A DNA stretch of 64,000 nt from a virus, in IMG/VR virus record IMGVR_UViG_3300026488_000011, positions 1 to 64,000 of that record; one strand, written 5' to 3'. This document shows, piece by piece, positions 1 through 64,000 of the stretch (the first letter of the stretch is position 1; each line of letters begins with the position of its first letter). The translations under genes were made by a program, and so were the position numbers. The notes beneath the pieces were generated by a model, which searched no databases, was not told where the DNA came from, and was given only the letters and a program-made list of their open reading frames with translations.

Positions 1-11
1 AAAAAAAAAAG

Positions 12-35
12 ATCAGGAGACTCAATCCTCCTGAT
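12..35 (-). terminator. Rho-independent terminator
   Basis: An 8-bp perfect inverted repeat with an 8-nt loop overlaps the end of the first gene. On the minus strand it is followed by an uninterrupted run of T residues (positions 10 to 1), the classical intrinsic terminator layout. Confidence 0.85.
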
Positions 36-1176
36 AAAAGATTATATAGTCTAAATTATCGGGATCTCCATCTAATCCCATATCTTTCCACATCCTTAGT
101 AATGTTTCCTTATCAATGTCGTCTACAGCAATCTTAATCTCTTCTCCATACTTACCTTCATCTTCATCACAGAGAGAATACTTAGAGTATGGGATGTTTT
201 TATCTCTAAGATAATCAAGAATGCCGTCCCAAGACATATAGGTATGATTGTAATCTACCCATTCTACTAGTTTACCTATTTTTCTCTTAGTCTCGACGTC
301 GTTACTTTCTGAATCGGACTTATGTTTAATGTCTGTTTCCATTACAGGTCTAATACTTAAAACTACATTACCTAATATAATGCCATCTTTATCTACGATT
401 AGATAATATAAGAATACATCATCATTCTCTACCAGTTTTAAATCGAAACTTTCCATATGTCTGTTTGTTAACACTGACAAACTTCTTCTTATATCATACA
501 TGATATAACTGTTGTTTTCTTTCATATTTTTAAACCTGGCTACAATAGCGTCTCTATCTGAGGAAACATATTCCATAATACTTTTTCTGTATGTTTCTAT
601 GCTATCGTCTTGTTTAATATGTAGAACTATTTCTTTAAACAAAGCATATAGTGGCGGTTCAACAGCTTTCACGTCATCTAACCCATTTACAGTTTCCTCA
701 ATGACAGGACTCTCTATATCAAACAACTTTTTGTATTTTCTCCTTTCTCTAAATGATTCTTCCAACATTGCAGCTGGTATATCATACTTTCTGTTATTAA
801 CTTTACCAACCGTATCGAAAGACAAAATATTTATTGTTCCAGCACATTTACCGCACATACCTCTAACACCACAAGCACCGAACATATTGTTTATAGTCTT
901 ATTTCGTAAATCCAACATCTTTTTTCCTTTTGATATTTTTCTACTAAGGGACATTGCTTTATCATCGTCATATCTTACTCTAAATCTTATCCTATCCATT
1001 ATACCACCTTCTTTCCATCTAATGCTCCTACCGCTATTACTTGTTGTTACTGTCTTCGTTTCTATTATTAGCTCACCTTTCCTTACTTCATCTGGTAATT
1101 CGCTTAGATGTCTTATTAAATCGTCGATTGTTTTAGCTGTTTTGAATATACTGTTTATATTTCTAATTTTCTTCAT
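22..1176 (-). CDS. Hypothetical protein with ferredoxin-like cysteine cluster
   Basis: Unrecognised 384-residue protein, last gene of the small minus-strand unit that begins at 1846. An ATG at 1182 lies directly against the GGAGG; the ATG at 1176 has normal spacing and was chosen. Around residue 100 there is a Cys-x5-Cys-x2-Cys cluster (GACGVRGMCGKC) preceded by a GKKMLDL segment. This resembles the first three iron ligands and preceding strand of plant-type 2Fe-2S ferredoxins, but no fourth Cys follows at the usual distance, so a complete cluster is not shown. The rest is charged, with no signal peptide or membrane segment. It overlaps the upstream gene by 14 bases, so translation is probably coupled. 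A structural zinc or Fe-S site is possible; the function is unknown. Confidence 0.75.
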   Translation of the reverse strand: MKKIRNINSIFKTAKTIDDLIRHLSELPDEVRKGELIIETKTVTTSNSGRSIRWKEGGIMDRIRFRVRYDDDKAMSLSRKISKGKKMLDLRNKTINNMFGACGVRGMCGKCAGTINILSFDTVGKVNNRKYDIPAAMLEESFRERRKYKKLFDIESPVIEETVNGLDDVKAVEPPLYALFKEIVLHIKQDDSIETYRKSIMEYVSSDRDAIVARFKNMKENNSYIMYDIRRSLSVLTNRHMESFDLKLVENDDVFLYYLIVDKDGIILGNVVLSIRPVMETDIKHKSDSESNDVETKRKIGKLVEWVDYNHTYMSWDGILDYLRDKNIPYSKYSLCDEDEGKYGEEIKIAVDDIDKETLLRMWKDMGLDGDPDNLDYIIFYQED

Positions 1177-1846
1177 TTTCATCCTCCTCAGTATCAGTAA
1201 TATTGTTTATTTCTATGTCCCCTAAATCAGAATCCAGGACTGCGACATTTCCATCGTTAGCCACCACTTGATCTTCTGTCACAGTTATCAAGCATTTGTT
1301 CTCATAAGTGTTACCTCTTCCTGTACGTCTATGGTAATCCAACGTTATACTATGCGTTTTTCCTACTTTTACGAAAAACACGTAGTACCTCCTCCAATTT
1401 CTTACCTGATACGTGTGAAGCCAAACATCAGGAATCGGTGGTATCTGATCAAACAGACCAAATTCATCTATGTACGGAATGTCGATATTATTAACATTGA
1501 CAAGTGTCCATTTTCTACTGGTCGCTCCTGTAATCCTAAATTCACCATGAACGATTATAAGTTTATGAGTTGGTTCATCTTTAGTGAGCGGTTTAGCCTT
1601 CCATAGACCATTACGCGACCTGAGTGGATTTCTTTCATAATTTTTAGGTATCTTAATTTTGAAACCTTTTATATCCTCTAATTCATACGGATATAAAGCC
1701 TCGTTCAGGATACCAAAATCATTTTTCGACATCACCGGTGTATGGTGGATGGTTAGATCTTCTCTATAGGGAATGGTTAGTTCTTCAACTGTTCTTGAAT
1801 CCAAATTTACCTCAACAATCTCTTTACTGATTTTAAACTTTAACAT
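1163..1846 (-). CDS. Hypothetical protein, 227 aa
   Basis: Not recognised. ATG at 1846 follows an AAAGGAG site. The middle of the protein contains a basic stretch (residues about 65-95) and aromatic-rich segments with HTYQVRNWRRYYVFFV, consistent with a soluble beta-rich protein. The C-terminus is strongly acidic (DTEEDENEEN). It is the first gene of a two-gene unit and its stop overlaps the start of the following gene, so the two are probably co-translated. A weak promoter-like ACATATTATTAA sequence lies about 45 bases upstream. Confidence 0.75.
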   Translation of the reverse strand: MLKFKISKEIVEVNLDSRTVEELTIPYREDLTIHHTPVMSKNDFGILNEALYPYELEDIKGFKIKIPKNYERNPLRSRNGLWKAKPLTKDEPTHKLIIVHGEFRITGATSRKWTLVNVNNIDIPYIDEFGLFDQIPPIPDVWLHTYQVRNWRRYYVFFVKVGKTHSITLDYHRRTGRGNTYENKCLITVTEDQVVANDGNVAVLDSDLGDIEINNITDTEEDENEEN

Positions 1847-1885
1847 CTCATGCTCCTTTTTTTGTTAATTGGTTTCTTAAGTCTG

Positions 1886-1899
1886 TTTAATAATATGTA
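1886..1899 (-). promoter_or_regulatory. Possible promoter, weak variant
   Basis: Minus-strand ACATATTATTAA about 40-50 bases before the gene starting at 1846. It resembles, with mismatches, the TATATTAC motif found before several other minus-strand genes here. Confidence 0.35.
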
Positions 1900-1980
1900 G
1901 CTTAAAGTGTTTGAAAGTAAAAAAATAACTCAACAGACGGGGAAAGACCGGTTGTATCATTTACCGTCTATAAACAACGA

Positions 1981-2454
1981 TTAGAGTTCGTCACTGTTAT
2001 CGTCAGCGATGAACTCTAGAAGTGAGTCCCCGGGAACCTCTTTTTTGTATTTCCCGGCCCATCCCCATTTCTTAAAGAACCCGTACCTTAGTTCTCCTCT
2101 CATGTAGCTTTTAGCTACAGAGAAGAACTTCCCAAGATTTTCTTGATCGAAAGGCTGTTTCCTTTCGATCAAGTACAGGAAAGTATCATGAGCAAGGTCC
2201 GCCACCATAGTGGCGTCGTAGACCTTGCTCATCTCCTTTACCACGTTAGAGGCTATTTTGTACAGCCTCCCTATGATTATTTCACAGGTCTCCGGGTCCT
2301 TATGCCAGTCTGATGAAATTGACTGGCTATGAGGTATATGATAGTCTATAATAACGTAACCTCTTTTAAGGCCACGATAATATGTGGCCTTGTGAATCTT
2401 TCCCTCTTTATATAGTTTTAACATCTCATTTCTGTCCTCTATTCTTGTTGCCAT
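1981..2454 (-). CDS. Sigma-70 region 2-like protein
   Basis: Protein of 157 residues. Residues about 61-130 resemble sigma-factor region 2: a helical segment ending in DLAHDTFLYLIERK (core-binding region 2.1-2.2-like), then FDQENLGKFFSVAKSYMRGE and a basic aromatic stretch (FFKKWGW) where regions 2.3-2.4 melt the -10 element. No region 4 follows. Residues 10-35 (LYKEGKIHKATYYRGLKRG) could be a small helix-turn-helix. Known: sigma region 2 binds the beta-prime clamp helices. Inferred: this protein helps a host or phage RNA polymerase recognise phage promoters. Its GC content and codon use (GAC, AAG, GTC, CCG) are higher than neighbouring genes. It is monocistronic, with strong AAAAAGGAG and its own extended promoter. 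Another helical DNA-binding protein is the alternative. Confidence 0.55.
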   Translation of the reverse strand: MATRIEDRNEMLKLYKEGKIHKATYYRGLKRGYVIIDYHIPHSQSISSDWHKDPETCEIIIGRLYKIASNVVKEMSKVYDATMVADLAHDTFLYLIERKQPFDQENLGKFFSVAKSYMRGELRYGFFKKWGWAGKYKKEVPGDSLLEFIADDNSDEL

Positions 2455-2470
2455 TTTTTACTCCTTTTTT

Positions 2471-2520
2471 GGTTTTGCTTTGTCTAGTTAATGATATATA
2501 AATGAAATAAAATGCATGCT
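2471..2520 (-). promoter_or_regulatory. Extended promoter shared with the gene at 62.1 kb
   Basis: The 50 bases upstream of the sigma-like gene are nearly the same as 62661-62711. A 19-base block (tgaaataaaatgcatgcta) and a 14-base block (gttttgctttgtct) are identical, with a TATATATC/TATATAAC core between them. The core resembles the recurring TATATTAC motif. The two copies lie at the same place before the only two higher-GC small genes of the window, so this is probably a strong promoter class. Confidence 0.6.
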
Positions 2521-2530
2521 AGAAAAGAAA

Positions 2531-2560
2531 AGATGATGTTTCTAAACAGAAACATCATCT
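2531..2560 (-). terminator. Terminator hairpin, 13-bp perfect stem
   Basis: Perfect 13-bp inverted repeat with AAAC loop. The stop codon of the small gene ending at 2555 lies inside it. Minus-strand sequence after it is TTTTCTTTTCT, consistent with termination of the operon from 4170. Confidence 0.8.
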
Positions 2561-2731
2561 CTTTAATCCAACTATCTGTCCTAACCAGTTATTTATATGT
2601 AAATATGTAGGTCCTAGGCAGTGTTTAAATAATAACATGTCCCTTACTTGCCCAGGCAGCAAATTAATGTGTGGATAATATAATTTACCTTCCTTATCTA
2701 ATATTAGACCTTTTTCCAGTACCCTTAACAC
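2555..2731 (-). CDS. Small 58-residue protein, GTG start
   Basis: Short ORF starting at GTG 2731 behind a strong AAGGAGG with 4-base spacing and ending at TGA inside the terminator hairpin. It encodes a leucine-rich peptide with LYYPHINLLPGQVRDMLL and LGPTYLHINNWLGQIVG. It is the last gene of the operon that starts at 4170, following the gene ending at 2741. Spacing, ribosome site and termination are all as for its neighbours, so it is likely real. Function unknown; no membrane segment is clear. Confidence 0.7.
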   Translation of the reverse strand: MLRVLEKGLILDKEGKLYYPHINLLPGQVRDMLLFKHCLGPTYLHINNWLGQIVGLKR

Positions 2732-2740
2732 AATCCCTCC

Positions 2741-3232
2741 TTACTCACAAATCATATGTTTGACATTACCGTTTATATAGTCATTCCTATCTTTGTTCGT
2801 GGACCATACGGGTATGTTACCTAGTATGCATGCTATAAACTTCCTAAACAGTTTGATAACAATTCTTTCTAACTGTTCTTCGGAGAAATCATTTATATTG
2901 TCAGTTAGACATTCTTCTCCCCTATAACAATCTCCTTTCTTTCTAGAATATAATACCCAACTACCCCTGTAGAGGGTATCCTCGTTTGTTAATACGATTT
3001 CATTTTCATTGTTTATCTCATGTTTTAATTTAGACATGATGTTAGTACTGTATAATAAGTAATTTACATTCACTTCTTTAGAATAATTTCTTTTTAATAA
3101 ATGCTGTACTGTTTCCTTTGGTCCGTTTAACTTTTTCCAGCTAAGCGATGTTTTTATACGTATATCGACTTCATAATACGTATGTTCTAGACATTCAGTT
3201 TTTCTTTTGTTTAATTTTACTTTAACCCTCAT
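2741..3232 (-). CDS. Hypothetical protein, 163 aa
   Basis: Not recognised. ATG at 3232 behind AAAGGA; the start overlaps the end of the upstream gene by 11 bases. The first 50 residues are strongly basic (RVKVKLNKRKTE), then an amphipathic helix-rich C-terminal half ending in a hydrophobic segment LFRKFIACILGNIPVW that is too short to call a membrane span. Position in a run of small overlapping genes is typical of phage accessory genes. No function can be assigned. Confidence 0.7.
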   Translation of the reverse strand: MRVKVKLNKRKTECLEHTYYEVDIRIKTSLSWKKLNGPKETVQHLLKRNYSKEVNVNYLLYSTNIMSKLKHEINNENEIVLTNEDTLYRGSWVLYSRKKGDCYRGEECLTDNINDFSEEQLERIVIKLFRKFIACILGNIPVWSTNKDRNDYINGNVKHMICE

Positions 3233-3956
3233 TGCTTAATCCTTTCATTACCTTTACACCTAAACCAGTCCATAATAGTTCGCTAATATATTCATTTACA
3301 GCATGCTCTACTGCTCCTTTAGTTAAAATATTAGGACTATGCTTAGCTTTTGACAAAAGAATTTCAGCAAAACCAGATAGACTGGCATTACAAGCGACAA
3401 CTTCATCAGCCATGATCGGATATGCTAGTTCTATCGTTGCATTATTGATATTACCATTTACCAGTTCTACGGAAACAGATATACCGTTTAGATAACTTAA
3501 GTTTACCCACCCATTCATTTCTTCTAATAGTTTATCTCTTTTTTCTACAGAGATAACAAAACCATGACCAAATTTAGTATTAAATAGAACATCAGAAGCA
3601 AACGGTTTCATATTCTTTAGTTCTTCATAATCGAATAATTTATCAACCACTTTAAAATTGTGATACCAACTATATCCTAGTATTTGGTTTAAGTAATTTT
3701 CTTCACAACTAGCTAAATAACGTAAGATATGATAACAACAACCTCCAGTAATATATTCTACTTCAAATCCACTAACATCTCTTTCTCCTAAAATTATATC
3801 TTTTAGCACTACATCACATTGTCTACAATCTATACATTCACTACTACAATATTCCCTAGACATCTCAATAGCATCTCTTTTATAGCCCATTCTTAACAAT
3901 GCCTCTAATTGGTATAGAAATTCAGTAGCAATTCCTAGTTTTTTAATTATATTCAT
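3222..3956 (-). CDS. Cysteine-rich hypothetical protein, 244 aa
   Basis: Not recognised. ATG at 3956 behind AAGGAG. Residues about 36-49 contain YCSSECIDCRQC, a C-x3-C-x2-C-x2-C arrangement, followed near residue 72 by GGCCYH and later a further Cys in LASCEENY, so a metal site is plausible. The rest includes a short beta-rich part (residues 120-190). It overlaps both neighbours, suggesting translational coupling through the operon. No domain family is recognised. Confidence 0.7.
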   Translation of the reverse strand: MNIIKKLGIATEFLYQLEALLRMGYKRDAIEMSREYCSSECIDCRQCDVVLKDIILGERDVSGFEVEYITGGCCYHILRYLASCEENYLNQILGYSWYHNFKVVDKLFDYEELKNMKPFASDVLFNTKFGHGFVISVEKRDKLLEEMNGWVNLSYLNGISVSVELVNGNINNATIELAYPIMADEVVACNASLSGFAEILLSKAKHSPNILTKGAVEHAVNEYISELLWTGLGVKVMKGLSNEG

Positions 3957-4170
3957 TTTTTACTCCTTGTTCGTTATATTTTTCCCAGGGAAAGACACCT
4001 AAACCTCTGCGTGTGCCTATATAGATACCCAGACTAGGTTTCATACATCTACTAGTTTTACTAACCTCTTCGGACCATTTCTTAAATTTTTCCCTATCCA
4101 AAATTTCTATTATCTTATAAACATGCTTGTCTATATATTCTACTACCATAAAACAATTTTTTCTCTTCAT
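3943..4170 (-). CDS. Small hypothetical protein, 75 aa
   Basis: The frame is open further upstream, but that part runs over the terminator at 4222-4257 and into the neighbouring gene. The ATG at 4170 has a good GAAGGAG site and was chosen. The product is basic (MKRKNCFMVV at the N-terminus) with a glycine/arginine stretch IYIGTRRGLGVFPW. It is the first gene of a short operon and overlaps the next gene by 14 bases. Function unknown. Confidence 0.65.
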   Translation of the reverse strand: MKRKNCFMVVEYIDKHVYKIIEILDREKFKKWSEEVSKTSRCMKPSLGIYIGTRRGLGVFPWEKYNEQGVKNEYN

Positions 4171-4221
4171 AATTTCTCCTTCGTGATACTTACTATCTAA
4201 ATGATGTAGAGATAAAAATAA

Positions 4222-4257
4222 ATAAATACTAGAGCCAAGATAGGCTCTAGTATTTAT
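4222..4257 (-). terminator. Terminator hairpin, 15-bp stem
   Basis: 15-bp perfect stem with a 6-nt loop just after the fibre-like gene; minus-strand flank is T-rich. Confidence 0.8.
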
Positions 4258-4264
4258 AGTTAGA

Positions 4265-5086
4265 TTAAGCTTGATTGTCAGCGTCTGTCCAGAAATATTC
4301 AACAATAGCATTGTTATCAGATGGTAATTGTACATCTGATTCAATTACATACACTTTACCAGTGTCGTCTTCACTGTCTTTAGTTATAGTAAAGATACCA
4401 GTGATTACTCTGTTACCATTTGCATCACTAAAGTAAACTTTAGCTTGTCTACCAATAATATCTCCGTGAGGTACATAACTTAATGTTACTTTGTTACCTT
4501 CATTTATAGTTAAAGCATCATCAATTTTATATTTAGGAATTTGTTTTAGAACATCAGAAATAGATGCTTCAGTATCACCTTGAAGTTCATCTAGTCTAGC
4601 ATTAATTTCTTTTATTCTTTGTTCAATTTTTTCTAATGTATTATAATCTTCACCAGCGTTTCCTACTATAGCATCGATCTTAGCGTTTAAGTTATTAATA
4701 AGGTCTTGGAATTCGCTAGCTTCGTTATTAATATAATCTACGATTTCTTTTAGCGTATCGTATGCTTCACCCGCACCGTTAATTAATGCATCTAATGCTT
4801 GTTTAATTTTATAGTCTACAGAGCCTTCTACCGTACTGTCGCCGTTTAAAGTGTTAATAGCTTCTTGTAGGCTAGCAATTTCATTATCTTTAAGAGATTG
4901 AATTTGAGAATCGATATAGTTTCTTAAATCACTAACATCTTGAGTATGTTGATCTCTTAGTTCAGTAATACTGTTATTAATATCATTAATGGCAGCATTA
5001 AAAGCTGTAAGGTCTACTTTAGTATTATATAAGTCAAGTATTTGACTGTCTTGTGTTAGGTCTTTCTGAAATAGAATTTGAGCCAT
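4265..5086 (-). CDS. Coiled-coil fibre-like virion protein
   Basis: Protein of 273 residues behind a strong AAGGAGG. Residues about 20-95 are heptad-rich coiled coil. Then come two copies of a phage-fibre type repeat, GAGEAYDTLKEIVDYINN and GNAGEDYNTLEKIEQRIK, each preceded by a helix ending in an alanine/isoleucine-rich stretch. The DTLKEI/YNTLEKI repeat is common in trimeric phage fibre or whisker proteins. The C-terminal 85 residues look like a beta-rich knob. Inference: a trimeric structural protein of the tail, neck or head surface. It is a single-gene unit between two hairpin terminators, which fits a strongly expressed late gene. Confidence 0.6.
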   Translation of the reverse strand: MAQILFQKDLTQDSQILDLYNTKVDLTAFNAAINDINNSITELRDQHTQDVSDLRNYIDSQIQSLKDNEIASLQEAINTLNGDSTVEGSVDYKIKQALDALINGAGEAYDTLKEIVDYINNEASEFQDLINNLNAKIDAIVGNAGEDYNTLEKIEQRIKEINARLDELQGDTEASISDVLKQIPKYKIDDALTINEGNKVTLSYVPHGDIIGRQAKVYFSDANGNRVITGIFTITKDSEDDTGKVYVIESDVQLPSDNNAIVEYFWTDADNQA

Positions 5087-5114
5087 AAGGCCTCCTTAAC
5101 ATATAATTTATGAA

Positions 5115-5136
5115 GTGTTTCTAAAGAGAGAAACAC
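5115..5136 (-). terminator. Terminator hairpin
   Basis: 8-bp perfect stem (GTGTTTCT/AGAAACAC) between the gene ending at 5171 and the start at 5086; probable terminator of the upstream gene. Confidence 0.65.
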
Positions 5137-5170
5137 ATTCAAGATATAATTAAAAATGTGTGGTTAAAAG

Positions 5171-5635
5171 CTATGTGTTTTTATCAGTAAGAGTAAAGTA
5201 GGACACGCTAGCTATGCCTGACTTATCTGTATCTATCTTGACTGTCAGATTGCTTAAATCTACTTCCGGATCATCAAAGAACTCATACGCGTTGGTTAGG
5301 TTCTTATCTTCGTCAAATAGTCTAACTACTACTAGGTTATTAATAAAATAGCTATCCTCCATAGCAATAGGAGGTTTAGAAAGTTTAAATACGCCGTTAG
5401 TCACTAAACACTTTTCTGTAACAGGTTTGAAGTTAAACTCTGGTGACACTTTAATACCTTCGAAATATAATGCTTTTAATAGATCTACTACCTTATTGCA
5501 ATTATATTTAGAATTAAAGTATTCCACTAAGCCCTCTATAGTGTGTATATTTCTTTCTTTCATTACGTTTGATATCTCTATAATATCCTGTGCTGTAAAT
5601 AAGATACCGTCTTTACATATGTTAGGTAATGCCAT
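5171..5635 (-). CDS. Hypothetical protein, 154 aa
   Basis: Not recognised. ATG at 5635 behind AAGGA. Residues 1-70 are helical, and the second half reads as alternating beta strands (YFINNLVVVRLFDEDK, SNLTVKIDTDKSGIASVSYF), which would suit a small structural or fibre-accessory protein. It lies directly upstream of the fibre-like gene in the same direction. A virion role is only an inference from that position. Confidence 0.65.
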   Translation of the reverse strand: MALPNICKDGILFTAQDIIEISNVMKERNIHTIEGLVEYFNSKYNCNKVVDLLKALYFEGIKVSPEFNFKPVTEKCLVTNGVFKLSKPPIAMEDSYFINNLVVVRLFDEDKNLTNAYEFFDDPEVDLSNLTVKIDTDKSGIASVSYFTLTDKNT

Positions 5636-5776
5636 TACTAATCCTTATTGATGATTTTCTATCATTAGATCCTTACACGTTACAGTAAGTATAATTTCCG
5701 TATAATGTTTTGCTGTTTAGAGTCTAATTCACAAAACTTTATTAGTAATAAATAATATTGAGTTCGTAAGAATAGT
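5636..5776. other. AT-rich spacer
   Basis: No ORF with a ribosome site is seen. It holds an AATATTATTTATTACTAAT stretch on the minus strand that could be a promoter for the 5635 gene, though it is weak. It precedes the structured RNA element. Confidence 0.5.
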
Positions 5777-6112
5777 GTTAAGTGCATATCTATATCCTCT
5801 CTTCGATTCTACACGAGTATGTGATAGATGATGTAGAGGTGCGATCACTACACTAGATAGGAATTGGCAGGGTCCTATCGACCTCGTCACTATTGCCTAT
5901 CCACTAGATGGTCTCCTATACTCTGCCTCTCTGAGGTGGGGTATAGGAGATCGGGTAGGTAACTCAGACCGTTAGCTAGCGGAAATCGGGGGGAGTAGAG
6001 GGGGGAGGATGACCTGCTGGTGGAGGGTGGGGCGGCGAGGAGCGTAGCGGCTCTAAAAATAAAAACCTTTTTCCTATTAGCTAACTGAACGAAGTGAGGT
6101 TACTCCGGAAAT
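5777..6112 (+). ncRNA. Structured RNA element, copy 1
   Basis: A GC-rich, G-run-rich non-coding stretch in an otherwise AT-rich genome, with a diverged second copy at 45403-45705. Stems seen: 5856-5862 with 5873-5879 (7 bp); 5896-5902 with 5953-5959 (7 bp); inside it 5912-5920 with 5942-5950 (9 bp) closing a 21-nt loop; 5969-5972 with 5979-5982; and 6082-6086 with 6098-6102 closing loop GAACGAAGTGA. Each stem is also formed in copy 2 with different bases, while loops are conserved. All wobble pairs are G-U only if read on the plus strand, so plus is the likely sense strand. Shared unpaired blocks include GTGCGATCACT and the G-rich GGGGGAGYAGAGGGGG. It lies between minus-strand genes and cannot be an mRNA leader for either in that orientation. 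The RNA class is not recognised. Confidence 0.75.
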
Positions 6113-6153
6113 ATAAAAAAGAAAAATAGAGAATAAAGAATGAGGTAGAGAAT

Positions 6154-6173
6154 CTAGAGAGAATATTCTCTAG
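6154..6173 (-). terminator. Short palindrome at gene end
   Basis: 7-bp stem overlapping the stop codon of the gene ending at 6154, the same arrangement as the stronger terminators here. Confidence 0.45.
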
Positions 6174-6723
6174 TAAGAATATCTCTAATCTGTTTATAAC
6201 CAGAGATGAGAGATGAGGTAGTGACTAAGAGAGGATAAAAGTATTTATCATTTGTCTTAGTTAACAGTTCTAAAAGAGTATCTGGATAGGTAGGTTTAAA
6301 TGTATCTAAGGAATGTTTTAGTTCCTCTATAGTTTTGTTTATAGTAGTTTGTAGGTTATTAGTTAGTTCAGTATCTTTGAGCTTATTGATATCTGTGTTT
6401 AGATCTATTACCAGTTTATGATTCGATAAAGATATGATAAAGGATGGAGTAGGATTGATGAGACCTAGGGAAAAGAACTTATCTCTTAATCTATCCTTAA
6501 TAGTATTTCTGTAATCTATAAAGTTAGAATCTAGATCTGTATAATACGAGTCAGAGATGATAGCTTCGAGTCTGTAGTTTAACGTAATAGTGTCATGATC
6601 TGATGATGAGAGAGTTATAATGGCTCTAGCTGTGGATATAGGTATTAGATCATTCGTATTGTACTGGTGTAAGAATGTTAGTTCTTTTTCTAGATCGGAA
6701 ATTGACATTTGGAATAGTTTCAT
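6154..6723 (-). CDS. Hypothetical protein with inverted purine bias
   Basis: Not recognised; 189 residues. ATG at 6723 has a good AAAGGAG, supporting a real gene. Composition is unlike its neighbours: only about 7 Gly, Ala and Val in total, and very many Ser, Thr, Leu, Ile and Asn. The coding strand is pyrimidine-rich while nearly every other gene here is purine-rich. It follows the structured RNA element on the opposite strand, exactly as the gene at 45791-46078 follows copy 2. The predicted product is helical and soluble. It could be a real protein with odd composition, or a chance ORF antisense to a longer plus-strand RNA. Confidence 0.55.
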   Translation of the reverse strand: MKLFQMSISDLEKELTFLHQYNTNDLIPISTARAIITLSSSDHDTITLNYRLEAIISDSYYTDLDSNFIDYRNTIKDRLRDKFFSLGLINPTPSFIISLSNHKLVIDLNTDINKLKDTELTNNLQTTINKTIEELKHSLDTFKPTYPDTLLELLTKTNDKYFYPLLVTTSSLISGYKQIRDILTREYSL

Positions 6724-6763
6724 GTTTTGCTCCTTTTGTTAGTTTAGTTTTATTACGTTTGGT

Positions 6764-6776
6764 TAGTGATATATGA
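6764..6776 (-). promoter_or_regulatory. Promoter-like motif TATATCAC
   Basis: Minus-strand TATATCACTAAC about 43 bases before ATG 6723. It is one mismatch from TATATTAC and preceded by an A/T tract (TTTTTATTCA) like the 2471-2520 promoter. Confidence 0.5.
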
Positions 6777-6792
6777 ATAAAAATGATGAGAG

Positions 6793-6822
6793 AGACATTC
6801 TGACTATATAGTCAGAATGTCT
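6793..6822 (-). terminator. Terminator hairpin, 12-bp stem
   Basis: 12-bp perfect stem with TATATA loop directly after the helicase gene. Confidence 0.8.
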
Positions 6823-6831
6823 TAAATTCTT

Positions 6832-8343
6832 TTATATAGGTTTTTTATAGTTTAAGACTCTAAAGTTTTTACCTTGGTCTTGGAAGTACTTTAGACGATT
6901 TTTATCGTACTTTCTATGTTGTTTTATATCAGGAGTCCATACATAGACAAAGAGTACATCTTTGTCTTTTAAATCCCTTAATCTACCTATGGTTTGCTTA
7001 TTAGCATTAGGAGAGTCTATAGCTACGGTTTGGATTACAGTAGTGAGATTAGGAATGTCTACTGCAGTACCTGAGCTGAGTATAGTGGACACTATAATGT
7101 CTGAATCCATTAGTACGTTGTAATCTTCTTCGGCGTTGTATTTTTCTATCTTTAGAGTCTTATCATCGATGGTGTTTCTTAGATGATCTCTGATAGTTTT
7201 ACACATGTTTACCGTACCTGCAAATATCAGACACTTATCTCCGGGAGATCTCCTTTTGAGATAGAATTCTTTAGTAAGGAGTTCTATCATTTTTAGATAG
7301 TTTTCTAACATATCAGAGTTTCTAAATAGGGAGTTTTCATACTCAGCCTGGCTATATCCAAATCCTTTATCATATCTCACTCTCTTTGGATTAGAGAGAT
7401 AATATTTTACAGATAGTACATTTATATACCTGTTTACGTTTTCTTCTCTGAGACGCTTCTCAGAGGGGAATATGAGTTCATACATTCTTCTAGTCCTACC
7501 GTCCCTGGCTTCTAGGGTAGCAGTGAGGCCTATAAACTTTCCTACGTTTATAAAGAGCATAGATCTTACTACGTTGTGAAACTCTTGATGAGATTCATCG
7601 TTTATCAATAATCCAAAATCCAGTGTCTCTGCCAAAAGATGAGGACCTACCGGATATGTAAAAGTTTCGTCTATGTTTAACCATTCCTTTATATAGTTAT
7701 TCATAGTGGAGAGTGAGAAGATATAACATTTTATACTATCTCTCTCTTCATCACTGTACGAGAGTAGTTTTCTAAGACTATCTCCTCCTTGGACTACATA
7801 AATTTCTTCTTTCTTAACATCGGTAAGAGTGGTGATGTCAGAAATCCACTTGTCTATATAAGTAGGCAATATCAAAATAGCAAATCTCTTTTTTAATCTA
7901 GTTGCTATTTCAGCAGCTATCACAGTCTTACCCCTACCTGGTTTTAAGTTAATTAGATTAATAGGATCATCACTGTTTATTACCTTTTCAATAATTTCTT
8001 TTTGATAATCCCTTAGCTCAAATTCATAGATTGTATTTATATCTATGTCCTTACCTTCGACAGGAGGTACTTCTTCAATGACTGGTTCTTCGCCTAGTCT
8101 GGTCCTTATTTCATAAAGGACTTCCCCGAATGCATTAATAGGATACCTCAAGACCTGATTTCTCCAATCTATTACGAAAAACTCTTTATCCTTTTCGATT
8201 TTTCTTTTCTTTGTTCTTCTGTCAAATTTACCATATTTGAAAGTAACTAAATCGTTATGTAGGAAAATCATTTTACTCAGCAGCTTATCAAACATTTCAC
8301 TAGCAACTGTTATAAATAGCTTATATTTTTTTACATTAATCAT
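6832..8343 (-). CDS. SF2 DNA helicase, UvsW-like
   Basis: Superfamily 2 helicase of 503 residues. Helicase motifs in order: Q-like LRDYQ (residue 111), Walker A KPGRGKT (134-140), motif Ia ILPT, motif II NDESH (248-252), motif III LTAT (273-276), and near residues 430-460 motif V SSGTAVDIPN and motif VI QTIGRLRD. An N-terminal part of about 100 residues precedes the ATPase, as in T4 UvsW-type enzymes. These proteins unwind branched DNA and drive recombination-dependent replication and fork repair. Start: ATG 8343 has AAAGGAG; the ATG at 8370 lacks one. It is monocistronic, with a perfect TATATTAC 40 bases upstream and a terminator downstream. The motif II variant DESH replaces DEAH or DEXH. 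Helicase assignment is firm; the exact role is inferred. Confidence 0.9.
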   Translation of the reverse strand: MINVKKYKLFITVASEMFDKLLSKMIFLHNDLVTFKYGKFDRRTKKRKIEKDKEFFVIDWRNQVLRYPINAFGEVLYEIRTRLGEEPVIEEVPPVEGKDIDINTIYEFELRDYQKEIIEKVINSDDPINLINLKPGRGKTVIAAEIATRLKKRFAILILPTYIDKWISDITTLTDVKKEEIYVVQGGDSLRKLLSYSDEERDSIKCYIFSLSTMNNYIKEWLNIDETFTYPVGPHLLAETLDFGLLINDESHQEFHNVVRSMLFINVGKFIGLTATLEARDGRTRRMYELIFPSEKRLREENVNRYINVLSVKYYLSNPKRVRYDKGFGYSQAEYENSLFRNSDMLENYLKMIELLTKEFYLKRRSPGDKCLIFAGTVNMCKTIRDHLRNTIDDKTLKIEKYNAEEDYNVLMDSDIIVSTILSSGTAVDIPNLTTVIQTVAIDSPNANKQTIGRLRDLKDKDVLFVYVWTPDIKQHRKYDKNRLKYFQDQGKNFRVLNYKKPI

Positions 8344-8382
8344 TTTTATCTCCTTTTTTTGTAGAGTCATTACGTCATATTA

Positions 8383-8390
8383 GTAATATA
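8383..8390 (-). promoter_or_regulatory. Promoter motif TATATTAC
   Basis: Perfect minus-strand TATATTAC 40 bases before the helicase start codon; matches the published phiKZ early-promoter core. Confidence 0.6.
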
Positions 8391-8406
8391 GGGATAAAAA
8401 TGACTG

Positions 8407-8432
8407 GGTATGAGGAGATCTCTCCTCATACC
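8407..8432 (-). terminator. Terminator hairpin
   Basis: Perfect inverted repeat of 12 bases per arm immediately after the 8433-8924 gene. Confidence 0.8.
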
Positions 8433-8924
8433 TTATCCTAACATTATTTGTCTAATGTTTCGTTGTTCCAGGCTACGTATTAAAGCATTTCTGCTTACAC
8501 CGAATAACCTACATAAGTTTCTGACATATGACTTCATGTTGTTGTTAAGCTCTCTTCTTTTGTCGTTTTCTGACAAGAGAGGATTGTTTTCTAACATTTG
8601 CAGTTTTCTCATATATCTACTGGTTAAACTTAATAGTATGGATAACTGGTTCTTTCTATCCATTACGTAATAGATATACATACCGTCTAGGATCAGTATG
8701 GTCCCTGAGATCGCATATGTAAGATACATACCGAGCTCTTTATCCAGGTAGTTCATCACGACTGGTAAGATCATCAACATTAATGCTAGTAACCCTACAC
8801 CTAACCAAAATTTAGTTTTGTATGTTTGTAAAGCTCTATCGGCTTCGTTCATGACGTAGTTTAAATAACCAATTACGTCATCGATGCCTTTATTCTTTAG
8901 GAACTCCTCTAATCTAGTTTTCAT
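8433..8924 (-). CDS. Small two-TM membrane protein
   Basis: 163 residues with two membrane segments, about residues 40-60 (FWLGVGLLALMLMILPVVM) and 67-88 (MYLTYAISGTILILDGMYIY), separated by a short loop. Both ends are charged and probably cytoplasmic; the C-terminal 70 residues are basic and helical. ATG 8924 overlaps the stop of the preceding gene (ATGA), so the two are coupled. Layout is similar to the neighbouring gene product although sequence identity is low. Possible roles are holin-like, superinfection exclusion or membrane remodelling; none is shown. Confidence 0.7.
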   Translation of the reverse strand: MKTRLEEFLKNKGIDDVIGYLNYVMNEADRALQTYKTKFWLGVGLLALMLMILPVVMNYLDKELGMYLTYAISGTILILDGMYIYYVMDRKNQLSILLSLTSRYMRKLQMLENNPLLSENDKRRELNNNMKSYVRNLCRLFGVSRNALIRSLEQRNIRQIMLG

Positions 8925-9310
8925 TTCTCATCCTTCAGTAGGTCGTAGTATTGTCTCTCTTTTATAAACTTAGAGAACTTGTTAAAATGTACTCTAATGT
9001 AACCAGAGAGTCTTTTAAGACCATCGTCTCTTTCTTCGTCAGTTTCAGCATAGTCAAGTTCGTTCACTATGTTTTCTAAGGTATTCAACCTTTGCATTTT
9101 GTCTACCCTGTCATAAGTAATAATAGTGTAGGTTACAAACAAAATACCTACCATAGGCATAATTGACAAAATATCGTAACCAGTAATGTATATCATGTAA
9201 CCAGTAATTAAACTAAATCCAAAAGACATAAGTAGTATCGTAGCAAACGTCTGTCTTTTACCATTACGTATTTCTTTTTTCAAGTTTTCATTGTCTACAC
9301 AGTCTTTCAT
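8921..9310 (-). CDS. Small two-TM membrane protein
   Basis: 129 residues with two predicted membrane segments (about 22-42, TILLMSFGFSLITGYMIYI, and 46-66, ILSIMPMVGILFVTYTIITY), short N-terminus and a charged helical C-terminus. Start ATG 9310 behind CGGAGGA. First gene of a two-gene unit with another two-TM protein, suggesting a membrane pair that works together. Function unknown. Confidence 0.7.
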   Translation of the reverse strand: MKDCVDNENLKKEIRNGKRQTFATILLMSFGFSLITGYMIYITGYDILSIMPMVGILFVTYTIITYDRVDKMQRLNTLENIVNELDYAETDEERDDGLKRLSGYIRVHFNKFSKFIKERQYYDLLKDEK

Positions 9311-9330
9311 CCTATCCTCCGTTCTACCAC

Positions 9331-9352
9331 CAATAATGATTTATATAAATCA
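9331..9352 (-). promoter_or_regulatory. Possible promoter
   Basis: Palindromic AT-rich GATTTATATAAATCATTATT about 20-40 bases upstream of ATG 9310; only loosely like TATATTAC. Confidence 0.3.
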
Positions 9353-9374
9353 TGGAAAAATAAAAAGATAGGGG

Positions 9375-9400
9375 AGAGTAGGTTAATCCTTACCTACTCT
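9375..9400 (-). terminator. Terminator hairpin of RNA polymerase operon
   Basis: 8-bp perfect stem overlapping the stop codon region of the beta-prime-like gene, with A-rich left flank (U-rich in the minus transcript). Confidence 0.7.
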
Positions 9401-11401
9401 CTCTAAAACTTCATTCGGTCTAAATAGTACATCAAGAGGATGATCTGGTTTATCCTTGTCTTTATGAGAGACAGGATCCAGAATTTTATTAGTCAGAGCA
9501 TCCCAGTCGTAACTACCTCCTATACTCCTAAAGTCAATAGCAGGCTTAATACCTACCACATCGTCATAAGGACTATTTCTGCCTATGTCATAATTATCGT
9601 TGGTAATATCATAGGCAGTGAATCCATAGACGATAGTTTCCAGGAGAGCTATGTTAATGTCTAGCTTTTTGTTAACTAGTTCAAACAGTTTACCTACCAA
9701 TACATCAGGAGTAAACTCTGATCTAATTCTACCGTTTTGTTTATAATACTTTCTCTTCTTGATAATATTTTTGAATTCTTTACTCAATGCAGCAAAATCG
9801 AATTCTACCTTTTCATATTGGATTATAGGATACTTACTATCCCAATCCGATAAATCTATTTCATAGTTATCAAATTCGTCTATCTGATAACCATTCTTTA
9901 TCACATAGTCCCAGAAATAAGTAGTGAAGTAACCGAATCTATTACCAGATTTTAACTTCACAACATCGTAGTTAGGAATCTTCCCTGTTTCCTCGATTAC
10001 TACTTCATATAGCCTACTAGCTTTTCTGAGGTTTACTTTTAGAACATCTTTTGTGTCTATAACGGATTTAAGTCCAAATGCTTGTTCTTGCGGGACATGT
10101 AATTTTATCTTCTTAGTCTTCTTATTCAACCATTTGGAATAGAAGAACAGTTTGTTTTTATCCTTGACCATAAAATACTTCTTAGCTGTATCGTCTAGTT
10201 CCACAGTACCGCTACTAGCAGATTTAGTTAAGTGCTTGGTACTGATGATACTTTGCGAAATAGGCTTGGTGGTATTAGTGGTGGTAATATGGCCCAGATT
10301 TTGATGTTTAAAGATGTTATAAGCTAATTCTCCAAAACATTTACTACATACTTTTTTCTTATCTCTTAGATTACATCCTAGTACAGTACGTAGTTTGATA
10401 TGTTTACCTTCTAAGTGTGTAGAATCTTTAGTGATGAGTTTCTCCTCGCCAGTTTCTTCATCTAGATACCATTTACCTACAAGGTTTCTGAGATCTCCTT
10501 TATAGATCTCTTTTCCTGTAATAGGATCTATTTTTCTAGGCTCTACAAAGAAATCCATATAGTTCTTACTACCGCAGTCACCAAACTCTAGTCTTTCTAT
10601 AATCATTGTTACTAATTGTAATTCTCTAGCCATGTATTCAGAATCTTGGATAGCTTTACTGGATAAATAGAGAGCTTTAGCACCAGCTCTACTCTCAATT
10701 GCTAACTCATATATATTTTTACATCCCAGAGTAAATGAGTTAGTCATAGGTAGAGCGAATATTTTACTGTTAATCTCAGTAAGAAACCCTCTACTACCAA
10801 ATAGCTGCTGTATTTGAGAAATACTAATCATCTTACTCAGATAGATTAGTTTAATAATGCTGTCATCTGGGGCTTCTTTAATCACATCATCAAGAGTTTT
10901 ATATGTGTTTTCTATTTTCTCTTGTGTAGGTGTATTATTTACTTCTACTATAGAGCGTAATAACTTCTCATTCATTTGGATTTCTAACACGTCAGGGATT
11001 TCGATCCCTACCACGTAATTACCTAATAGTTTGGAAAGCTTTTTAGCAATCATGTTTACAGATTCATACATTCCTTTCAGTATGTGCTCTAGCAGATCAT
11101 TATCATTATTCGGATAGATGTACTTTTCTTTAAACTTTCTGACAATAGCAGTATATAGACCGGTATACGTACCGCTGTTGAAATATCCGGATTCGTAGAA
11201 GTTAGATAACCATAGATCACTAGTTAACTCGATAGGAGGAAGGTCTTTTATAAAATCCATAAGAAACCTGTAAAGTATTATCTCTTTCCAGTTTGCTTCA
11301 ATTTCCACACCATCTTCAAATACTAATGTCAGGTCGGCACGTAGATCTAGTATTTCATCTAGATCTACTTTAAAAAGATTTCTTACTGGTAGTTTAGCCA
11401 T
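9383..11401 (-). CDS. RNA polymerase beta-prime subunit, C-terminal part
   Basis: 672 residues aligned by eye with the C-terminal half of bacterial RpoC. Residues 198-230 (QQLFGSRGFLTEINSKIFAL onward) match the segment before the bridge helix; 235-262 match the bridge helix (ARxGAKxLxxxSxxAxxxxYMARxL pattern); Cys276, Cys343, Cys352 and Cys355 (GDCGS, LGCN, VCSKCFG) are the zinc site in the standard order; 368-394 (GHITTTNTTKPISQSIIS) correspond to the trigger-loop region. It lacks the N-terminal part with NADFDGD, which must be another gene outside the window. Start ATG 11401 behind AAGGAGG overlaps the beta gene by 8 bases. Known: phiKZ-like and AR9-like phages encode such split polymerases. 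Inference: one subunit of a phage multi-subunit RNA polymerase, virion-packaged or early-expressed. Confidence 0.92.
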   Translation of the reverse strand: MAKLPVRNLFKVDLDEILDLRADLTLVFEDGVEIEANWKEIILYRFLMDFIKDLPPIELTSDLWLSNFYESGYFNSGTYTGLYTAIVRKFKEKYIYPNNDNDLLEHILKGMYESVNMIAKKLSKLLGNYVVGIEIPDVLEIQMNEKLLRSIVEVNNTPTQEKIENTYKTLDDVIKEAPDDSIIKLIYLSKMISISQIQQLFGSRGFLTEINSKIFALPMTNSFTLGCKNIYELAIESRAGAKALYLSSKAIQDSEYMARELQLVTMIIERLEFGDCGSKNYMDFFVEPRKIDPITGKEIYKGDLRNLVGKWYLDEETGEEKLITKDSTHLEGKHIKLRTVLGCNLRDKKKVCSKCFGELAYNIFKHQNLGHITTTNTTKPISQSIISTKHLTKSASSGTVELDDTAKKYFMVKDKNKLFFYSKWLNKKTKKIKLHVPQEQAFGLKSVIDTKDVLKVNLRKASRLYEVVIEETGKIPNYDVVKLKSGNRFGYFTTYFWDYVIKNGYQIDEFDNYEIDLSDWDSKYPIIQYEKVEFDFAALSKEFKNIIKKRKYYKQNGRIRSEFTPDVLVGKLFELVNKKLDINIALLETIVYGFTAYDITNDNYDIGRNSPYDDVVGIKPAIDFRSIGGSYDWDALTNKILDPVSHKDKDKPDHPLDVLFRPNEVLERVGKD

Positions 11402-13634
11402 TTCTTGTACCTCCTTCTTCGTCTTCGTCAGTTTCTACTTTCTTAATATCCAATGTTTCGTTTACCTTCTCCGTAGGTTCGTGATAGCGATGGTTATCGT
11501 CTACATATTTGAAATCTAACCCTATGCTCTTGAACAATGTTTCTAGATTCTCTAACGCTCTATCTGTTCCATATGGATGTTCATTTCTATCTACCACATC
11601 GTCGATGTTAGTAGGTTTTTCACTTTTTAGGATGTTTTTGTAGACACGAGTGTGGGTCTCTATGGATGCACCTCTATCTTTTAATTCTGCTAAGAACTCT
11701 CTTCCTCCATACGAAGCATATAACCTACCCTCGGTCTCTCCTACAGTCCTTACCGGAGAATTTCTCCATGGTAATCTATATCTGTCATTCTTACTAACAC
11801 CAATAGGTAATCCGAAATGATTCACTTTTGCAGAAGATACACTTAGCACAGAATCAGCAATTTTGTTTAATAGTAACATGTGCATAGGCGCAATCATTAC
11901 AGGCTTTTTAGTCCTATATTTTACTCCGTTTTCTACAAACTCTACAGGACCATAGTTTGGTTTAAATTTACTACTCTCGATGTCTAGTACAATTTCCCAG
12001 GCTTCTTTATCTTTTTCAGAGTTATAGTGGATATAAAACTCTTCTTCCACTATCTCCTCTATAGTAGATAACATGTCTTCTATTTGAGAATGTTCTAATG
12101 CGCTTTTGAATATTTCATACTGCTCTGTTCCAAACAACTCTAGGAACGGTAATACTATTTCTCTCCATAATTCTACTACATCATCATCGGACATCCTTCT
12201 AACATCCTCATGAGTTATTTCATCTTTACCTACTTTACCTTTAATAAAATCCACTACCATTCTTTTTGCCTTACGGCTAGCAGCTCCGAAATATCTTTCA
12301 TAGAGAGTACCGATATTTAACCTAGAAATAATAGAACTAGGATCCATTATTACGTCTGCTACTTCGCCAGTGACTGGATCTCTAGGCATTTCACTTCTAG
12401 GTCTTACTTGGACTATTACACCCTTACCACCATGCATAGTGGTAAGCTTAAAACCAATAGTAGGTGTGACTGTATACTCAATATCAAACTCTGCTCTGTA
12501 AAGATCTATTTCTTCTTTACGATAAGCCTTCTTTATTTTCTTTTCGTTTAACAGACTGAGAGACTCTACCACTCTCCTAGTGAATTCTGGAGACACTATA
12601 AGATCTTCTCCGGTTAATTGCTTATGTCTCTTGTTAAGTTCGTTATAAACATCTACAATAGCTCTGTGATAACTCAATAGAGCTTCTTTATATTTCTCTA
12701 ACTGGACATCAGTCCCCTTTGGTAGTGTTTTCCTTTTTGTATTTTTCAATACTTTTATATCCACTACTTTACCGCCTTCTCCTCTAGTATAGAGAACATT
12801 ATCAAACATTGGATTAAAAGTCCTGCTATCAGATACTGAAGTAAGACCAGGTATCAGCGAGATTGGTGTTTTTCTAGCAGCTAACACTGCGGATGTACTG
12901 TTTATTTCTTCTCCTATTTCTGGAAAGACTTTATAGTTATTATCGTCTCCATAGATATTCAACAGCACTACTTCATCACTGATATTAGCTGCTCTATGTT
13001 CATAAAGGTTGAACTTTAGCTCTTCTAGTATTTCTTCGCTGACAATAAAACCATCCTCAGCTACACCATCTAACGTCATAAAGGCTACGTTGATATTTTT
13101 ACCAAACCCGTAGCTACCATCCTCTCTTAACGTAGGAGGTCTGGCTACTATTTTACCGGCTGGTATCATATCACCGCTAAACAGGTTTTGTAAATATTCT
13201 TCATCCCTTATATATTTAAAACCGAAATAAGGATGGTTTCTTATAAAATAAGGCACCTCCATGACATCTATTACATTTGTTTCTAAATCTCTATACACAA
13301 TTAAATATTCTACTGGGTTAGGGGTAATCCCGTGATGATATCTTTGAATCACAGTGATTACTTCACTGTCGTTCTCGAATTTCTTGGTAATAGCGTGTTC
13401 GCCGAATTCCTCTTCAAACCCAGTATAGATTATCTTTTTATCAGGTTTTATTAGTGTTAACACCTGGGCTACATGCGAACTCATCATTAATCCTCTTGGA
13501 GAGGAGTTATGTTTAATGAACGGATTGAGTACAGCTGTACCCAATAGTTCTGCTTTTATTTTAAGTTTTGAATTTGTTTCTTTGAATTCTGGTAATAATG
13601 CTTTTATAGTGTCGTTTATTTTTAGATTAGACAC
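11394..13634 (-). CDS. RNA polymerase beta subunit, C-terminal part
   Basis: 746 residues corresponding to the C-terminal half or more of RpoB. Residues 37-56 (NPFIKHNSSPRGLMMSSHVA) match the conserved IPFLEHDDANRALMGSNMQ region; 183-201 (VAFMTLDGVAEDGFIVSEE) match the segment with the Glu-Asp pair near the active site; 400-450 (HGGKGVIVQ, then SRLNIGTLYERYFG) match the HGNKGVISK block with its active-site lysine and the following PSRMNIGQ motif; about 645-670 correspond to the C-terminal clamp segment. The N-terminal lobes are missing. GTG start at 13634 behind AAAGGAGG. Gene order beta then beta-prime is as in bacterial rpoBC. TATATTAT lies 45 bases upstream. It should pair with the adjacent beta-prime part and with N-terminal parts encoded elsewhere. 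Confidence 0.9.
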   Translation of the reverse strand: MSNLKINDTIKALLPEFKETNSKLKIKAELLGTAVLNPFIKHNSSPRGLMMSSHVAQVLTLIKPDKKIIYTGFEEEFGEHAITKKFENDSEVITVIQRYHHGITPNPVEYLIVYRDLETNVIDVMEVPYFIRNHPYFGFKYIRDEEYLQNLFSGDMIPAGKIVARPPTLREDGSYGFGKNINVAFMTLDGVAEDGFIVSEEILEELKFNLYEHRAANISDEVVLLNIYGDDNNYKVFPEIGEEINSTSAVLAARKTPISLIPGLTSVSDSRTFNPMFDNVLYTRGEGGKVVDIKVLKNTKRKTLPKGTDVQLEKYKEALLSYHRAIVDVYNELNKRHKQLTGEDLIVSPEFTRRVVESLSLLNEKKIKKAYRKEEIDLYRAEFDIEYTVTPTIGFKLTTMHGGKGVIVQVRPRSEMPRDPVTGEVADVIMDPSSIISRLNIGTLYERYFGAASRKAKRMVVDFIKGKVGKDEITHEDVRRMSDDDVVELWREIVLPFLELFGTEQYEIFKSALEHSQIEDMLSTIEEIVEEEFYIHYNSEKDKEAWEIVLDIESSKFKPNYGPVEFVENGVKYRTKKPVMIAPMHMLLLNKIADSVLSVSSAKVNHFGLPIGVSKNDRYRLPWRNSPVRTVGETEGRLYASYGGREFLAELKDRGASIETHTRVYKNILKSEKPTNIDDVVDRNEHPYGTDRALENLETLFKSIGLDFKYVDDNHRYHEPTEKVNETLDIKKVETDEDEEGGTRNG

Positions 13635-13678
13635 GCTACCTCCTTTGTTTAGTTATTTTCAGATACGAGACCATATAA

Positions 13679-13686
13679 ATAATATA
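13679..13686 (-). promoter_or_regulatory. Promoter motif TATATTAT
   Basis: Minus-strand TATATTAT 45 bases before GTG 13634, one mismatch from TATATTAC. It lies in the divergent spacer before the plus-strand gene at 13738. Confidence 0.5.
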
Positions 13687-13737
13687 TAGATAAAAAAATG
13701 TTTGATCTATACCAATGATTAGGAGAAAGGTAGAAAA

Positions 13738-14319
13738 ATGACCTTAGGAATTGATACAATGATTTCACTAGTAGTACTCTTAGCTACTGGTATTTTGGGT
13801 TTTGCTAAAGTAAGGAATATGGCTTTAGACAATAGTACTAGAATATCTGATCTGGAAGAAGATCTGGATAGTGTTAGACAGTCTATATCCATTATAGTAA
13901 AAGAACAATTACAATTACTGGATGACAGAATCCAACACCAATTAAACAGCATTTTAGAGAGACTAGAGAAACTAGAAAAAAACTTAGTGAAGATAACAGA
14001 TAAATTAGAAATAGATTTTAAGAATAAAATGGAACTTATATCTACCGAGTTAAATTCTAAAGTAAATACAGTATTTGCAAAACTAGATGCGCATAAGGAC
14101 ACTATCTCAGATATTGATAAAAACTTAAACGGTATGAATACAAAACTTACTAGCTTAGACGAAGCTTTTAAACACATACAGTCTAACAGTGAAGTATTCC
14201 ACGAATATAAGGTAATTAAAGCGGAACTTACGCGTATCGTAAAAGAGATAGATGCAATAGAAGCTAGGATAGAAAGAATCTTATTTGAACTAATAAAAGA
14301 AGATAAGGATAAGAAATGA
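13738..14319 (+). CDS. Membrane-anchored coiled-coil protein
   Basis: 193 residues: an N-terminal hydrophobic segment (about 7-24, TMISLVVLLATGILGFAKV) with no clear cleavage site, then an almost continuous coiled coil (residues 32-185) rich in Glu, Lys, Leu and Ile. ATG follows AGGAGAAAGG. It overlaps the next gene by ATGA, so both are co-translated. This architecture fits an inner-membrane anchored spanin-like or scaffold-like protein, but no lipobox partner is seen. Function uncertain. Confidence 0.65.
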   Translation: MTLGIDTMISLVVLLATGILGFAKVRNMALDNSTRISDLEEDLDSVRQSISIIVKEQLQLLDDRIQHQLNSILERLEKLEKNLVKITDKLEIDFKNKMELISTELNSKVNTVFAKLDAHKDTISDIDKNLNGMNTKLTSLDEAFKHIQSNSEVFHEYKVIKAELTRIVKEIDAIEARIERILFELIKEDKDKK

Positions 14320-14666
14320 CCATAGATAAATTAATCACTCTTAAGACTAGAGAAATAAATCTAAATCCGGATTTGATTCAGTTATGGGATAAGATAGTGA
14401 ACTTGCCTGATGTGAAAGAAAATACTGTAGGTAAAATAATTAGTCCTGCCGTGGCTAACAGTTATATAGGGAATTTCTATGGTTTATTAGGAAACGAGCT
14501 AAACCTACCTGAAGATGCTTTTTATCCTACGCTCTTAGTAAATAATCTCAGAAACCCGGTAGACTATTCGGGTAGTGAAATTATTTACATAATTAGTCCT
14601 GATGTATTTGAAAAATATCACACACTGATAAAAGAAAAAATATCACTGGAGGAGTCTCTCCAGTGA
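14316..14666 (+). CDS. Hypothetical protein, 116 aa
   Basis: Not recognised. Starts at the ATGA overlap with the coiled-coil gene, so it is translationally coupled to it. Mixed alpha/beta composition, no membrane segment, with FYPTLLVNNLRNP and EIIYIISPDVFEKYHTL near the C-terminus. The stop lies within a bidirectional terminator. Confidence 0.65.
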   Translation: MTIDKLITLKTREINLNPDLIQLWDKIVNLPDVKENTVGKIISPAVANSYIGNFYGLLGNELNLPEDAFYPTLLVNNLRNPVDYSGSEIIYIISPDVFEKYHTLIKEKISLEESLQ

Positions 14667-14668
14667 TA
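14641..14668. terminator. Bidirectional terminator
   Basis: 10-11 bp inverted repeat between convergent genes ending at 14666 and 14675; contains the stop of the plus-strand gene. Confidence 0.8.
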
Positions 14669-14674
14669 TTAATT

Positions 14675-15940
14675 TTAGTATCCATATGGATAAGGATACA
14701 TTGGTTGTTGATAACCCTGTTGAGGGTAACCTTGTTGCTGAGGATATTGTGGTTGGTTATAGTTAGGGAATAGACTAGACTGATATCCTTGTTGACAACC
14801 TTGTTGCGGCATTTGTGAATATGCTTGTTGAGAATATTGTGGCGCCGCTGGTTGAACAGGTGGAGTTTGTTGTCTTAGCGCATTCACATACCAGTCATCG
14901 TCATTTTCTTCTTCAGTCGCGTTATGCACAGGTTGATTAGTTTCAGCACCTCCAACTATTTCTGGGCCAGCACTAGTTTCCGCTGATAACAGTAGATCAG
15001 ATTCACTAGGAATCATTTTTAGTTCTGGTCTAAGATCTTCTATTAAATTCTCTAGATCTTCTATTTTTACAGGAAGATCTTTAAGCTCTAACTCCTGTAG
15101 GTAATCTACATCATAGTCTGTTCTCTTTAAGATATTTATGACATCGTTTATTTTATTCTTAATAAACTCATAAAGCATCATTAATACATGGAACGCTGGA
15201 GAGGTATCGTTTTTACTACCAAACTGTATACCCTTCAATATTTCATCTTGACTCGCATCGAACGTATATTCGTGGAAAGATTTATACACGTGTTTGTCTT
15301 TGTTTCTCAGTTTCACGCCGTAAAGACTCTCGTCTTTTTTAAGCTTATCTAGCTTTTCATAAACTGGGAATGTCAGGACTCCGGTTCTGTTTTGTTTCTC
15401 TCCGTTAATCTCTCCTCCTCTTTTCAGAAACGTGTGTAAGAATAATTGATTTGTTTCTAATCCTACTATCTCCTTATAGATTTTATACCAGTTCTCAGTA
15501 GTTTTGTCGTCTACCATTTTCTTTATACCGGATGCTTTGTATTTGTTAATGATGCTGATTAATCTAATCAGGTCAGGGTCGTTTATCTCTTCATTCTTTT
15601 TATCCAGAATAGTAAACGCTACTTCGCCAGCACCAGCAAAACTATTATTGACATGTCTTTCAATAATCTCCTTTAGTCTTAAAAGAGATTTGTTCTCTCC
15701 TCTTAACGCGTTTTCTTCGAGAGGGTTAAACAGATGCATCACTAGCTGTGGTTTCCCATTCTCGTCCAGCTGAACGCAATTTCTTATATTCTCTCTAGTA
15801 GGGAGAACTAATGGCCTCCCGTCTATAGTAATAGGTAGTTTTCCTCTCTTTTTACTTCTGAGGAATATATTGCCCGCGTCATCTGTTTCCAGACCAAATA
15901 CTGCTAATAGATCTTTATAGAATTGTATTAGATTTTCCAT
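14675..15940 (-). CDS. Protein with Gln/Pro/Tyr-rich low-complexity tail
   Basis: 421 residues. Residues 1-290 form a mixed globular domain that I do not recognise, with FKSFHEYTFDASQDEILKG-like core segments. A charged linker (about 300-350) leads to a C-terminal tail of about 65 residues rich in Gln, Pro, Tyr and Gly, with YPQQQGYPQQGYQQPMYP. An almost identical repeat unit occurs in the separate 217-residue protein at 54984-55637. Such tails are usually disordered and may self-associate. Start ATG 15940 behind AAAAGGAGAG. It is co-directional with, and 13 bases after, the 487-residue virion-type gene, so they are probably one unit. Confidence 0.7.
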   Translation of the reverse strand: MENLIQFYKDLLAVFGLETDDAGNIFLRSKKRGKLPITIDGRPLVLPTRENIRNCVQLDENGKPQLVMHLFNPLEENALRGENKSLLRLKEIIERHVNNSFAGAGEVAFTILDKKNEEINDPDLIRLISIINKYKASGIKKMVDDKTTENWYKIYKEIVGLETNQLFLHTFLKRGGEINGEKQNRTGVLTFPVYEKLDKLKKDESLYGVKLRNKDKHVYKSFHEYTFDASQDEILKGIQFGSKNDTSPAFHVLMMLYEFIKNKINDVINILKRTDYDVDYLQELELKDLPVKIEDLENLIEDLRPELKMIPSESDLLLSAETSAGPEIVGGAETNQPVHNATEEENDDDWYVNALRQQTPPVQPAAPQYSQQAYSQMPQQGCQQGYQSSLFPNYNQPQYPQQQGYPQQGYQQPMYPYPYGY

Positions 15941-15953
15941 TTTTTCTCTCCTT

Positions 15954-17417
15954 TTAAGATACTAACATCATAGTGTTTATAACGTCGCTATATGCTTCTG
16001 ACAATTTATTAAATCTGTGCTTAGGTGCCAATAGTGGACTAAATGTACTATCGGCGAATGTAGGGATAATATATCTGATTGTTGGTCCAGTACCTATACT
16101 GATATCCACGACAGTCTCTCCAAAAGCATTGGCAATTACTGTCATTTTTACCAGTAGCTCATTGTTGTGCGTCAATACCGGAGCTACCTGGTCTATAAAC
16201 TGTACTCTTAGTCTCTCTAACCATGAAGTTATGTCGAGTCCTTCTAGAATAGTAGCTCCTCCTAGTATTTGAGCATCATAAACACCTGTGGCATTTGTGA
16301 AACCTAATGCTACTTCACTGAGAAGATTTTCACTCATTAGGGCATTTATTGCTTCTGCAGTAAATACAGCTAGTCTTGTTTCTAGCTGCGGGTTACTTAA
16401 CTCCTCGCTGTTACTATTATGTTGGATAACAGCCATAGGGTCTCTAGCTAATGTCACAGTAGTAACTGCATCAATACCTGGCTCTAAATATTTCAAATCT
16501 CTCCATTTGAACGCATTTACTTCTTCGTAATTATATAAAGCACTAATAGCTGTGAAGAAGTCCATGGTTTGTCCATTTTCCTCTTCATATACAGATCTAG
16601 TACGAGTAGTGCTAACTGCCGATGAAGTAATGTCTGATTGATCATAGCCTATACCAGCTGCTTTCTTAGCTTTTAATAATCCGGTTAAAGTCTTAGCTAG
16701 ATGAACAGAAGGAATCACTAATTCTTTGTTAGCATCTACTGGTTTAATCAATACTCCGTCAGGAATATAATCTAGTTGATACCCGCCAGTCATGTCGTGA
16801 CTAATACTATGCTTTATTAGAATATCCTCAGGTCTAGCTGCATAAATATTTGCTGTTATTGTCTGTTGATGCTGATATGGATTAACTTCATGTGTTAGAT
16901 CCAGGACATCTATACCTCCGCCAGGCAGATGTAAAATACTTAGTTTCTTAAGTATTCTAGCTATTATAGATCCAGTATTAGGATCCATCATCCTGTGTAC
17001 AATGATAACAGAGTTGACAAAGAATGTTAAGTTATCATCTATTATCGATTTGTCTCCCCTTACAATTGCCTCAGGGGTATCGGTATATCCTTGAAGGACT
17101 GTTACTTTTTCTCCGAATCCTCCAGCACCAGGTTCCACTACTTCTATAAGGAACTTAAATCTTCTTTCTCCCCATCCATACGGTAATTGAGTTTTGATGG
17201 TGGGTGCTGCGCTAGGCAGCATAATGTCTGAAATCGTATGTGCTATCTGCTCAGGCGTAATGTTCGTAGACTCTAGTCTATTCGCCTGTGAGACAATATC
17301 TTCTATTTTGCTAAGCGCCCTATTGTCTAACTGCATGTCCAGAGATCTAACATATTGATCTTTAAACCCCCCTGTTTCGGTTAATATTACTTTGTTTATT
17401 CTAAAATTCTTTTGCAT
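15954..17417 (-). CDS. Putative virion structural protein, 487 aa
   Basis: Large soluble protein of balanced composition, with more Gly, Ala, Pro and Val than its neighbours, typical of abundant capsid or tail proteins. Recognisable stretches are PYGWGERRFKFLIEVVEPG, KVTVLQGYTDTPE and ISIGTGPTIRYIIP. I cannot place it in a family with certainty; the style resembles structural proteins of large myophages. Start ATG 17417 behind AAAAGGAG; perfect TATATTAC 39 bases upstream. Likely head or tail component; a non-virion shell role is an alternative. Confidence 0.6.
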   Translation of the reverse strand: MQKNFRINKVILTETGGFKDQYVRSLDMQLDNRALSKIEDIVSQANRLESTNITPEQIAHTISDIMLPSAAPTIKTQLPYGWGERRFKFLIEVVEPGAGGFGEKVTVLQGYTDTPEAIVRGDKSIIDDNLTFFVNSVIIVHRMMDPNTGSIIARILKKLSILHLPGGGIDVLDLTHEVNPYQHQQTITANIYAARPEDILIKHSISHDMTGGYQLDYIPDGVLIKPVDANKELVIPSVHLAKTLTGLLKAKKAAGIGYDQSDITSSAVSTTRTRSVYEEENGQTMDFFTAISALYNYEEVNAFKWRDLKYLEPGIDAVTTVTLARDPMAVIQHNSNSEELSNPQLETRLAVFTAEAINALMSENLLSEVALGFTNATGVYDAQILGGATILEGLDITSWLERLRVQFIDQVAPVLTHNNELLVKMTVIANAFGETVVDISIGTGPTIRYIIPTFADSTFSPLLAPKHRFNKLSEAYSDVINTMMLVS

Positions 17418-17455
17418 GCTCGCTCCTTTTGTTTGGTTTGTTGGTTTACATCTTA

Positions 17456-17463
17456 GTAATATA
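17456..17463 (-). promoter_or_regulatory. Promoter motif TATATTAC
   Basis: Perfect minus-strand TATATTAC 39 bases before ATG 17417. Confidence 0.6.
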
Positions 17464-17471
17464 TCGTTAAC

Positions 17472-17489
17472 AGACTATGGAAACAGTCT
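17472..17489 (-). terminator. Weak terminator hairpin
   Basis: 5-bp stem (AGACT/AGTCT) after the gene ending at 17491; weaker than the other terminators. Confidence 0.4.
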
Positions 17490-17490
17490 A

Positions 17491-19080
17491 TTAGCTGCCA
17501 TAGATTTCCTTACCGTAATCCTCTACATCTATAATAAACCCCGCTAGTTTATTTTTAAACTCAGGACTAATACTAATTATTCTGTCTTTCTTACCAGATA
17601 GTTTTTCTATTAGTTCAGAGTTTAGTACTGATGCTAAATTCTTTCTAGGATATTCTTTAGATACACTATCTATCCATTCCTTAACCACAGAGGTATACTT
17701 AACTTCTTCTTTGCTTATTATACCTCTATGATATGGAAAGCGTTCTTCCAGCTTCTCTAATAAGTGTTCGTCTATTTTAGTTTTTACAGACAAACTCAAT
17801 CTGTGACTATCATCTTCAAGCTCTATACCGGAAAGCAGCAAGGCTATGTCATTATGTCCTCTGGTCATTGCCCATGTAATAGCTACAGCTAGTCCATTAA
17901 GTATGCCGTCAATCGGTATATAATCAATAGTTCTGGGATCAATAATATGTTTCATTAGGATAGCGACCATATTTATATTTTCTACGGGTATATTTTTATT
18001 TTTCATAGTCTCTAACTGACTTCTAATTTCATAAATCACAGGGATATGTTCCGTCATTTTCATTTGTCCCGCTAATCTCTCTATGTCTTCGTAGATGAAT
18101 ATGAACTCTTCTACAAATCCGGGAGGTACTGTAGTCGGTACTCTATATGTCTCCAATGCCGATTCGCTGTCGCCATCCTCACCACCACCCATAGTGTGTT
18201 GTTTAATCTTTATATTACTACTGCTGCCTATATCTTTCAGTTTTATCTTATTCTTCACAAAGTTATATAGTCTGCTTACTAGATGTTTTTCATCAGTACC
18301 AAATATCTCGCTACTTAGTAAAAGTTTCTGGAATAACACAGAACCTAGTACATAATATGGCATATCATCGTTGCTAACTACTTTTTCTATTAATCTTACA
18401 GAATTTTCCTCTTCGTTTAGTAGTCCTATGTTAACTAGTTTTGTGACATAGTCCAATAATTTCTGAAATGGAGGAGTCTTAAATATAGGATGTCCTACAT
18501 AGAAGTTTAGTAAAATGTACTCTTTGTAGTTAGCAGGTATTTGTCCGGCTTTTAAAGTAGCAAACTCTGCTACCGGTCCTAATGTAGATTTTAAGATAGT
18601 AAGTAAAGCTACGAGCCAGATGTAATCTTCTTTTAAATAAGTTTGTTCCCTGCTGCCCTCTTCATTGTCTATCATGGACTGATCGAAAACATCTTTTAAT
18701 ATACTAGGCGGCTTAATAATGCCGGTTTGTTTAATCCAATCATATACCTCTTGAATGTCAAACATGTCTAATATATTATGTACTGGTTCTACTGGTAGAG
18801 GTTCTAGACTGGGTCTGGTAATGACTTTCTCTAGCTCTTCTTTTGCCAACTCCTCTCTTTTATAGAGCTCTTCGGCAAAGTCCTTTCCTTTATGCTCTAT
18901 GAATCTATTAAGGATATAGAACACTCCTTCAGGATCAGGTCTATCTTTCAATCTCCTATTAATAACCGATTCTATGTAGAAGGTAAGCGGTTCCTTACCT
19001 TCTACTTTTGTTTCTACACTCGTGCTACCTGCAAATAGATTTTTTAATGCAAAATATGGATATACTTTAGGAAGCTCCAT
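17491..19080 (-). CDS. Hypothetical protein, 529 aa
   Basis: Not recognised. Mostly helical protein. A glycine/acidic linker (MGGGEDGDSES, about residues 297-308) divides an N-terminal half from a C-terminal helical domain. No catalytic motif or membrane segment is evident. Start ATG 19080 behind AAAAGGAG. It lies directly after the SSB-like gene with a 23-base spacer, so the two may be co-transcribed and could both act in DNA metabolism. A virion role is an equal alternative. Confidence 0.65.
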   Translation of the reverse strand: MELPKVYPYFALKNLFAGSTSVETKVEGKEPLTFYIESVINRRLKDRPDPEGVFYILNRFIEHKGKDFAEELYKREELAKEELEKVITRPSLEPLPVEPVHNILDMFDIQEVYDWIKQTGIIKPPSILKDVFDQSMIDNEEGSREQTYLKEDYIWLVALLTILKSTLGPVAEFATLKAGQIPANYKEYILLNFYVGHPIFKTPPFQKLLDYVTKLVNIGLLNEEENSVRLIEKVVSNDDMPYYVLGSVLFQKLLLSSEIFGTDEKHLVSRLYNFVKNKIKLKDIGSSSNIKIKQHTMGGGEDGDSESALETYRVPTTVPPGFVEEFIFIYEDIERLAGQMKMTEHIPVIYEIRSQLETMKNKNIPVENINMVAILMKHIIDPRTIDYIPIDGILNGLAVAITWAMTRGHNDIALLLSGIELEDDSHRLSLSVKTKIDEHLLEKLEERFPYHRGIISKEEVKYTSVVKEWIDSVSKEYPRKNLASVLNSELIEKLSGKKDRIISISPEFKNKLAGFIIDVEDYGKEIYGS

Positions 19081-19103
19081 TTATTCTCCTTTTGTTTGGT
19101 TTA

Positions 19104-19748
19104 TTAGAAAAGTTCGTCAAAATCGTCAACAGCTGTATCTTTAGATTCGTTTTTAGGTTTACTATTCTTTTTATCAGATTCACCTTGTCTTAATGGTTTG
19201 TTAGAATCAAAATCAGATTCTTCATCTTCCAAGACTTCAGGGAACATATCTAACACTTTGTCCAGTGTAATGGCGTATCCAATAGTCCAATCCTCGCTAG
19301 CTTCAGTTTCAGAAACAGGTTTACCGTTTTTGAAAAACTTCACATATGGACTTGGTAACAACTTAAAGTAAAATTTTTTACCGCCTGCGTCTTCTACACC
19401 AAAGTAGTTAATTATCTCTCCTTCAAAGTCTTTTCTACCTAATACTATATAACCAGATAACTTAGTATCCCTGGTCATTTTGTCATTTTCCCATACAGGA
19501 GATCTTACTTCTACTTTGTAATTATATCCTGGATCTTGGTTATTTAGTTCTTTCAATTTTTCTACTACTATCTGTAGCGCCACTCTGTTTACAGGTAAAT
19601 GTAGTTGCATCTTAGGAGTCTTACCTATATCACCTGTAAAAACCATTAATCTTAGGAAATTCTTATAACCGCTTAGCTTCAATCTAGCTTCTTTATTACC
19701 GTTTACAGTGAATAAAGTAGCTTTTGTTAATATCTTTTGTTTATCCAT
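19104..19748 (-). CDS. Putative single-stranded DNA-binding protein
   Basis: 214 residues. The first 160 are beta-rich with basic and aromatic residues (KNFLRLMVF, KMQLHLPVN, KKFYFKLLPSPYVKFFKNGK), compatible with an OB-like core. A disordered linker rich in Lys, Ser, Asp and Glu (170-205) then ends in DDFDELF. An acidic tail ending in aromatic or hydrophobic residues is characteristic of bacterial and phage SSBs, where it recruits replication and repair partners. Start ATG 19748 behind AAAAGGAG; TATATCAT lies 40 bases upstream. The call rests on architecture, not on a recognised family signature. Confidence 0.45.
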   Translation of the reverse strand: MDKQKILTKATLFTVNGNKEARLKLSGYKNFLRLMVFTGDIGKTPKMQLHLPVNRVALQIVVEKLKELNNQDPGYNYKVEVRSPVWENDKMTRDTKLSGYIVLGRKDFEGEIINYFGVEDAGGKKFYFKLLPSPYVKFFKNGKPVSETEASEDWTIGYAITLDKVLDMFPEVLEDEESDFDSNKPLRQGESDKKNSKPKNESKDTAVDDFDELF

Positions 19749-19787
19749 TATTACTCCTTTTGTATTTTCTAGACTGCGTCCTAATTA

Positions 19788-19795
19788 ATGATATA
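19788..19795 (-). promoter_or_regulatory. Promoter-like motif TATATCAT
   Basis: Minus-strand TATATCATTAA 40 bases before ATG 19748, preceded by a TTTTATTTTA tract like the other members of this motif group. Confidence 0.5.
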
Positions 19796-19812
19796 ATTGT
19801 AAAATAAAATGT

Positions 19813-19845
19813 GTATACATGTGAGATACTGCCTCACATGTATAC
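19813..19845 (-). terminator. Terminator hairpin, 13-bp stem
   Basis: 13-bp perfect stem with 7-nt loop overlapping the stop region of the gene ending at 19834. Confidence 0.8.
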
Positions 19846-20667
19846 TCTAGGTATTTTTGTTATTATTGCGTTATATCTAGACAGATCAGAAGATCTCAGA
19901 TCGTCCTTAATTTTAGTTAGTTTGGTATTGTAATTCCATCTTTTGTTTAGGGCTACTTCATAAATCCATTCTCTTAACTCTAGCTCTCTAGGTCTGATAT
20001 ATAAATCATCACCCATTATATAATACAATATTTCGTTAAATGGTATAATGCTCATATCTTTTTTCCCTATTTTATGCATCTTTGTATACCATTTATTGTA
20101 TTTCTTAATCTCTCCAGTATAAGATTCTATCAGATGTGTGTCTGGATGGTATTGATAATTTAACAGATCTATACCTACATGTGTAGTCAACAGTGTCTTT
20201 TGTCCTCTCATATCTGGTTTTGGTAAATATAGTGTCGTATTGAGAATAGGGAACAATTTCTCATCTGTCAAAATTTTAGCCATAGTTTCTATAGCAATCA
20301 TGCTTTCTTGTTTAAATCCTTTAAAATCGGAAATCTTTCTAACATTGTCTAACTTCTTAAACAGAGGTTTGTAGTTGTTAAAGTAAAAAATAACCTTTCC
20401 ATCTTTCAGATTCTCATTTATTATTTCAACTTCTGATAATAGTTCGTCTATTATCTTTAGCAAATTGGATTCTAGTCTTAAAAATCTAATCTTATCACTT
20501 GCTCTACCAGGCAGTAGGTTTATTAAATTTCTTAACAATGTTTTTACGTTAAACAGATAAACATCGTAGAATTTTAACAAGTCTTTCTCGATTATTTTTT
20601 CTAGAATTATACCGGTAGCGAAATTAATACCGGTATAACTTTTGTACTTACTGGGTATTAGACTCAT
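19834..20667 (-). CDS. Hypothetical protein, 277 aa
   Basis: Not recognised. ATG 20667 is 6 bases after AAAGGA and was preferred to an in-frame TTG at 20673. Basic, helical protein with KFYDVYLFNVKTLLRNLINLLPGRASDKIRFLR near the N-terminus and a WYTKMHKIGKKD stretch later. It is separated by 39 bases from the SbcD-like gene upstream on the same strand, so a DNA-related role is possible but unproven. Confidence 0.65.
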   Translation of the reverse strand: MSLIPSKYKSYTGINFATGIILEKIIEKDLLKFYDVYLFNVKTLLRNLINLLPGRASDKIRFLRLESNLLKIIDELLSEVEIINENLKDGKVIFYFNNYKPLFKKLDNVRKISDFKGFKQESMIAIETMAKILTDEKLFPILNTTLYLPKPDMRGQKTLLTTHVGIDLLNYQYHPDTHLIESYTGEIKKYNKWYTKMHKIGKKDMSIIPFNEILYYIMGDDLYIRPRELELREWIYEVALNKRWNYNTKLTKIKDDLRSSDLSRYNAIITKIPRVYM

Positions 20668-20698
20668 CTTCAATCCTTTCTTAGCTATTTCTAGCTAA

Positions 20699-20706
20699 GT
20701 AATATA
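20699..20706 (-). promoter_or_regulatory. Promoter motif TATATTAC
   Basis: Perfect minus-strand TATATTAC 32 bases before ATG 20667, directly adjacent to the stop of the SbcD-like gene. Confidence 0.55.
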
Positions 20707-21825
20707 TTATAGTATATTTTTTAATTCAGCTTCTAACATATTTTTATCGACGTCAGGAGATATATTTTCTTTCACATATTGCTCAATGGTTTCTGAGTCT
20801 AATTTAGTTAATTCTATTTCTGTAGTTTTCTCAAGATCGAGTTCTTTCTCTTTTAAGTTTTGATTAGATTTCTTTTCTACTTTGAATTTTAGGTTAGGAT
20901 ATTTTTCCTTTAACTCTATCAAGTTTTGACTAAGAGCCGATCTATCGTTTACTATAAATCTGATATGGCCTTTATCTAGTTTTTTGTTTAATTTTTCTAA
21001 TTCTTTTTCTATCGCATCCCAACTCGTTTTATCTAAATCAAATGTCTTAAAATATAACGCATTTGTATTTTCTAATACCTTGTAATCAAATGTCCCGTCA
21101 GAATTCAGATACACTAACAAACCTCCCTTAATATCTCCCTCGTCGGCAAAAGTCAATCTATCAAAACTTCCAGGGACTAGTATGTTTTCATATTGACTTC
21201 TATTATGTACATGTCCGCAATTTATTGTATACCTAGCTAATTTTACATATTCGTCTTGATCGTGAAACGACTCTGATTGGATATGCGGTATTTGATATTT
21301 AAAAGCACCATGCATTACTATCACATCTACTTTATCTAAATCATTTTCTTCCAACTTCTTTTTAACATCTTCTAACACCTCAGAAGCTTTATGCTTCCAT
21401 TCATCCGGAATATATAGAAACCATAGACCTAAATCTTCTATGTACTCGACATCCAACTCTTCGAAGTATTTATAGTCTACCTTATCCTCTAGTCCTAGTG
21501 ATTTTATTATTTCGGTAAGCTGTTTCACTTGCTTCCTGTCATGACTAGGAGTGCCTTCTAAGATTCTTAATTTAATGTTATTCATACTGCAATATTGTAC
21601 CAATCTTGATAACCAACTATAGGCTAATATACTGTCTTTGTTAGCATTTGATAATAATCTGTCAAATACATCCCCAGATATTATTATCATATCCACGTTG
21701 TCTATATCTCTTTTATATTTTATAAAAAATCTGTCCAAATTGTTTATAATGTTGGTTGTTTTATTTATATCGTGTCCCAAATGTATATCTGATAATAGTA
21801 AATATTTTACTATATGTTTATTCAT
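20707..21825 (-). CDS. SbcD/Mre11-type nuclease subunit (T4 gp47-like)
   Basis: 372-residue metallophosphoesterase. Metal-binding motifs in order: SDIHLGH (D13, H15), SGDVFD (D52), GTPSHD (91-96) in place of the usual GNHD, MHG (171-173) and CGHVH (203-207). The C-terminal third is helical and charged, as in subunits that contact an SbcC/gp46 ATPase. Known: the complex degrades and processes DNA ends for recombination. No SbcC-like ATPase gene is in the window. Start ATG 21825 with a short AGAGG site. It is divergent from the plus-strand gene at 21872, so the 46-base spacer must hold promoters in both directions. Confidence 0.88.
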   Translation of the reverse strand: MNKHIVKYLLLSDIHLGHDINKTTNIINNLDRFFIKYKRDIDNVDMIIISGDVFDRLLSNANKDSILAYSWLSRLVQYCSMNNIKLRILEGTPSHDRKQVKQLTEIIKSLGLEDKVDYKYFEELDVEYIEDLGLWFLYIPDEWKHKASEVLEDVKKKLEENDLDKVDVIVMHGAFKYQIPHIQSESFHDQDEYVKLARYTINCGHVHNRSQYENILVPGSFDRLTFADEGDIKGGLLVYLNSDGTFDYKVLENTNALYFKTFDLDKTSWDAIEKELEKLNKKLDKGHIRFIVNDRSALSQNLIELKEKYPNLKFKVEKKSNQNLKEKELDLEKTTEIELTKLDSETIEQYVKENISPDVDKNMLEAELKNIL

Positions 21826-21871
21826 ACCTCTGCCTTTCTGTGAAAATCATATTAGTAGTAAGGAGTAAACA

Positions 21872-22288
21872 ATGTCAACATTACCCACATTATCAGGGGC
21901 TGGCTTTACCAATGATGGTAGAGTAAAACTCTATAAGTTATTTGCTTACTTTATAGCTAGTGATTATTCTCAAACAGTATTATACTATGGGAATGTATCC
22001 AGCCTAAAGTATCTATTAATGAAATACGGAGACGACTTTACTACATTAAAGTCTGAAATAAATTCTACCTTAATGTCTATGTATAGGAGATACTTTCCTA
22101 CAGTAGAAGTAAACACTGATGTAGTGGAAGAGAATGGTCCTGATGGTACTGTCTACAATAAATTAACCATAGAAATTACATGCATAGATAAAGATAACAA
22201 AGAGTATAGTCTCACCCAGGACATTAGATATGCAAACGATATCATCCAAGAGTTAGACAACATACTAACTAGATTAAATCAAGTATAA
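21872..22288 (+). CDS. Hypothetical protein, possible baseplate component
   Basis: 138 residues behind AAGGAG. The N-terminus SGAGFTNDGRVKLYKLFAYF is followed by INSTLMSMYRRYFPTVEV and a beta-hairpin (KLTIEITCIDKDNKEYSL). This vaguely recalls gp25-like baseplate proteins, where short helices precede a two-strand domain, but key residues cannot be matched. First of a two-gene plus-strand unit preceding a series of probable tail genes. Virion role is a low-confidence inference. Confidence 0.6.
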   Translation: MSTLPTLSGAGFTNDGRVKLYKLFAYFIASDYSQTVLYYGNVSSLKYLLMKYGDDFTTLKSEINSTLMSMYRRYFPTVEVNTDVVEENGPDGTVYNKLTIEITCIDKDNKEYSLTQDIRYANDIIQELDNILTRLNQV

Positions 22289-22298
22289 GGAGTGTTAA

Positions 22299-22913
22299 AT
22301 GGAATCTAAACAAAACAATAACCCTATGGAAGCTTTAGTAAAACAAAATAAGAATGAACTAAAAAAGTATCTAGAGGACATGAGTGGTATAGTGAAAGAA
22401 GCAATAGTGGAAGATGTGGAATTAGTTAGATCGGATTTTGAAAAATACTTTTTACCTATGATTACAATGCAGGTGGAACCTAATGAGGAAAACATGAAAA
22501 GGTTTATAAACAATATTTTGGCAGTGACTGAATCTTACTTCTTGGGAATAAAGGTAATCGATGATGTTACCAAGGAAGAATTATTCCTGTTACCTCCATT
22601 GATGCTAGATCTAGACCTTAACGACCCTATGATGAGAAACATTAGTTTCTTTAAATTACTAAATATGTACAAGAGCATCGAAGAAAATAGTGGTTCAGAA
22701 GCTAGAGCTTTTCTAGGTAAAACATTACCAGCGTTAGCAAGTCAAGCTTTCAAACCTGATCCTGAAAAAACAAAGAGATATATGGAAGGCCTATTAAAGC
22801 TATATAAGTTCTACGGTTTATTAGACGAAAAAGGACAACCGCTAGAAAACACCCAAAATGGTAATAGAGAATATGAAGATAATATAGGAGAATTTTTGGA
22901 TTATGACGATTAG
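22299..22913 (+). CDS. Hypothetical helical protein, 204 aa
   Basis: Not recognised. Starts 10 bases after the previous stop behind AAGGAG, so co-transcribed with it. Mainly helical with acidic ends; SFFKLLNMYKSIEENSG and RYMEGLLKLYKFYGLL are amphipathic segments. No cysteine. The stop lies inside a bidirectional terminator. Confidence 0.65.
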   Translation: MESKQNNNPMEALVKQNKNELKKYLEDMSGIVKEAIVEDVELVRSDFEKYFLPMITMQVEPNEENMKRFINNILAVTESYFLGIKVIDDVTKEELFLLPPLMLDLDLNDPMMRNISFFKLLNMYKSIEENSGSEARAFLGKTLPALASQAFKPDPEKTKRYMEGLLKLYKFYGLLDEKGQPLENTQNGNREYEDNIGEFLDYDD

Positions 22914-22930
22914 GAAATATCCTAATCGTC
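22905..22930. terminator. Bidirectional terminator
   Basis: 11-bp perfect stem between convergent genes; contains both stop codons. Confidence 0.8.
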
Positions 22931-23272
22931 AATCACTAATTCTCTTTCTAACGGATCTAGTAAAATACTATAGAGATACATATCGTTTTCAAGATCTCTA
23001 CTTATCACCATCATTCTTTTTTTGTTGCCTATAAAAAATGTTATCATAATAGGTGTTCCGTCTGATGTTAAATTGTTTATCAGGTCCTTATTTTTCTCGA
23101 TGATATCATTTGCCAATAATCTAGTAAGAATGTTGTAAAACAACTCCTTGTCCCTAAGAGGATCATATTTGAATTTGGTAATAGATTTCATAATTTCCTT
23201 AGTTCTCTCGATTAAATCCTCTATACTACTCTCTAGAATGTAAGAATTATTCTTCTCATGTTTTAACTTCAT
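22922..23272 (-). CDS. Hypothetical protein, 116 aa
   Basis: Not recognised. Start ATG 23272 behind AAAGGAG, 11 bases after the preceding gene, so co-transcribed. Helical N-terminal two thirds; then a beta hairpin (TPIMITFFIGNKKRMMVIS). May be an accessory protein of the hub-like gene it follows. Confidence 0.65.
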   Translation of the reverse strand: MKLKHEKNNSYILESSIEDLIERTKEIMKSITKFKYDPLRDKELFYNILTRLLANDIIEKNKDLINNLTSDGTPIMITFFIGNKKRMMVISRDLENDMYLYSILLDPLERELVIDD

Positions 23273-23283
23273 TTCTATCTCCT

Positions 23284-24585
23284 TTATTTTTCTAACGTAA
23301 AATTCAGTAATCCTGCATTTTCTCGCTTTATGATATTGTAACTTAAACTCAGTTGCTGTAGGTTACCTCTCTTTTCCGCTACTCTATCGTTTTTCAAGTA
23401 CACGTATTTTAATAACATACCTGGCTTGAATATTCTTTCATCTATGTTTCTTAACAATACTTTAGCGTCTATTGTACTGTTTTTTAAGATCTGGCTCCTG
23501 AATTTATATAGGTTATCATCGAAGTTTGTGTTAATTAAATTAGGTATCATATTCGCTAATTTATCAGAGAAGACATGCTCGGTCATGGCATGTTTATCCA
23601 CTACCATCTCTTCTTCATTTACTAGAGTAAAGTCCTTGCTGATTGCTGGTAGAGGATATGTGATATTTAAACCACTTCCATACTTGGTTAGTTTGTTAGC
23701 TACTTGATTATCTATCTCTATATCGTTAGTGACGATTTTGTAGATTTTATTTTCCTTTAAATATGTGACATCGTTAAGATCAATACCTATAGTCTTACTG
23801 TTATAAAAGATAAGTTTAGGTTCATGACTAATATCAAATATCTCATGGTTATAGAGCTGGTAGATGTAACTTCTGTATTTACCCTCTCTGAGTTGTTTTA
23901 TAAATGAATTTATCCCACCATTATATACACCATAGTCAAAGTCCTGTAGATAATGAGGTAATTTAGCTAACTTAGTAAATGATTTTACAATTATGTGGTC
24001 ATAAATCCTTTTATTATCTGGTAGTCTCATATCGATACTATAGTCAATATTCTTACCTGCAATTCTTACTCTATTCATAGAGTAAGATAATAATGTCTTT
24101 ATTACGTTTTCTACAGTAGTGTCTTTATAAACGCCACTCACATACAACTGCCTATAAATAGCTAAAATAGGATCAATGCATTGTCCTTTTACTAATACTA
24201 CATCCATAGTGTTTAACTTATCCTTATCTAATCCATCATACCTACTGTTTTCAAACTCTTTTTCTTGCGATAAAATCATGAATTTATATCTAGTTATTCT
24301 AGGCACATTTTCATCTGGAAACTTTACTAGAATTGATATTTCTAAGTTATCCTTTTTAGGGTAAACATGTTTTAAGTAATCACCCATAGGCATCAAGAAG
24401 TCTACCGTGATTTCAGAAGATATAGCCGAGTTATAATTCTCCACCACATCGTAATACAATGGATAGTTGATAGGGATATCTTCAGTATCCGTATGTAGTA
24501 TATACCTAATATCTGGAAATACAAATCGATTAGAATTATTGATTATTGATCTTACCTCTTTTTCTAGCAATTTAGCTGTATACAT
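23284..24585 (-). CDS. Putative tail hub or baseplate protein
   Basis: 433 residues. Of two in-frame ATGs, 24585 has the better spacing to AAGAAGG. Beta-rich with scattered basic loops: VDFLMPMGDYLKHVYPKKDN followed by LEISILVKFP, VVLVKGQCIDPIL, and a C-terminal LLRNIDERIFKPGMLLKYVY, LSYNII pattern. The alternation of beta strands with YFNTKTIG-like loops recalls gp27/gpD hub-type proteins of contractile tails, but this is a general resemblance only. It is the last large gene of a block (23-28 kb) of similarly sized structural-type proteins. Confidence 0.5.
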   Translation of the reverse strand: MYTAKLLEKEVRSIINNSNRFVFPDIRYILHTDTEDIPINYPLYYDVVENYNSAISSEITVDFLMPMGDYLKHVYPKKDNLEISILVKFPDENVPRITRYKFMILSQEKEFENSRYDGLDKDKLNTMDVVLVKGQCIDPILAIYRQLYVSGVYKDTTVENVIKTLLSYSMNRVRIAGKNIDYSIDMRLPDNKRIYDHIIVKSFTKLAKLPHYLQDFDYGVYNGGINSFIKQLREGKYRSYIYQLYNHEIFDISHEPKLIFYNSKTIGIDLNDVTYLKENKIYKIVTNDIEIDNQVANKLTKYGSGLNITYPLPAISKDFTLVNEEEMVVDKHAMTEHVFSDKLANMIPNLINTNFDDNLYKFRSQILKNSTIDAKVLLRNIDERIFKPGMLLKYVYLKNDRVAEKRGNLQQLSLSYNIIKRENAGLLNFTLEK

Positions 24586-24638
24586 CGTCATCCTTCTTAA
24601 TGTATTTTATTCATAAAAGGATAGGAAAGAATATTAAT

Positions 24639-24664
24639 GCTAGAGGTTTAGTCAAACCTCTAGC
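24639..24664 (-). terminator. Terminator hairpin, 11-bp stem
   Basis: 11-bp perfect stem overlapping the end of the gene at 24652. Confidence 0.75.
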
Positions 24665-25164
24665 TTACTGATATCGATCTTAGGTCCAGTAGGTCCTTGG
24701 ACAAACATGTCTTCTCCAAAATCATCTTCCTCAATTTCTTCTTTAATTTTATTCTGGATATAATCTTTATTTATATCTAATACATTTTCTAGAAATAATT
24801 CCATCTTTTCCTTTAGTAAGTTGTCATCAGTGCTTACTGAGTATTTTAGTAGTTCTAAAGCTTCTGCTATGGATTCTGCTATATGCGGGATTTCATTACT
24901 GTCTTTTATAAATATTGGAAAACCGTCGTAGTTTATGTCTATCAAACGACTGATAGGCAACATTACAGTATCCATTTCTTTTACTGTTTGCTTTCTATCT
25001 AGTTTGCCATCCACAAACACTCCAGGTAGACCAAAGTTCTCCAGTTCTGCTTCTGAATAAAGAGCCAGTCTAGGCACTCTCACTAGCACTAATCTTTTTA
25101 GGTTATCAAAAACTTTTCTTCTTAGTTCGATAGGACTAATATAGCCTCCAATTGGTGTATTCAT
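24652..25164 (-). CDS. Hypothetical protein, 170 aa
   Basis: Not recognised. ATG 25164 behind AAAGGA was preferred to TTG 25170. Starts with NTPIGGYISPIELRRKVF, then helices and an acidic region ending in GPTGPKIDISKLEV. Begins 2 bases after the stop of the 413-residue structural-type gene and is probably made together with it. Confidence 0.65.
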   Translation of the reverse strand: MNTPIGGYISPIELRRKVFDNLKRLVLVRVPRLALYSEAELENFGLPGVFVDGKLDRKQTVKEMDTVMLPISRLIDINYDGFPIFIKDSNEIPHIAESIAEALELLKYSVSTDDNLLKEKMELFLENVLDINKDYIQNKIKEEIEEDDFGEDMFVQGPTGPKIDISKLEV

Positions 25165-25166
25165 TT

Positions 25167-26408
25167 TCAAATCCTTTGTCTAGGTAAGTTCGATAAATAA
25201 TATCTACCTATAGTGTACAGGATGGGTATGAAATATAATTGTTGTATTTCTCCTATTTCTGGTAGTATTCTGATGGCATTTATGATATCGTTAAACTCTA
25301 TAGGTTCTCTATAAATTACTGACAGTGTCATGTTTTCCAGTTTAGTCAGTTCTTTATCTGTGTTATTTAAAAGTACATCATAAAAGCCTTCTCCAAACAA
25401 GTAATAGTCGTTTGTCGATAAAACAGGGAAATATTCATTCTGTATATTGTCTTTTATTTCTAATTTACCATCTGGATTATCGGCGGGTAATAATACTTTA
25501 GTAACATTACTATATCTTAATGGTTTTAAGAATGGATTAACTCCAAAACGTGTAGGATATTCCAATTTGAACTTTGTTTTAATATATTCCGGATAAACAC
25601 TTTCATCTAGCATCATGTCTAGAAATGTACTTTCTCCTACATCTAGACCATAGGTATAAATTTTAGGACTAAGCTTACTTCTTCCCATAACTTCTAAAAC
25701 AAACTTTTCTAATATAGGGTCATAAATTATATCAGCATCTGATTTAAAACATAAAACATTGTAAAGATCAGGTCTGATAAAACGTCTGTTAAAATACTTT
25801 AACAGATTCTCTAATTCTTCCTTTAGAAGAGAGAGATTATTATAATCAGTCTCTGTATATAGAGGTTCTGATTGGTCAATAGCATAATCCTTATTGTACA
25901 CTAACGTATTGACAGTCTTGCTTAACAGTCTATCTAATATGTCTTTATTACTCTCGTCTATTATGGCACGTATTTTAAATTCTATTTTAAACACATTGTA
26001 GAGATTATATACGCCTCTTTTCACGCTTGTTAACGAAAATAAACCTATCCTACCGTCTACCAGCTTAGCTGTAAATAAGTCTCCTAGTTTAGGCACGATA
26101 TTTAGATCTATTAGACCACTGCCTTCTAACTCAGTAGGAGATGCATTATTCAAAGGACTATCCAGATAGATGACAGCGTCTTTTATTCTAACATATTCTG
26201 TAATAGGTAAATCTATACTGATATCGTAATCTGATTGATAGTCAGTAAGATCGGTAATCAAATTGAAATAATCCACTGTCCATGGATATCCTCTTAATTG
26301 CTTCACAATAGCTGTATCCGGTGCTTCTGATTCCATTATAGGTGTAGGCGTAACATTAACTTCTTTACTCTCTATCTTTATATTTTCTTTTACATTAAAT
26401 ATTGACAT
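25167..26408 (-). CDS. Putative virion structural protein, 413 aa
   Basis: Start ATG 26408 behind TAAGGAG. Residues about 38-55 contain LRGYPWTVDYFNLI, a PWTVDYF motif I associate with virion proteins of several large myophages, followed by beta-rich segments (ISIDLPITEYVRIKDAVIYL). No enzymatic motif. It sits in a run of five co-directional genes (28473 to 24652) of structural character. Structural role is likely; the precise part of the tail is not determined. Confidence 0.6.
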   Translation of the reverse strand: MSIFNVKENIKIESKEVNVTPTPIMESEAPDTAIVKQLRGYPWTVDYFNLITDLTDYQSDYDISIDLPITEYVRIKDAVIYLDSPLNNASPTELEGSGLIDLNIVPKLGDLFTAKLVDGRIGLFSLTSVKRGVYNLYNVFKIEFKIRAIIDESNKDILDRLLSKTVNTLVYNKDYAIDQSEPLYTETDYNNLSLLKEELENLLKYFNRRFIRPDLYNVLCFKSDADIIYDPILEKFVLEVMGRSKLSPKIYTYGLDVGESTFLDMMLDESVYPEYIKTKFKLEYPTRFGVNPFLKPLRYSNVTKVLLPADNPDGKLEIKDNIQNEYFPVLSTNDYYLFGEGFYDVLLNNTDKELTKLENMTLSVIYREPIEFNDIINAIRILPEIGEIQQLYFIPILYTIGRYYLSNLPRQRI

Positions 26409-26452
26409 ATTCGCTCCTTATTACATATCTTCACGGAAAAGAATGAGTAGTA

Positions 26453-26478
26453 TCCTGATAGTCTATCGACTATCAGGA
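26453..26478 (-). terminator. Terminator hairpin, 11-bp stem
   Basis: 11-bp perfect stem with TATC loop overlapping the stop of the gene ending at 26463. Confidence 0.75.
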
Positions 26479-27872
26479 CTTAATATTAACGCTATGATTC
26501 TCATCAGCATTACAGTAAACATAGAATTTCCATACTCATAATGTCCGTATATGTTTAGTTTATCTAACATCTCTCTCCATTGCGATATAAAGTCTTCAGG
26601 TAGACCATTCACATTGTAAAGCATATTTAAATCCCAGACTACGTTCAATAACAATCTATAAGTCTTTAATGTGTCTAATGGTTTGCTAGTCCTTATTTCA
26701 CCGTTCTCGTTTAGATAAAGACCCATGTCTTTCACAAAGGCATCTTCCAAAATTTCAAAATGTACAAAATCCATACCTGGAGTAAATAATGATTTTCCTA
26801 CTCTTGTTTTCAAGTATTTGAGAAAGAAATCATTCATATTCAGAGCTTTAAGTTCTTCTATACTAGTGATGTAGTAAGGATCACTTGGGTCTACTTCTAA
26901 GAGTATAGATAATAATCTTATCATACCCGGTTTTACAGGCACATGTTTGAAATCAAAACTATCAAAGTTAGGTATTCTTATTATCACATCACCAGTTCTG
27001 AGATATCTATAAATAGATTCTTTTATCTTGGCAAATGCTTCGGCATAGTAACTACCTTTTTCACCTACTAACGTAGCTTGCTCCTGCGGAATAAAGTCTT
27101 TTTTAATAGGTTTATTATTTACTAATAGAGGGTATTGTGTAAACAATGTATACGGAACTTCTAAATCTATAGAGTATTGAAATTCTATGTAATATCCTTT
27201 GCTGTCGTCTTTATCAATCCTTATTTCAAAAGGATCTGTAACAAGATGCGTGAGTACACTAGGTTGTTGTTCCCTTACTACCGGCACGGAATATTCATCT
27301 GTTCTGCTTCTCATAAAGTCTAGAGGTACCGCAGCTATGTTAATCAAATAGTCCTTAGGAGGTATATTTTTCAACTCAGCTATGTTTTCTATAAGAGCCA
27401 ATAGTGGCACCGGAATAGTATAGTAATACTCCACATCAGTATGGAGTATGTTATTATCTAAAGTAGCGGAAGATTTAAGTAATGATAAAATCTTAACTAA
27501 GACATTTCTATTTCGAGAATAATATCTGAAATTTATGTTATACGTAGTGTTAATTAGGTTAGGCAATACAAAAAATCCTATTCCTTTATCTCTCAAGATA
27601 GCCTTAGTATCAGGATCTGATACAGTATTGTTATAAACATATTCGCCTTCAGTGATTTTCTCGACAGTGATTTCCAAATATTCTTCTTTCATCTTGTTAT
27701 CAGCAATATGAGGCTCGGTTTCAAAATTGCTAGCCTCTTTATCAGATAAGTAAAATGTGTATAAGTTTTCAGACTTTAAAATAGTATTTTTTACTAGTTC
27801 TACTACAGATTTTACGATAGGTCTATCGATGGTAAAATCTGTATTATTCAGTAATACTATTCTCTTTATCAT
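26463..27872 (-). CDS. Putative virion structural protein, 469 aa
   Basis: Not assigned to a family. Large beta-rich protein with YYTIPVPLLALIENIAELK, FEIRIDKDDSKGYYIEFQYS and RTGDVIIRIPNFDSFDFKHV. ATG 27872 has only a weak GAAG site and overlaps the upstream gene by 29 bases, so it is likely translated by coupling. Size, composition and neighbours fit a tail or baseplate component. Confidence 0.6.
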   Translation of the reverse strand: MIKRIVLLNNTDFTIDRPIVKSVVELVKNTILKSENLYTFYLSDKEASNFETEPHIADNKMKEEYLEITVEKITEGEYVYNNTVSDPDTKAILRDKGIGFFVLPNLINTTYNINFRYYSRNRNVLVKILSLLKSSATLDNNILHTDVEYYYTIPVPLLALIENIAELKNIPPKDYLINIAAVPLDFMRSRTDEYSVPVVREQQPSVLTHLVTDPFEIRIDKDDSKGYYIEFQYSIDLEVPYTLFTQYPLLVNNKPIKKDFIPQEQATLVGEKGSYYAEAFAKIKESIYRYLRTGDVIIRIPNFDSFDFKHVPVKPGMIRLLSILLEVDPSDPYYITSIEELKALNMNDFFLKYLKTRVGKSLFTPGMDFVHFEILEDAFVKDMGLYLNENGEIRTSKPLDTLKTYRLLLNVVWDLNMLYNVNGLPEDFISQWREMLDKLNIYGHYEYGNSMFTVMLMRIIALILSPDSR

Positions 27873-28473
27873 TTTCTACTTCTTCTACGAAAGGTTTGAC
27901 CTTCATCATTGTTAATAAATCTACACTTAATACTAGACCTAATACTGCTCCGTAATGAGCAAATGCAAAGGCGATAGCATCCGTTACAGTAAGATCAATG
28001 TTTCTTTTCTTCATATCGTCTATTATTTCATCAATTTCTAATTCTAAAATTTCGTAACCGTATTGTTTACCTTCTTCTAGTGCTTTAAATCTTTCGTAGT
28101 ACATGAATAGTATTATATCCCTATGATTCTGATCTTCTAACTGGGATATCGGTCTTAATGCTCTCTTTCTAACTAACTCGTCTAAAGACAGAACAGGACT
28201 GGTCATTATTTCTTTTACCTTATTTTCTAAATCGTCTGTTGACATATCTTCAAACCACTCATTAACTGCTTTATACATGTTTACGTTGTTGACATTTAAT
28301 TCCACATTGTCTAAAATATCTTTTATCTTTATTCCTGGATCAGGTAGTAAAGATACTAAATATCTGTTTAAGCTACCTACATTATTTCTTACATCTTCAC
28401 AATCTAAAGTACCTTTTCTAATACATTTTATTGCTTTCAATACCAGTGTTTCAAATTTAGCTTTACTTATCAT
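27844..28473 (-). CDS. Hypothetical helical protein, 209 aa
   Basis: The frame is open upstream, but ATG 28473 has AAAGGA at correct spacing. Mostly helical; N-terminal FETLVLKAIKCIRKGTLDCEDV and C-terminal AIAFAFAHYGAVLGLVLSVDLLTMM, which is hydrophobic but contains charged flanks and could be an amphipathic or single membrane helix. Overlaps genes on both sides. Function unknown. Confidence 0.6.
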   Translation of the reverse strand: MISKAKFETLVLKAIKCIRKGTLDCEDVRNNVGSLNRYLVSLLPDPGIKIKDILDNVELNVNNVNMYKAVNEWFEDMSTDDLENKVKEIMTSPVLSLDELVRKRALRPISQLEDQNHRDIILFMYYERFKALEEGKQYGYEILELEIDEIIDDMKKRNIDLTVTDAIAFAFAHYGAVLGLVLSVDLLTMMKVKPFVEEVENDKENSITE

Positions 28474-29866
28474 TTTCTTTCCTTTCGTATAATTTAATAT
28501 TAGCATCTAGGTAATCGTAAATAGAGTAGTTGTTAAATGTTTGAACTGTCTTAATCAATCCACTAAATGAATCGTTAATAAACTTAAACTCTGTTCTAAG
28601 TAATACGTTTAACATTAGTTTGTATGCTTCTGCTTTTTTGCCTTCTAGACTACTAGCCTGTACTTTAAGTTCGTAAATAAAGTCTTTAAATGTCTTTAAC
28701 TTCTTTTTATTTTCTTTTAATATCAAAGCCATGTATTTACTGTTGATCTTTAACTCTCTGACTATGTTTTCCATAGCACTTACTGATAATACTTTAATCG
28801 GTACATTATTCGTATCCACGTTTTTATCATTAAACTCGAGCTTGCTATATTTGATTAATTTATAGATACTAGGCAATCTCTCTAGAATAAATGAAATATT
28901 ATCATCGTTCTTTCTATTACTGAGTTCTAGTATCACGTTTTTCATTTCAGGATTTTTATACATCCTGTCAGCTAACACTACCTTATCAGGCTTTATAAAT
29001 AGTATGTTTATGCGGTGATCATAATTGGGATCTAATCTTTGGTTTAGATATTGATCTACAATAGGTAAACCTATACGCTTATTGTAATACCCATGTATGA
29101 AAAACATTTCGTAATAATCTATTAAATCATTTTGATCTCTAGGTATCGCTTTCTTATCAGACAGATTTACTTTTAAGAATTTACTAGCAATACTCTTTAC
29201 CTTTTCTTTAAGAAATGAATTAGTATCTTCTATGTTTGCTAGTAATACAATATTATTATATTCTTTCACATCTAATCCTCTAATTACGTTAAAGAATCTA
29301 CTCAGACCTATGTCGCTAATCTCTCCTCCTAATATGTATACTCCGGTTAATTTTCTTCTCAACGTCTTAATATCTTTCTCTGTAAAAGAAGTCAGTGGAC
29401 TATCTGAGTACTTTAAATTAGAAATCTTTTTTTCAATACTACTTAACAATACTGTCTTGCCGGTAGCTAGTCTAAATAAGATAGTAACAATTTTAACTAA
29501 TAAGTCTGCTAACAATTCGAGCGATTTAATAATTATATCGACTAATTTATAAAAAACTTTTTTACCTAATTTTACCCAGTCAATATCATCAACATCTTCA
29601 AATCCGAGTACTTGTTGATTGTTAGCCAAGATATCCAAATTGGTTTCATATTTTCTATCTAATATCTCAAATGCTAGATCTAGTTCCACTAGTTCTCTAG
29701 ACTTTTCAATCATCGCATCTAGGTCTATGTTTGCATCAATATCTTCTACAGCCAGCATTTCTTTCTTCATCCATTTACCCATATACCATTCTTCGTTAGG
29801 TATTTTTGTCATCTCTGAAGTCTTTATTTTATCCTCGAGATATTTGTTAAAATCTAAATTAAACAT
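28463..29866 (-). CDS. Putative head protein, amphipathic-helix family member 1
   Basis: 467 residues. A helical N-terminal stretch (1-90) ends in LGFE at 87-90, followed by a long hydrophobic/amphipathic region (100-135: KVFYKLVDIIIKSLELLADL and on). The rest is helical and lysine-rich. The same plan occurs in the next two genes (29942 and 31348). Published work on phiKZ describes a prohead protease cutting head and inner-body proteins after S/A/G-x-E; GFE fits that pattern. Inference: an internal head protein whose N-terminus may be removed during maturation. Start ATG 29866 behind AAGGAG. Confidence 0.5.
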   Translation of the reverse strand: MFNLDFNKYLEDKIKTSEMTKIPNEEWYMGKWMKKEMLAVEDIDANIDLDAMIEKSRELVELDLAFEILDRKYETNLDILANNQQVLGFEDVDDIDWVKLGKKVFYKLVDIIIKSLELLADLLVKIVTILFRLATGKTVLLSSIEKKISNLKYSDSPLTSFTEKDIKTLRRKLTGVYILGGEISDIGLSRFFNVIRGLDVKEYNNIVLLANIEDTNSFLKEKVKSIASKFLKVNLSDKKAIPRDQNDLIDYYEMFFIHGYYNKRIGLPIVDQYLNQRLDPNYDHRINILFIKPDKVVLADRMYKNPEMKNVILELSNRKNDDNISFILERLPSIYKLIKYSKLEFNDKNVDTNNVPIKVLSVSAMENIVRELKINSKYMALILKENKKKLKTFKDFIYELKVQASSLEGKKAEAYKLMLNVLLRTEFKFINDSFSGLIKTVQTFNNYSIYDYLDANIKLYERKENDK

Positions 29867-29907
29867 TCTTTCTCCTTACTGAAACGTATTCACAGAAAAA
29901 AAGTAGA

Positions 29908-29936
29908 ATAGTGATCGACTAATTGTCGATCACTAT
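29908..29936 (-). terminator. Terminator hairpin, 12-bp stem
   Basis: 12-bp perfect stem with TAATT loop after the gene ending at 29942. Confidence 0.8.
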
Positions 29937-29941
29937 CTTAT

Positions 29942-31327
29942 TTACTCAGCTTTACCTTCTTCAGATTTTTCACCTGATTTTTCTTCTTCTTTAACATATA
30001 GTTTAGCAGATTCTCTTACGATCATCGCTATTCTAGATTTAACCAGATCAGCACCACTTGAAGCAACTGCTGTAACTGCATCTTTTGCTACTTTGTTAAC
30101 AAATAGTTTAACTACAAGTCTAGTAATAATACTTGCTTCTTTTTTATTTTTTAGTTCTTTAGCAACAGTTTCTTTAAATCTTTTAGCTTCTTTTTGGAAT
30201 TTTTCTAGGACTCTACCTACAGTTTCTCCTGCATTTTTAAGCTCTTCAGCAACTGCTTTAGCTTCGTCAAATGTAAGAGGTTTTAAGTGTTTTTTAGCGT
30301 TTTCAATCGCTGCTTTATTTTCGTCGATTGTAAATGATTTAACACTAATGCTTGTTAGTTTTTCAAGAGGTGTTTTGAATTCACCTTTCTTAGCGAAAAT
30401 TATGTTTCCTCTGATTTTGTTAGCTCTAATCTCAGTGACAACTACAGTAACTTCAGAATCCTTCATATCTTTAGCATATCTTTCTTTAACAAAGTTTGTT
30501 GCTAATTCATACGCAGGTTTTATAGAATTCAAACCAGTCTCAGCGATAGCGTCGATCTCTTTTAATACTTTCTTAAGCTCGTCGATGTTTTTAGGGTCTT
30601 CTTTAACAGTGTTTTCAATTTGTTTTAACGCTTTAGCATAACTTACAGTTACACCGCTAAACCAACCTTCTAAAGATTTTAGATATTTCTCAATACCTTT
30701 AGCATCTAAGCTACCACCAATTAATTCTACTACCCAGTTATTTTCAGCTAGTTGTTGAACTGTTTTGTCGTCAAACTTAGCATCTTTAGGTAATATAGTT
30801 TTACCTTCTTTTTCTAGTTTCTCTAACATATCAAGAAGTTTTTGTCCATCAGCTTCTCTCTTACCAAATAGACCAGCGATAAAGTCTACTACTTTCTTAA
30901 CAAATTTTACTACAGCTTCCCAAACTTTAATAGCGGCATTTTTAATACCTTCCCAAAGTTTAGCAGCTACGTTTTTCTTTTCTTCAGGTACGTTTTCACC
31001 GTCTGCTTCAAATCCAGGTGTAAGAAGTTTGCTAGGTTCAATTCCTAATACTTTTAGATTTGATTCTAACACGTGATAAGATTCTTGAGCTGCTACTGCG
31101 TCAAATTTACCTTTAGCAATTGCTTCAGCATCTAGTTCAGCACTAGCTTCAATGTTTTCAACTGCAGCGATAGCTACTTCTGTCATGATTGATGTTTCTA
31201 CAAGTTCTTCAGTAGCTTCCATAATGTCTAAGCTTACTGCATCTACGTCGATTTCTGGATTACCGAATGGCTTTGTATCCTCAACCGCTTCTTCGAATCC
31301 TGAAATGAATTTTTCAAATGTTTGCAT
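29942..31327 (-). CDS. Putative head protein, amphipathic-helix family member 2
   Basis: 461 residues, very rich in Ala, Glu, Lys and Val. An acidic N-terminal region (about 1-104) ends in LTPGFE (GFE 105-107), then an amphipathic stretch with tryptophans (124-155: LWEGIKNAAIKVWEAVVKFV and on to LFGK) and a long basic helical C-terminus. The composition indicates high expression and resembles internal or decoration-type head proteins. Another GFE at residues 10-12 shows the triplet alone is not diagnostic. Start ATG 31327 behind AAAGGAG. Likely late and abundant. Confidence 0.5.
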   Translation of the reverse strand: MQTFEKFISGFEEAVEDTKPFGNPEIDVDAVSLDIMEATEELVETSIMTEVAIAAVENIEASAELDAEAIAKGKFDAVAAQESYHVLESNLKVLGIEPSKLLTPGFEADGENVPEEKKNVAAKLWEGIKNAAIKVWEAVVKFVKKVVDFIAGLFGKREADGQKLLDMLEKLEKEGKTILPKDAKFDDKTVQQLAENNWVVELIGGSLDAKGIEKYLKSLEGWFSGVTVSYAKALKQIENTVKEDPKNIDELKKVLKEIDAIAETGLNSIKPAYELATNFVKERYAKDMKDSEVTVVVTEIRANKIRGNIIFAKKGEFKTPLEKLTSISVKSFTIDENKAAIENAKKHLKPLTFDEAKAVAEELKNAGETVGRVLEKFQKEAKRFKETVAKELKNKKEASIITRLVVKLFVNKVAKDAVTAVASSGADLVKSRIAMIVRESAKLYVKEEEKSGEKSEEGKAE

Positions 31328-31347
31328 TTCTGCTCCTTTACTTTATT

Positions 31348-32919
31348 TTATACTTTTTTAGCTAATACGTAGTAATCAGTTAAAATAGTCAAAAAACGAC
31401 TAATCCTTTTAGTAGTAAAAATGAAATGTCTATAGTAAATAGTAGTACTATGCACAATACTAGCTACCTGTCGTGTTGTATACAGTAATAGCTCATTATA
31501 ACCAATCCATACTTTCTTTATTGTTTTCTGACATGGATCGTCATCTGATAACTTTTCTAAGATATTATTTTCTAACTTTATCAGTGTCTCTGTGTTGTTT
31601 AGTATTTTCATAATACCCTTTAAAGCAGTAGCATCTTTTTTACTCTCTCTAGCCATTGCATCAAATGCTGCTAACTCTTTTAAGTATTCGTTTATGTGTT
31701 TCAAGGTAGGAATGTCTGAATCTTCTATTAATGGTTCTAGATTAAAACCTAACTTTTTCACATCCTCAAAAGTCATTTTCTGTGTAGTAACAGAAAACTG
31801 AGAATACAGTGCTTTTAATTCTCTCATTACCCTAGAAAATATTTCACATAGTTTCTCACCATCCAATAACTTACTAGTATTCATCAAACACTTCACATGG
31901 TCTACATGTTTCTCGAGAGTAGTTTTATCAGGTATATTGATTCTAAGGAAACTTATCTCAGTAGGAGAAATACTGCTTAACACTATAACTTCTTTTTCAG
32001 GAATGTTAAATAATTTCCTTATATCGCTCACAGCTCTTTGGTTCATAGGGGACGCATAATCTATGTTAAAGAATAACGGTAGTTCTTTAAATCCGTTTAA
32101 GTCAGTCTTAATCTTGTCATAGAACGATGATAGTAACTCTGATAAAAGCTCGCTATCACTGATAGCAAAAGCTTTAATAATATTTTCCATATTATTATCA
32201 GTACTGAGGTATTCTATACTTGTTCTAGGTAAGATAAAACTTACAGTACCTTCATTTACTACATCCATTAGTCTTAAATGTATTTCTTCCAAAGCTTTGA
32301 GAAACTTACTAACGTTTCTAGGATGCATTGGTTCACTAATATAATACATAACCATAGGCATGGACTCTAAGGTACGTTTTTTGGCTTCGTCCAAAATATT
32401 TAACACTCTAGGATTTTCATCTTCTTTAATTTCTTCTAGTTTTTCTTCTAAGTTTTCCTTTCTCTTTTTAGCTTCTTTTTCTGCTTTTTTTACACTCTCC
32501 TCTACTACTTTTTTAGGATTATTGTCTTTTCTGGTAAATACTTTAACAATAAAATCCCATACTTTTAAGATAAGGTTTTTAATATAGTTGATTAGTTTTA
32601 ATATAGCGTCTCTTATCGCAGCTAATATGTCTCCGAGTATCTTTTTGGTTCTACCTAGTATTCCCTCGAATCCTATAAATGTCCTATAGTCTTCTCTTAT
32701 ATCGATATCTAAAAATTTAAGATCAGTTTTAATAACCTCCATGCCTATACCGATATCAAATTCTTTATCTTCTAATGTTAGCGGATGTTCTATAAATTGT
32801 CCTAAGTTTATTACCGATAATTTATTCTCGGCTAATTCCTCATATGCTTCTATCACATCACATATAGTAGGTTCAATTGTTAAAACAGTATCATTGCTGG
32901 TTACGAGCTCGTTAAACAT
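31348..32919 (-). CDS. Putative head protein, amphipathic-helix family member 3
   Basis: 523 residues. N-terminal region ends in FIGFE (GFE 83-85), followed by an amphipathic run (95-130: ILAAIRDAILKLINYIKNLI and WDFIVKVFTRK), a strongly charged coiled coil (135-170) and a long helical domain. The plan matches the two genes that follow it in transcription order, so the three look like tandem diverged paralogues. Start ATG 32919 behind AAAGGA. A membrane-active, DNA-ejection role is conceivable because of the amphipathic segment. Confidence 0.5.
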   Translation of the reverse strand: MFNELVTSNDTVLTIEPTICDVIEAYEELAENKLSVINLGQFIEHPLTLEDKEFDIGIGMEVIKTDLKFLDIDIREDYRTFIGFEGILGRTKKILGDILAAIRDAILKLINYIKNLILKVWDFIVKVFTRKDNNPKKVVEESVKKAEKEAKKRKENLEEKLEEIKEDENPRVLNILDEAKKRTLESMPMVMYYISEPMHPRNVSKFLKALEEIHLRLMDVVNEGTVSFILPRTSIEYLSTDNNMENIIKAFAISDSELLSELLSSFYDKIKTDLNGFKELPLFFNIDYASPMNQRAVSDIRKLFNIPEKEVIVLSSISPTEISFLRINIPDKTTLEKHVDHVKCLMNTSKLLDGEKLCEIFSRVMRELKALYSQFSVTTQKMTFEDVKKLGFNLEPLIEDSDIPTLKHINEYLKELAAFDAMARESKKDATALKGIMKILNNTETLIKLENNILEKLSDDDPCQKTIKKVWIGYNELLLYTTRQVASIVHSTTIYYRHFIFTTKRISRFLTILTDYYVLAKKV

Positions 32920-32956
32920 CTTTCTATCCTTTATATTTAGTTAATCAAAAAATAAG

Positions 32957-32985
32957 GACTGAGACGGAACTTAGCCGTCTCAGTC
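32957..32985 (-). terminator. Terminator hairpin, 11-bp stem
   Basis: 11-bp perfect stem (GACTGAGACGG/CCGTCTCAGTC) overlapping the end of the 32980 gene; A-rich on the left. Confidence 0.8.
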
Positions 32986-33870
32986 TTCTATAATGGATCT
33001 TATCTTTTCTTCTGTTAATGCTAACTGTTTCTCGTAATACTCTATTTGCTTTTTAAGCTTTTCGTTCTCAGGTTCATTTTTTAATCTTTGTTTAAGTTCT
33101 AACAGTTTCAGTTCTAGTAGTTTTTTTCTTTCTTCTAGAGATTTTAATCTATTAATCTGTAAATCTACTAGAAACTTTCTAATGTGGTAAATAGGGTTAC
33201 CGGTAAATCCTAACGAATAACCTTCATTAATGGATTTGTTAATAAATCCTAATGTTTTATTATCAGTAAAACCAAGAGATCTTAACACTTTTAACACCAT
33301 TGTTGATACTAGGTTTTTACCAGCAGGCATTTTACCCACAGTGTTAATCACATCTTCAATATCTGTCTTAATATAGAACTTATAGAGCTCCACTAAGCCT
33401 CTAATTTGTTTAGTAACGTCTTTAAACATTTCGTCTAATACTGAACTGCTGTAACTATTTGAATCATTGATATAGAATCTATCTAACAAGTAGACCAGTA
33501 TTAGTGGTAGGTCAGTAATCATGAATATACCTGTATTGTATAACATATAGATAGTTCTTAGATTAGGGTTATTAGTTCTTAAAGGTAATTCTTCAGGAAG
33601 ATCCTTTATCTTAGCTCTCAATGCTGGTATAGCAGCTTTATATCTTTTTAGGATAGAGATTAAGTCAGAAATAAACTCTAAGTCGTCTTTCGTTTTAATA
33701 TCTTTAAATATCATTAACGAAGTAAATCTTTTTCTATTCTCAAACCCTTTTAATGTCTTAGCTATGTTTGTTAATGTAGGGATTACGCTATCAGTTAACT
33801 CAGCTTCGATTATATCTAGTGTTTCTTCAATATCTGTTTTCGATATCGTCTTTTCGAACAATTTAAACAT
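32980..33870 (-). CDS. Hypothetical helical protein, 296 aa
   Basis: Not recognised. Almost all helical, with a C-terminal coiled coil of about 60 residues rich in Leu, Lys and Glu. A KGFEN motif lies at 41-45, at a similar N-terminal position as the GFE of the three neighbouring head-type proteins. Start ATG 33870 behind AAAGGAG, 14 bases after the preceding gene. Likely part of the same head-protein operon; a scaffold or core role is possible. Confidence 0.55.
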   Translation of the reverse strand: MFKLFEKTISKTDIEETLDIIEAELTDSVIPTLTNIAKTLKGFENRKRFTSLMIFKDIKTKDDLEFISDLISILKRYKAAIPALRAKIKDLPEELPLRTNNPNLRTIYMLYNTGIFMITDLPLILVYLLDRFYINDSNSYSSSVLDEMFKDVTKQIRGLVELYKFYIKTDIEDVINTVGKMPAGKNLVSTMVLKVLRSLGFTDNKTLGFINKSINEGYSLGFTGNPIYHIRKFLVDLQINRLKSLEERKKLLELKLLELKQRLKNEPENEKLKKQIEYYEKQLALTEEKIRSIIED

Positions 33871-33884
33871 CTCTTCTCCTTTTG

Positions 33885-34907
33885 TTAAAACGGTGATTTA
33901 CCGGCTATTAAAGTTTTTAGTAATTCATCAGTATCTAGTCCTTGTTTACCGTTATTTAACATATTAAACGGTATAACCGAATACGGTCTAGTGAATTTTG
34001 TTATATAAATCATCTTTTCTTTGTGTAAGTCTATAAAACTAATAGAATGTGCTTTTAATTCCTCTATTAGTTTCATCTTACACTTATCAGATTTAATACT
34101 ACATTTAATAGCAGATTCTATATACGGTCTCTCTTCCATTGTGAAATTATACAGGTTATAATAAGCAGATACATCTTTTAGTGTCAATAATTTCTTCAGT
34201 CCAGCTTTTGTTTCTTTCTCTTTTATTAAAGCATAGAGTTCGCTTTCGCTAGAAATTCTTTTCTTTTTATAATCTTTTACTAAATCACTAGCAAATAGAA
34301 ATTCTTTCCAGCCAATTGCTCCTGATCTTAACTCATCCAGTCTATTAGAAAATGAAGCTCTCTCTACTTCTCCAATCATCAAGTCTATAAAGTCTTTAAC
34401 ATCGATGTAAAGTATAGTAGGTTTAATAAAGATAGGAATATCTATTACAATTGTTTTATCTCCCACTCTTCTTGCATACTTGATATTAATATAGACATTC
34501 ACACCTTCGATTTTGATATTACTTGCATTACCTTTGTCGTTTTCAAAACCAGCAAACAATCTTTTATCGTCTAAAATCTTTTCAGTAACTTCTTCTGCAC
34601 CTAATGCTCTTATAACATCTGTAGGTACGTGTTTACCTGTGATAGTAGAAATCTTAAACTCATCTGTTCTAGATACGTTCAATATTATTTTCAGCGCTTC
34701 CACGATAACAGTACTGAAATTTATCAACTCGAATTTGATAATGTTTTTTATCAGAGACTTGTCAGCGTATTCTAGCTGTTTACTCAATATCACTTTAGGT
34801 TCAATTACATACCTGTTGATAATATCAGTAACGTCATCAGGTTGTGCTTGAATTTTATCTAGCCAGCTTATTAAATCAGCAAACCCATTTAAAATTTTAG
34901 GTACCAT
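33885..34907 (-). CDS. Hypothetical protein, 340 aa
   Basis: Not recognised. Helical N-terminal 115 residues followed by FAGFEN (GFE 120-122), a beta-rich region (NIKIEGVNVYINIKYAR, KTIVIDIPIFIKPTILYIDV) and a helical C-terminus. First gene of the five-gene head-type cluster read leftward. The beta-rich core after a possible cleavage site could be a capsid-type fold, but I cannot demonstrate it. Start ATG 34907 behind AAGGAG. Confidence 0.55.
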   Translation of the reverse strand: MVPKILNGFADLISWLDKIQAQPDDVTDIINRYVIEPKVILSKQLEYADKSLIKNIIKFELINFSTVIVEALKIILNVSRTDEFKISTITGKHVPTDVIRALGAEEVTEKILDDKRLFAGFENDKGNASNIKIEGVNVYINIKYARRVGDKTIVIDIPIFIKPTILYIDVKDFIDLMIGEVERASFSNRLDELRSGAIGWKEFLFASDLVKDYKKKRISSESELYALIKEKETKAGLKKLLTLKDVSAYYNLYNFTMEERPYIESAIKCSIKSDKCKMKLIEELKAHSISFIDLHKEKMIYITKFTRPYSVIPFNMLNNGKQGLDTDELLKTLIAGKSPF

Positions 34908-34995
34908 TATTACTCCTTAATACGTGTTATGTTTCATAGTAAGCCAATCTGGACTATCCGATGAAGATAAATATAATTATAGTAAGGAATGAATG

Positions 34996-36141
34996 ATGGC
35001 AATTTATGACGGTAACATTAACGATTTTTTAGATAATACCGCTTTAGGCGGCATGGATAAAGCTGTAGCAAATACCCTATACGGTTTAAAGCATACCAGG
35101 ACCACACCTCCTGTAAAATCGTCACACGACTACCAAGGATTTACGTTTTTCGTAAGACCGCAACTCAATCTCAGATCTGATAATATTAGAAACATCAGAC
35201 AATTTTACCCGCTCCTAACTAAGGACAGACTTTCTATACAGAGATATGTGAGAGTAATGCTAGATCCTAGACTACCTTTTAAATTATACATAAACGGAGA
35301 ATTAGAAGATAGTTTCTACGGTAAGGAAATAATCGATTGCCCTATAGTAGATAAGTACAATCCGTTTATACCAATTCTGACAAATACCATCACCAATATG
35401 TCTGGATGGCCAGATGTAGTAGTGCCTGAGTGGACTAGTAACCCAGGAATAAGAAAAGAACAAATCAGCATGGTGGATGGTACTTATGAAATCAATGATG
35501 TTTTCGACATTGACGTTACATTTAGAAACATAGTAACTGATCCTATCCTATACATGATGCAAATATGGACTATGTATAGCACATTTGTCTTTGAAGGAAT
35601 GTTGGCACCTTATTGGGACTTTGCCTTAGAAAATGAAATAGACTACAATACCAGAATTTATAGAGTAGTATTAGATCCTACTTCCAGATATGTAAAAAGA
35701 ATAGCTGCTACTGGAGCAGCATTTCCTATAAATGTGCCTACTGGAAAATTCTTTGATTTTAGTTTCGATAGACCATATTCCGACCAGACAAAAGAAATTA
35801 ATATCAGATTCAAATGCATAGGTGCTACTTATAACGATGACATATTAATCAGAGAGTTTAACCAAACTAACGCTATATTTAATCCAGCCTATAGAGCGTA
35901 TCTAAATGGTAATAAAAACACCATGGTAGAAATCCCTAAAGAGTTATTAGAAATAATAAACTTCAGAGGTTATCCGTATATAGATCCAAATACATATGAA
36001 TTCAAATGGTTATTACCTAAAACCAGTCCTACGTTTATGAAGCTAGACGAAATTGTAAACAAAAAGAAAATTAAACAAAACGAAATTACCCATGAACAAA
36101 ACATACCTAATTTTAACCTAGAAGGAGTATTAAATGGCTAA
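34996..36141 (+). CDS. Putative virion structural protein, 381 aa
   Basis: Two adjacent ATGs occur; 34996 (MAIYDG) has the more usual spacing to AAGGA. Sequence is rich in aromatic and Pro residues (NMSGWPDVVVPEWTSNPG, MLAPYWDFALENEIDYNTR, TGKFFDFSFDRPYSDQ). This looks like a virion protein of the type found in several jumbo myophages, but no function is recalled. It overlaps the 948-residue gene by 8 bases, so they are co-translated and may assemble together. It is divergent from the head-type cluster. Confidence 0.6.
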   Translation: MAIYDGNINDFLDNTALGGMDKAVANTLYGLKHTRTTPPVKSSHDYQGFTFFVRPQLNLRSDNIRNIRQFYPLLTKDRLSIQRYVRVMLDPRLPFKLYINGELEDSFYGKEIIDCPIVDKYNPFIPILTNTITNMSGWPDVVVPEWTSNPGIRKEQISMVDGTYEINDVFDIDVTFRNIVTDPILYMMQIWTMYSTFVFEGMLAPYWDFALENEIDYNTRIYRVVLDPTSRYVKRIAATGAAFPINVPTGKFFDFSFDRPYSDQTKEINIRFKCIGATYNDDILIREFNQTNAIFNPAYRAYLNGNKNTMVEIPKELLEIINFRGYPYIDPNTYEFKWLLPKTSPTFMKLDEIVNKKKIKQNEITHEQNIPNFNLEGVLNG

Positions 36142-38980
36142 TATTTTAGACGACATATCAAATCTACTTTATAACCCTAGTGCTATACAAAGTAAAGTAT
36201 TAGAACTCCTTAGTAAAGGAAGCGAAGGAAAAGTAGATATTCCTGATCCTACTAATCCTTTTGTTTTTCTTGTAGAGAGTAATGCATTAATAGGTTCAGG
36301 GATAGTGCAGGAGTTTGGAAACAACATTAAAAAACTCTACCCGCATTTAGCGGAGAATAAAGAGGACTTATATCATCATTTATCCGATAATGAATTACAA
36401 GATATATTTGCTAGTCCATCCACTGGTAAGTTTAGATTTTTCCTAAGTATCGATGAAATAAAAAACAATATACCACTTACTAACAATTATTACGAGCTAT
36501 TAATACCTAAATTAACTAAGATAACTGTGAATGATATAGTCTTCACTGTGTTAAACGATATAGTCATTAGGTACTACGATAGCAGAAAAACGTTTGTTAA
36601 ACTAGTAGGTAATAATATAGGAATTAGCCACGATAATGACATAATTTGTCCATCGGGTATAATTACTGATTCTAACCTGAATGAGTGGCTAATCTTTGAT
36701 GTGGATATTCAACAGTTGAACTATACGATTATAAACGATACTATCATAAATTCAAAACCTTTCTATAAAAGAATACCTATTGAGAATCAATATGCTTATG
36801 CAGAAGCATATGCGTATAGTCCTACGAATGGTAGCATGATTAAACTAAACAAAACGTATAGTAGTTTTGTGTATAATCCAGCTATTCCGACTGTCTACTT
36901 AAAGCCTATTGGTAAAGAGCTAATAGTAGAAATACCTTTAATCTATACGTCTAATAATGTAATCACAGGAGATTTTAAGTTAGATCTATTTACTACACAC
37001 GGTGAATTAGATATGCCTCTGGAAAACTATTCTATGTCAGATTTTAGCATTAGCTTTCCGGAAAATATAGATGATCCAAGATTTAAACCATTATTAAACA
37101 TGAATGTACTTACAAAAGGTATAGGGTTTACATATGGAGGTAGAAACGAGTTAACATTTGAAGAGCTAAAAAATAAGATTATTTATCACAGTACAGGTGA
37201 TAACTTACTACCTATCACAGAGGATGAAATAAAAGAAGAGTTAAGTCAAATAGGTTACGAATTAATTAACAAGGTAGATACAATTTTAGATAGAATCTAT
37301 ATAGCTGATAAAAAGATAAGCAGTTTAGGATTTGATGTAAATGTTCTAGCAGATGTTTTTTCAGAAAACATAGTGATAAGGGCTAACAACATAGATAACA
37401 TCTATATTAAACAGGATGGACCTAGATTAATTATAAATCCATTTACTGTGTTCGAACTAATGGAAGGTAAGTTAAGACCGTTAACTGTAACGGAGTTAGA
37501 AGAAATAAACGAAATGGAGAAGGATGAATTACTTACTCTCATTTCCCAGAAGAAATATTTTTACAATATATACAAATATGTATGTGACTTTGAGAATAAG
37601 TTAAAAGTAAGGGCGTATGATCTAAATATGCCTAGTGTATATAACAACCGAAATATAGTTATTAACAGTGGTTTGAATACACTCACTACCTTATCCAATT
37701 ATAAATTAACAAGATTGAAAGACGACTTCTATCTAACATTTACAATTAATCCAGATGAGAACTTTTTAAATCTAGACCTCAATAGTCTAAAAATCCAACT
37801 AACGTTATATGGAGAAAATGAGGGAGTAAAATATTCATTCTTTGGAGAAATTCTAGAAACAGAAACAGGATTAGTAGGTAGAGTAAAGATAAACACCACT
37901 GGTTATATAAACGAAGATGATAAAGTTGAACTAAGTAATTTCATATCTAGTTTAACAGTAGGTAGCTGTAACTTAATAAATGATGCTTACTTATTAATTT
38001 ACTCTACTACGAAATTAGCTAATGATAAGGATCTTACCTTACTATCGTTAGCAGAATCGGAAGATGTTCAGACAGTAATTTATAAAGAAGATCTGACCTT
38101 AGAATTCGGAAAGAGATTAACTTATCTATATACTAATTACGATGTTAACTACACTTCTAGAAAATATAAAACTTACGACGAAGATGTTTACTTAACATAT
38201 GAAGAAGATGTCTATGAACTAGATGAAACTGGTACTCCTAAGCTAATCCCGGTAGACACAGATGGAGACGGAGAACCTGATGATGTAGAATTCGTAATAT
38301 TACACAGAAAAGGAGATCCTGTATTAGACGATGAAGGGAAACCTATAATTGTACATAAAGCAGGAGATGTAGTGCTAGATGAAAATGGAGATCCTATAAT
38401 TGACTATGAATTAGGATTAGAACATATCCTAAATTTATTGCTTTTAGAGTATCCGATAAGAAGTGCTACAAATCCTGTTTACAGAGATTATAGAATAGCA
38501 TTATACAAAGAACTAACGTATACCGTTACTACTGAGCTAGATGATATTAACAGTAGGATACTAGAGAATACAGTAATTAAATTCAAACCTAGAAACAATT
38601 TAAGAGATGTTAAACTAGTGGTGAATGATACTATTTATTCAGTACCTAACTTTATAAATCCTGTTATTGATATCTATGTAGTTAACACAGTCCTCACACC
38701 TGACTTAAGTACTAACTTTAAATTAATAGCAGGACGCATATTACAAGAAGGTTTAAGAGAGAATAAGCGTATCTCAGAAATAACTGATGACATTACGAAA
38801 GCCCTAGGAGACAATGTAGTATCTGTTAAGATTTACAATACTGATAATATTGGCGATATCGATATTAAGACATATACTCCTGACAGTAGCAGGCTGGTAA
38901 TAGATAAAAGACTATCCATAGGATCAGATGGTACTTTACTACCAGAACTTAAAGTAGACGTAAATATTTATAATCTCTAG
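36134..38980 (+). CDS. Large virion structural protein, fibre or baseplate-like
   Basis: 948 residues, beta-rich and poor in Cys. Residues about 690-770 contain a calcium-type loop VDTDGDGEPDD followed by tandem-like turns GDPVLDDEGKPI and GDVVLDENGDPI, probably a metal-stabilised repeat section. The C-terminus (TITKALGDNVVSVKIYNTDN-like strands) looks like an extended beta domain. Start ATG behind GAAGGAG. Large size and repeat character fit a baseplate wedge, tail fibre or tail-associated protein. It lies with the preceding 381-residue gene in one plus-strand operon. Confidence 0.6.
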   Translation: MANILDDISNLLYNPSAIQSKVLELLSKGSEGKVDIPDPTNPFVFLVESNALIGSGIVQEFGNNIKKLYPHLAENKEDLYHHLSDNELQDIFASPSTGKFRFFLSIDEIKNNIPLTNNYYELLIPKLTKITVNDIVFTVLNDIVIRYYDSRKTFVKLVGNNIGISHDNDIICPSGIITDSNLNEWLIFDVDIQQLNYTIINDTIINSKPFYKRIPIENQYAYAEAYAYSPTNGSMIKLNKTYSSFVYNPAIPTVYLKPIGKELIVEIPLIYTSNNVITGDFKLDLFTTHGELDMPLENYSMSDFSISFPENIDDPRFKPLLNMNVLTKGIGFTYGGRNELTFEELKNKIIYHSTGDNLLPITEDEIKEELSQIGYELINKVDTILDRIYIADKKISSLGFDVNVLADVFSENIVIRANNIDNIYIKQDGPRLIINPFTVFELMEGKLRPLTVTELEEINEMEKDELLTLISQKKYFYNIYKYVCDFENKLKVRAYDLNMPSVYNNRNIVINSGLNTLTTLSNYKLTRLKDDFYLTFTINPDENFLNLDLNSLKIQLTLYGENEGVKYSFFGEILETETGLVGRVKINTTGYINEDDKVELSNFISSLTVGSCNLINDAYLLIYSTTKLANDKDLTLLSLAESEDVQTVIYKEDLTLEFGKRLTYLYTNYDVNYTSRKYKTYDEDVYLTYEEDVYELDETGTPKLIPVDTDGDGEPDDVEFVILHRKGDPVLDDEGKPIIVHKAGDVVLDENGDPIIDYELGLEHILNLLLLEYPIRSATNPVYRDYRIALYKELTYTVTTELDDINSRILENTVIKFKPRNNLRDVKLVVNDTIYSVPNFINPVIDIYVVNTVLTPDLSTNFKLIAGRILQEGLRENKRISEITDDITKALGDNVVSVKIYNTDNIGDIDIKTYTPDSSRLVIDKRLSIGSDGTLLPELKVDVNIYNL

Positions 38981-39000
38981 GACTATTTGTCCTAGAGATT
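38972..39000. terminator. Bidirectional terminator
   Basis: 12-bp perfect stem between convergent genes ending at 38980 and 39011, containing the plus-strand stop. Confidence 0.85.
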
Positions 39001-39010
39001 ATGTTTTTTA

Positions 39011-39550
39011 TTAATTAGAATTTCTCATTCCTGAAAACAGTCCTTCTAATGTAAACACGCCTAACAAAAACATCTTTTTATTTTTTCTTATAGCAGCTAG
39101 ATCATCTTTAGAAACTATTAAAGATAGCGGTCCTTCTGTCATGACGTCTAAAGTAAAATTATTAGTCCCTAATACGTAATTAAATTTATGTTCTACTAAC
39201 AACATTGCTGCTTCACTTACATCCTCTATTATTTCTGCAGGTACATCGTAAGAGTTCTTTAGCAAGTTTTTGAAAATTATCTTGCCTCCTAAAACAATCT
39301 TTGACGGTTCAATACCGTTAGCTTCGCAATAATGTTCTTTTACAATTTCAACTTTAGAAGCAAGTCCTGCAGCTAAACCTGCTTTGAGTTGTTGTCTGGT
39401 ACTTTTATCCCCTGTTATGTATGCTTCGTTAAATTTAGCTAACGTTTTCTTTGCATACAGAATTGGGACTGTTCTTGTTAATAAGTCTGCATTAAGTTCT
39501 CCCATGACGAAAAATGGGTAAAGTACATCCTCTATTCTTAAACCTAACAT
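39011..39550 (-). CDS. Hypothetical protein, 179 aa
   Basis: Not recognised. Single gene between a bidirectional terminator and a divergent promoter region; ATG 39550 behind AAGGAG. Helical with many Ala and Leu (QQLKAGLAAGLASKVEIVK), a few Gly-rich turns and no membrane segment. May be virion-associated given neighbours on both sides. Confidence 0.65.
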   Translation of the reverse strand: MLGLRIEDVLYPFFVMGELNADLLTRTVPILYAKKTLAKFNEAYITGDKSTRQQLKAGLAAGLASKVEIVKEHYCEANGIEPSKIVLGGKIIFKNLLKNSYDVPAEIIEDVSEAAMLLVEHKFNYVLGTNNFTLDVMTEGPLSLIVSKDDLAAIRKNKKMFLLGVFTLEGLFSGMRNSN

Positions 39551-39626
39551 GGATTCTCCTTATTCGTAAATATTATCATCAACGTAATCATGATTTGAAA
39601 GAAGTAGCAATAATAAGGAGCAACAC

Positions 39627-40646
39627 ATGGCAATTTTTTATGTAGATGAATATATGCTCTATAACACATTATCAGATGTAATAGAAGCTGAATATGAAGT
39701 ATATTTAGACCCGGGATTTAACAACTTAATAGCCAGCGGTAAAGTGAGTAAACCTGATAATGTTTTAGAATGGTTTAACAGTCTGCCTAAAAACATACCG
39801 CATAAGTTTATAGAAGAGGATACAGATATTTATCCTAGAGTAAAATTACATACAATAAACTCTGTATCACCATGGTATTTATTAAAACCAGATAAAAGTA
39901 GAAATATCAGGTACTACGATAGAGATAAATTTGTTAGAGAGAGAATCTACGATAAGAGAGGTAATCTATTAAAAGATCTATTGTTTAAAGAAGATGACAA
40001 ACCTATTGACATTTGGTTCTATAATACTATCTGGAAAGAAGACTTCTTACTACCTATGTTAGATCCGAATGAATGGAAAACAGAATACTTTACTTTAGGT
40101 AATAAAATAATTGGTAATAGAAATTTAAGAGTAGAAGAAGATGGAATTGAAGGATGGTTAAAATTAGGTACAGACTACGAAAATGAATTTATGTATGGTA
40201 ATCAGATAGAATACACATCACCTATACCTATACCAAAAGATGGTTACATAGAGACTAAGGTATACTTAGATACTATGGTTAATAGTAGCTTAACTGTAAA
40301 TATTCAGGTAGGTAGTTACACCTTACGATTAGCATCCTTTATTTCTTTAAATGGTGTAACCAGGTTATATATGCAAGTACTAAATAAAAACATATTACAA
40401 CAACAGGTCGTTGTTAATTCTGAGGACGATAAAACATACATATTAGGTATAGCTATAGAAGGAAGAGTAATAAAGTTTTATCAAAACCACAAAGAACTAG
40501 GAAGATATATAGCATTCGATGATTTAGAAGACACAGGTAAGTTAATAATAAAAACGGATCCACTAACCTTAGATAACAGGGGATCATATTCTATCGATTA
40601 TATATCTGTAATGAAGAAATCAGACTTTACAGTAGATAGATATTAA
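39627..40646 (+). CDS. Putative fibre or adhesin-type virion protein
   Basis: 339 residues behind AAGGAG. The N-terminal 140 residues (NSVSPWYLLKPDKS and so on) are followed from about 165 by a regular run of beta strands: GYIETKVYLDT, SLTVNIQVGSYTLRLASFI, TRLYMQVLN, TYILGIAIEGRVIKFYQN. This matches the feel of a jelly-roll, concanavalin A or LamG-like domain used in carbohydrate-binding phage proteins. Inference: a tail fibre or head-surface adhesin. Monocistronic between divergent and convergent neighbours. Confidence 0.5.
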   Translation: MAIFYVDEYMLYNTLSDVIEAEYEVYLDPGFNNLIASGKVSKPDNVLEWFNSLPKNIPHKFIEEDTDIYPRVKLHTINSVSPWYLLKPDKSRNIRYYDRDKFVRERIYDKRGNLLKDLLFKEDDKPIDIWFYNTIWKEDFLLPMLDPNEWKTEYFTLGNKIIGNRNLRVEEDGIEGWLKLGTDYENEFMYGNQIEYTSPIPIPKDGYIETKVYLDTMVNSSLTVNIQVGSYTLRLASFISLNGVTRLYMQVLNKNILQQQVVVNSEDDKTYILGIAIEGRVIKFYQNHKELGRYIAFDDLEDTGKLIIKTDPLTLDNRGSYSIDYISVMKKSDFTVDRY

Positions 40647-40648
40647 AT

Positions 40649-40678
40649 ATCCACATGAGTCGTATGACTCATGTGGAT
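40649..40678. terminator. Bidirectional terminator
   Basis: 13-bp perfect stem with GTAT loop between convergent genes ending at 40646 and 40669. Confidence 0.85.
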
Positions 40679-41241
40679 ACCATATTCTCTATTATATAAT
40701 TAGCTAACAGTTTTACTTCTTCATTTGTCTTGGTTAAATTTCCTCTGTGATTATTAATATTAATATCTGGTTTAATCTTATCTACATCATATCTTATTCC
40801 ATTTGCGCCGCATGTGCTAATATCTGAGTTTACTTTTACTATTAGCGATTTGAGTGTTCCATCTTTTAGCACATGATACTCAGGTATAAATCTTAAATCC
40901 GGTATTACAACTACGTCGACATCTCTTTTTAGAGACTCTTCTACTAAAATTCTAGCAAAGATGTCTTGACCTAATTTACTCCTTAGACCTTCAGCATATC
41001 TTATTATGGCTTCTCTGGTGGTGATTATCTCTGCCCCAAAACCCACTAGTACATTATCGTTTTTCATCTTTTCTAAAACGATAGGATCAACTCTAAAAGA
41101 TTTAGCAACCATTTCCTTTAATGGTCTAGCTAATGAATCATAGTAGACTTTATAACCTGCATTCCTTAGATGTTTGGTTAACATGGTAGCTACGGTGTCT
41201 TTACCACAACGATCGTAACCTGTAAATGCTATAAATATCAT
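40669..41241 (-). CDS. Deoxynucleoside monophosphate kinase
   Basis: 190-residue P-loop kinase. Walker A GYDRCGKDTVAT (8-19) with the GKDT form typical of phage dNMP kinases (T4 gp1 and relatives) and dephospho-CoA-kinase-like folds; a lid/base segment with REAIIRYAEGLRSKLGQD (about 78-95, cf. the RxLLQxxGtexxR segment of relatives); then VVIPDLRFIPEYHVL (Walker B-like DxRF). It phosphorylates dNMPs to dNDPs to feed phage DNA synthesis. Start ATG 41241 behind AAAGGA. It is last in a minus-strand run after small unknown genes and near the DNA polymerase gene. Confidence 0.85.
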   Translation of the reverse strand: MIFIAFTGYDRCGKDTVATMLTKHLRNAGYKVYYDSLARPLKEMVAKSFRVDPIVLEKMKNDNVLVGFGAEIITTREAIIRYAEGLRSKLGQDIFARILVEESLKRDVDVVVIPDLRFIPEYHVLKDGTLKSLIVKVNSDISTCGANGIRYDVDKIKPDININNHRGNLTKTNEEVKLLANYIIENMVST

Positions 41242-41243
41242 TT

Positions 41244-41762
41244 TTATTCCTTTATCGGTATTTTATTAAGAACATTGTAATCTTTATACAACTCTATATT
41301 TTCACCTATCAAATGGCTAGAAACTTTAATATTAACCACATTAGGTTTATTACTACTAATATAATAAGCATCCGCAGTACTGACCGGGATACAGATTATT
41401 GTGTTTTCGTTATCTAGACCACATACTTTATTCTCAACTACCTGGGGTTCTCTTAACCGGATAGTAGAAACACTTTCTCTCTGAAAAAACATAAATAGTA
41501 TTAAGAAAGTTATAAGACTTACTATACTATAAACTACAAGGAACCATACTGTTGCTGCTAGTAAATAGCCTGTCATGTTGTTATTTGTTCCGTGATCTTC
41601 AAATATAACAATCTTATACAGTACCACCACGAATGTATAAAACAGAAAGCCTAATATCAGAATCTTGCTTTCCTGATATATTGTAGCTAATATACCAGTT
41701 ATTATAATTATAACGTTCATTAGTATAACAGCTATCTTATAGTTACGATCATTCCTTTCCAT
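41244..41762 (-). CDS. Membrane protein with 3-4 TM segments
   Basis: 172 residues. Hydrophobic segments at about 10-27 (VILMNVIIIITGILATIY), 30-50 (ILILGFLFYTFVVVLYKIVI) and 65-92 (LLAATVWFLVVYSIVSLITF and on). A soluble C-terminal domain of about 75 residues follows, containing CGLDNENTIICIPVSTADAYY. Start ATG 41762 behind AAAGG, overlapping the previous gene by 14 bases. Probably an inner-membrane protein; phage membrane proteins of this size are often involved in superinfection exclusion or lysis control, but nothing specific is seen. Confidence 0.65.
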   Translation of the reverse strand: MERNDRNYKIAVILMNVIIIITGILATIYQESKILILGFLFYTFVVVLYKIVIFEDHGTNNNMTGYLLAATVWFLVVYSIVSLITFLILFMFFQRESVSTIRLREPQVVENKVCGLDNENTIICIPVSTADAYYISSNKPNVVNIKVSSHLIGENIELYKDYNVLNKIPIKE

Positions 41763-42387
41763 ATCTAGCCTTTAATAAAATAGTAATATATTTAGCTGCT
41801 TTAAACTTCTTGTAAAGCCTATCTATTCTACCAGTCTTTATACTTAAGACTGCTTTTCTTTTTTCTTTTGGTGGTCTATTCGATTCCATTATCTCTAGAT
41901 ATTTAGAAATTGCTTTCAATTCGTTTTCGTTCATAAATTCATGTATCCTACCAGTAATATCTACTACGCCACTAGGATCTTTTAACAAATAATTTCCATC
42001 TTCATAATGATATTCTATTTCTACAGATCTATTAACCAATTTTGATAAATCGTGTCCATCGTCTTTAGGTAATCTCGATTTGGCTACCCTGATCACTACG
42101 CGTCCTAGCTCTAGCAAAATATTGTTAATATCTTCAACTGTACCTAAATATACAATACTGAATTGCCCGTCGTAACTGCAAGGATAGAGCTTATGTTCTG
42201 TTATTCTCTTAATAGAATCAAATCTTCTATCAAACTCTAATAATTCTAGCTCTTTCTTAAGAGTGCAAATAACAGACAGCTCCTTTATAAAAATTGAAAT
42301 CAAAGATTTCTCGTCCTTATTTAACTTTCTGTTCAGCTCTATTATCTCATTTTTATTCCCTGTACTTACTTTTATAAAAACTTCCAT
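41749..42387 (-). CDS. Hypothetical protein, 212 aa
   Basis: Not recognised. ATG 42387 behind AAGGA was preferred over TTG at 42393. Charged alpha/beta protein with KNEIIELNRKLNKDEKSLIS near the N-terminus and a basic C-terminus (RIDRLYKKFKAAKYITILLKARYGKE). Overlaps the following membrane protein gene. Confidence 0.65.
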   Translation of the reverse strand: MEVFIKVSTGNKNEIIELNRKLNKDEKSLISIFIKELSVICTLKKELELLEFDRRFDSIKRITEHKLYPCSYDGQFSIVYLGTVEDINNILLELGRVVIRVAKSRLPKDDGHDLSKLVNRSVEIEYHYEDGNYLLKDPSGVVDITGRIHEFMNENELKAISKYLEIMESNRPPKEKRKAVLSIKTGRIDRLYKKFKAAKYITILLKARYGKE

Positions 42388-42396
42388 TTTCAATCC

Positions 42397-42738
42397 TTAG
42401 ATACTTGGTAATCTACTGCGATATGAGGAATATCTAAAATTCTTATTATTCAGCGTCTCGATAGCAGAAAACATAAATCTGTTAAACTTATCACATTTCT
42501 TAAATCTTAATAGATAAGGAAACTTATCCTTTATCTTTTTTCGTTCTTGCCTGGAATTAATATTACTCTCTACCTCATCCATAGCACTTAATTCTTCTTG
42601 GGTTAGATATTTCTTTAAAGATTCTCGTCCCCATACTTTAGCACGTGTTAGGACTCTAAGATTCTTATCCAGTAATCTAATTGTATAAATATCAGTATCA
42701 TTGTTTTTAGTAACTAGTTTAAAAGCTGTTTTAAACAT
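42397..42738 (-). CDS. Small basic hypothetical protein, 113 aa
   Basis: Not recognised. Start ATG 42738 behind AAGGAGG immediately after the frameshift ORF stop. Very basic (Lys and Arg throughout, C-terminus YRSSYRSRLPSI), suggesting nucleic-acid contact. It shares the operon with the DNA polymerase-linked ORF. Confidence 0.65.
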   Translation of the reverse strand: MFKTAFKLVTKNNDTDIYTIRLLDKNLRVLTRAKVWGRESLKKYLTQEELSAMDEVESNINSRQERKKIKDKFPYLLRFKKCDKFNRFMFSAIETLNNKNFRYSSYRSRLPSI

Positions 42739-43137
42739 TTATTCCTCCTTAAATCCATTTAAGATATAACAGATAGCTCTGGCTTGATTAATAGGCGTTA
42801 CACCAAACATATCTGTAATGGTTTTATCTTTTGCCTTTTCTTTTATTTCTTCTAGCAACTCTGGTTTCTCTTTAAAATACTCTACCCATAGTTCTACGTA
42901 TTCTTTAAATAACTCTTGTTCGGACTTATTATTTAGAGGGGGTTTGTCTTTAGCTTCTTTCCAGTGGCTAACTTTACCTCTATAACCTTTTATATCTAAC
43001 TGATAAATCTCTTCAATGGACCTACCGTGATATCTTGTTAGACGAGCATAAAGAGCTGAATATCGTTTATCCCCTTTACTACTGCATTCGTAATAGGGTT
43101 CTCCTCTCTTAACTCTCCTAGCCCATCTGTAAATTAC
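42739..43137 (-). CDS. Start-less ORF fused to DNA polymerase by probable -1 frameshift
   Basis: An intact 132-codon reading frame lies directly after the polymerase stop. From the in-frame stop at 43159 down to 42856 it has no ATG, GTG or TTG, yet it encodes a well-formed protein: SSKGDKRYSALYARL, then GRSIEEIYQLDIKGYRG, then KSEQELFKEYVELW and TDMFGVTPINQARAICYILN. I recognise this as a family of small conserved phage proteins of unknown function whose members I recall starting near the KKVIYRW segment. The polymerase ends GAA AAA AAG TAA; slipping back one base on A AAA AAG enters this frame exactly. Expression is therefore probably as a C-terminal extension of the polymerase, about 854 residues in total. 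A homopolymer sequencing error or an unusual start codon would be the alternatives. Confidence 0.7.
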   Translation of the reverse strand, partial: VIYRWARRVKRGEPYYECSSKGDKRYSALYARLTRYHGRSIEEIYQLDIKGYRGKVSHWKEAKDKPPLNNKSEQELFKEYVELWVEYFKEKPELLEEIKEKAKDKTITDMFGVTPINQARAICYILNGFKEE

Positions 43138-45302
43138 TTTTTTTCTTCTACTCCATTGTCAATTAGATCTATAACTTTTAATCCAGGTTTAATGTAATAC
43201 CCTAATGAGTTTAGGATCATGTATAAGACATTACAGTTATCTTTTACAACTTTGTCTATATCTATTACTGACATAATCTCTTCTGGGAATCCTTTGTTAT
43301 ATAGGTTTACTAATGGAAACTTAAATGTCTTTATTTCTGACTTGTTGTATTTTTTAAGGAACTCTTCAAATCTCTGCTTAAGCTCATTGTCTTTTATAGA
43401 GTCCAAGAAGTTTTTCATATCTGTTTTATTATTAATAGTCGTAGGAATTTTAAGAGCCATATATGTAGGCTCAGGAGCATGACCGTACTTAGGTGCAAAC
43501 ACTTCTTCCCATAGCAAGTATTGTAGATATGGTGTTTTAGAAATATCTGGTTCTTTATACGCATTAGCTTCTTTAATTTTCTCTAACTTCAATACTTCCG
43601 GAGAACCTTCTTGTATTTTAGTAATTATATGTTTCTCCATGTCTGCTACTTTCTTCACATATTTACGTAGTGATATTTTCTTGTTACTACCTACCTCACT
43701 CATAATCTCCATCATCATTTCGTCTGCTAACTTCCTTACTGGTCCATACGCAAATGATGCAATAAGATGTACTCCTTTCTTTTCTAAATCAGGTTCTTTA
43801 AACACGTTACCTTCCTGTATTCTCACGTTAGCGTAATAGTGTTTAGATACATCTGTATTTACAAATACATCCCAGAAAAACTCATTCTTCATTTCTAAGT
43901 TTTTAGCAGCGTCATAATCTAAGTTCATATTGGCTCCTAGGAGCTTAATATAGTGGTCGATTGCCTGCGTCGTAAATGTCATAATTGCTGCCGTAATGGA
44001 TACCGCGTCTTTATTAAATACCATCTGACCATCATTATACCACTCTACCCAGTTTTGATATGTAGCACAGGTAGAATCCGTATCTGATAGCACGATTACT
44101 TCTCTTAGCATATCTTTTATATATGCGATCGAAATTGGAAACACTTTAGTAACAAAAAATGTTTTTATCAAGTCTTCTTTTTCCTGGAACGACTGCATTA
44201 GTCTGTTAGCGGTAGAAGCTAATATCTCTACCGTGTCATCGTCTAACGCGTCTTCTCCATCTAAGACATATTTTCTTCCTCTCATTAAGTCAGATTCTAC
44301 ATGTAGTAGTAAGTTAGTAATCCAGCTAGGTATCGATTTTAGATAGTCTCTAGGATTATCTACTTTGATCGGTTTATACTTAATTATATCGTCTAACCAA
44401 CCCTTCATGAATTCAGGATTTAACTCCCGTAATTGGAATAGATCATTTACGTATGCAATAGCTGCTAATTCGAATCCCGATAGTGATTTCAGAAATTTAT
44501 ATATCTCTCTTTCCTTTTCTGTATGCTTCCAGTACGGTCTTGTATTTTTCTTAATTACATTTTCCATCACATAGTCAGGTGTAGGAATAGTAAGTCTATA
44601 CTTCCTTATTATTTCTTCTATCTTATCTACGTCTACTGAGGCTAATATAGCGGTAAGATGATTTAATGTTACTTCAGGGTTTCTATAGTGTCTATTACCG
44701 GATATCATTGATTCAGAGATGGCATTTCCTATACCAGCTACACATCTGGTAATTGAAGTAAGCGTATAATGTGCTGATGGATTATATAACACCGTACCGG
44801 CACTAGCATAAGCTCCTGATAGAGAGTTGTTTTTAATCTTCATGGATTTTTGCAATGTATTGTGGTAATTATGTTTTTCTATATCTCCATCCATTTTGTA
44901 TTTAAAAGCTAGTTTTTTATGTTTAGATCTTAAAGCAATGTTATCGCTAATAAATTCTGCATGTAGAGATTTTTTCTTTTTAGGATTAAAGTAAACTGTA
45001 AATGATGGTACTATTATATCTCCTTGTTGTTTAACATAGTTGATATAACCGATTAGTGTAGTGATTTGATTATTTAGAATCTTACCATCCAATGTTCTTT
45101 CTCTAAACTTAACTCTAGGGTTTTTTATTTTACCTTGTTCTTTAAACTCTTGCAATTTCTTTTTTACTAGTTTTTTAGATTCTGGAAATGGTATATCTTT
45201 TTTCTTAGTTATATAAATAGCTGCTTGTTCTATGTAATCACTTATTGGATCCATATGTGGTTTATAATCTTCAGGTCTTAGCTTAAATATATCTGACATC
45301 AT
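43134..45302 (-). CDS. Family B DNA polymerase, palm/C-terminal part
   Basis: 722 residues. Motif B of family B polymerases is visible at 152-164 (KSMKIKNNSLSG, cf. KxxxNSxYG), preceded by the typical basic helix SDNIALRSKHKKLAFKYKMD, and motif C at 405-410 (LSDTDS). Motif C supplies metal-binding Asp residues and motif B binds the incoming nucleotide. No motif A (SLYP type) and no 3'-5' exonuclease motifs are recognisable, so these may lie in a separate gene, as in a split polymerase, or be very divergent. There is a long insertion between motifs B and C. Tandem ATGs at 45302/45299 follow AAAGGA. The 3' end carries an A AAA AAG slippery site just before TAA. The RNA element copy 2 lies upstream on the other strand. 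Confidence 0.8.
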   Translation of the reverse strand: MMSDIFKLRPEDYKPHMDPISDYIEQAAIYITKKKDIPFPESKKLVKKKLQEFKEQGKIKNPRVKFRERTLDGKILNNQITTLIGYINYVKQQGDIIVPSFTVYFNPKKKKSLHAEFISDNIALRSKHKKLAFKYKMDGDIEKHNYHNTLQKSMKIKNNSLSGAYASAGTVLYNPSAHYTLTSITRCVAGIGNAISESMISGNRHYRNPEVTLNHLTAILASVDVDKIEEIIRKYRLTIPTPDYVMENVIKKNTRPYWKHTEKEREIYKFLKSLSGFELAAIAYVNDLFQLRELNPEFMKGWLDDIIKYKPIKVDNPRDYLKSIPSWITNLLLHVESDLMRGRKYVLDGEDALDDDTVEILASTANRLMQSFQEKEDLIKTFFVTKVFPISIAYIKDMLREVIVLSDTDSTCATYQNWVEWYNDGQMVFNKDAVSITAAIMTFTTQAIDHYIKLLGANMNLDYDAAKNLEMKNEFFWDVFVNTDVSKHYYANVRIQEGNVFKEPDLEKKGVHLIASFAYGPVRKLADEMMMEIMSEVGSNKKISLRKYVKKVADMEKHIITKIQEGSPEVLKLEKIKEANAYKEPDISKTPYLQYLLWEEVFAPKYGHAPEPTYMALKIPTTINNKTDMKNFLDSIKDNELKQRFEEFLKKYNKSEIKTFKFPLVNLYNKGFPEEIMSVIDIDKVVKDNCNVLYMILNSLGYYIKPGLKVIDLIDNGVEEKK
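43137..43143 (-). other. Candidate -1 ribosomal frameshift site A AAA AAG
   Basis: In the polymerase frame the codons are GAA AAA AAG TAA. A AAA AAG is the heptamer used in E. coli dnaX. A GGAG lies about 9 bases upstream, like the dnaX stimulatory Shine-Dalgarno. GTAAT...ATTAC and GGG...CCC complementarity within the 45 bases downstream could give a weak stimulatory stem. Zero-frame termination is immediate. Confidence 0.6.
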
Positions 45303-45402
45303 TTAGTCCTTTATAGGTTCTATGCATTCTATAAACCATTGGTGATATTTGATAACCAAACTTTTTTAATCGGATTAAAATCTGTTGATCTTTAAATAAG
45401 AT

Positions 45403-45705
45403 GTTAGGGAACATATCAAAATCTCTCTATAGATATAGAAGAGTGCGATCACTGTTCTTAGTAGGCCTGGACAACCTACGACCGTGTCATCTTAGCTATC
45501 GCTCTCGGTGATCCTGCCTCTCTGAGGTGGGGTCATCGAGGGTGGTAGTAGAGAAACCATTAGCTGGTGGGAATCACGGGGGAGCAGAGGGGGAGGTCTA
45601 TGTCCGGGTGGGGGCGGGTGTAGGGAAGGACAATACAATCCAATGTTTAACCGATTAGCAAAACTATTTGAACGAAGTGAGAATACTCTGTAAAGAGTAA
45701 ATAAG
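45403..45705 (+). ncRNA. Structured RNA element, copy 2
   Basis: Second, diverged copy of the element at 5777-6112, same orientation. Stems: 45461-45465 with 45475-45479; 45496-45500 with 45544-45548; inside it 45502-45511 with 45533-45542 (10 bp) closing a 21-nt loop of which 19 bases equal copy 1; 45557-45560 with 45567-45570; 45665-45669 with 45681-45685 closing loop GAACGAAGTGA. Stem sequences differ from copy 1 but pairing is kept. G runs at 45578-45582, 45589-45593, 45606-45608, 45610-45614, 45616-45618 and 45623-45625 could form a quadruplex. GTTA-G---CATATC precedes both copies. Plus strand is the inferred sense strand because wobbles are G-U only there. Confidence 0.75.
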
Positions 45706-45772
45706 AAAAAGAAAAAATAAAGATAGAAATATTAGGAATAGAGAAGAAAGTACTAGAGCAGTGTAGATAAGG

Positions 45773-45798
45773 ATAGATAGGAACTATATCCTATCTAT
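45773..45798 (-). terminator. Terminator hairpin, 10-bp stem
   Basis: 10-bp perfect stem containing the stop codon of the 45791 gene; would also stop a plus-strand transcript from RNA element copy 2. Confidence 0.65.
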
Positions 45799-46078
45799 TT
45801 GACTTTATGTACTGTATGAGATCATCAAGTTCATAAACTGTTAAGTTAGATGTGAGAAATGATAAGAATGTTTCACTAAACATCCTATGTCTTTGTTCTA
45901 ATAGTTGTGGAATGTGATAGATTAACCTGTTTGACAGATCAGGGTTATCTGGATTATATATCTCTCTAAGGTATGAGGCTGAGGAAATGTTAATAAGTGT
46001 TGATTCTAATAGATGAGGTAGTAGATTATTATCAGACAGATATTTTACTAAGGTAAGTAAATCTTTATCCGTAAACAT
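45791..46078 (-). CDS. Hypothetical protein with inverted purine bias, 95 aa
   Basis: Not recognised. No Gly, one Ala and two Val in 95 residues; rich in Leu, Ser, Asn and Ile, with a pyrimidine-rich coding strand, like the gene at 6154-6723 which has the same position next to RNA element copy 1. No clear ribosome site precedes ATG 46078. A short ORF 46048-46155 with a proper AAAGGA overlaps its start in another frame, so translation may be coupled to it. Either a small helical protein or a chance ORF antisense to a plus-strand RNA. Confidence 0.45.
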   Translation of the reverse strand: MFTDKDLLTLVKYLSDNNLLPHLLESTLINISSASYLREIYNPDNPDLSNRLIYHIPQLLEQRHRMFSETFLSFLTSNLTVYELDDLIQYIKSNR

Positions 46079-46155
46079 ATTATCGATATTACTTTAGATG
46101 GTGTGTCAAGACGATCTAGTATGGCTGGGAATATGTTTATCATAATTTCTTTCAT
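46048..46155 (-). CDS. Short upstream ORF, 35 aa
   Basis: ATG 46155 behind AAAGGA; encodes a 35-residue peptide with FPAILDRLDTPSKVISII. It overlaps the first 31 bases of the 46078 gene in a different frame. It could be a leader peptide that couples translation, or the true N-terminus of the next gene if a frameshift exists. Confidence 0.4.
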   Translation of the reverse strand: MKEIMINIFPAILDRLDTPSKVISIICLRIKIYLP

Positions 46156-46166
46156 GTCGTGTTCCT

Positions 46167-46544
46167 TTACAGTGGTGATATTTTAGTATCATTAGTGAGT
46201 TGCTTTCTGATAAGGTTATTGAACTTTCTATAGTTTTTTCTTACCATGGTTTTAGCGTTACCTGGGACACCCTTCTTAAAATGTCCTATCGTGCAGTTTA
46301 CTGTAGGATAATGATCTTCAGGTATGTCTAGCTTTTTACCTTTAAATCGTTTATTCAGATCCCTTATAAAGCCGTCTAGGTAGTTCTTATCTAAGTCAGT
46401 GTACTTATAAAGATTTACAGAATGTCTTGAACCATCTGGTAATTCTAAAACCACGTATACTTTATCATCACCTTGTAAATATTGATCTGCGGTGGTGATG
46501 AAGTAGTCTGATCCGTATGAGAAAAATAGAATCTTTACTTTCAT
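46167..46544 (-). CDS. Hypothetical protein, 125 aa
   Basis: Not recognised. Start ATG 46544 behind AAAAGGAG. N-terminal beta-rich half (VKILFFSYGSDYFITTADQYL, KVYVVLELPDGSRHSVNLY) and a basic C-terminal half (KTMVRKNYRKFNNLIRKQL). A CATATTAT promoter-like motif lies 38 bases upstream and a strong terminator separates it from the MazG-like gene. Confidence 0.65.
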   Translation of the reverse strand: MKVKILFFSYGSDYFITTADQYLQGDDKVYVVLELPDGSRHSVNLYKYTDLDKNYLDGFIRDLNKRFKGKKLDIPEDHYPTVNCTIGHFKKGVPGNAKTMVRKNYRKFNNLIRKQLTNDTKISPL

Positions 46545-46581
46545 GTCGTACTCCTTTTGTTAATTTTGATTCTTCTGTTTA

Positions 46582-46589
46582 ATAATATG
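46582..46589 (-). promoter_or_regulatory. Promoter-like motif CATATTAT
   Basis: Minus-strand CATATTATTAA 38 bases before ATG 46544; two mismatches from TATATTAC. Confidence 0.4.
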
Positions 46590-46606
46590 TAAACATATGG
46601 CATTAG

Positions 46607-46638
46607 ACATCACAGTAGGAAATATCCTACTGTGATGT
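46607..46638 (-). terminator. Terminator hairpin, 14-bp stem
   Basis: 14-bp perfect stem with AATA loop, containing the stop codon of the MazG-like gene. Confidence 0.85.
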
Positions 46639-47196
46639 TAAGTTTCGTTCTAATATTTCTCTTTCTTTCTTAAGATCTCTTTGTAAAGCATCTACTTGTG
46701 TAAATTTATTAGGATATCTGGCAGAGAGCTTTTCTATGTTAGAAATCATTAACAGTTCTATGCTATTATCATATGTGGCGTCTCTGATAAAGTAACATAA
46801 GTCTAATAGATCTTTCTTTAACGCATCTATGTCAAACTCTTTTCCGTAGAACAGAGTCTTTTTAGAGTTATCAAAACTGTTTACTAGTATTGTATCGAAT
46901 TCTATGGATTTTATTAGATCGGTATTAAATATTTCTTCTATTTCGTTTATAAAATTGTTATCGTTTAATTCATCAGCAATTATAGCTAGATACCATAACA
47001 TATCTCCTACTTCTTCCAGAGCATTTACATTATCGTTATTTTTAATAGCTTCTCTGAATTCATCTTTTTCTGTAATTATTCCTTGTATACCATGGAATAA
47101 TCTAGCTGTTAAGCCTCTTTCCTCTACTTCCTTTTTAAAAGGATTTAAACTGCTTTCAGTTCTTATTGCTAACGGAATATATTCCTTAAACTTCAT
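46627..47196 (-). CDS. MazG-like nucleotide pyrophosphohydrolase
   Basis: 189 residues, all helical. The metal-binding pattern of all-alpha NTP pyrophosphatases is present: GIITEKDEFREA (E43, E46) and ALEEVGDMLWYLA (E62, D65). A C-terminal half of similar length may be a degenerate second copy (DALKKDLLDLCYFI). MazG-type enzymes hydrolyse dNTPs or ppGpp-like nucleotides to monophosphates; in phages they are thought to adjust nucleotide pools. Start ATG 47196 behind CAGGAG with a 4-base overlap with the upstream gene. Close to the polymerase and dNMP kinase genes, which fits nucleotide metabolism. Confidence 0.75.
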   Translation of the reverse strand: MKFKEYIPLAIRTESSLNPFKKEVEERGLTARLFHGIQGIITEKDEFREAIKNNDNVNALEEVGDMLWYLAIIADELNDNNFINEIEEIFNTDLIKSIEFDTILVNSFDNSKKTLFYGKEFDIDALKKDLLDLCYFIRDATYDNSIELLMISNIEKLSARYPNKFTQVDALQRDLKKEREILERNLTSQ

Positions 47197-47678
47197 TTTA
47201 CATCTCCTGATGTTAATTTCTCTACTAGTTGATTATATGTTCTAAATAGATAAATATCGCATGTATCTCTATCTCTGACTATATAAAAATGAGGTATAGT
47301 ACCGTAGTCATATATTTTATCTCTTATAGACAACGATCCTATCCATTTGACTTTACCTACAGATTCGTCGTATACCTCTTCTTTAGTATTCTTATTCTTC
47401 ATATGGTTATCTTTATCGAATTTAGGTAGGATCTGTATATGTATGTTATTACCAGCTAGAAGTTCTTTATCCTTAGGTTTAAATATAAATGGATAATCTA
47501 GTTTCTTATATAGATCATTATACAGTCCTCTTACCGTACTGTTTATACCATTTTCATCTATATAACTCTTAATCAATCTTTTTAACTCCACTACGTCGTA
47601 ATCTGAGAAGTTCTTTACATCTACTGTAAGTGTACTAGTCTCGTTTGTGATGTATGCTATAGGTATTTCAAATACCAT
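47193..47678 (-). CDS. Hypothetical protein, 161 aa
   Basis: Not recognised. ATG 47678 behind GAAAGGAG; overlaps the MazG-like gene by 4 bases (ATGA), so they are made together. Alpha/beta protein with SVGKVKWIGSLSIRDKIYDYG, HFYIVRDRDTCDIYLFR. Possibly related to nucleotide metabolism by association only. Confidence 0.65.
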   Translation of the reverse strand: MVFEIPIAYITNETSTLTVDVKNFSDYDVVELKRLIKSYIDENGINSTVRGLYNDLYKKLDYPFIFKPKDKELLAGNNIHIQILPKFDKDNHMKNKNTKEEVYDESVGKVKWIGSLSIRDKIYDYGTIPHFYIVRDRDTCDIYLFRTYNQLVEKLTSGDVK

Positions 47679-47731
47679 GGGTTACTCCTTTCTTTTTTGA
47701 TCTCATGGATATTGAAGACAATTAAAAAACA

Positions 47732-47757
47732 GTATAGGGTAAAAGTTTACCCTATAC
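47732..47757 (-). terminator. Terminator hairpin, 12-bp arms
   Basis: Perfect inverted repeat GTATAGGGTAAA/TTTACCCTATAC overlapping the end of the 47752 gene; A-rich left flank. Confidence 0.8.
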
Positions 47758-48711
47758 CTTGTGCAAGTTGTCTTCAATTACGTTTTCAATAGTCTTTATT
47801 ATTTCTTTGGTTTTGTAGAATGATTTTCTAGAATCTGCTATTTTTCTAATCATGCTCCTATTGTTTATACCTTCTGTTAAAACAGAATAGATAATTGCCA
47901 GGAGAGTAGGTTTATGCTCTACCATAGCTATTGATAGTTCTTTGCTGTTTACTGCTATGAACGATCTACTTAGTCCATTTATAACTAAGTCTTCAGTAAT
48001 TCCCTTAGCTCTTTTGTTATCATAAATAACTTTAATATTTTCTACTAGGTCGCTAATAGTTCTAGATGGTAATATTAGTCTCTCTTCTTTATATGCTCTT
48101 TCTAGAGAATCTTTAAGATATCTCAAATCGCCAGTAATTAATCTTCTTAACGTTAGGTTAGGTAACATGTTGATAATCGTATCAAAGTCAATTTCTCTCT
48201 CTATGTCCATTGCAACATAGTGTAACTGTGCTAACACATTTACAATATCGCCTAACTGTTTATCAAATACGGCAGTCATTATCGTAGTAGATATTACAGT
48301 ACTGAACAAATAATTAATAGGTTCGTTGATGCTTAACATAAACCCTGTATCGCCTTCTAAAAACATTTTATTTAGGATTAATCTATTTAGCTGTAATCTT
48401 CCGTTGTATCTATCCGCAAAGTAATCAGTCACATTGATCATATCTTCTAAGTTTTGTTTCATAAACATTCTGAGATCAATAGCTATGGTATCTCTATCCT
48501 TCACATCTTTAAAGATTAAAGGATGATGGAATGGAATTACTTCTTTTTCTATTTCATGTTTTCCAGTAATTAATACTACTTTGTATTTGTTTTCAATTAC
48601 CTCGTAATTTAGAGGTTCGCCTATTTTAATAATCAGCTCATTGAGCTCTGTCTTAATTTTATCTAGATTAGGTGTATATTCACCTAACGTTCCTTTATAT
48701 ACGTCTAACAC
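47752..48711 (-). CDS. Hypothetical helical protein, 319 aa
   Basis: Not recognised. GTG start at 48711 behind AAGGAG. Mostly helical with a beta-rich N-terminal part (YKVVLITGKHEIEKEV). A 35-residue moderately hydrophobic stretch (INYLFSTVISTTIMTAVFDK) is not convincingly transmembrane. Divergent from the plus-strand unit at 48803. May be a virion or assembly protein. Confidence 0.6.
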   Translation of the reverse strand: MLDVYKGTLGEYTPNLDKIKTELNELIIKIGEPLNYEVIENKYKVVLITGKHEIEKEVIPFHHPLIFKDVKDRDTIAIDLRMFMKQNLEDMINVTDYFADRYNGRLQLNRLILNKMFLEGDTGFMLSINEPINYLFSTVISTTIMTAVFDKQLGDIVNVLAQLHYVAMDIEREIDFDTIINMLPNLTLRRLITGDLRYLKDSLERAYKEERLILPSRTISDLVENIKVIYDNKRAKGITEDLVINGLSRSFIAVNSKELSIAMVEHKPTLLAIIYSVLTEGINNRSMIRKIADSRKSFYKTKEIIKTIENVIEDNLHKV

Positions 48712-48802
48712 TTTCTGCTCCTTAAATTTTAATTCAAAATAACGTTATTTAATATCTAGTTCTTTACTGAAAAAAAAAAATGAAACTATTAAGGAGTGTA
48801 AA

Positions 48803-49336
48803 ATGATATGGCAAAAATACTTAGCAGATATATACGGTATCAAAAATATACCTGATGGTCTTTTTGATCTAGAAATAGTAAATGAATCTGAACCGGTAAT
48901 GAACGTAAAAGATGAATTATCCAGACTAAATCCAGAGACTGTTAACGCTTACACATATTCTATAGTTAATAGAAGAAATGAAAACTCGTTATATATAACC
49001 GTGAAAACAAGATATGGTAAATCAGAAGAAATAATAGTCCATGGTGTTACTGAACCTGGAAAAGGTAATAAAACAGATATCCTGTACGAATTTAGATCTA
49101 AAAATAAGTTCACAGATGACGAATTAGCCAAATTAAAAGAAGCTCTAACATTCCTCAAATCTGTCATAGGCGATTCTGAGGCGTTATTTAATTCTAAACC
49201 ATTTATTAAACTAAAATCATGGTTTTTAGCAAACTTAGTCGGATTTGATATTATTGATTCCATTAACAACATAAATCGTATTGTAGCAGGCGTAACTGGT
49301 AAACCTATAAAGTATTGGTTAGAAAATGACTTATGA
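48803..49336 (+). CDS. Hypothetical protein, 177 aa
   Basis: Not recognised. ATG behind AAGGAG. Alpha/beta protein with SLYITVKTRYGKSEEIIVHG and a C-terminal helix SINNINRIVAGVTGKPIKYW. Overlaps the next gene by 11 bases. Two-gene plus-strand unit close to the 605-residue major protein gene. Confidence 0.65.
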   Translation: MIWQKYLADIYGIKNIPDGLFDLEIVNESEPVMNVKDELSRLNPETVNAYTYSIVNRRNENSLYITVKTRYGKSEEIIVHGVTEPGKGNKTDILYEFRSKNKFTDDELAKLKEALTFLKSVIGDSEALFNSKPFIKLKSWFLANLVGFDIIDSINNINRIVAGVTGKPIKYWLENDL

Positions 49337-49583
49337 AGTTTTAGATGTTAAACACGGGAACAAAAGAATTATTTACAGATTTAGCTTGCCTGCTAGGCTA
49401 GATTTAAAAACAGTTAATTTAGGTAGTTCAGATAAGGCTAGGAAGTTTGCTATCGATACTTATAACAATGTTATTGATGAATTAGGTATTAATCCACAGG
49501 ATCACTTAGTAGCTTTAAAATCGATGAAGAAAATAATAGCTACTAGGATAAAAGAAAAAATAAAATCATATACTCCATCATGA
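49326..49583 (+). CDS. Small hypothetical protein, 85 aa
   Basis: Not recognised. Starts inside the end of the previous gene, so translation is coupled. Basic alpha/beta peptide with HGNKRIIYRFSLPARLDLK and a lysine-rich C-terminus. Its stop lies within a bidirectional terminator. Confidence 0.6.
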   Translation: MTYEVLDVKHGNKRIIYRFSLPARLDLKTVNLGSSDKARKFAIDTYNNVIDELGINPQDHLVALKSMKKIIATRIKEKIKSYTPS

Positions 49584-49606
49584 CAGGTTAATTCCTGTCA
49601 TGATGG
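49575..49606. terminator. Bidirectional terminator, 13-bp stem
   Basis: CCATCATGACAGG and its complement separated by TTAATT, between convergent genes. Confidence 0.85.
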
Positions 49607-50053
49607 TTATAAAGATTTCTCTCTTAATACAAGTGGTAACTCGAATATTTCTACTAATTTTTTATCTAGGATTTCATCTGCTTCTTTTATCTTATCTATT
49701 TCTATATGTGTTAATGCCGGTACTTCACCTATTTCTTCTGCTATCATATCTCTTACAATTTTCATATATGTTTCCAGGTGCTTTAGTTTAAATTCAGGCA
49801 GTTCAAAATCGCGAAACACTATCATAACTTTTTCATGTTCCGGTAATGTTTCAGATAAGGACTGAATTTCTTTTATTACTCCTAATGGAAAAACCACTTT
49901 AAGATTGTCAGTGTTGATACTTATTGCAGCTCTAGATTGCGTATCTAACGTTAATACACTGTCCAACTTAAACAACATATTAACTGTCTTGTCTATAGCT
50001 CTTACTGCTGTCATTGGTTTATCTATAGATACTAAGAGTACTGGGTATTTCAT
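49607..50053 (-). CDS. Hypothetical protein, 148 aa
   Basis: Not recognised. ATG 50053 behind AAAAGGAG. Alpha/beta protein: RAAISINTDNLKVVFPLGVI, KVMIVFRDFELPEFKLKHL, then helices. It follows the highly expressed 605-residue gene after a hairpin terminator and may be a chaperone or accessory of it, though this is only positional. Confidence 0.65.
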   Translation of the reverse strand: MKYPVLLVSIDKPMTAVRAIDKTVNMLFKLDSVLTLDTQSRAAISINTDNLKVVFPLGVIKEIQSLSETLPEHEKVMIVFRDFELPEFKLKHLETYMKIVRDMIAEEIGEVPALTHIEIDKIKEADEILDKKLVEIFELPLVLREKSL

Positions 50054-50096
50054 GTTTTCTCCTTTTTTTGTTTAGTAAAAAAGAAATAGGAACGGA

Positions 50097-50116
50097 ATAC
50101 GGATTAAGATCCGTAT
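50097..50116 (-). terminator. Terminator hairpin
   Basis: 8-bp perfect stem containing the stop codon of the 605-residue gene. Confidence 0.65.
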
Positions 50117-51921
50117 CCGAACATTCCCATTCCTGGCATTGCGAATTGTGGTCCTTGTGGTCCTGCGTATCCAAAGTTAACTCCACCAACTTTAGCTCCA
50201 GCGTAAGCTGCTGCAACTGCTTGAAGATTACTGTAGCTAGTAAACTCTATCTTACCAATATCTGCTCTTGGATTTAATCCAGCTGCGATTGCTGCTTCTA
50301 CTAGTTCTTTATAGAATGCTCCGTTTAGAGTCACTCTCACTGCCTTACCTGTAATTACCGCGTTTGGAATCAATGCGTTTATTACTTCTAATTTTAGTAG
50401 GTAAGGATCTTTCCCAGTGATGTGCGCAGGAGCATTACTATCGATCCATTTAAGCACTAAATCCATATCTTTAGCATGTTCTAAGACATATGCTAAATCC
50501 ACTTCTCGGATGTCTCTCTTAGTACCAGTGTTATCGATCCATTCTCCTACTGGCACCACAATAGTAGAGGCAGCTACTTGTCTGTTAGCGAATGCGTGTC
50601 CAGTTAGTGATTCAGCGATAGCAATAATTTCTTCATTAGCAGCTTCTGCTGCTCCTGGTACTGCTAGTGCTGCAAATGGTGCTTCGATACCGAAATTCGG
50701 ACCATAATATTCTACTTCCACAGCGAATGCTTTTTCAAACTCCACTGCGTTAGCTAAGAAATTGAGTACTTCATTTTCGTTCAATTTACCGTCTTTGAGT
50801 TTGATCTTTTTACCGAATTGCGCATTAGGTGTTTTAGGATCAACTACTGTTTTAGTTAACACATTGAGTACACCTAAATCTCTAGGCACGTTCATTAATA
50901 GTTGATAATGCATGCTTTGGTTGTTAAAGATGCTGCTATTAATAATGTTTAATAGTATCATTTCAGCTGTAGGTCTGAACGCATGAAATTCGTTCAATAT
51001 TACTAGAGGCATTATCATTGTTCTAGGAGGCTGCCCAGGTATATTAGCAATCATATCTGGCAAATACTCTAGATAACCTACCTCAGTAGTCTGAGGTTTT
51101 CTTATATTTCCTCCTATTAAACTTTGCGCTCTATTAAATACTGCTACTAGATCTAGTTCAAAATCAGTTCTAATAGGTTTACCGACAGCGTTTTGAAATA
51201 CACCCATATTGAATGTTGTGTCTATAACTAATTGTCCTTGTTTTTGGGCAATTTTACTAGTATATGTTCTCAAGTCCAGGTAATTTAAGACACTGTTTTC
51301 GATGTAAAGTTTTGCTAGATTGTTGTTTAGCGCTACTACTGTAGCCGGAATACCAACTTGTTCTGGATCTTGATCGTGTGGCACTACCAGACCTTCAGTA
51401 GGTCTTAAGTTGTCTTCAGTCGTGCCATACGCATCCATCAACACTCTCTTAATAAGGGATTGTAGATATGTATCTGCAAATGTGTCAGCTGCTACATAAA
51501 TTAAACTTGATCTTTTGAATTTAATCTCTTCTAGTATATGTGCGATTTGTACAGGTTTTCTACCTGTCGCTTCTAACAGTATTACGTGGAAGTATACTTT
51601 AGGGCTATTGCTAGCCTGTGTTGCTACTATAACATAACTGTACGGTAGATCTTGGAACTGTGTATCTTTGTCTAACTTAAATAATCTAGTTCTGATCTCT
51701 ACCCCTTTTTTAACTAGAGGTTCTTTAATAGCCGGAACTTCTTTAGCTTTTTCTATAAATTTGTTTAAATATTCGCTACCTGTTCCTGGTACTAGGAACA
51801 TTGTTGCTCCGAAATCATCATCGTCGAAGCTTGCAGTTTGATTAACGTTTTGTTGTTGTTGCTCTTGTGCAACTTTTTCAGTTGTTTGTGTTGTCATTTT
51901 GCTTTCATCTCTTAAAGCCAT
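50104..51921 (-). CDS. Abundant phage structural or shell protein, 605 aa
   Basis: The frame is open up to 52035, but the ATG at 51921 has a strong AAAAGGAG and the upstream part is an untranslated hairpin leader. The protein is Ala, Val, Pro and Gly-rich with few rare codons, typical of the most abundant phage proteins. A disordered N-terminus (TTEKVAQEQQQQNVNQTASF) precedes the folded core (about 50-560: VYFHVILLEATGRKPVQIAH, LVAVFNRAQSLIGGNIRKP). The C-terminal tail GPQGPQFAMPGMGMFGYGS is flexible. Two promoter motifs (TATATTAC at 52151 and TATATTAT at 52040) and the long structured leader suggest very high expression. It could be the major capsid or sheath protein; size and flexible ends also fit a nuclear-shell protein such as chimallin. 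I cannot decide from sequence alone. Confidence 0.6.
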   Translation of the reverse strand: MALRDESKMTTQTTEKVAQEQQQQNVNQTASFDDDDFGATMFLVPGTGSEYLNKFIEKAKEVPAIKEPLVKKGVEIRTRLFKLDKDTQFQDLPYSYVIVATQASNSPKVYFHVILLEATGRKPVQIAHILEEIKFKRSSLIYVAADTFADTYLQSLIKRVLMDAYGTTEDNLRPTEGLVVPHDQDPEQVGIPATVVALNNNLAKLYIENSVLNYLDLRTYTSKIAQKQGQLVIDTTFNMGVFQNAVGKPIRTDFELDLVAVFNRAQSLIGGNIRKPQTTEVGYLEYLPDMIANIPGQPPRTMIMPLVILNEFHAFRPTAEMILLNIINSSIFNNQSMHYQLLMNVPRDLGVLNVLTKTVVDPKTPNAQFGKKIKLKDGKLNENEVLNFLANAVEFEKAFAVEVEYYGPNFGIEAPFAALAVPGAAEAANEEIIAIAESLTGHAFANRQVAASTIVVPVGEWIDNTGTKRDIREVDLAYVLEHAKDMDLVLKWIDSNAPAHITGKDPYLLKLEVINALIPNAVITGKAVRVTLNGAFYKELVEAAIAAGLNPRADIGKIEFTSYSNLQAVAAAYAGAKVGGVNFGYAGPQGPQFAMPGMGMFGYGS

Positions 51922-52150
51922 TTTCTTCTCCTTTTGGTTTTGTTTTTTTTTAAAGGCACTGATCAGTGTCTTATGACACGCAACTGTGTTAGACGCCAAC
52001 TCTTCTACACTTTGCTCAGAGGTAGTTCTGAGCAACTTAATAATATATTGGTTTAATTATTTTGGAATTAAACCAATAGTACCGCTAGGCGGTTCTTCTA
52101 TAGGTCTGAGTCCGAAGACCCAGACCTGATACCTGTTTGGTATCACATAA
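51922..52150 (-). promoter_or_regulatory. Multi-hairpin 5' leader
   Basis: The untranslated leader before ATG 51921 contains successive perfect hairpins: 52128-52144 (6 bp), 52102-52127 (7+3 bp with UUCG tetraloop on the minus strand), 52081-52093 (5 bp), 52047-52077 (12 bp), 52012-52035 (9 bp) and 51966-51979 (5 bp), plus a 12-base palindrome at 51957-51968 that competes with the last. A stretch of A residues and the ribosome site follow. Likely roles are mRNA stabilisation, control of translation or generation of a small RNA. Confidence 0.7.
52040..52047 (-). promoter_or_regulatory. Promoter-like motif TATATTAT inside the leader
   Basis: Minus-strand TATATTATTAAG, one mismatch from TATATTAC, about 120 bases before ATG 51921; overlaps the foot of the 12-bp hairpin. 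Confidence 0.4.
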
Positions 52151-52158
52151 GTAATATA
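52151..52158 (-). promoter_or_regulatory. Promoter motif TATATTAC
   Basis: Perfect minus-strand TATATTAC directly before the hairpin leader of the 605-residue protein; transcription from here would include all hairpins. Confidence 0.6.
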
Positions 52159-52228
52159 TGATAAAAAAAAGTTGAATTCACATAATATATAAGATTCGTT
52201 GAATAAATTTAATCAGTAAGGGAAAAAG

Positions 52229-53275
52229 ATGTTTTCATTATTCTTCAGTAAGAACAATAATAGTATCAGTATTACTAATTCCAAGTTAGACTGGTTACTC
52301 TTAAAACTAGGATTACAAGTAAGGAGATTAAAGAACTATTATTATAGCAGAAACTTCTATATAGACAGACCAAACATTTTAGTATCCCTACTAGAACATT
52401 TACCTGTAAGGTATGACAGTTCTAAGGAGGAGTTAAGTGATATTGATATATACGACGTACCTATCAATGATTTAGTTTCTATTAAGTCTAAAGGTAGAAT
52501 ACTGGCAAATAATGTATTTGTAAATGTAAGTGAGATATTTGAGATACATAAAGGTGACTGGGTAAATATGGATGAAATCAATTATTTGGATTTCAGTCCT
52601 ATAAAGTGTCTATACCATACTTTGGACAATATAGGACCAATATATCCCAAAGATTATGACTATGCGAGTGAAGTAACTGATTATGCAGTATTCAGTATAG
52701 ACATCACAATACTTTCTCAACAGTTCTTTTTCTGGTTAAACGAACAAGTTGAGAATGATAAAGATACTGATCCTGCTAGATATGTAGCTAGTGTTCTTTT
52801 ACCAAATTTAATAGACTCTATCACAAATATAAGCTTAATTAACAGATTTATTAGGTTAACGGAAGATGTTGAAAATGTAAACGTAATAACGAATATTAAC
52901 GGTATCTATGATTTAAGCAGTAAAATAGATGAAGAGTTGTTAAGGCTACATAAGAAGTTAGATACCAAACCTATGTATTATACAGATTATCTTTATAATA
53001 TCCCGGATATTACCAGTAATATTTTACATACCTTAAGTCTGTCAAATATACCATTCAATAGTCAAAACGAATGGTTAGTTTACTTTACCAGATTTCCTTA
53101 CGTTAACTATTTACTCAGTCTGGATAAATTAAAGACAATGAATAAACCATACATTACCGAACTAAAGAATGAGATTAAACAAATTAGACGTTCGGTATTG
53201 CCTAAGTTAAATGATCATTATGTAATAAAATCAATCCTGGAGACTGAAATCCAGGAAGCTGAAAGGAGATTTTAA
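52229..53275 (+). CDS. Putative virion-associated protein, 348 aa
   Basis: Not recognised. ATG behind AAGGG. N-terminal KLDWLLLKLGLQVRRLKNYYYS, then mixed helices and strands with many Tyr and Asn. It ends at the first base of the next start codon, so the pair is translationally coupled. The following gene looks structural, so this one probably works with it in the virion. Confidence 0.6.
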   Translation: MFSLFFSKNNNSISITNSKLDWLLLKLGLQVRRLKNYYYSRNFYIDRPNILVSLLEHLPVRYDSSKEELSDIDIYDVPINDLVSIKSKGRILANNVFVNVSEIFEIHKGDWVNMDEINYLDFSPIKCLYHTLDNIGPIYPKDYDYASEVTDYAVFSIDITILSQQFFFWLNEQVENDKDTDPARYVASVLLPNLIDSITNISLINRFIRLTEDVENVNVITNINGIYDLSSKIDEELLRLHKKLDTKPMYYTDYLYNIPDITSNILHTLSLSNIPFNSQNEWLVYFTRFPYVNYLLSLDKLKTMNKPYITELKNEIKQIRRSVLPKLNDHYVIKSILETEIQEAERRF

Positions 53276-54081
53276 TGTTAGCTATACAAAAAGCCATACA
53301 AGATATAGAATTTGAAATACCCTCTAAGATACTGGAATTAGCATTTCTATCAGATATTTCTAAAACACATATTTTAAGGCCTACGCTAGAGGAACAAATA
53401 GAGAAGGTTTTAATTAAGCCTAAGGTACTCACAGATTGTAATATTGTAGGAGGAACTACAATTACAATACCTGTAGAACAATGCTACCAGGAACTAGTAC
53501 CGTATAATCCTACCGGTAACTATATGGTAATTTATGTACCACCTGAACTAAGGGATAATAAGGACATATTATCAGCATTATCACTTACGTATAGTTTATA
53601 CACACCTCCTGGTGCGTATGGTATTAATACTAACCCTGGTTTGAAATTGACAGAGAGAGCGTTTAATGCTGTAGATGCTAATGTAGGTGGTTTTGCTACA
53701 TCTAATTTAGAATTAATAGGGCCAAATACTATACTAGTTCATGAAACCATTTACTCCAACATAGGAGGTTATCTGAGAGTTAAGGTAGAAAATGATGATG
53801 AATTAAGAAACCTGAATCCTAGGTATTTCTTACACTTTAGTAAGCTATGCATCTTGGCTACTAAAGGCTATTGCTATAACAAACTTATTATAGGACTAAA
53901 TGAAGGATATGTATACGGCGGTCATGAACTAAATAAGATAACAGAGATAGTGGAAAGTTATTCTGATGCTTGGGAAGAGTATAGAGAGTATCTTAACACT
54001 GTATGGAGAAAACTCTCATTTATGAACGATGATCAAAGTCATTCTAGATTCATAAAGGCTATGATAAATCCTATATTATAA
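53275..54081 (+). CDS. Putative virion structural protein, 268 aa
   Basis: Family not recognised. ATG preceded by AAAGGAG at the end of the upstream gene. Beta-rich middle part with GGTTITIPVEQCYQEL, TGNYMVIYVPPELR, YTPPGAYGINTNPGLKL and NIGGYLRVKVENDDEL, a pattern common in baseplate or neck proteins of contractile phages. Two-gene plus-strand unit ending at a bidirectional terminator. Confidence 0.6.
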   Translation: MLAIQKAIQDIEFEIPSKILELAFLSDISKTHILRPTLEEQIEKVLIKPKVLTDCNIVGGTTITIPVEQCYQELVPYNPTGNYMVIYVPPELRDNKDILSALSLTYSLYTPPGAYGINTNPGLKLTERAFNAVDANVGGFATSNLELIGPNTILVHETIYSNIGGYLRVKVENDDELRNLNPRYFLHFSKLCILATKGYCYNKLIIGLNEGYVYGGHELNKITEIVESYSDAWEEYREYLNTVWRKLSFMNDDQSHSRFIKAMINPIL

Positions 54082-54110
54082 AAAGCATTACGAAAAGAAA
54101 AAAAAAGAAT

Positions 54111-54141
54111 ATCCATAGGACAGTTATTCTGTCCTATGGAT
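54111..54141. terminator. Bidirectional terminator, 13-bp stem
   Basis: ATCCATAGGACAG and its complement with TTATT loop, in the convergent spacer 54082-54149; preceded by an A-rich run. Confidence 0.85.
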
Positions 54142-54149
54142 GTCTATCA

Positions 54150-54911
54150 TTAATCTATAGAGAGTTTCCAGTAGTGGTCGAAGTTCAATTTCCTGATAGT
54201 AGGATAATCATAAACCGATTTTGTTACTATATATTGGTTATCCTTATCTGTATATATCAGGATTTCATACCCATCTTCCATATACGGATTGAGGAGCTTG
54301 TATAGCTTTCTATTACTTGTGAGTCTGAATATCTTACCGTTTTCCAATTCTGTATTTTTAGGAATTAGTTCTTGCGGTAATACAATAAATCTCACTGCAG
54401 AAGGATATATAATGCTTTTCACTCCCTCAATCTTGTATCTTTCTAAGTCTTCTATCAGTTCTACCTCTATCTCCGTTATTCTAGTGTCTAGGTTATTTTC
54501 GTTAAAAAGCTCTATGAACTTTTTATATCGAGGATCTTCTTTAGCGGCTTCTATGATTTCCGCCCTGTCTATATCATAACTATCGATACTCACAGGACCT
54601 ATCATCGATTTAAGTTTTCTGTTAACTTCATTAGTTAACTGCACGTTTAAAAATTCTTTTATCTCCATAGGAGCGTCTTTTTTAATTTCAGGTAACAGTC
54701 CCTGGAAATCTATATACTTTCTTAGATCCCAAATAATCTCACCGTCATTATCCTTTTCCAGAGGAAGCATGTTTATGAGCATGAGATTTAACATTTTAGG
54801 ATTGTCATTCTCAAGATGGTCTATTAGTGATAAAGTTCTTGCTTCCATCTTATTATCTAAAAGAATAATTGCATCTGTTTCACTTAGTTCTTTAATCTTT
54901 TTAAAATTCAT
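54150..54911 (-). CDS. Hypothetical protein, 253 aa
   Basis: Not recognised. ATG 54911 behind AAAAGGAG. Acidic alpha/beta protein; helical first 150 residues and a beta-rich end (SAVRFIVLPQELIPK, GYEILIYTDKDNQYIVTK). Last gene of the minus-strand block that begins with the portal-like gene (58727). Possibly head assembly. Confidence 0.65.
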   Translation of the reverse strand: MNFKKIKELSETDAIILLDNKMEARTLSLIDHLENDNPKMLNLMLINMLPLEKDNDGEIIWDLRKYIDFQGLLPEIKKDAPMEIKEFLNVQLTNEVNRKLKSMIGPVSIDSYDIDRAEIIEAAKEDPRYKKFIELFNENNLDTRITEIEVELIEDLERYKIEGVKSIIYPSAVRFIVLPQELIPKNTELENGKIFRLTSNRKLYKLLNPYMEDGYEILIYTDKDNQYIVTKSVYDYPTIRKLNFDHYWKLSID

Positions 54912-54978
54912 ATCTTCTCCTTTTTTTAGTGTTTATTGTTCATATATATTAGATATGGTTAAATGTGTTTATGAGGGC

Positions 54979-55002
54979 TAGACCTAACATTCTTTAGGTC
55001 TA
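54979..55002 (-). terminator. Terminator hairpin
   Basis: 9-bp perfect stem containing the stop region of the Gln/Pro-rich gene. Confidence 0.7.
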
Positions 55003-55637
55003 ACGATAAACTCATACGTCTTTGTTAGGTCATCGAATACAATTTCTAGGATCTCTGTTTCCTCGTCATAGAGTGGAGGGAACTCATTGCCTGGTTTTGG
55101 TTTATAATTGCTTCTATCTAATTGAGTTGTTTGCGGTCGTGTTTGCTGTCTTGGTTGTGCAGGCTGTTGAGGCTGTTGATTTTGATATCCCATAGGTGGC
55201 GGCGCAGCAGTAGTTGCACCAGGTCCCATATTCTGGTAAGCAGGTTGCCCTATCGCCACCCCACCTGTACCAACATTAGGTCTCTGATATCCCATTGGTG
55301 CCGGTGCGATGGTAGGGCCCATAGGATTCATGGTTGGAGGCAAACCTCCTCCTTGAAACATTGGTCTAGGGCTTTGACCTGGATACATTGGTTGTTGGTA
55401 TCCTTGTTGTTGTGGATATTGAGGTGGATACATGGGTTGCTGATATCCTTGCTGGGGCATCGGTTGTCCCATAGGCGGCGGCTGCATTCCCATATTTACA
55501 GGCTGTCCCGCTGGCTGCTGATAACTTTGTTGTCTATATTGCTGATACGCTCCTGGTTTTGGACCAGGTTGTTGATTAGGGTATTGACCTGGTTGGCCAT
55601 AGCCAGGTTGTCCCCATTGATTTTGGTTGTTCCACAT
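54984..55637 (-). CDS. Gln/Pro/Gly-rich low-complexity protein
   Basis: 217 residues, of which the first about 175 are a disordered, repetitive chain of Gln, Pro, Gly, Tyr and Met (units such as QQGYQQPMYP, MGQPMPQQG, APMGYQ). A short ordered C-terminal domain (ETEILEIVFDDLTKTYEFIV) follows. The same repeat unit ends the 421-residue protein at 14675-15940. Such sequence may form condensates or flexible linkers; it is also seen in tail or portal-associated linkers. ATG 55637 behind AAAGGAG. Lies between the portal-like gene and structural genes, so a head or packaging role is plausible. Confidence 0.7.
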   Translation of the reverse strand: MWNNQNQWGQPGYGQPGQYPNQQPGPKPGAYQQYRQQSYQQPAGQPVNMGMQPPPMGQPMPQQGYQQPMYPPQYPQQQGYQQPMYPGQSPRPMFQGGGLPPTMNPMGPTIAPAPMGYQRPNVGTGGVAIGQPAYQNMGPGATTAAPPPMGYQNQQPQQPAQPRQQTRPQTTQLDRSNYKPKPGNEFPPLYDEETEILEIVFDDLTKTYEFIVRPKEC

Positions 55638-55675
55638 ATTTTCTCCTTTGTTTAGTTTATCTTTTCCGGAAAAGA

Positions 55676-55695
55676 TGCTAGGATGGTTCCTAGCA
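55676..55695 (-). terminator. Terminator hairpin
   Basis: 8-bp perfect stem with TGGT loop between 55637 and 55712. Confidence 0.7.
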
Positions 55696-55711
55696 CCTAA
55701 ATAATGTATAT

Positions 55712-56230
55712 CTACTTTTTATTAGAATTTAAGGTTTTTAGTATTGTTTCGATCTTTTTAATGTCAAAATCTACTACACCCGCCCCCACTAAGTCTTTTA
55801 AAAACTTAACAGATTCTTCTACGAATACCTTTTCTTTATCAGAAAGACCTTTGATGGTTTTCTCAATATCTTCTTTAGTTAGGTCCTTAAATGGTTCTAC
55901 CATCGCCATTATACCTGATAACACATTATTCCTGAATATCTCGTTAGTAATATTCTTTTCTAAAGAACCTGCTGATCTAGTTATGGTGTTTTCTACTAAC
56001 AACTCAACCTGTTCTGGATCGTTAGGATCTGTAAGATCATTTAACGCCACATCTGTAGCGACATACACAGCATCTTTTCCGCCTAATATATCGTCTAGTC
56101 TAGTATCCTTTATCACTGCACCAGAGTAGATTATTTTATCGTCTACATCGTTTATATCTAGGGTAGCAACCTTTACGTCCCCACCTTTTCTGTATATTAG
56201 CATTACTGCTTTATTGTTTGCTTCATTCAT
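55712..56230 (-). CDS. Hypothetical protein, 172 aa
   Basis: Not recognised. ATG 56230 behind AAAGGAG with perfect TATATTAC 37 bases upstream. N-terminal beta-rich part (AVMLIYRKGGDVKVATLDIND) followed by acidic helices. Directly downstream of the portal-like gene but separated from it by a terminator and its own promoter, so it can be expressed independently. Confidence 0.65.
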   Translation of the reverse strand: MNEANNKAVMLIYRKGGDVKVATLDINDVDDKIIYSGAVIKDTRLDDILGGKDAVYVATDVALNDLTDPNDPEQVELLVENTITRSAGSLEKNITNEIFRNNVLSGIMAMVEPFKDLTKEDIEKTIKGLSDKEKVFVEESVKFLKDLVGAGVVDFDIKKIETILKTLNSNKK

Positions 56231-56266
56231 GTTTTCTCCTTTACTTAGTTTAGATTTGTCCTATTA

Positions 56267-56274
56267 GTAATATA
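56267..56274 (-). promoter_or_regulatory. Promoter motif TATATTAC
   Basis: Perfect minus-strand TATATTACTAATAG 37 bases before ATG 56230. Confidence 0.6.
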
Positions 56275-56281
56275 TAAGCAT

Positions 56282-56311
56282 ATACTAGACCAGGTTAATC
56301 TGGTCTAGTAT
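56282..56311 (-). terminator. Terminator hairpin, 12-bp stem
   Basis: ATACTAGACCAG and its complement with GTTAAT loop immediately after the portal-like gene. Confidence 0.85.
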
Positions 56312-56312
56312 G

Positions 56313-58727
56313 CTATATTTCAGGTTCCTCTATCGTATTAGTTTCTTCAGGTTCTTCATCATTACCAAGCTCTGTTTCTCCATTACCCTCAGTTATAGGT
56401 TCTTCTTCATCTTCTTCGTTCTCTATTTTCTCTAGTTTTTTCTCGATTTTCTTTTCTTTCTTTTTCATAGATTTTAGGAATGGCATAACTACCTTTTCTA
56501 GTACTTCTATGTAACTTTCATATTCTTCCAATATGTTTAATGCAGGTTTACCATCATCAGTAAGACTAAATAGACTGGCTATGTCTTCCATGTAACCGTT
56601 TTCACTAATCCATTTCTTAATTAGGATTACTTTAATTACATTTTTAATGTTCTCTACCTTATCGCTAAATTCTCCTAACAGTTCATCAGGTATTACCTCA
56701 CTATTAAACATAGTCTCTAAGATAGAATCTAAACTGTCTACATATGCTTCAAATGTTTCTTTAAGGTTGTCGTTGTCTTGTGATTCTGGTTTAGGTAGAT
56801 TCACTCTCATTGATTTAAGTATTTGCCTATAGACGTGTTCTGCTAGTTCCGTATCTGATAAATGTTTTAACACTGATATTTCTTCTTTATAGGCAGTCTT
56901 AGTTAATTGTTTCCTTATAGAAGAAATACTCTTGAGTATTACATCCATTAACTTTCTCTTTAGTAATCCATCTACAGTGCATTGCTTTCTGATGTTTCTA
57001 CTGGCCTGATCGTTAAATATTTCTTGGTACTTGCTAACTCTTTTGGCAAACAACACGTTATTATTTCTAACAGTCGTAGCAAAATCAGGACTATATGCAT
57101 TATCAATCATTTCCGGAGTGAGTCCTAAGGTTAATGTAATGTGTTTATCTACTTGTTCTTTTAAATCATCGTTAACAGGATTTACATCGAAAGTCTTTTC
57201 GTTTATGTCTATATCTACGTCCGGTAAACCTGGGTGTTTAAAGTTAAAACTAAAACCTATCTTATGCACCCAATCTACTAAGTCATCGACTTTCAATATC
57301 CCTATAGGCAGGTTTACTTGTCTATTCTTTAAGACTTCTGTCATTATCTTTTCCATGGTCTTTTCATAATCTACGTCATCATCATCCAGTTTAGCATTTA
57401 CCTCTGTAATAGGAATAGACGACTTAATAAAACTTAACAAACTAACAAACACTATTATTGCTCTAAAACTAGCTAGTACTGTAATTCTTTCTAATAAAGA
57501 TTTTCCAGTACCGTTCTCTCTATAATCAAATGCATAATACGATAATAAGTTTTCAGGAACAAATAATAATTTTGTTTTCTTCCCGGTCAGGATTCTATTT
57601 AGTAGTATGTCTATTAGTTCAGATCTGTCTTCTAAACTTAGTTTAGCTACTCTACCCAATTTACTGTCTTGTATTACTGACTTGAGTTTTTCTATTACTA
57701 ACTCTTCCCTTAATTGGTCTATATTTTCTAGTGTAGGAGCTCTGCTTACTTTGTCCTTGACTAGCTTCTTAGCTCTTCCTAATATATCGTCTATCATAGA
57801 TTTATTATCTTTATGATAGTCTGTTAATTCGGTATCGAAAGCACTAGTGATTTGATTACCAGATTCGTCTAATAAGACAAAATACCCAAAGTGTTTACTA
57901 GGGTCATTTTTGCTAGTAATAGGAATGATTGAATTAGTATCTATTTTTTTAACGAGCGGCATTCCGTGGTTATTACCATAATCGTTTAACATAGTGATAG
58001 GTTCTTCTTCTCTTCTTAACGCACCAGAAGTTATATTCACTTCCTCAAAACCTAATGCAACTCCTGTTAGTTTGCTTTCTATCTCTAATTCCAATGCTTC
58101 CTCATAGGCTTCTTCTGCTAATAATAAAGCAGGATTGTCACTTACTTCTAATAACGCATTTCTGCCTTCTTTTACCAGTGCTTTGTAACCAATAATATCT
58201 ATACTAGTTTTAGCCATGGTATCCATGACGTGCTCTATATTCTCGAAACCTATTCCTATTGATTTCTTGTTAGCAGATATAAAGCTGTCAGGGATTATAA
58301 TTTCCCCGTATGAACCTTTTGTAAAGAGTGCTTCTTCGATAATCTTAGGTATCTTTTTGGTAAATTCATATTCTTTCTTAATATGGTTTCTTAAGATATC
58401 TGTAACTAATAATCTAACATCTGACGGTAAATTCAGATCTTCAAATTTTATGTTAAAATTAATTGTTAATAGGTCGTTTGGAGATATAATACTAGATACC
58501 AAAATTTCTTTCGCCAATTCTAGATCTGGAAAAATATCTAAGATATCTTTATTTACTTCTGATGTATTTTTATTATGTTTATAAATTCTAAACAAATCAG
58601 AGTAGGTAACGCTTGTCGGTTTTTCTTTTATATTTCTTTTAGCTAAATTTTTTTCTAATTCCTTTACAATTGGATCTTCTGCTGGATCAACTGTGTTTAC
58701 TTTTATTTTTTTTGTTTGTTTGCTCAT
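56313..58727 (-). CDS. Portal-like protein
   Basis: 804 residues. The order of segments resembles large myophage portal proteins. An N-terminal helical arm leads to TKGSYGEIIIPD (about 137-147). A clip/stem-like region contains LLFVPENLLSYYAFDYREN followed by GTGKSLLERITVLASFRAII (about 400-440). A tunnel-loop-like TLGLTPEMIDNAYSPDFATT (about 550) and a long helical C-terminus with acidic end (GETELGNDEEPEETN) complete it. Portals form the dodecameric DNA channel at one capsid vertex. Two GFE triplets (160-162 and 226-228) bracket a 63-residue charged segment that could be an excised or inserted loop. Start ATG 58727 behind AAAAGGAG. First gene of a minus-strand head-type block. Confidence 0.65.
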   Translation of the reverse strand: MSKQTKKIKVNTVDPAEDPIVKELEKNLAKRNIKEKPTSVTYSDLFRIYKHNKNTSEVNKDILDIFPDLELAKEILVSSIISPNDLLTINFNIKFEDLNLPSDVRLLVTDILRNHIKKEYEFTKKIPKIIEEALFTKGSYGEIIIPDSFISANKKSIGIGFENIEHVMDTMAKTSIDIIGYKALVKEGRNALLEVSDNPALLLAEEAYEEALELEIESKLTGVALGFEEVNITSGALRREEEPITMLNDYGNNHGMPLVKKIDTNSIIPITSKNDPSKHFGYFVLLDESGNQITSAFDTELTDYHKDNKSMIDDILGRAKKLVKDKVSRAPTLENIDQLREELVIEKLKSVIQDSKLGRVAKLSLEDRSELIDILLNRILTGKKTKLLFVPENLLSYYAFDYRENGTGKSLLERITVLASFRAIIVFVSLLSFIKSSIPITEVNAKLDDDDVDYEKTMEKIMTEVLKNRQVNLPIGILKVDDLVDWVHKIGFSFNFKHPGLPDVDIDINEKTFDVNPVNDDLKEQVDKHITLTLGLTPEMIDNAYSPDFATTVRNNNVLFAKRVSKYQEIFNDQASRNIRKQCTVDGLLKRKLMDVILKSISSIRKQLTKTAYKEEISVLKHLSDTELAEHVYRQILKSMRVNLPKPESQDNDNLKETFEAYVDSLDSILETMFNSEVIPDELLGEFSDKVENIKNVIKVILIKKWISENGYMEDIASLFSLTDDGKPALNILEEYESYIEVLEKVVMPFLKSMKKKEKKIEKKLEKIENEEDEEEPITEGNGETELGNDEEPEETNTIEEPEI

Positions 58728-58773
58728 AAAGGCTCCTTTTTTTGAATTAAGACTATATAATAAGGAATAAACG

Positions 58774-61344
58774 ATGATAAACTTAAGAGATTATATCAAA
58801 TCAACGCTCCAGTTAGTAAACAGTATGACTATATACATACAAGATGAAGCATACTTCATAGAAGATACTATTTTTAAACTAACTGGTAATAGGGAACTGG
58901 ATCCTTTAAAATGGAAGTATGTGTTAAACCTGCAGGGAAAACCACATCCTCTTATAGACGTCCCTATCTACACATACATTCCTGATATAGGAAAAGTCGA
59001 TATAATAACAGTAGATAACATAAACAGTTATCCAGTACTGAAACAAGAGTTGTTACGCTTCGACGATACTTTTCATAGGTTAATTTCTAATTATCCTAGG
59101 CAAGCTACACAGATAAGAGGAATTTTAAATCCTATTGATGAAAAAACCGTCATTGAAGCTAAAGATGGAGAAATCCTTTATTATAACAAAAATTTCATCA
59201 GTGAGAATGAGACTGACTTAATATATGAAATACAAACATTTGTTTATAATTTCTTATCCAGATACCATATAAAAGCCTATATGGTAGATGAGTATTATCT
59301 ACCTGCAATGATTTCTTTGTTGTATTCGGTGTTGCCTGGATTTGTATTAGCGAAAAGATTAGGTAATATACTCAGTAATAAAACTGATGCTTTCCATATA
59401 GAGAATTGGTTATATACGTTAAAGGAATTAGATCCGGGTAACTTACTTAATATGTCTACTAAAATCTGGTTATACGGTAACTTGAACGACATCAGAACAA
59501 ATGTAGGACATAACAGGATACTAGGTTATCTAGTGGAAAAAATTCTTGAGGAAAATAACGTAGGGGTAGGTAATTTAACAATCAATAAGACTGCCCCTGT
59601 CTTAAAAGATGATATTGGTGACTTAAAGGATCTACCATATAGCAAAGATCATATTCTAGATATTAAACCTGTTAATAAAGCATACATAAAAGAAGACGAT
59701 GACGAAATAGATGTTTTAAAGACCTTAGAAATTGAGAAAACGTTAGATCTAATACCGGACGACATAAACATCTACAGATTGAAAGATATCTATGAAAAAC
59801 AAATCAATAGTATTAAATTAAACGAAGCTAACACTAAAGTCTTCTTTTTAGACAAAAAAGAAATGGGTAACTTCTACCCAGAGACCATTTTAACTATACT
59901 GGTCTACAACTTTATTTATAAACTAAAAAATAAAGAAATATATGTAGATAGCAAGTATGTGGATCCTATCGCTAAAAAACTTATAGAGATAGATACAAAC
60001 AAAGCTTTCTACATATTTATTAAATATCTGCTGAGTATATCTGGGATAAATGATGAAGAGATATGGTTGACTGAGTACACATTTGATTATGTTTACAAAC
60101 CAATAACCGACACTACTGAATTAACTAAAGATTTAATGTACGGTACGGAATTAAAACCTTTTGCAGATATTATGGTACACACACTTAACGAGTACTCTAA
60201 TACTGTAAACCTACAGGTATTCCACAAATATATCCTAGTGTTATTAAAGACGATGTCGTTTATGTGGTACTTAATATCCAACGTAAACGACCAAATGCTA
60301 TCAGCAGATTTAAAAGTGTTATTTAATAGGATGTTTAAGAAGGGGAGAATTAGAGAACCTAGACCCGTGGAACTGAATTCTTTAATCGAATCATATGGAT
60401 TAAGAACTGAATTTCCTAAGGATCTAGCTTACAATGGATTAAGGAGCATAGTAAAGACATTCTTTAACTTAGATATTAGAGAAATAGATGTGATAGTAGA
60501 TACATTAAAATCATATTTAAAACTATCTAACAAGTTTAAATCTTATACTATCCAATTTGTCTTTGATGCTAATGTGATCGAAAAACAAAATATACAATTT
60601 AACAGTGTAATGCTAGGTAGCGCTAATAAGGGTATAGTTACTGTGCAATACGGACACTTTAGATATTATATCGACTCCAGAATCTGGCATAGATATATTC
60701 AATTACCGCCTGAAACAGTAGCCGTGGCAGTAAACCCTGATTATTATATAATCAAACCTACTGAAAAGCTTAAATTAAGTTCAAAAATGAAGGATATCAT
60801 AGTCCTTGATAGTTATTCTACTATCCATAGAGGTGAACTGTTTGATATGTTAAAACCAGCGATGAATGGGACTATGAGTGACGGTAAAATTACATTAGGT
60901 AATATAAGTATGCTAGATGAGGCGGTTGTGAAAAATCCTAGTATAAGATATAATGTAAAATCTATACAGACTAGTATGGATGAGTTTGTAGAGACAAATG
61001 CTATTTATCCTAATTACCAAACTAAAGGTCTGTCTTCTATAGGTAGAGAAGAATATTTTAGAACAGAAAATGTAGACAGCGTAAATGAAGTATCTACTGA
61101 AAAACGACCTATTAGTAGGTCAACTGCAAATGACATTTCTGTAAATGAAGTAACAACATCTAGAGAACTAAATACATCTAGATATTCTCCTATTACTAGT
61201 AGCAAGACAGAAGAGGATGGATTAAATACTAACGAAATCAAAGATAAAACGAAGGCATCCGCATATACCACTACAGTCATAGCAGAAGAAAATCGGATTG
61301 TTACTGTTCCTACAAATACTACGTACACAGTAGATCCAGAATAA
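58774..61344 (+). CDS. Large virion-type protein, 856 aa
   Basis: Not assigned. ATG behind AAGGA, divergent from the portal-like gene with a 46-base spacer. Residues 1-650 are mixed alpha/beta with many Tyr and Ile (SRYHIKAYMVDEYYLPAMIS, TVQYGHFRYYIDSRIWHRYI). The last 130 are a Ser/Thr/Glu-rich disordered tail ending in VTVPTNTTYTVDPE. Size and place beside the portal suggest a large head or tail component. Monocistronic, ending in a bidirectional terminator. Confidence 0.6.
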   Translation: MINLRDYIKSTLQLVNSMTIYIQDEAYFIEDTIFKLTGNRELDPLKWKYVLNLQGKPHPLIDVPIYTYIPDIGKVDIITVDNINSYPVLKQELLRFDDTFHRLISNYPRQATQIRGILNPIDEKTVIEAKDGEILYYNKNFISENETDLIYEIQTFVYNFLSRYHIKAYMVDEYYLPAMISLLYSVLPGFVLAKRLGNILSNKTDAFHIENWLYTLKELDPGNLLNMSTKIWLYGNLNDIRTNVGHNRILGYLVEKILEENNVGVGNLTINKTAPVLKDDIGDLKDLPYSKDHILDIKPVNKAYIKEDDDEIDVLKTLEIEKTLDLIPDDINIYRLKDIYEKQINSIKLNEANTKVFFLDKKEMGNFYPETILTILVYNFIYKLKNKEIYVDSKYVDPIAKKLIEIDTNKAFYIFIKYLLSISGINDEEIWLTEYTFDYVYKPITDTTELTKDLMYGTELKPFADIMVHTLNEYSNTVNLQVFHKYILVLLKTMSFMWYLISNVNDQMLSADLKVLFNRMFKKGRIREPRPVELNSLIESYGLRTEFPKDLAYNGLRSIVKTFFNLDIREIDVIVDTLKSYLKLSNKFKSYTIQFVFDANVIEKQNIQFNSVMLGSANKGIVTVQYGHFRYYIDSRIWHRYIQLPPETVAVAVNPDYYIIKPTEKLKLSSKMKDIIVLDSYSTIHRGELFDMLKPAMNGTMSDGKITLGNISMLDEAVVKNPSIRYNVKSIQTSMDEFVETNAIYPNYQTKGLSSIGREEYFRTENVDSVNEVSTEKRPISRSTANDISVNEVTTSRELNTSRYSPITSSKTEEDGLNTNEIKDKTKASAYTTTVIAEENRIVTVPTNTTYTVDPE

Positions 61345-61350
61345 TTTACC

Positions 61351-61380
61351 CACACTCTAGGGATCAGTCCCTAGAGTGTG
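61351..61380. terminator. Bidirectional terminator, 13-bp stem
   Basis: CACACTCTAGGGA and its complement with TCAG loop, followed by T residues on the plus strand, between convergent genes. Confidence 0.85.
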
Positions 61381-62039
61381 TTTTTAAGATGCATTGCCGT
61401 TAAATAGTTTTTAAGAGCCTTAGTAGACATTGCGCCTTCCGCATATAAGTCTACCACTTTTTTAGATACTCTACCAAATTTCAGTAAAGCATTTTTCATT
61501 ACTGTATTAGCAGTAATGTCACCTCCTCTATCCCTCATAATTTCTACTAAAGAAGTTTTTACACCTAGACCTATTAACACCTGTAACTCAGGATAAGTCA
61601 TCTTACTGGTAGCATCATCGTCTTTAACTTGTCCAGTGATAGGATTAATTTGCTTACTGGATTCAGCTACTGATATACCTTTTTCTAGTGTTTGTTTAGT
61701 CCTTCTAAATGGTAGTGTAAGCACCATAAATTTTTCAGGAGTGATGTACTGTGGTAGGTCTTTATCTGGACCTATTGTAAGATGTTGAAAGAAATCAAAC
61801 CCCAATTCTTTAGCTAGGGAAATATTTCTTTTTAAATCTATCTTTCCATCAAATCCATCTGTAGGAATAATTACTTGTAGGATTTTTTTACCTGTACGTA
61901 AATCATTCATAAACTGCTCAAATTGTTTGTCATCCATAGAAGAGAATAAGTCTTCATAGAGTTTTACATTAAACTTACTTTGGGTAATTTTATAAATCCA
62001 GTCTTTAATAAATTTTTCTATCTCTTGTCTCTTTTTCAT
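61371..62039 (-). CDS. Hypothetical protein, possible RNA polymerase beta C-terminal relative
   Basis: 222 residues from ATG 62039, which has better spacing to AAAGG than ATG 62045. Residues about 125-175 (LPFRRTKQTLEKGISVAES, then SKMTYPELQVLIGLGVKTSL, then EIMRDRGGD) have the spacing of the beta C-terminal segment GxRxGEMEVWALxAxGAxxxLxEx...SDD that binds beta-prime. The similarity is short and I rate it low. If right, the phage would carry a second beta C-terminal module besides the gene at 11394. Otherwise an unknown small helical protein. Single gene ending in a bidirectional terminator. Confidence 0.5.
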   Translation of the reverse strand: MKKRQEIEKFIKDWIYKITQSKFNVKLYEDLFSSMDDKQFEQFMNDLRTGKKILQVIIPTDGFDGKIDLKRNISLAKELGFDFFQHLTIGPDKDLPQYITPEKFMVLTLPFRRTKQTLEKGISVAESSKQINPITGQVKDDDATSKMTYPELQVLIGLGVKTSLVEIMRDRGGDITANTVMKNALLKFGRVSKKVVDLYAEGAMSTKALKNYLTAMHLKNTL

Positions 62040-62082
62040 ATTCATTACCTTTACTTTTATCTTTCAGGAAAAGAAAAAAAGC

Positions 62083-62129
62083 GAGATGAAGAACAAAGAC
62101 GTAATAGAGGAAGACTAGTTCTTCATCTC
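62083..62129 (-). terminator. Long-loop hairpin terminator
   Basis: 12-bp perfect stem (GAGATGAAGAAC/GTTCTTCATCTC) with a 23-nt loop; contains the stop codon at 62123; minus-strand flank is CTTTTTTTC-like. Confidence 0.65.
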
Positions 62130-62548
62130 TTTGCCGCTTTTCTATCTCTTTTATGTCTATTTCTTCTACGTTTATTTCTTATCTTCAACTTTAATTTTCC
62201 GAATCTTTCTGATAAATCCAGTTCCATGGAAGATGAATTTTTATCCAATATCTCGTATCTAATGGCGGCTTTGGCGTCCTCAACGAATTTGTCGAGGTAC
62301 TCCTCTGGTATATCGGCCATGATTCTTCTCATGGCCGCATTCCAGTCCTTCACAATTAAGGCGGGATCTATATGGTTTGTCCCGCCTTCACTCCAGACGC
62401 TGACCTCGTCTAGAGTGTCGATGATGTCGTCGCCACATACGTGGCTTATTTCTACTAGTTCTATTCTATACTCTTTTTCCCCTCCACTGGGGAATTTTAA
62501 TGTAGTAGAGAATATTACATTATTACCATTATTTAATTCTTTTACCAT
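62123..62548 (-). CDS. Basic-tailed hypothetical protein, 141 aa
   Basis: The frame is open up to 62602, but ATG 62548 has TTGGAGG at proper spacing and the upstream part is a structured leader. Product: beta-rich N-terminal half (VIFSTTLKFPSGGEKEYRIELV), an acidic helical middle and a strongly basic C-terminus (KLKIRNKRRRNRHKRDRKAAKR), suggesting RNA or DNA binding. GC content is higher than neighbours, as for the sigma-like gene at 1981, and the two share an extended promoter. Possibly an early, highly expressed host-takeover protein. Function unknown. Confidence 0.65.
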   Translation of the reverse strand: MVKELNNGNNVIFSTTLKFPSGGEKEYRIELVEISHVCGDDIIDTLDEVSVWSEGGTNHIDPALIVKDWNAAMRRIMADIPEEYLDKFVEDAKAAIRYEILDKNSSSMELDLSERFGKLKLKIRNKRRRNRHKRDRKAAKR

Positions 62549-62645
62549 TTTGACCTCCAAAGTCCCGGACGCCATATTAGGAGACTCTAAAGAGTCGCTC
62601 AATTGTAAGGCGGCTTAAGAGCTTCCGCCTGGCGCTACCCGGAAC
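62549..62645 (-). promoter_or_regulatory. GC-rich three-way-junction leader
   Basis: The leader folds as: P1 62638-62645 with 62562-62569 (8 bp with G-U), extended by 62631-62634 with 62570-62573 (4 bp); P2 62608-62613 with 62625-62630 (6 bp); P3 62583-62587 with 62592-62596 (5 bp). P2 abuts P1 without spacer. The GGAGG ribosome site (62554-62558) lies 3-4 bases after P1. High GC in an AT-rich genome and the fit to the ribosome site suggest a regulatory RNA, riboswitch- or thermometer-like. Class not recognised. Confidence 0.6.
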
Positions 62646-62660
62646 AAAATTTACGTTAAT

Positions 62661-62711
62661 TAGTTTTGCTTTGTCTTATAAGTTATATATAAGTGAAATA
62701 AAATGCATGCT
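62661..62711 (-). promoter_or_regulatory. Extended promoter shared with the sigma-like gene
   Basis: Near-identical to 2471-2520: same 14-base and 19-base blocks around a TATATAAC core. It lies directly before the structured leader of the 62548 gene. Confidence 0.6.
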
Positions 62712-62719
62712 AAAAATAC

Positions 62720-62751
62720 ATACCTTTCTAGGAACGTTCCTAGAAAGGTAT
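62720..62751 (-). terminator. Terminator hairpin, 14-bp stem
   Basis: ATACCTTTCTAGGA and its complement containing the end of the 62740 gene; A-rich left flank gives a U-rich tail. Confidence 0.85.
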
Positions 62752-63453
62752 TATCAGATAGATTTTATCAGGTTGTTTTAAACTAACATATTTTAGATTA
62801 AAGTTAACGGTGGTCTTAGGGAGTATAGTGTATAGAGGTAGTGTGGCATCATTGCCAAATACATTACCTCTGTCTAATTCTATAAAGGCTAGGTTATTTA
62901 CCCTTTTATAAATACTAACACCTCCTATATCTTCTCTCACTCTTCCATCATATCCATTTCTTAAACCGTGTAAGTTTAACATCCTTACCCTATAGTTAAC
63001 AGGTGCGTTGCCTTTAGGTAAATTCACTACTGGAAAGTCTTTGAACACATAACTGAAACCATCATCTATGTTACTAGTATTATAACCTACCCTGTATCCA
63101 GTTAATTCCAGGTAAGCGTTAGGAATAATACTTAAGTCATAACTATCAGGATTAGGCATCATGATATAATCGTTGTATTTTGCATCATGATAGATAGCAA
63201 AAGGTGTGTCTCTAAATACTGATTTACCTTTTACTAAAAAGGTAAACCTATTGTCCATATCTGGGTCATATGGTTTATTATTAGGTTCATTATTACTTAC
63301 CTCTAAAGAATCAATCTCAACTTCAGATATTAATTTATCAGGTAGTGTTATCATTGGTACACTAGAAGTAAAAACTAAATTTACCACAGGGTCGCTGTTT
63401 TTCTTTTCATTACCATCGTACAGTTTGAAGGATCTCCTATCAATATTACTCAT
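62740..63453 (-). CDS. Putative virion protein, 237 aa
   Basis: Not recognised. ATG 63453 behind AAGGAG. Beta-rich, Asn/Asp/Pro/Tyr-rich sequence (VNLVFTSSVPMITLPDKLIS, YDLSIIPNAYLELTGYRVGY, LYTILPKTTVNFNLKYVSL) typical of small structural proteins of the tail or head surface. Ten bases downstream of the 138-residue gene; both probably share one transcript. Confidence 0.6.
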   Translation of the reverse strand: MSNIDRRSFKLYDGNEKKNSDPVVNLVFTSSVPMITLPDKLISEVEIDSLEVSNNEPNNKPYDPDMDNRFTFLVKGKSVFRDTPFAIYHDAKYNDYIMMPNPDSYDLSIIPNAYLELTGYRVGYNTSNIDDGFSYVFKDFPVVNLPKGNAPVNYRVRMLNLHGLRNGYDGRVREDIGGVSIYKRVNNLAFIELDRGNVFGNDATLPLYTILPKTTVNFNLKYVSLKQPDKIYLIIPF

Positions 63454-63463
63454 TCTCTACTCC

Positions 63464-63880
63464 TTAAATAGCGTCATTATTGAACAATAAAGGTATTGTA
63501 TAATCAATCATGCAATCTAGCCATCCTTCTTCATCTGCATAGTATGGAATAGCCATCAATAGAGGCATGATGTCAATATTTTCGTCTTCTGCTTTTAATT
63601 TATATAGATGATTTATCAGTACTCCGCTAATAACCAATTTTTGTACTTGATCTTTCTTATTTTCAATATCAGGTTCTTCTGCTCTAATCATCTCTTCTAT
63701 TTTCTGTGCTTTTTCAGGATTTATCTTATAAGCTGCTTCCATCAGTTTTCTAAAGATATTTATATCGGCATCAGATTTCTCACTAGCGTATAATTTTAAT
63801 CCTGCCATTCTAAGTTTTTGACTAGCTTCTTGTAGCTCTTTCATAGATTGTTCAATCTCGTTTAACTTTTTACCGTCCAT
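63464..63880 (-). CDS. Hypothetical helical protein, 138 aa
   Basis: Not recognised. ATG 63880 behind AAAAGGAG. Helical, acidic protein starting with KKLNEIEQSMKELQEASQKL (coiled coil) and ending with a hydrophobic PLLMAIPYYADEEGWL segment. First gene of a two-gene unit. Confidence 0.65.
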   Translation of the reverse strand: MDGKKLNEIEQSMKELQEASQKLRMAGLKLYASEKSDADINIFRKLMEAAYKINPEKAQKIEEMIRAEEPDIENKKDQVQKLVISGVLINHLYKLKAEDENIDIMPLLMAIPYYADEEGWLDCMIDYTIPLLFNNDAI

Positions 63881-63936
63881 TTCTTCTCCTTTTATAATAT
63901 TATTGTTTCAGTGTATAAAGAGAAAAGAAAAAAGTT

Positions 63937-63957
63937 GACTAGGAATATTTCCTAGTC
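63937..63957 (-). terminator. Terminator hairpin
   Basis: 9-bp perfect stem GACTAGGAA/TTCCTAGTC with TAT loop; contains the stop of the truncated last gene. Confidence 0.75.
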
Positions 63958-64000
63958 GTTAAACCATTTTTCGTATTCCTTTTTAGGCTTTTTAGTTTTC
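63952..64000 (-). CDS. C-terminal end of a gene cut by the window edge
   Basis: Minus-strand frame running in from the right edge: it ends KPKKEYEKWFND then TAG inside a terminator hairpin. Only 15 codons are visible, basic then aromatic-acidic. Its position before a terminator, as for other genes here, suggests a real gene end; product unknown. Confidence 0.5.
   Translation of the reverse strand, partial: KTKKPKKEYEKWFND

Follow-up and report, generated by a model that had tools for sequence, protein, structure and literature searches.

Results

The gene for the palm half of the polymerase ends on a slippery heptamer

In the stretch of viral DNA analysed here (64,000 nucleotides, referred to throughout as the window), the gene for one half of a split phage DNA polymerase ends on a slippery heptamer placed directly before its stop codon, and the overlapping -1 frame encodes a conserved domain. 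The likely reading, in which the slippage is inferred, is that a -1 frameshift expresses a NADAR-type domain on the polymerase. Frameshift expression of the extension, considered by itself, has very strong support, the slippage and its rate again being inferred and the predicted 854-residue product not having been observed. The features that bear on this reading are the following.

43134..45302, minus strand: palm (C-terminal) half of a split divergent family-B DNA polymerase, 722 aa zero-frame product (PF20286 divDNApol, E=3e-186; phrog_2927, E=1e-188)
43137..43143, minus strand: slippery heptamer A AAA AAG, in the zero-frame phase X XXY YYZ; the same heptamer is present in L007
43134..43136, minus strand: zero-frame stop codon TAA, immediately after the heptamer
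43151..43154, minus strand: GGAG, 7 nt before the heptamer, a possible but unproven upstream Shine-Dalgarno stimulator
42739..43137, minus strand: -1 extension of 132 codons plus the stop TAA (42739-42741), very probably a NADAR-type domain (phrog_9995, E=5e-43; dN/dS 0.09; structure model pLDDT 96.9)
42397..42738, minus strand: next gene, 113 aa, unknown function, with TAAGGAG 6 nt ahead of its ATG

The palm-half ORF (45302-43134, minus strand) terminates ...GTA GAA GAA AAA AAG TAA. The -1 frame is open from stop to stop over 139 codons (43158-42742), 132 of them past the shift, and closes with the stop at 42741-42739; its first ATG, GTG or TTG is a TTG at 42858, which is codon 101 of the open frame and the 94th past the shift. 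No ribosome site was found in the sequence at a usable distance from the extension's ATT (codon 9 of the open frame). The TAAGGAG and ATG of the next gene exemplify a normal start in this window, and the extension is without one. The heptamer, its phase, the stop, the open -1 frame and the missing start are thus all shown, and what is predicted from them is a fusion of 722 + 132 = 854 residues with the junction peptide EEKKVIYR. With regard to possible stimulators, the counterpart of GGAG in L007 is AAGGA at a similar position. Folding of the RNA past the heptamer revealed no convincing structure in the window and none that is conserved (z-scores of -1.2 for the window, 0.1 for L007 and -3.6 for Phabio).

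A preliminary description of this locus had reported the ORF end GAA AAA AAG TAA with a dnaX-type heptamer, a -1 frame open for 132 codons with no ATG, GTG or TTG in its first 93, and products of 722 and 854 residues. The heptamer (in the correct phase), the open frame, the absent start codons and the residue counts all held, with the proviso that the fusion product remains unobserved. Two other points held in part: GGAG is present, at a spacing of 7 rather than about 9 bases, and the ORF, which had been called a DNA polymerase, comprises no more than the C-terminal (palm) half of a split one.

The polymerase is split as in phiKZ

In profile searches, the divDNApol and phrog_2927 matches span nearly the full length of the palm-half ORF, in which we can also read what we take to be polymerase motifs B and C. 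Direct comparison of this ORF with phiKZ gp82 gave no detectable similarity, and family searches place gp82 in phrog_3011; the idea that the window polymerase is the orthologue of gp82 was rejected, as the comparison and the family searches together indicate two different halves of a split enzyme. The window genome has a phrog_3011 protein of its own with a family-B exonuclease domain (165751-167358 of the 185,491-base record). Since the palm-half ORF lacks similarity to gp82 and the genome has this separate phrog_3011 protein, the polymerase is split as in phiKZ, with a palm half (divDNApol) and an exonuclease half encoded elsewhere in the genome. In phiKZ, PHIKZ050 and PHIKZ082 both carry a DNA polymerase annotation.

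The window phage belongs with the nucleus-forming, phiKZ-like giant phages, because its genome encodes a homologue of a phiKZ-type RNA polymerase subunit (E=1e-57) and a nuclear-shell homologue. The latter is a divergent chimallin at 50104-52035 (minus strand) that matches phrog_4795 with E=4e-24 and reaches 22 bits with the Pfam chimallin model, under that model's cut-off of 27. Elsewhere in the window, a small P-loop gene (40669-41241, minus strand) resembles phage deoxynucleoside monophosphate kinases and contains a DRCGKDT motif; L007 has the same gene at 8061-8639, and L123 and L124 have it downstream of their palm-half polymerase.

The extension is conserved and under purifying selection

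The -1 reading corresponds to phrog_9995, a family assignment that we regard as shown, and homologues occur in 107 phage records. On a separate contig, L007, where the polymerase is 67% identical, the seven As, the heptamer, the stop and the extension are all kept, which confirms indirectly that the run of seven As in the window is no artefact. Between the window and L007, dN/dS is 0.09 for the extension in its -1 frame and 0.16 for the polymerase; when the DNA of the extension is read in the polymerase frame, the value is 2.3. The extension is under purifying selection.

The heptamer also accompanies the domain. We collected 68 distinct palm-half ORF ends from viral contigs and looked for an in-phase heptamer within the last seven codons: it is present at a single end, which is also the one that the domain follows, and at no domain-free end in this set. 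A different solution is seen in L002 (5004-7607), where the domain and the palm half form a single in-frame ORF of 867 aa in the order opposite to that of the window, with a second AAGGAG-ATG at 5406 that is an internal start for the polymerase alone. Each of these arrangements, the -1 shift on either half of the polymerase and the L002 fusion, could yield polymerase with and without the domain, although this is inferred from sequence alone.

The same domain lies behind the exonuclease half in the phiKZ group

In phiKZ (gp82/82.1), PhiPA3, 201phi2-1, Phabio, PA1C, HPP-Temi, Viktualia, Noxifer and uncultivated relatives, the exonuclease half is followed in the -1 frame by a homologue of the domain. 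Most of them have C CCA AAG as their slip site, L050 has G GGA AAG, and Noxifer and L052 both have A AAA AAG, so that the letters of the heptamer vary among relatives while its X XXY YYZ property and its phase stay. The overlap is long in Noxifer and L052, where a heptamer would be expected by chance with a probability of ~0.3-0.4 each, and these two are less telling; most other members have a short overlap and a chance of <0.05. The lineages are related, and these figures do not describe independent trials. At the position where an independent start would lie, the members have ATT, ATA, ATG, GTG, GTA or ACA.

Public annotation covers no more than an inner part of the domain (phiKZ gp82.1 = PHIKZ082.1, KTN4_109) or leaves it out altogether (HUST_1, Wadjak 2, fMGyn-Pae01), and this is why the frameshift would have been missed. 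In PHIKZ082.1, KTN4_109, PA1C, Phabio_127 and similar cases, the annotated fragment begins at a chance internal start and often lacks the conserved glutamate region.

A tree built from 79 domains sets the window clade, to which the SLOG-fused L034 and the profile-positive L024 and L103 belong, apart from all others, the exonuclease-half clade included, with support of 100/99. The tree fits independent attachment of the domain to the two halves; this is inference only, given the short alignment and arbitrary root.

These comparisons bear on what had been claimed beforehand. The probable -1 frameshift is supported by the heptamer and stop in L007, the lack of a start codon and ribosome site, purifying selection, and the occurrence of the heptamer only with the domain. 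The view of the extension as well-conserved-looking held (107 records, dN/dS 0.09), and the domain, left unnamed at the time, is NADAR-like. On the question of whether the heptamer and the missing start are conserved among homologues, the heptamer is kept in -1 members, and a start codon is mostly absent, the exceptions being ATG in PhiPA3 and GTG in 201phi2-1. The statement that no such arrangement was known for a phage family B polymerase failed as to uniqueness, as phiKZ-group genomes have it, unannotated, on the other half.

Two further observations concern the exonuclease-half genes. In the sister group GAAAAGAAG clade (D6, Psa21), the domain is in a frame reached by -2 or +1 and not by -1. 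At the exonuclease-half ORF end of this group (L018, which is D6; L020, which is Psa21; L067, L081, L085, L095, L097, L099 and L100), GAA AAG AAG is kept in 9/9 and the start codon is not conserved, with GTG, TTG, CTG, ACG and TTC at the aligned place; a -2 slip of tRNA-Lys from AAG to AAA would fit and remains a possibility. Group I introns (Rfam RF00028) lie upstream of the frameshift site in the exonuclease-half gene of PhiPA3 (L011, 3414-3719) and HPP-Temi (L017, 3384-3719), and HPP-Temi also has an HNH endonuclease gene at its intron locus.

The domain is very probably a divergent NADAR-type domain

The window domain itself stays below the Pfam NADAR models in profile searches, and a search of the window genome with PF08719 gave no match. 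The pointer to its family comes from its relatives: L024 and L103 exceed the curated cut-off of Pfam NADAR-DarT1 (PF22397), and in the bacterial relative L115 and in L119 this profile is matched above cut-off over nearly the whole domain. The window domain is 45% identical to the profile-positive L115 over 87 residues. Four positions, E42, K50, K63 and D109, are invariant in 67-79 diverse members in and out of polymerase contexts, and they fit E88, K95, K115 and D171, which the E. coli C7 NADAR requires (PMC11543638); the pairing of K63 with K115 and of D109 with D171 is inferred from order and conservation. K50 is offset by one residue in the alignment to profile-positive relatives, as there is one extra residue between E42 and K50.

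Fusions are also seen. The domain is joined to a Macro domain in Bacillus sp. M6-12 (L119, 4899-5891) and to a SLOG (YAcAr) domain in a phage contig (L034, 3596-4381); a second phage contig (L082, 3596-4339) reads as a similar NADAR-SLOG (YAcAr) fusion, and in L113 there is a SLOG neighbour beside the domain. NADAR fusions of such kind have been described in jumbo phages (PMC7824862). The same domain further occurs, in many viral contigs, inside open frames of ~2400-2800 codons (L037, L041, L043, L049, L053, L076, L107 and others), where it is apparently one part of large multidomain proteins, as far as can be inferred without experiment from the reading frames.

The structure model of the extension domain is confident (pLDDT 96.9), but searching the PDB with it returned no significant match, and viral NADAR models align to it with TM 0.47-0.52 but E > 2. 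PADLOC and NCBIfam searches gave no usable match, DUF488-N3i matched weakly in three members, and a likeness to ribosomal protein L3 among PDB profile matches faded once the alignment was deepened. We conclude that membership of the NADAR superfamily is very likely. Because there is no significant match to a solved structure and the matches to viral NADAR models are weak, we refer to the domain as divergent NADAR-type and leave open whether it belongs to the YbiA-type fold.

Alternative explanations

After terminating at the polymerase stop, ribosomes could reinitiate at a non-standard start, such as codon 9 of the open frame (ATT), and make the extension as a separate protein. In favour of this, the L002 domain begins with an ATG at the place aligned to the window ATT, the ATG of PhiPA3 and the GTG of 201phi2-1 at that place are annotated starts, and free-standing copies of the domain exist in Schitoviridae, PAU and others. 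However, the aligned codon is ATT, ATA, ACA or GTA elsewhere, including the window, L007, phiKZ, HPP-Temi and Phabio, the window ATT has no ribosome site within usable reach, and a separate start would not account for the distribution of the in-phase heptamer, which stands before the stop in all -1 members and is missing from the palm-half genes that have no domain; we consider this explanation very unlikely. The same grade applies to transcriptional slippage on the seven-A run in the window lineage, which is suggested by the seven As followed by G in the window and L007 but is at odds with relatives that make the same frame change at sites with no long homopolymer (C CCA AAG or G GGA AAG) and with the fact that the conserved feature is the phase of the heptamer. 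An assembly or sequencing error that disguises a continuous fusion or two separate genes might be suspected of a homopolymer of A within a metagenomic contig, yet L007, a different contig with 67% polymerase identity, has the same run and frame relation, and the corresponding -1 relation recurs in many isolated, complete phage genomes, so this explanation is all but excluded.

What still counts against the frameshift model is the lack of direct evidence for the 854-residue product, the position of GGAG just 7 nt upstream and the want of a convincing downstream structure. It is also possible, though less likely than not, that frameshifting is real and that the domain has lost catalysis, serving as a binding module for DNA, ADP-ribose or processivity. 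The weak structural likeness to known NADARs, the extra residue between E42 and K50, and the fact that the domain can sit on either polymerase half and at either end, which suggests tethering, all favour this; against it, the residues that match NADAR catalysis are precisely the invariant ones in the 67-79 diverse members, and the Macro and SLOG fusions point to ADP-ribose chemistry.

Discussion

The arrangement we favour, a -1 frameshift that adds a NADAR-type domain to the palm half, can be compared with several known systems. In phiKZ gp82/gp82.1 and its homologues (phrog_3011 then phrog_9995), the domain likewise lies in -1 right after the heptamer and stop of a polymerase-half gene, but there it follows the exonuclease/motif A half and C CCA AAG, whereas in the window it follows the palm half and A AAA AAG; no frameshift is recorded in the public annotation of phiKZ. 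The E. coli dnaX gene (tau/gamma) shares A AAA AAG, the -1 shift and two products of a replication protein, although its shift truncates the protein and that of the window would extend it; relative to dnaX, no strong downstream stem-loop was found in the window, and its SD-like GGAG is closer to the heptamer. In the lambda G/GT tail-assembly chaperone, a -1 shift near the gene end also adds a conserved domain to part of the product, but the genes and function differ, being those of tail assembly and not of replication. The DarT1-associated NADAR antitoxins (PF22397) share the E, Q, K, D pattern, and relatives of the window domain match their profile directly; in contrast, the window-type domain is shorter (~120-130 aa), has no DarT neighbour that we could see and is joined to a DNA polymerase. 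Close to the C-terminus its acidic residue is a D, which it shares with the BC4488 group; phage gp30.3 is reported to have H there (PMC11125620).

In the mechanism we propose, some ribosomes at the end of the palm-half gene would shift by -1 on A AAA AAG and so escape the TAA that follows, and translation would give the 722-residue palm half together with an 854-residue form that carries the NADAR-type domain at its C-terminus. The tagged palm half would pair with the exonuclease half in a share of replisomes, where the tethered domain may act as an ADP-ribosyl glycohydrolase and remove ADP-ribose from guanines in DNA during replication; this would stop a host DarT1-type transferase from blocking phage replication. 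Guanine ADP-ribosylation in DNA is the DarT1 modification (PMC11543638), and guanine-ADP-ribose has been suggested as the target of phage NADARs (PMC11125620). Catalysis is inferred, and we lean only modestly towards active DNA de-ADP-ribosylation by the domain. Whether defence against DarT1-like toxins is its main purpose could be argued equally well either way, an inference weakened by the absence of a known DarT1 from the host, which is itself unknown.

In the open-access literature searched, no paper reports a frameshift in phiKZ polymerase genes or links a NADAR to these genes or to phiKZ, and a prior description elsewhere is not excluded. Iyer and colleagues described separate NADARs in jumbo phages as well as a small SH3-fold gene beside these polymerases (PMC7824862); their passages on these genes make no mention of a coupling between the two. 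Frameshifting, NADARs and split phiKZ polymerases are each already known, and it is their combination that is likely to be new.

A bolder reading, which we put forward as falling a little short of probable, is that the split polymerase of nucleus-forming phages has acquired NADAR-type hydrolases on at least two occasions, once per half and both times by -1 frameshift, besides one in-frame fusion that has an internal start. Only some of the replisomes would then carry a DNA de-ADP-ribosylating enzyme. This would amount to replication-coupled anti-DarT1 counter-defence, unrecognised in phiKZ. The similar two-product outcomes that these different routes would give suggest that selection keeps both tagged and untagged polymerase. 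If the reading is true, the replicative polymerase of the best-studied nucleus-forming phages would have a conserved programmed frameshift, the phage replisome would be tied directly to the repair of guanine ADP-ribosylation, a lesion known from bacterial defence, and both would be testable in phiKZ.

Follow-up and report, generated by a model that had tools for sequence, protein, structure and literature searches.

The stretch of DNA analysed here (the window; 64,000 nucleotides, positions 1 to 64,000 of the IMG/VR virus record IMGVR_UViG_3300026488_000011) carries on its minus strand a gene (50104–51921) encoding a 605-aa protein, preceded by a leader of about 220 nt made up of consecutive hairpins that lies between the sequence TATATTAC (52158–52151) and the start codon (51921). 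Judged from its matches, this is a divergent form of chimallin (ChmA), from which nucleus-forming jumbo phages build their nuclear shell: it matches the profile of PHROG 4795, "nuclear shell protein" (E 4.1e-25), its best match among solved structures is chimallin 7sqt (E 1.5e-4), and it matches the Pfam family Chimallin_Phikzvirus with an E value of 4.9e-5 at 22.1 bits, under the 27-bit cut-off. The protein family is present in ten reference phages. Companion genes of nucleus-forming phages were also found, namely those for multisubunit RNA polymerase subunits, a phage DNA polymerase of the type found in this group and PhuZ (341 aa, E 7e-70), which together with the chimallin match indicates a chimallivirus-like (Chimalliviridae-like) jumbo phage. 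Since a tblastn search with ChmA gave no match in 50,697 phage records, this phage appears to be far from the named ones, and scanning viral and genome contigs for peptides of this ChmA revealed no close relatives of the protein. The closest relative of the phage, and its only close one, is L035, with a ChmA that is 59% identical. In phage 201phi2-1, chimallin is among the most abundant early proteins (PMC12908238).

In the direction of transcription (52158 to 51922, minus strand), the leader consists of TATATTAC, the stems, an A-rich stretch and the ribosome binding site AAAAGGAG (51928–51935), followed by the ATG at 51921. In the minimum free energy (MFE) fold, hairpin 1 (52128–52144; 6 bp, arms GATACC and GGTATC, loop AAACA) starts at the predicted +1 (G52144), with pairing probabilities of at least 0.99 for positions +1 to +6, and is followed by hairpin 2 (52102–52127; 11 bp with a UUCG loop), hairpin 3 (52081–52093; 5 bp) and hairpin 4 (52046–52078; 13 bp), the 3' arm of which adjoins an inner promoter-like core. 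Further downstream, folding gave hairpin 5 (52012–52035; 9 bp, the inner 7 bp of which begin at the predicted inner +1, G52033) and hairpin 6 (51966–51979; 5 bp, GTGTC and GACAC around ATAA), the latter overlapping the left arm of a palindrome, CACTGATCAGTG, as an alternative pairing. The ribosome binding site was predicted to be partly paired with CCUUU. The preliminary description had listed at least six perfect hairpins, including a 12-bp stem. The hairpins are real and beyond chance, but the UUCG stem contains one G.U pair, the long stem has 13 bp rather than 12, and the last "hairpin" consists of two competing elements, hairpin 6 and the palindrome.

The MFE of the leader is -74.7 kcal/mol, versus -47.2 +/- 4.4 kcal/mol for dinucleotide shuffles (z -6.3; none of 200 as low). 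For a 240-nt segment placed at the leader the z score is -7.2, random segments of the genome having a mean of -1.0 (sd 1.7), and 3 perfect looped stems of at least 6 bp were observed in 240 nt versus 0.33 expected. The leader also ranked among the strongest folds when every longer intergenic region in the 185-kb record of the phage was scanned. Two other intergenic regions of the window, 5756–6115 and 45303–45662, also fold strongly (about -90 kcal/mol) on the plus strand, opposite to their flanking genes, and are candidates for non-coding RNAs; no tRNA was found in the window.

The outer core TATATTAC (52151–52158, minus strand) is of the same kind as TATATTACDWHDGTG of 201phi2-1 (PMC7058600) and has the traits of phiKZ-type early promoters: i) a TATATTAY core, ii) an AT-rich upstream tract (T8, 52170–52163), iii) a TG before +1, in the form N5-TG downstream of the core, and iv) reuse ahead of further genes in this genome. 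On its own, TATATTAC is about as frequent in the window as expected (11 occurrences versus 9.8). A promoter profile of 36 nt was derived from this genome, with the outer chmA site (52158) as one of its three seeds. The profile yielded about twenty sites, almost all on the minus strand and mostly 20–65 nt ahead of genes; the outer chmA site ranks tenth. It lies 237 nt ahead of the ATG, compared with 20–65 nt for nearly all other top sites, so the contrast drawn earlier between the short leaders of other genes and the long one of this gene is right. The inner core, TATATTAT-N5-TG (52040–52047, minus strand), is weak by the same profile (rank 164) and is the positional counterpart of an inner promoter in L035. 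A start at the inner site only, which would leave most of the hairpins untranscribed, is disfavoured, since the genome-derived profile rates the outer site as the better promoter, and a transcript from the inner site would likewise open with a +1 hairpin. In core and in spacing to +1, the outer chmA site resembles phiKZ-type early promoters (PMC7058600, PMC7598289), but the other early leaders examined are mostly 20–60 nt long and have no palindrome.

Since early promoters of phiKZ-type phages are centred near -10 (PMC7598289), +1 was predicted to be the G seven bases after TATATTAY. When the distance from this position to the start of a stem was plotted for 40 chmA promoter sites of the phage group, it peaked exactly at 0, and a stem of at least 6 bp at the predicted +1 was present at 62% of these sites, versus 12% after shuffling (maximum of 100 shuffle sets, 27.5%), the prediction of +1 resting on the published -10 centring and on this structural peak itself. 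Stems of at least 5 bp were found there in 80% of the chmA leaders versus 31% of shuffled ones. In contrast, 31 other early-type promoters had a stem of at least 6 bp at +1 in 23% of cases and showed no peak at that position. At all four tandem promoters (two in the window and two in L035) the predicted +1 G is also the first base of a stem. Given this predicted start, the stem lies at or within a few nucleotides of +1, as do the stabilising 5' stem-loops of mRNAs (reviewed in PMC7509114).

The comparison of homologous leaders was based on 80 loci of relatives reached via their DNA polymerase, with chmA found in about 60 sequences; the chmA leaders were reduced to 55 distinct ones, later 58, and as these are phylogenetically related, counts over the leader set do not represent independent events. 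The 200-nt chmA leaders had a mean z score of -2.95, versus -0.31 inside the chmA coding region, and a mean of -3.15 versus -1.52 when compared with other genes of the same loci having an upstream gap of at least 180 nt (Mann-Whitney p 1e-7). Looped inverted repeats upstream of position -65 were 3-fold more frequent than in shuffled leaders. In one clade (4 sequences), compensatory changes were found in 4 of 23 pairs, with 11 of 500 shuffles doing as well, so the support from covariation is thin. The leaders of the window and L035 are 52% identical and cannot be aligned, but L035 shows, in unrelated sequence, the same anatomy of promoter, three hairpins, inner promoter, hairpin, palindrome and ribosome binding site. 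It is the architecture, not the sequence, that is kept in relatives, and since a design of one hairpin opening at the first base and a perfect palindrome shortly upstream of the ribosome binding site recurs before chmA while the sequence changes almost completely, the shape of the leader rather than its letters appears to have been kept by selection across the phage group. Many relatives have, further upstream, a second motif that by eye resembles the phiKZ middle promoter AAanTTACc (PMC4666361); hairpins in that region would therefore belong to a middle transcript.

The most unusual part of the leader is the palindrome CACTGATCAGTG (51957–51968, strand-neutral), a perfect 12-bp element with no loop that ends 35 nt before the ATG; neither it nor the identity of the protein had been given in the preliminary description. 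A palindrome of at least 12 bp is present in 44 of the 55 chmA leaders, mostly ending about 24–35 nt before the ATG, and one of at least 10 bp in 49 of 55, versus 7.3 expected. In the same loci, 36 of 45 chmA genes have such a palindrome versus 33 of 1112 other genes (3%), and over all genes of whole genomes it was found before 8 of 187 in this phage, 13 of 332 in phiKZ and 10 of 428 in 201phi2-1. Palindromes of 18, 20 and 10 bp occupy the same place in three chmA loci that were identified later. The distance to the ATG has a median of 37 nt (sd 7.8). The palindromes comprise 31 distinct sequences, with centres including GCGC, TGCA, TCGA, ACGT and GATC.

We examined several simple roles for this element. 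A mark of a regulon was ruled out, since the 12-mer occurs once per genome in both the window phage and phiKZ. A feature general to abundant or early genes was also ruled out: phuZ has a palindrome in 4 of 53 cases, all in one clade, and the other early leaders examined lack it. An ordinary hairpin is unlikely, because other loop lengths are not enriched at this place; between -65 and -12, 45 loop-less inverted repeats were found in the chmA leaders versus 1.3 expected, and those with loops of 1–10 nt were at chance level (10 versus about 8 expected). In the four members of the clade with phuZ palindromes (L063, L064, L092 and L105), the core TTGCGCAA upstream of phuZ is the same as that of the clade's chmA palindrome.

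Most of the palindromes are weak as hairpins (0 to -6 kcal/mol, most 0 to -3), and perfect symmetry would be needless for a stabilising hairpin, so stabilisation does not explain them. As homoduplexes they are strong (-12 to -29 kcal/mol). The elements lack a loop, and neither in the flanking positions nor at single mismatches is G.U preferred over A.C; these observations may point to a dyad in the DNA or to two RNAs pairing with each other. The element might be a DNA operator for a dimeric protein, either a chmA-specific repressor or chimallin itself, that lies downstream of the early start and tunes chmA transcription, the hairpins being secondary. Such an operator would account for symmetry that includes the centre, for the lack of G.U preference, for the enrichment of symmetric mismatched extensions (p < 0.002) and for the tight distance to the early promoter, which is 41–54 nt in most phages. 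We nevertheless regard it as rather doubtful, since a single copy per genome leaves no regulon, another leader of the same genome (55637) has a different palindrome at the same position, and the +1 hairpins are left unexplained. Moreover, the window and L035 keep the distance to the ATG (41 and 35 nt) and not the usual one to the promoter (85 and 102 nt), which favours action at the RNA level.

Alternatively, the palindrome may be a self-complementary mRNA element through which chmA mRNAs pair, as an extended duplex or by loop-loop contacts, for co-localisation, export or translational control. Perfect self-complementarity in a freely changing sequence and the contrast between hairpin and homoduplex energies would be expected of such an element, and its uniqueness in the genomes checked would make self-recognition specific. 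RNA homodimers mediated by palindromes are known elsewhere (PMC7357161), such as that formed through the HIV-1 DIS with its palindromic kissing loops, which is likewise a short palindrome in a 5' leader; however, the chmA palindrome spans a full 12–20 nt and has no defined loop, and its dimerisation is putative. With no G.U tolerance detected and no precedent found in a phage mRNA, we consider mRNA pairing of this kind unlikely. Broader than either proposal is the idea of a sequence-free regulatory signal, in which a drifting but always perfectly self-complementary element would act by self-recognition, whether between mRNAs or as a private dimeric operator, coupled to the +1 hairpin; we put this forward tentatively, as having somewhat less than an even chance of being correct. 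If true, the self-recognition element would be a new kind of sequence-free signal tied to the building of the phage nucleus.

A role in transcription attenuation, or as a series of terminators governing read-through from the outer promoter, is very unlikely for the leader. Its stems are stable and two of them, hairpin 6 and the palindrome, are mutually exclusive, with a similar three-arm overlap in L035, but the leader sequence contains no GC-rich stem followed by a U-run of the kind that marks an intrinsic terminator or attenuator, hairpins 1–3 and 5 all being read without a following U-run. No leader peptide was seen, and terminators would not be expected at +1. In L035 (about 4050–4100) the arms AAATCT, AGATTT and AAATCT could form two exclusive stems adjoining the ribosome binding site, a possible switch, of which positions 51979–51957 of the window show a weaker version.

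The leader had also been read, as one of two options, as a separately processed RNA. A stable small RNA of this origin is most improbable, although a UTR-derived RNA is known in phiKZ from another gene, p40 (PMC8545117). A search of Rfam 15 gave no match above the gathering score in the window, no conserved processing signal was seen, the conserved features keep their positions relative to +1 and the ribosome binding site, and the sequence is not conserved even at 59% ChmA identity, which is unusual for a trans-acting RNA. The other option, an mRNA-stabilising leader of a highly abundant protein, fits better, chimallin being abundant and a stem lying at the predicted +1 of both tandem promoters.

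We therefore favour, as the probable explanation, a regulatory leader of the chimallin gene that protects the 5' end and acts close to the ribosome binding site of a massively made early protein. Early in infection, the virion RNA polymerase would mainly use the outer TATATTAC promoter, with weak initiation at the inner one, and in each transcript base +1 would already be part of a stem-loop, leaving no unpaired 5' end. This stem would probably deny entry to host decay enzymes that depend on the 5' end, giving a longer-lived mRNA for a shell protein needed in bulk, and the further hairpins would keep the remaining leader in a folded state upstream of the A-rich region of the ribosome binding site. 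As the +1 stem has the geometry of 5'-end protection, by analogy its most likely role is to stabilise the mRNA so that the shell protein can be made in large amounts. The private self-complementary element about 37 nt before the ATG would add another layer of control. The simplest view is that it works as RNA, either by folding into a hairpin that is acted on close to the ribosome binding site or by pairing one chmA mRNA with another.

The E. coli ompA mRNA has a stem at its very 5' end, upstream of the ribosome binding site of a very abundant protein. The chmA leader is similar in having a stem at the predicted 5' end, upstream of the ribosome binding site of an abundant protein, but differs in its tandem promoter-plus-hairpin modules (in the window and L035), its further hairpins and its loop-less palindrome, and in that a whole virus group retains its geometry but not its sequence; its stabilising effect is inferred. 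The autogenous operators of T4 genes 32 and 43, a pseudoknot 67 nt and a hairpin about 40 nt before the start codon (PMC3014915), lie at a similar distance before the ribosome binding site and likewise precede genes for abundant early DNA-associated phage proteins. However, the loop sequence of the operator is common to T4 and RB69, whereas the chmA element keeps self-complementarity only, and binding of ChmA to its own mRNA would be hypothetical.

Structured leaders and +1 stabilisers are already known. In the literature searched (largely open-access journal papers), we found no account of chmA leaders, palindromes or 5' UTRs, of a chmA leader kept throughout the group as geometry only, with a private palindrome before the shell gene, nor of a +1 stem and a loop-less palindrome recurring with unrelated sequence, and the accessible parts of two recent reviews do not describe the amount of chimallin being set at the mRNA level. 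Chimallin is central to the phage nucleus. Both the +1 hairpin and the palindrome offer testable handles on chmA mRNA in phages that laboratories already use, such as Goslar and phiKZ, and the leader architecture makes it easy to recognise early leaders of the chmA type in newly sequenced genomes.

A chmA-like mini-leader is present elsewhere in the window (55637–55710, minus strand), before a gene (54984–55637) for a 217-aa P/Q/G-rich protein with no PHROG match. It contains an TACATTAT promoter, a +1 hairpin (GCTAGG..CCTAGC), the palindrome ATCTTTTCCGGAAAAGAT and a ribosome binding site, and the homologous gene in L035 retains a palindrome (ATCTTTCCGGAAAGAT). Palindromes that include a Shine-Dalgarno word were seen before small genes at 106448 in phiKZ (L133; CCCTCCACTTAAGTGGAGGG) and at 77659 in 201phi2-1 (L145; GTCCTCCCCTAGGGGAGGAC). 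In G000 (L116), positions 90035–90514 contain several long hairpins on both strands, with arms of up to about 25 bp and z scores down to -11, located in a 1.2-kb divergent intergenic region that is possibly a replication origin or another cis site.
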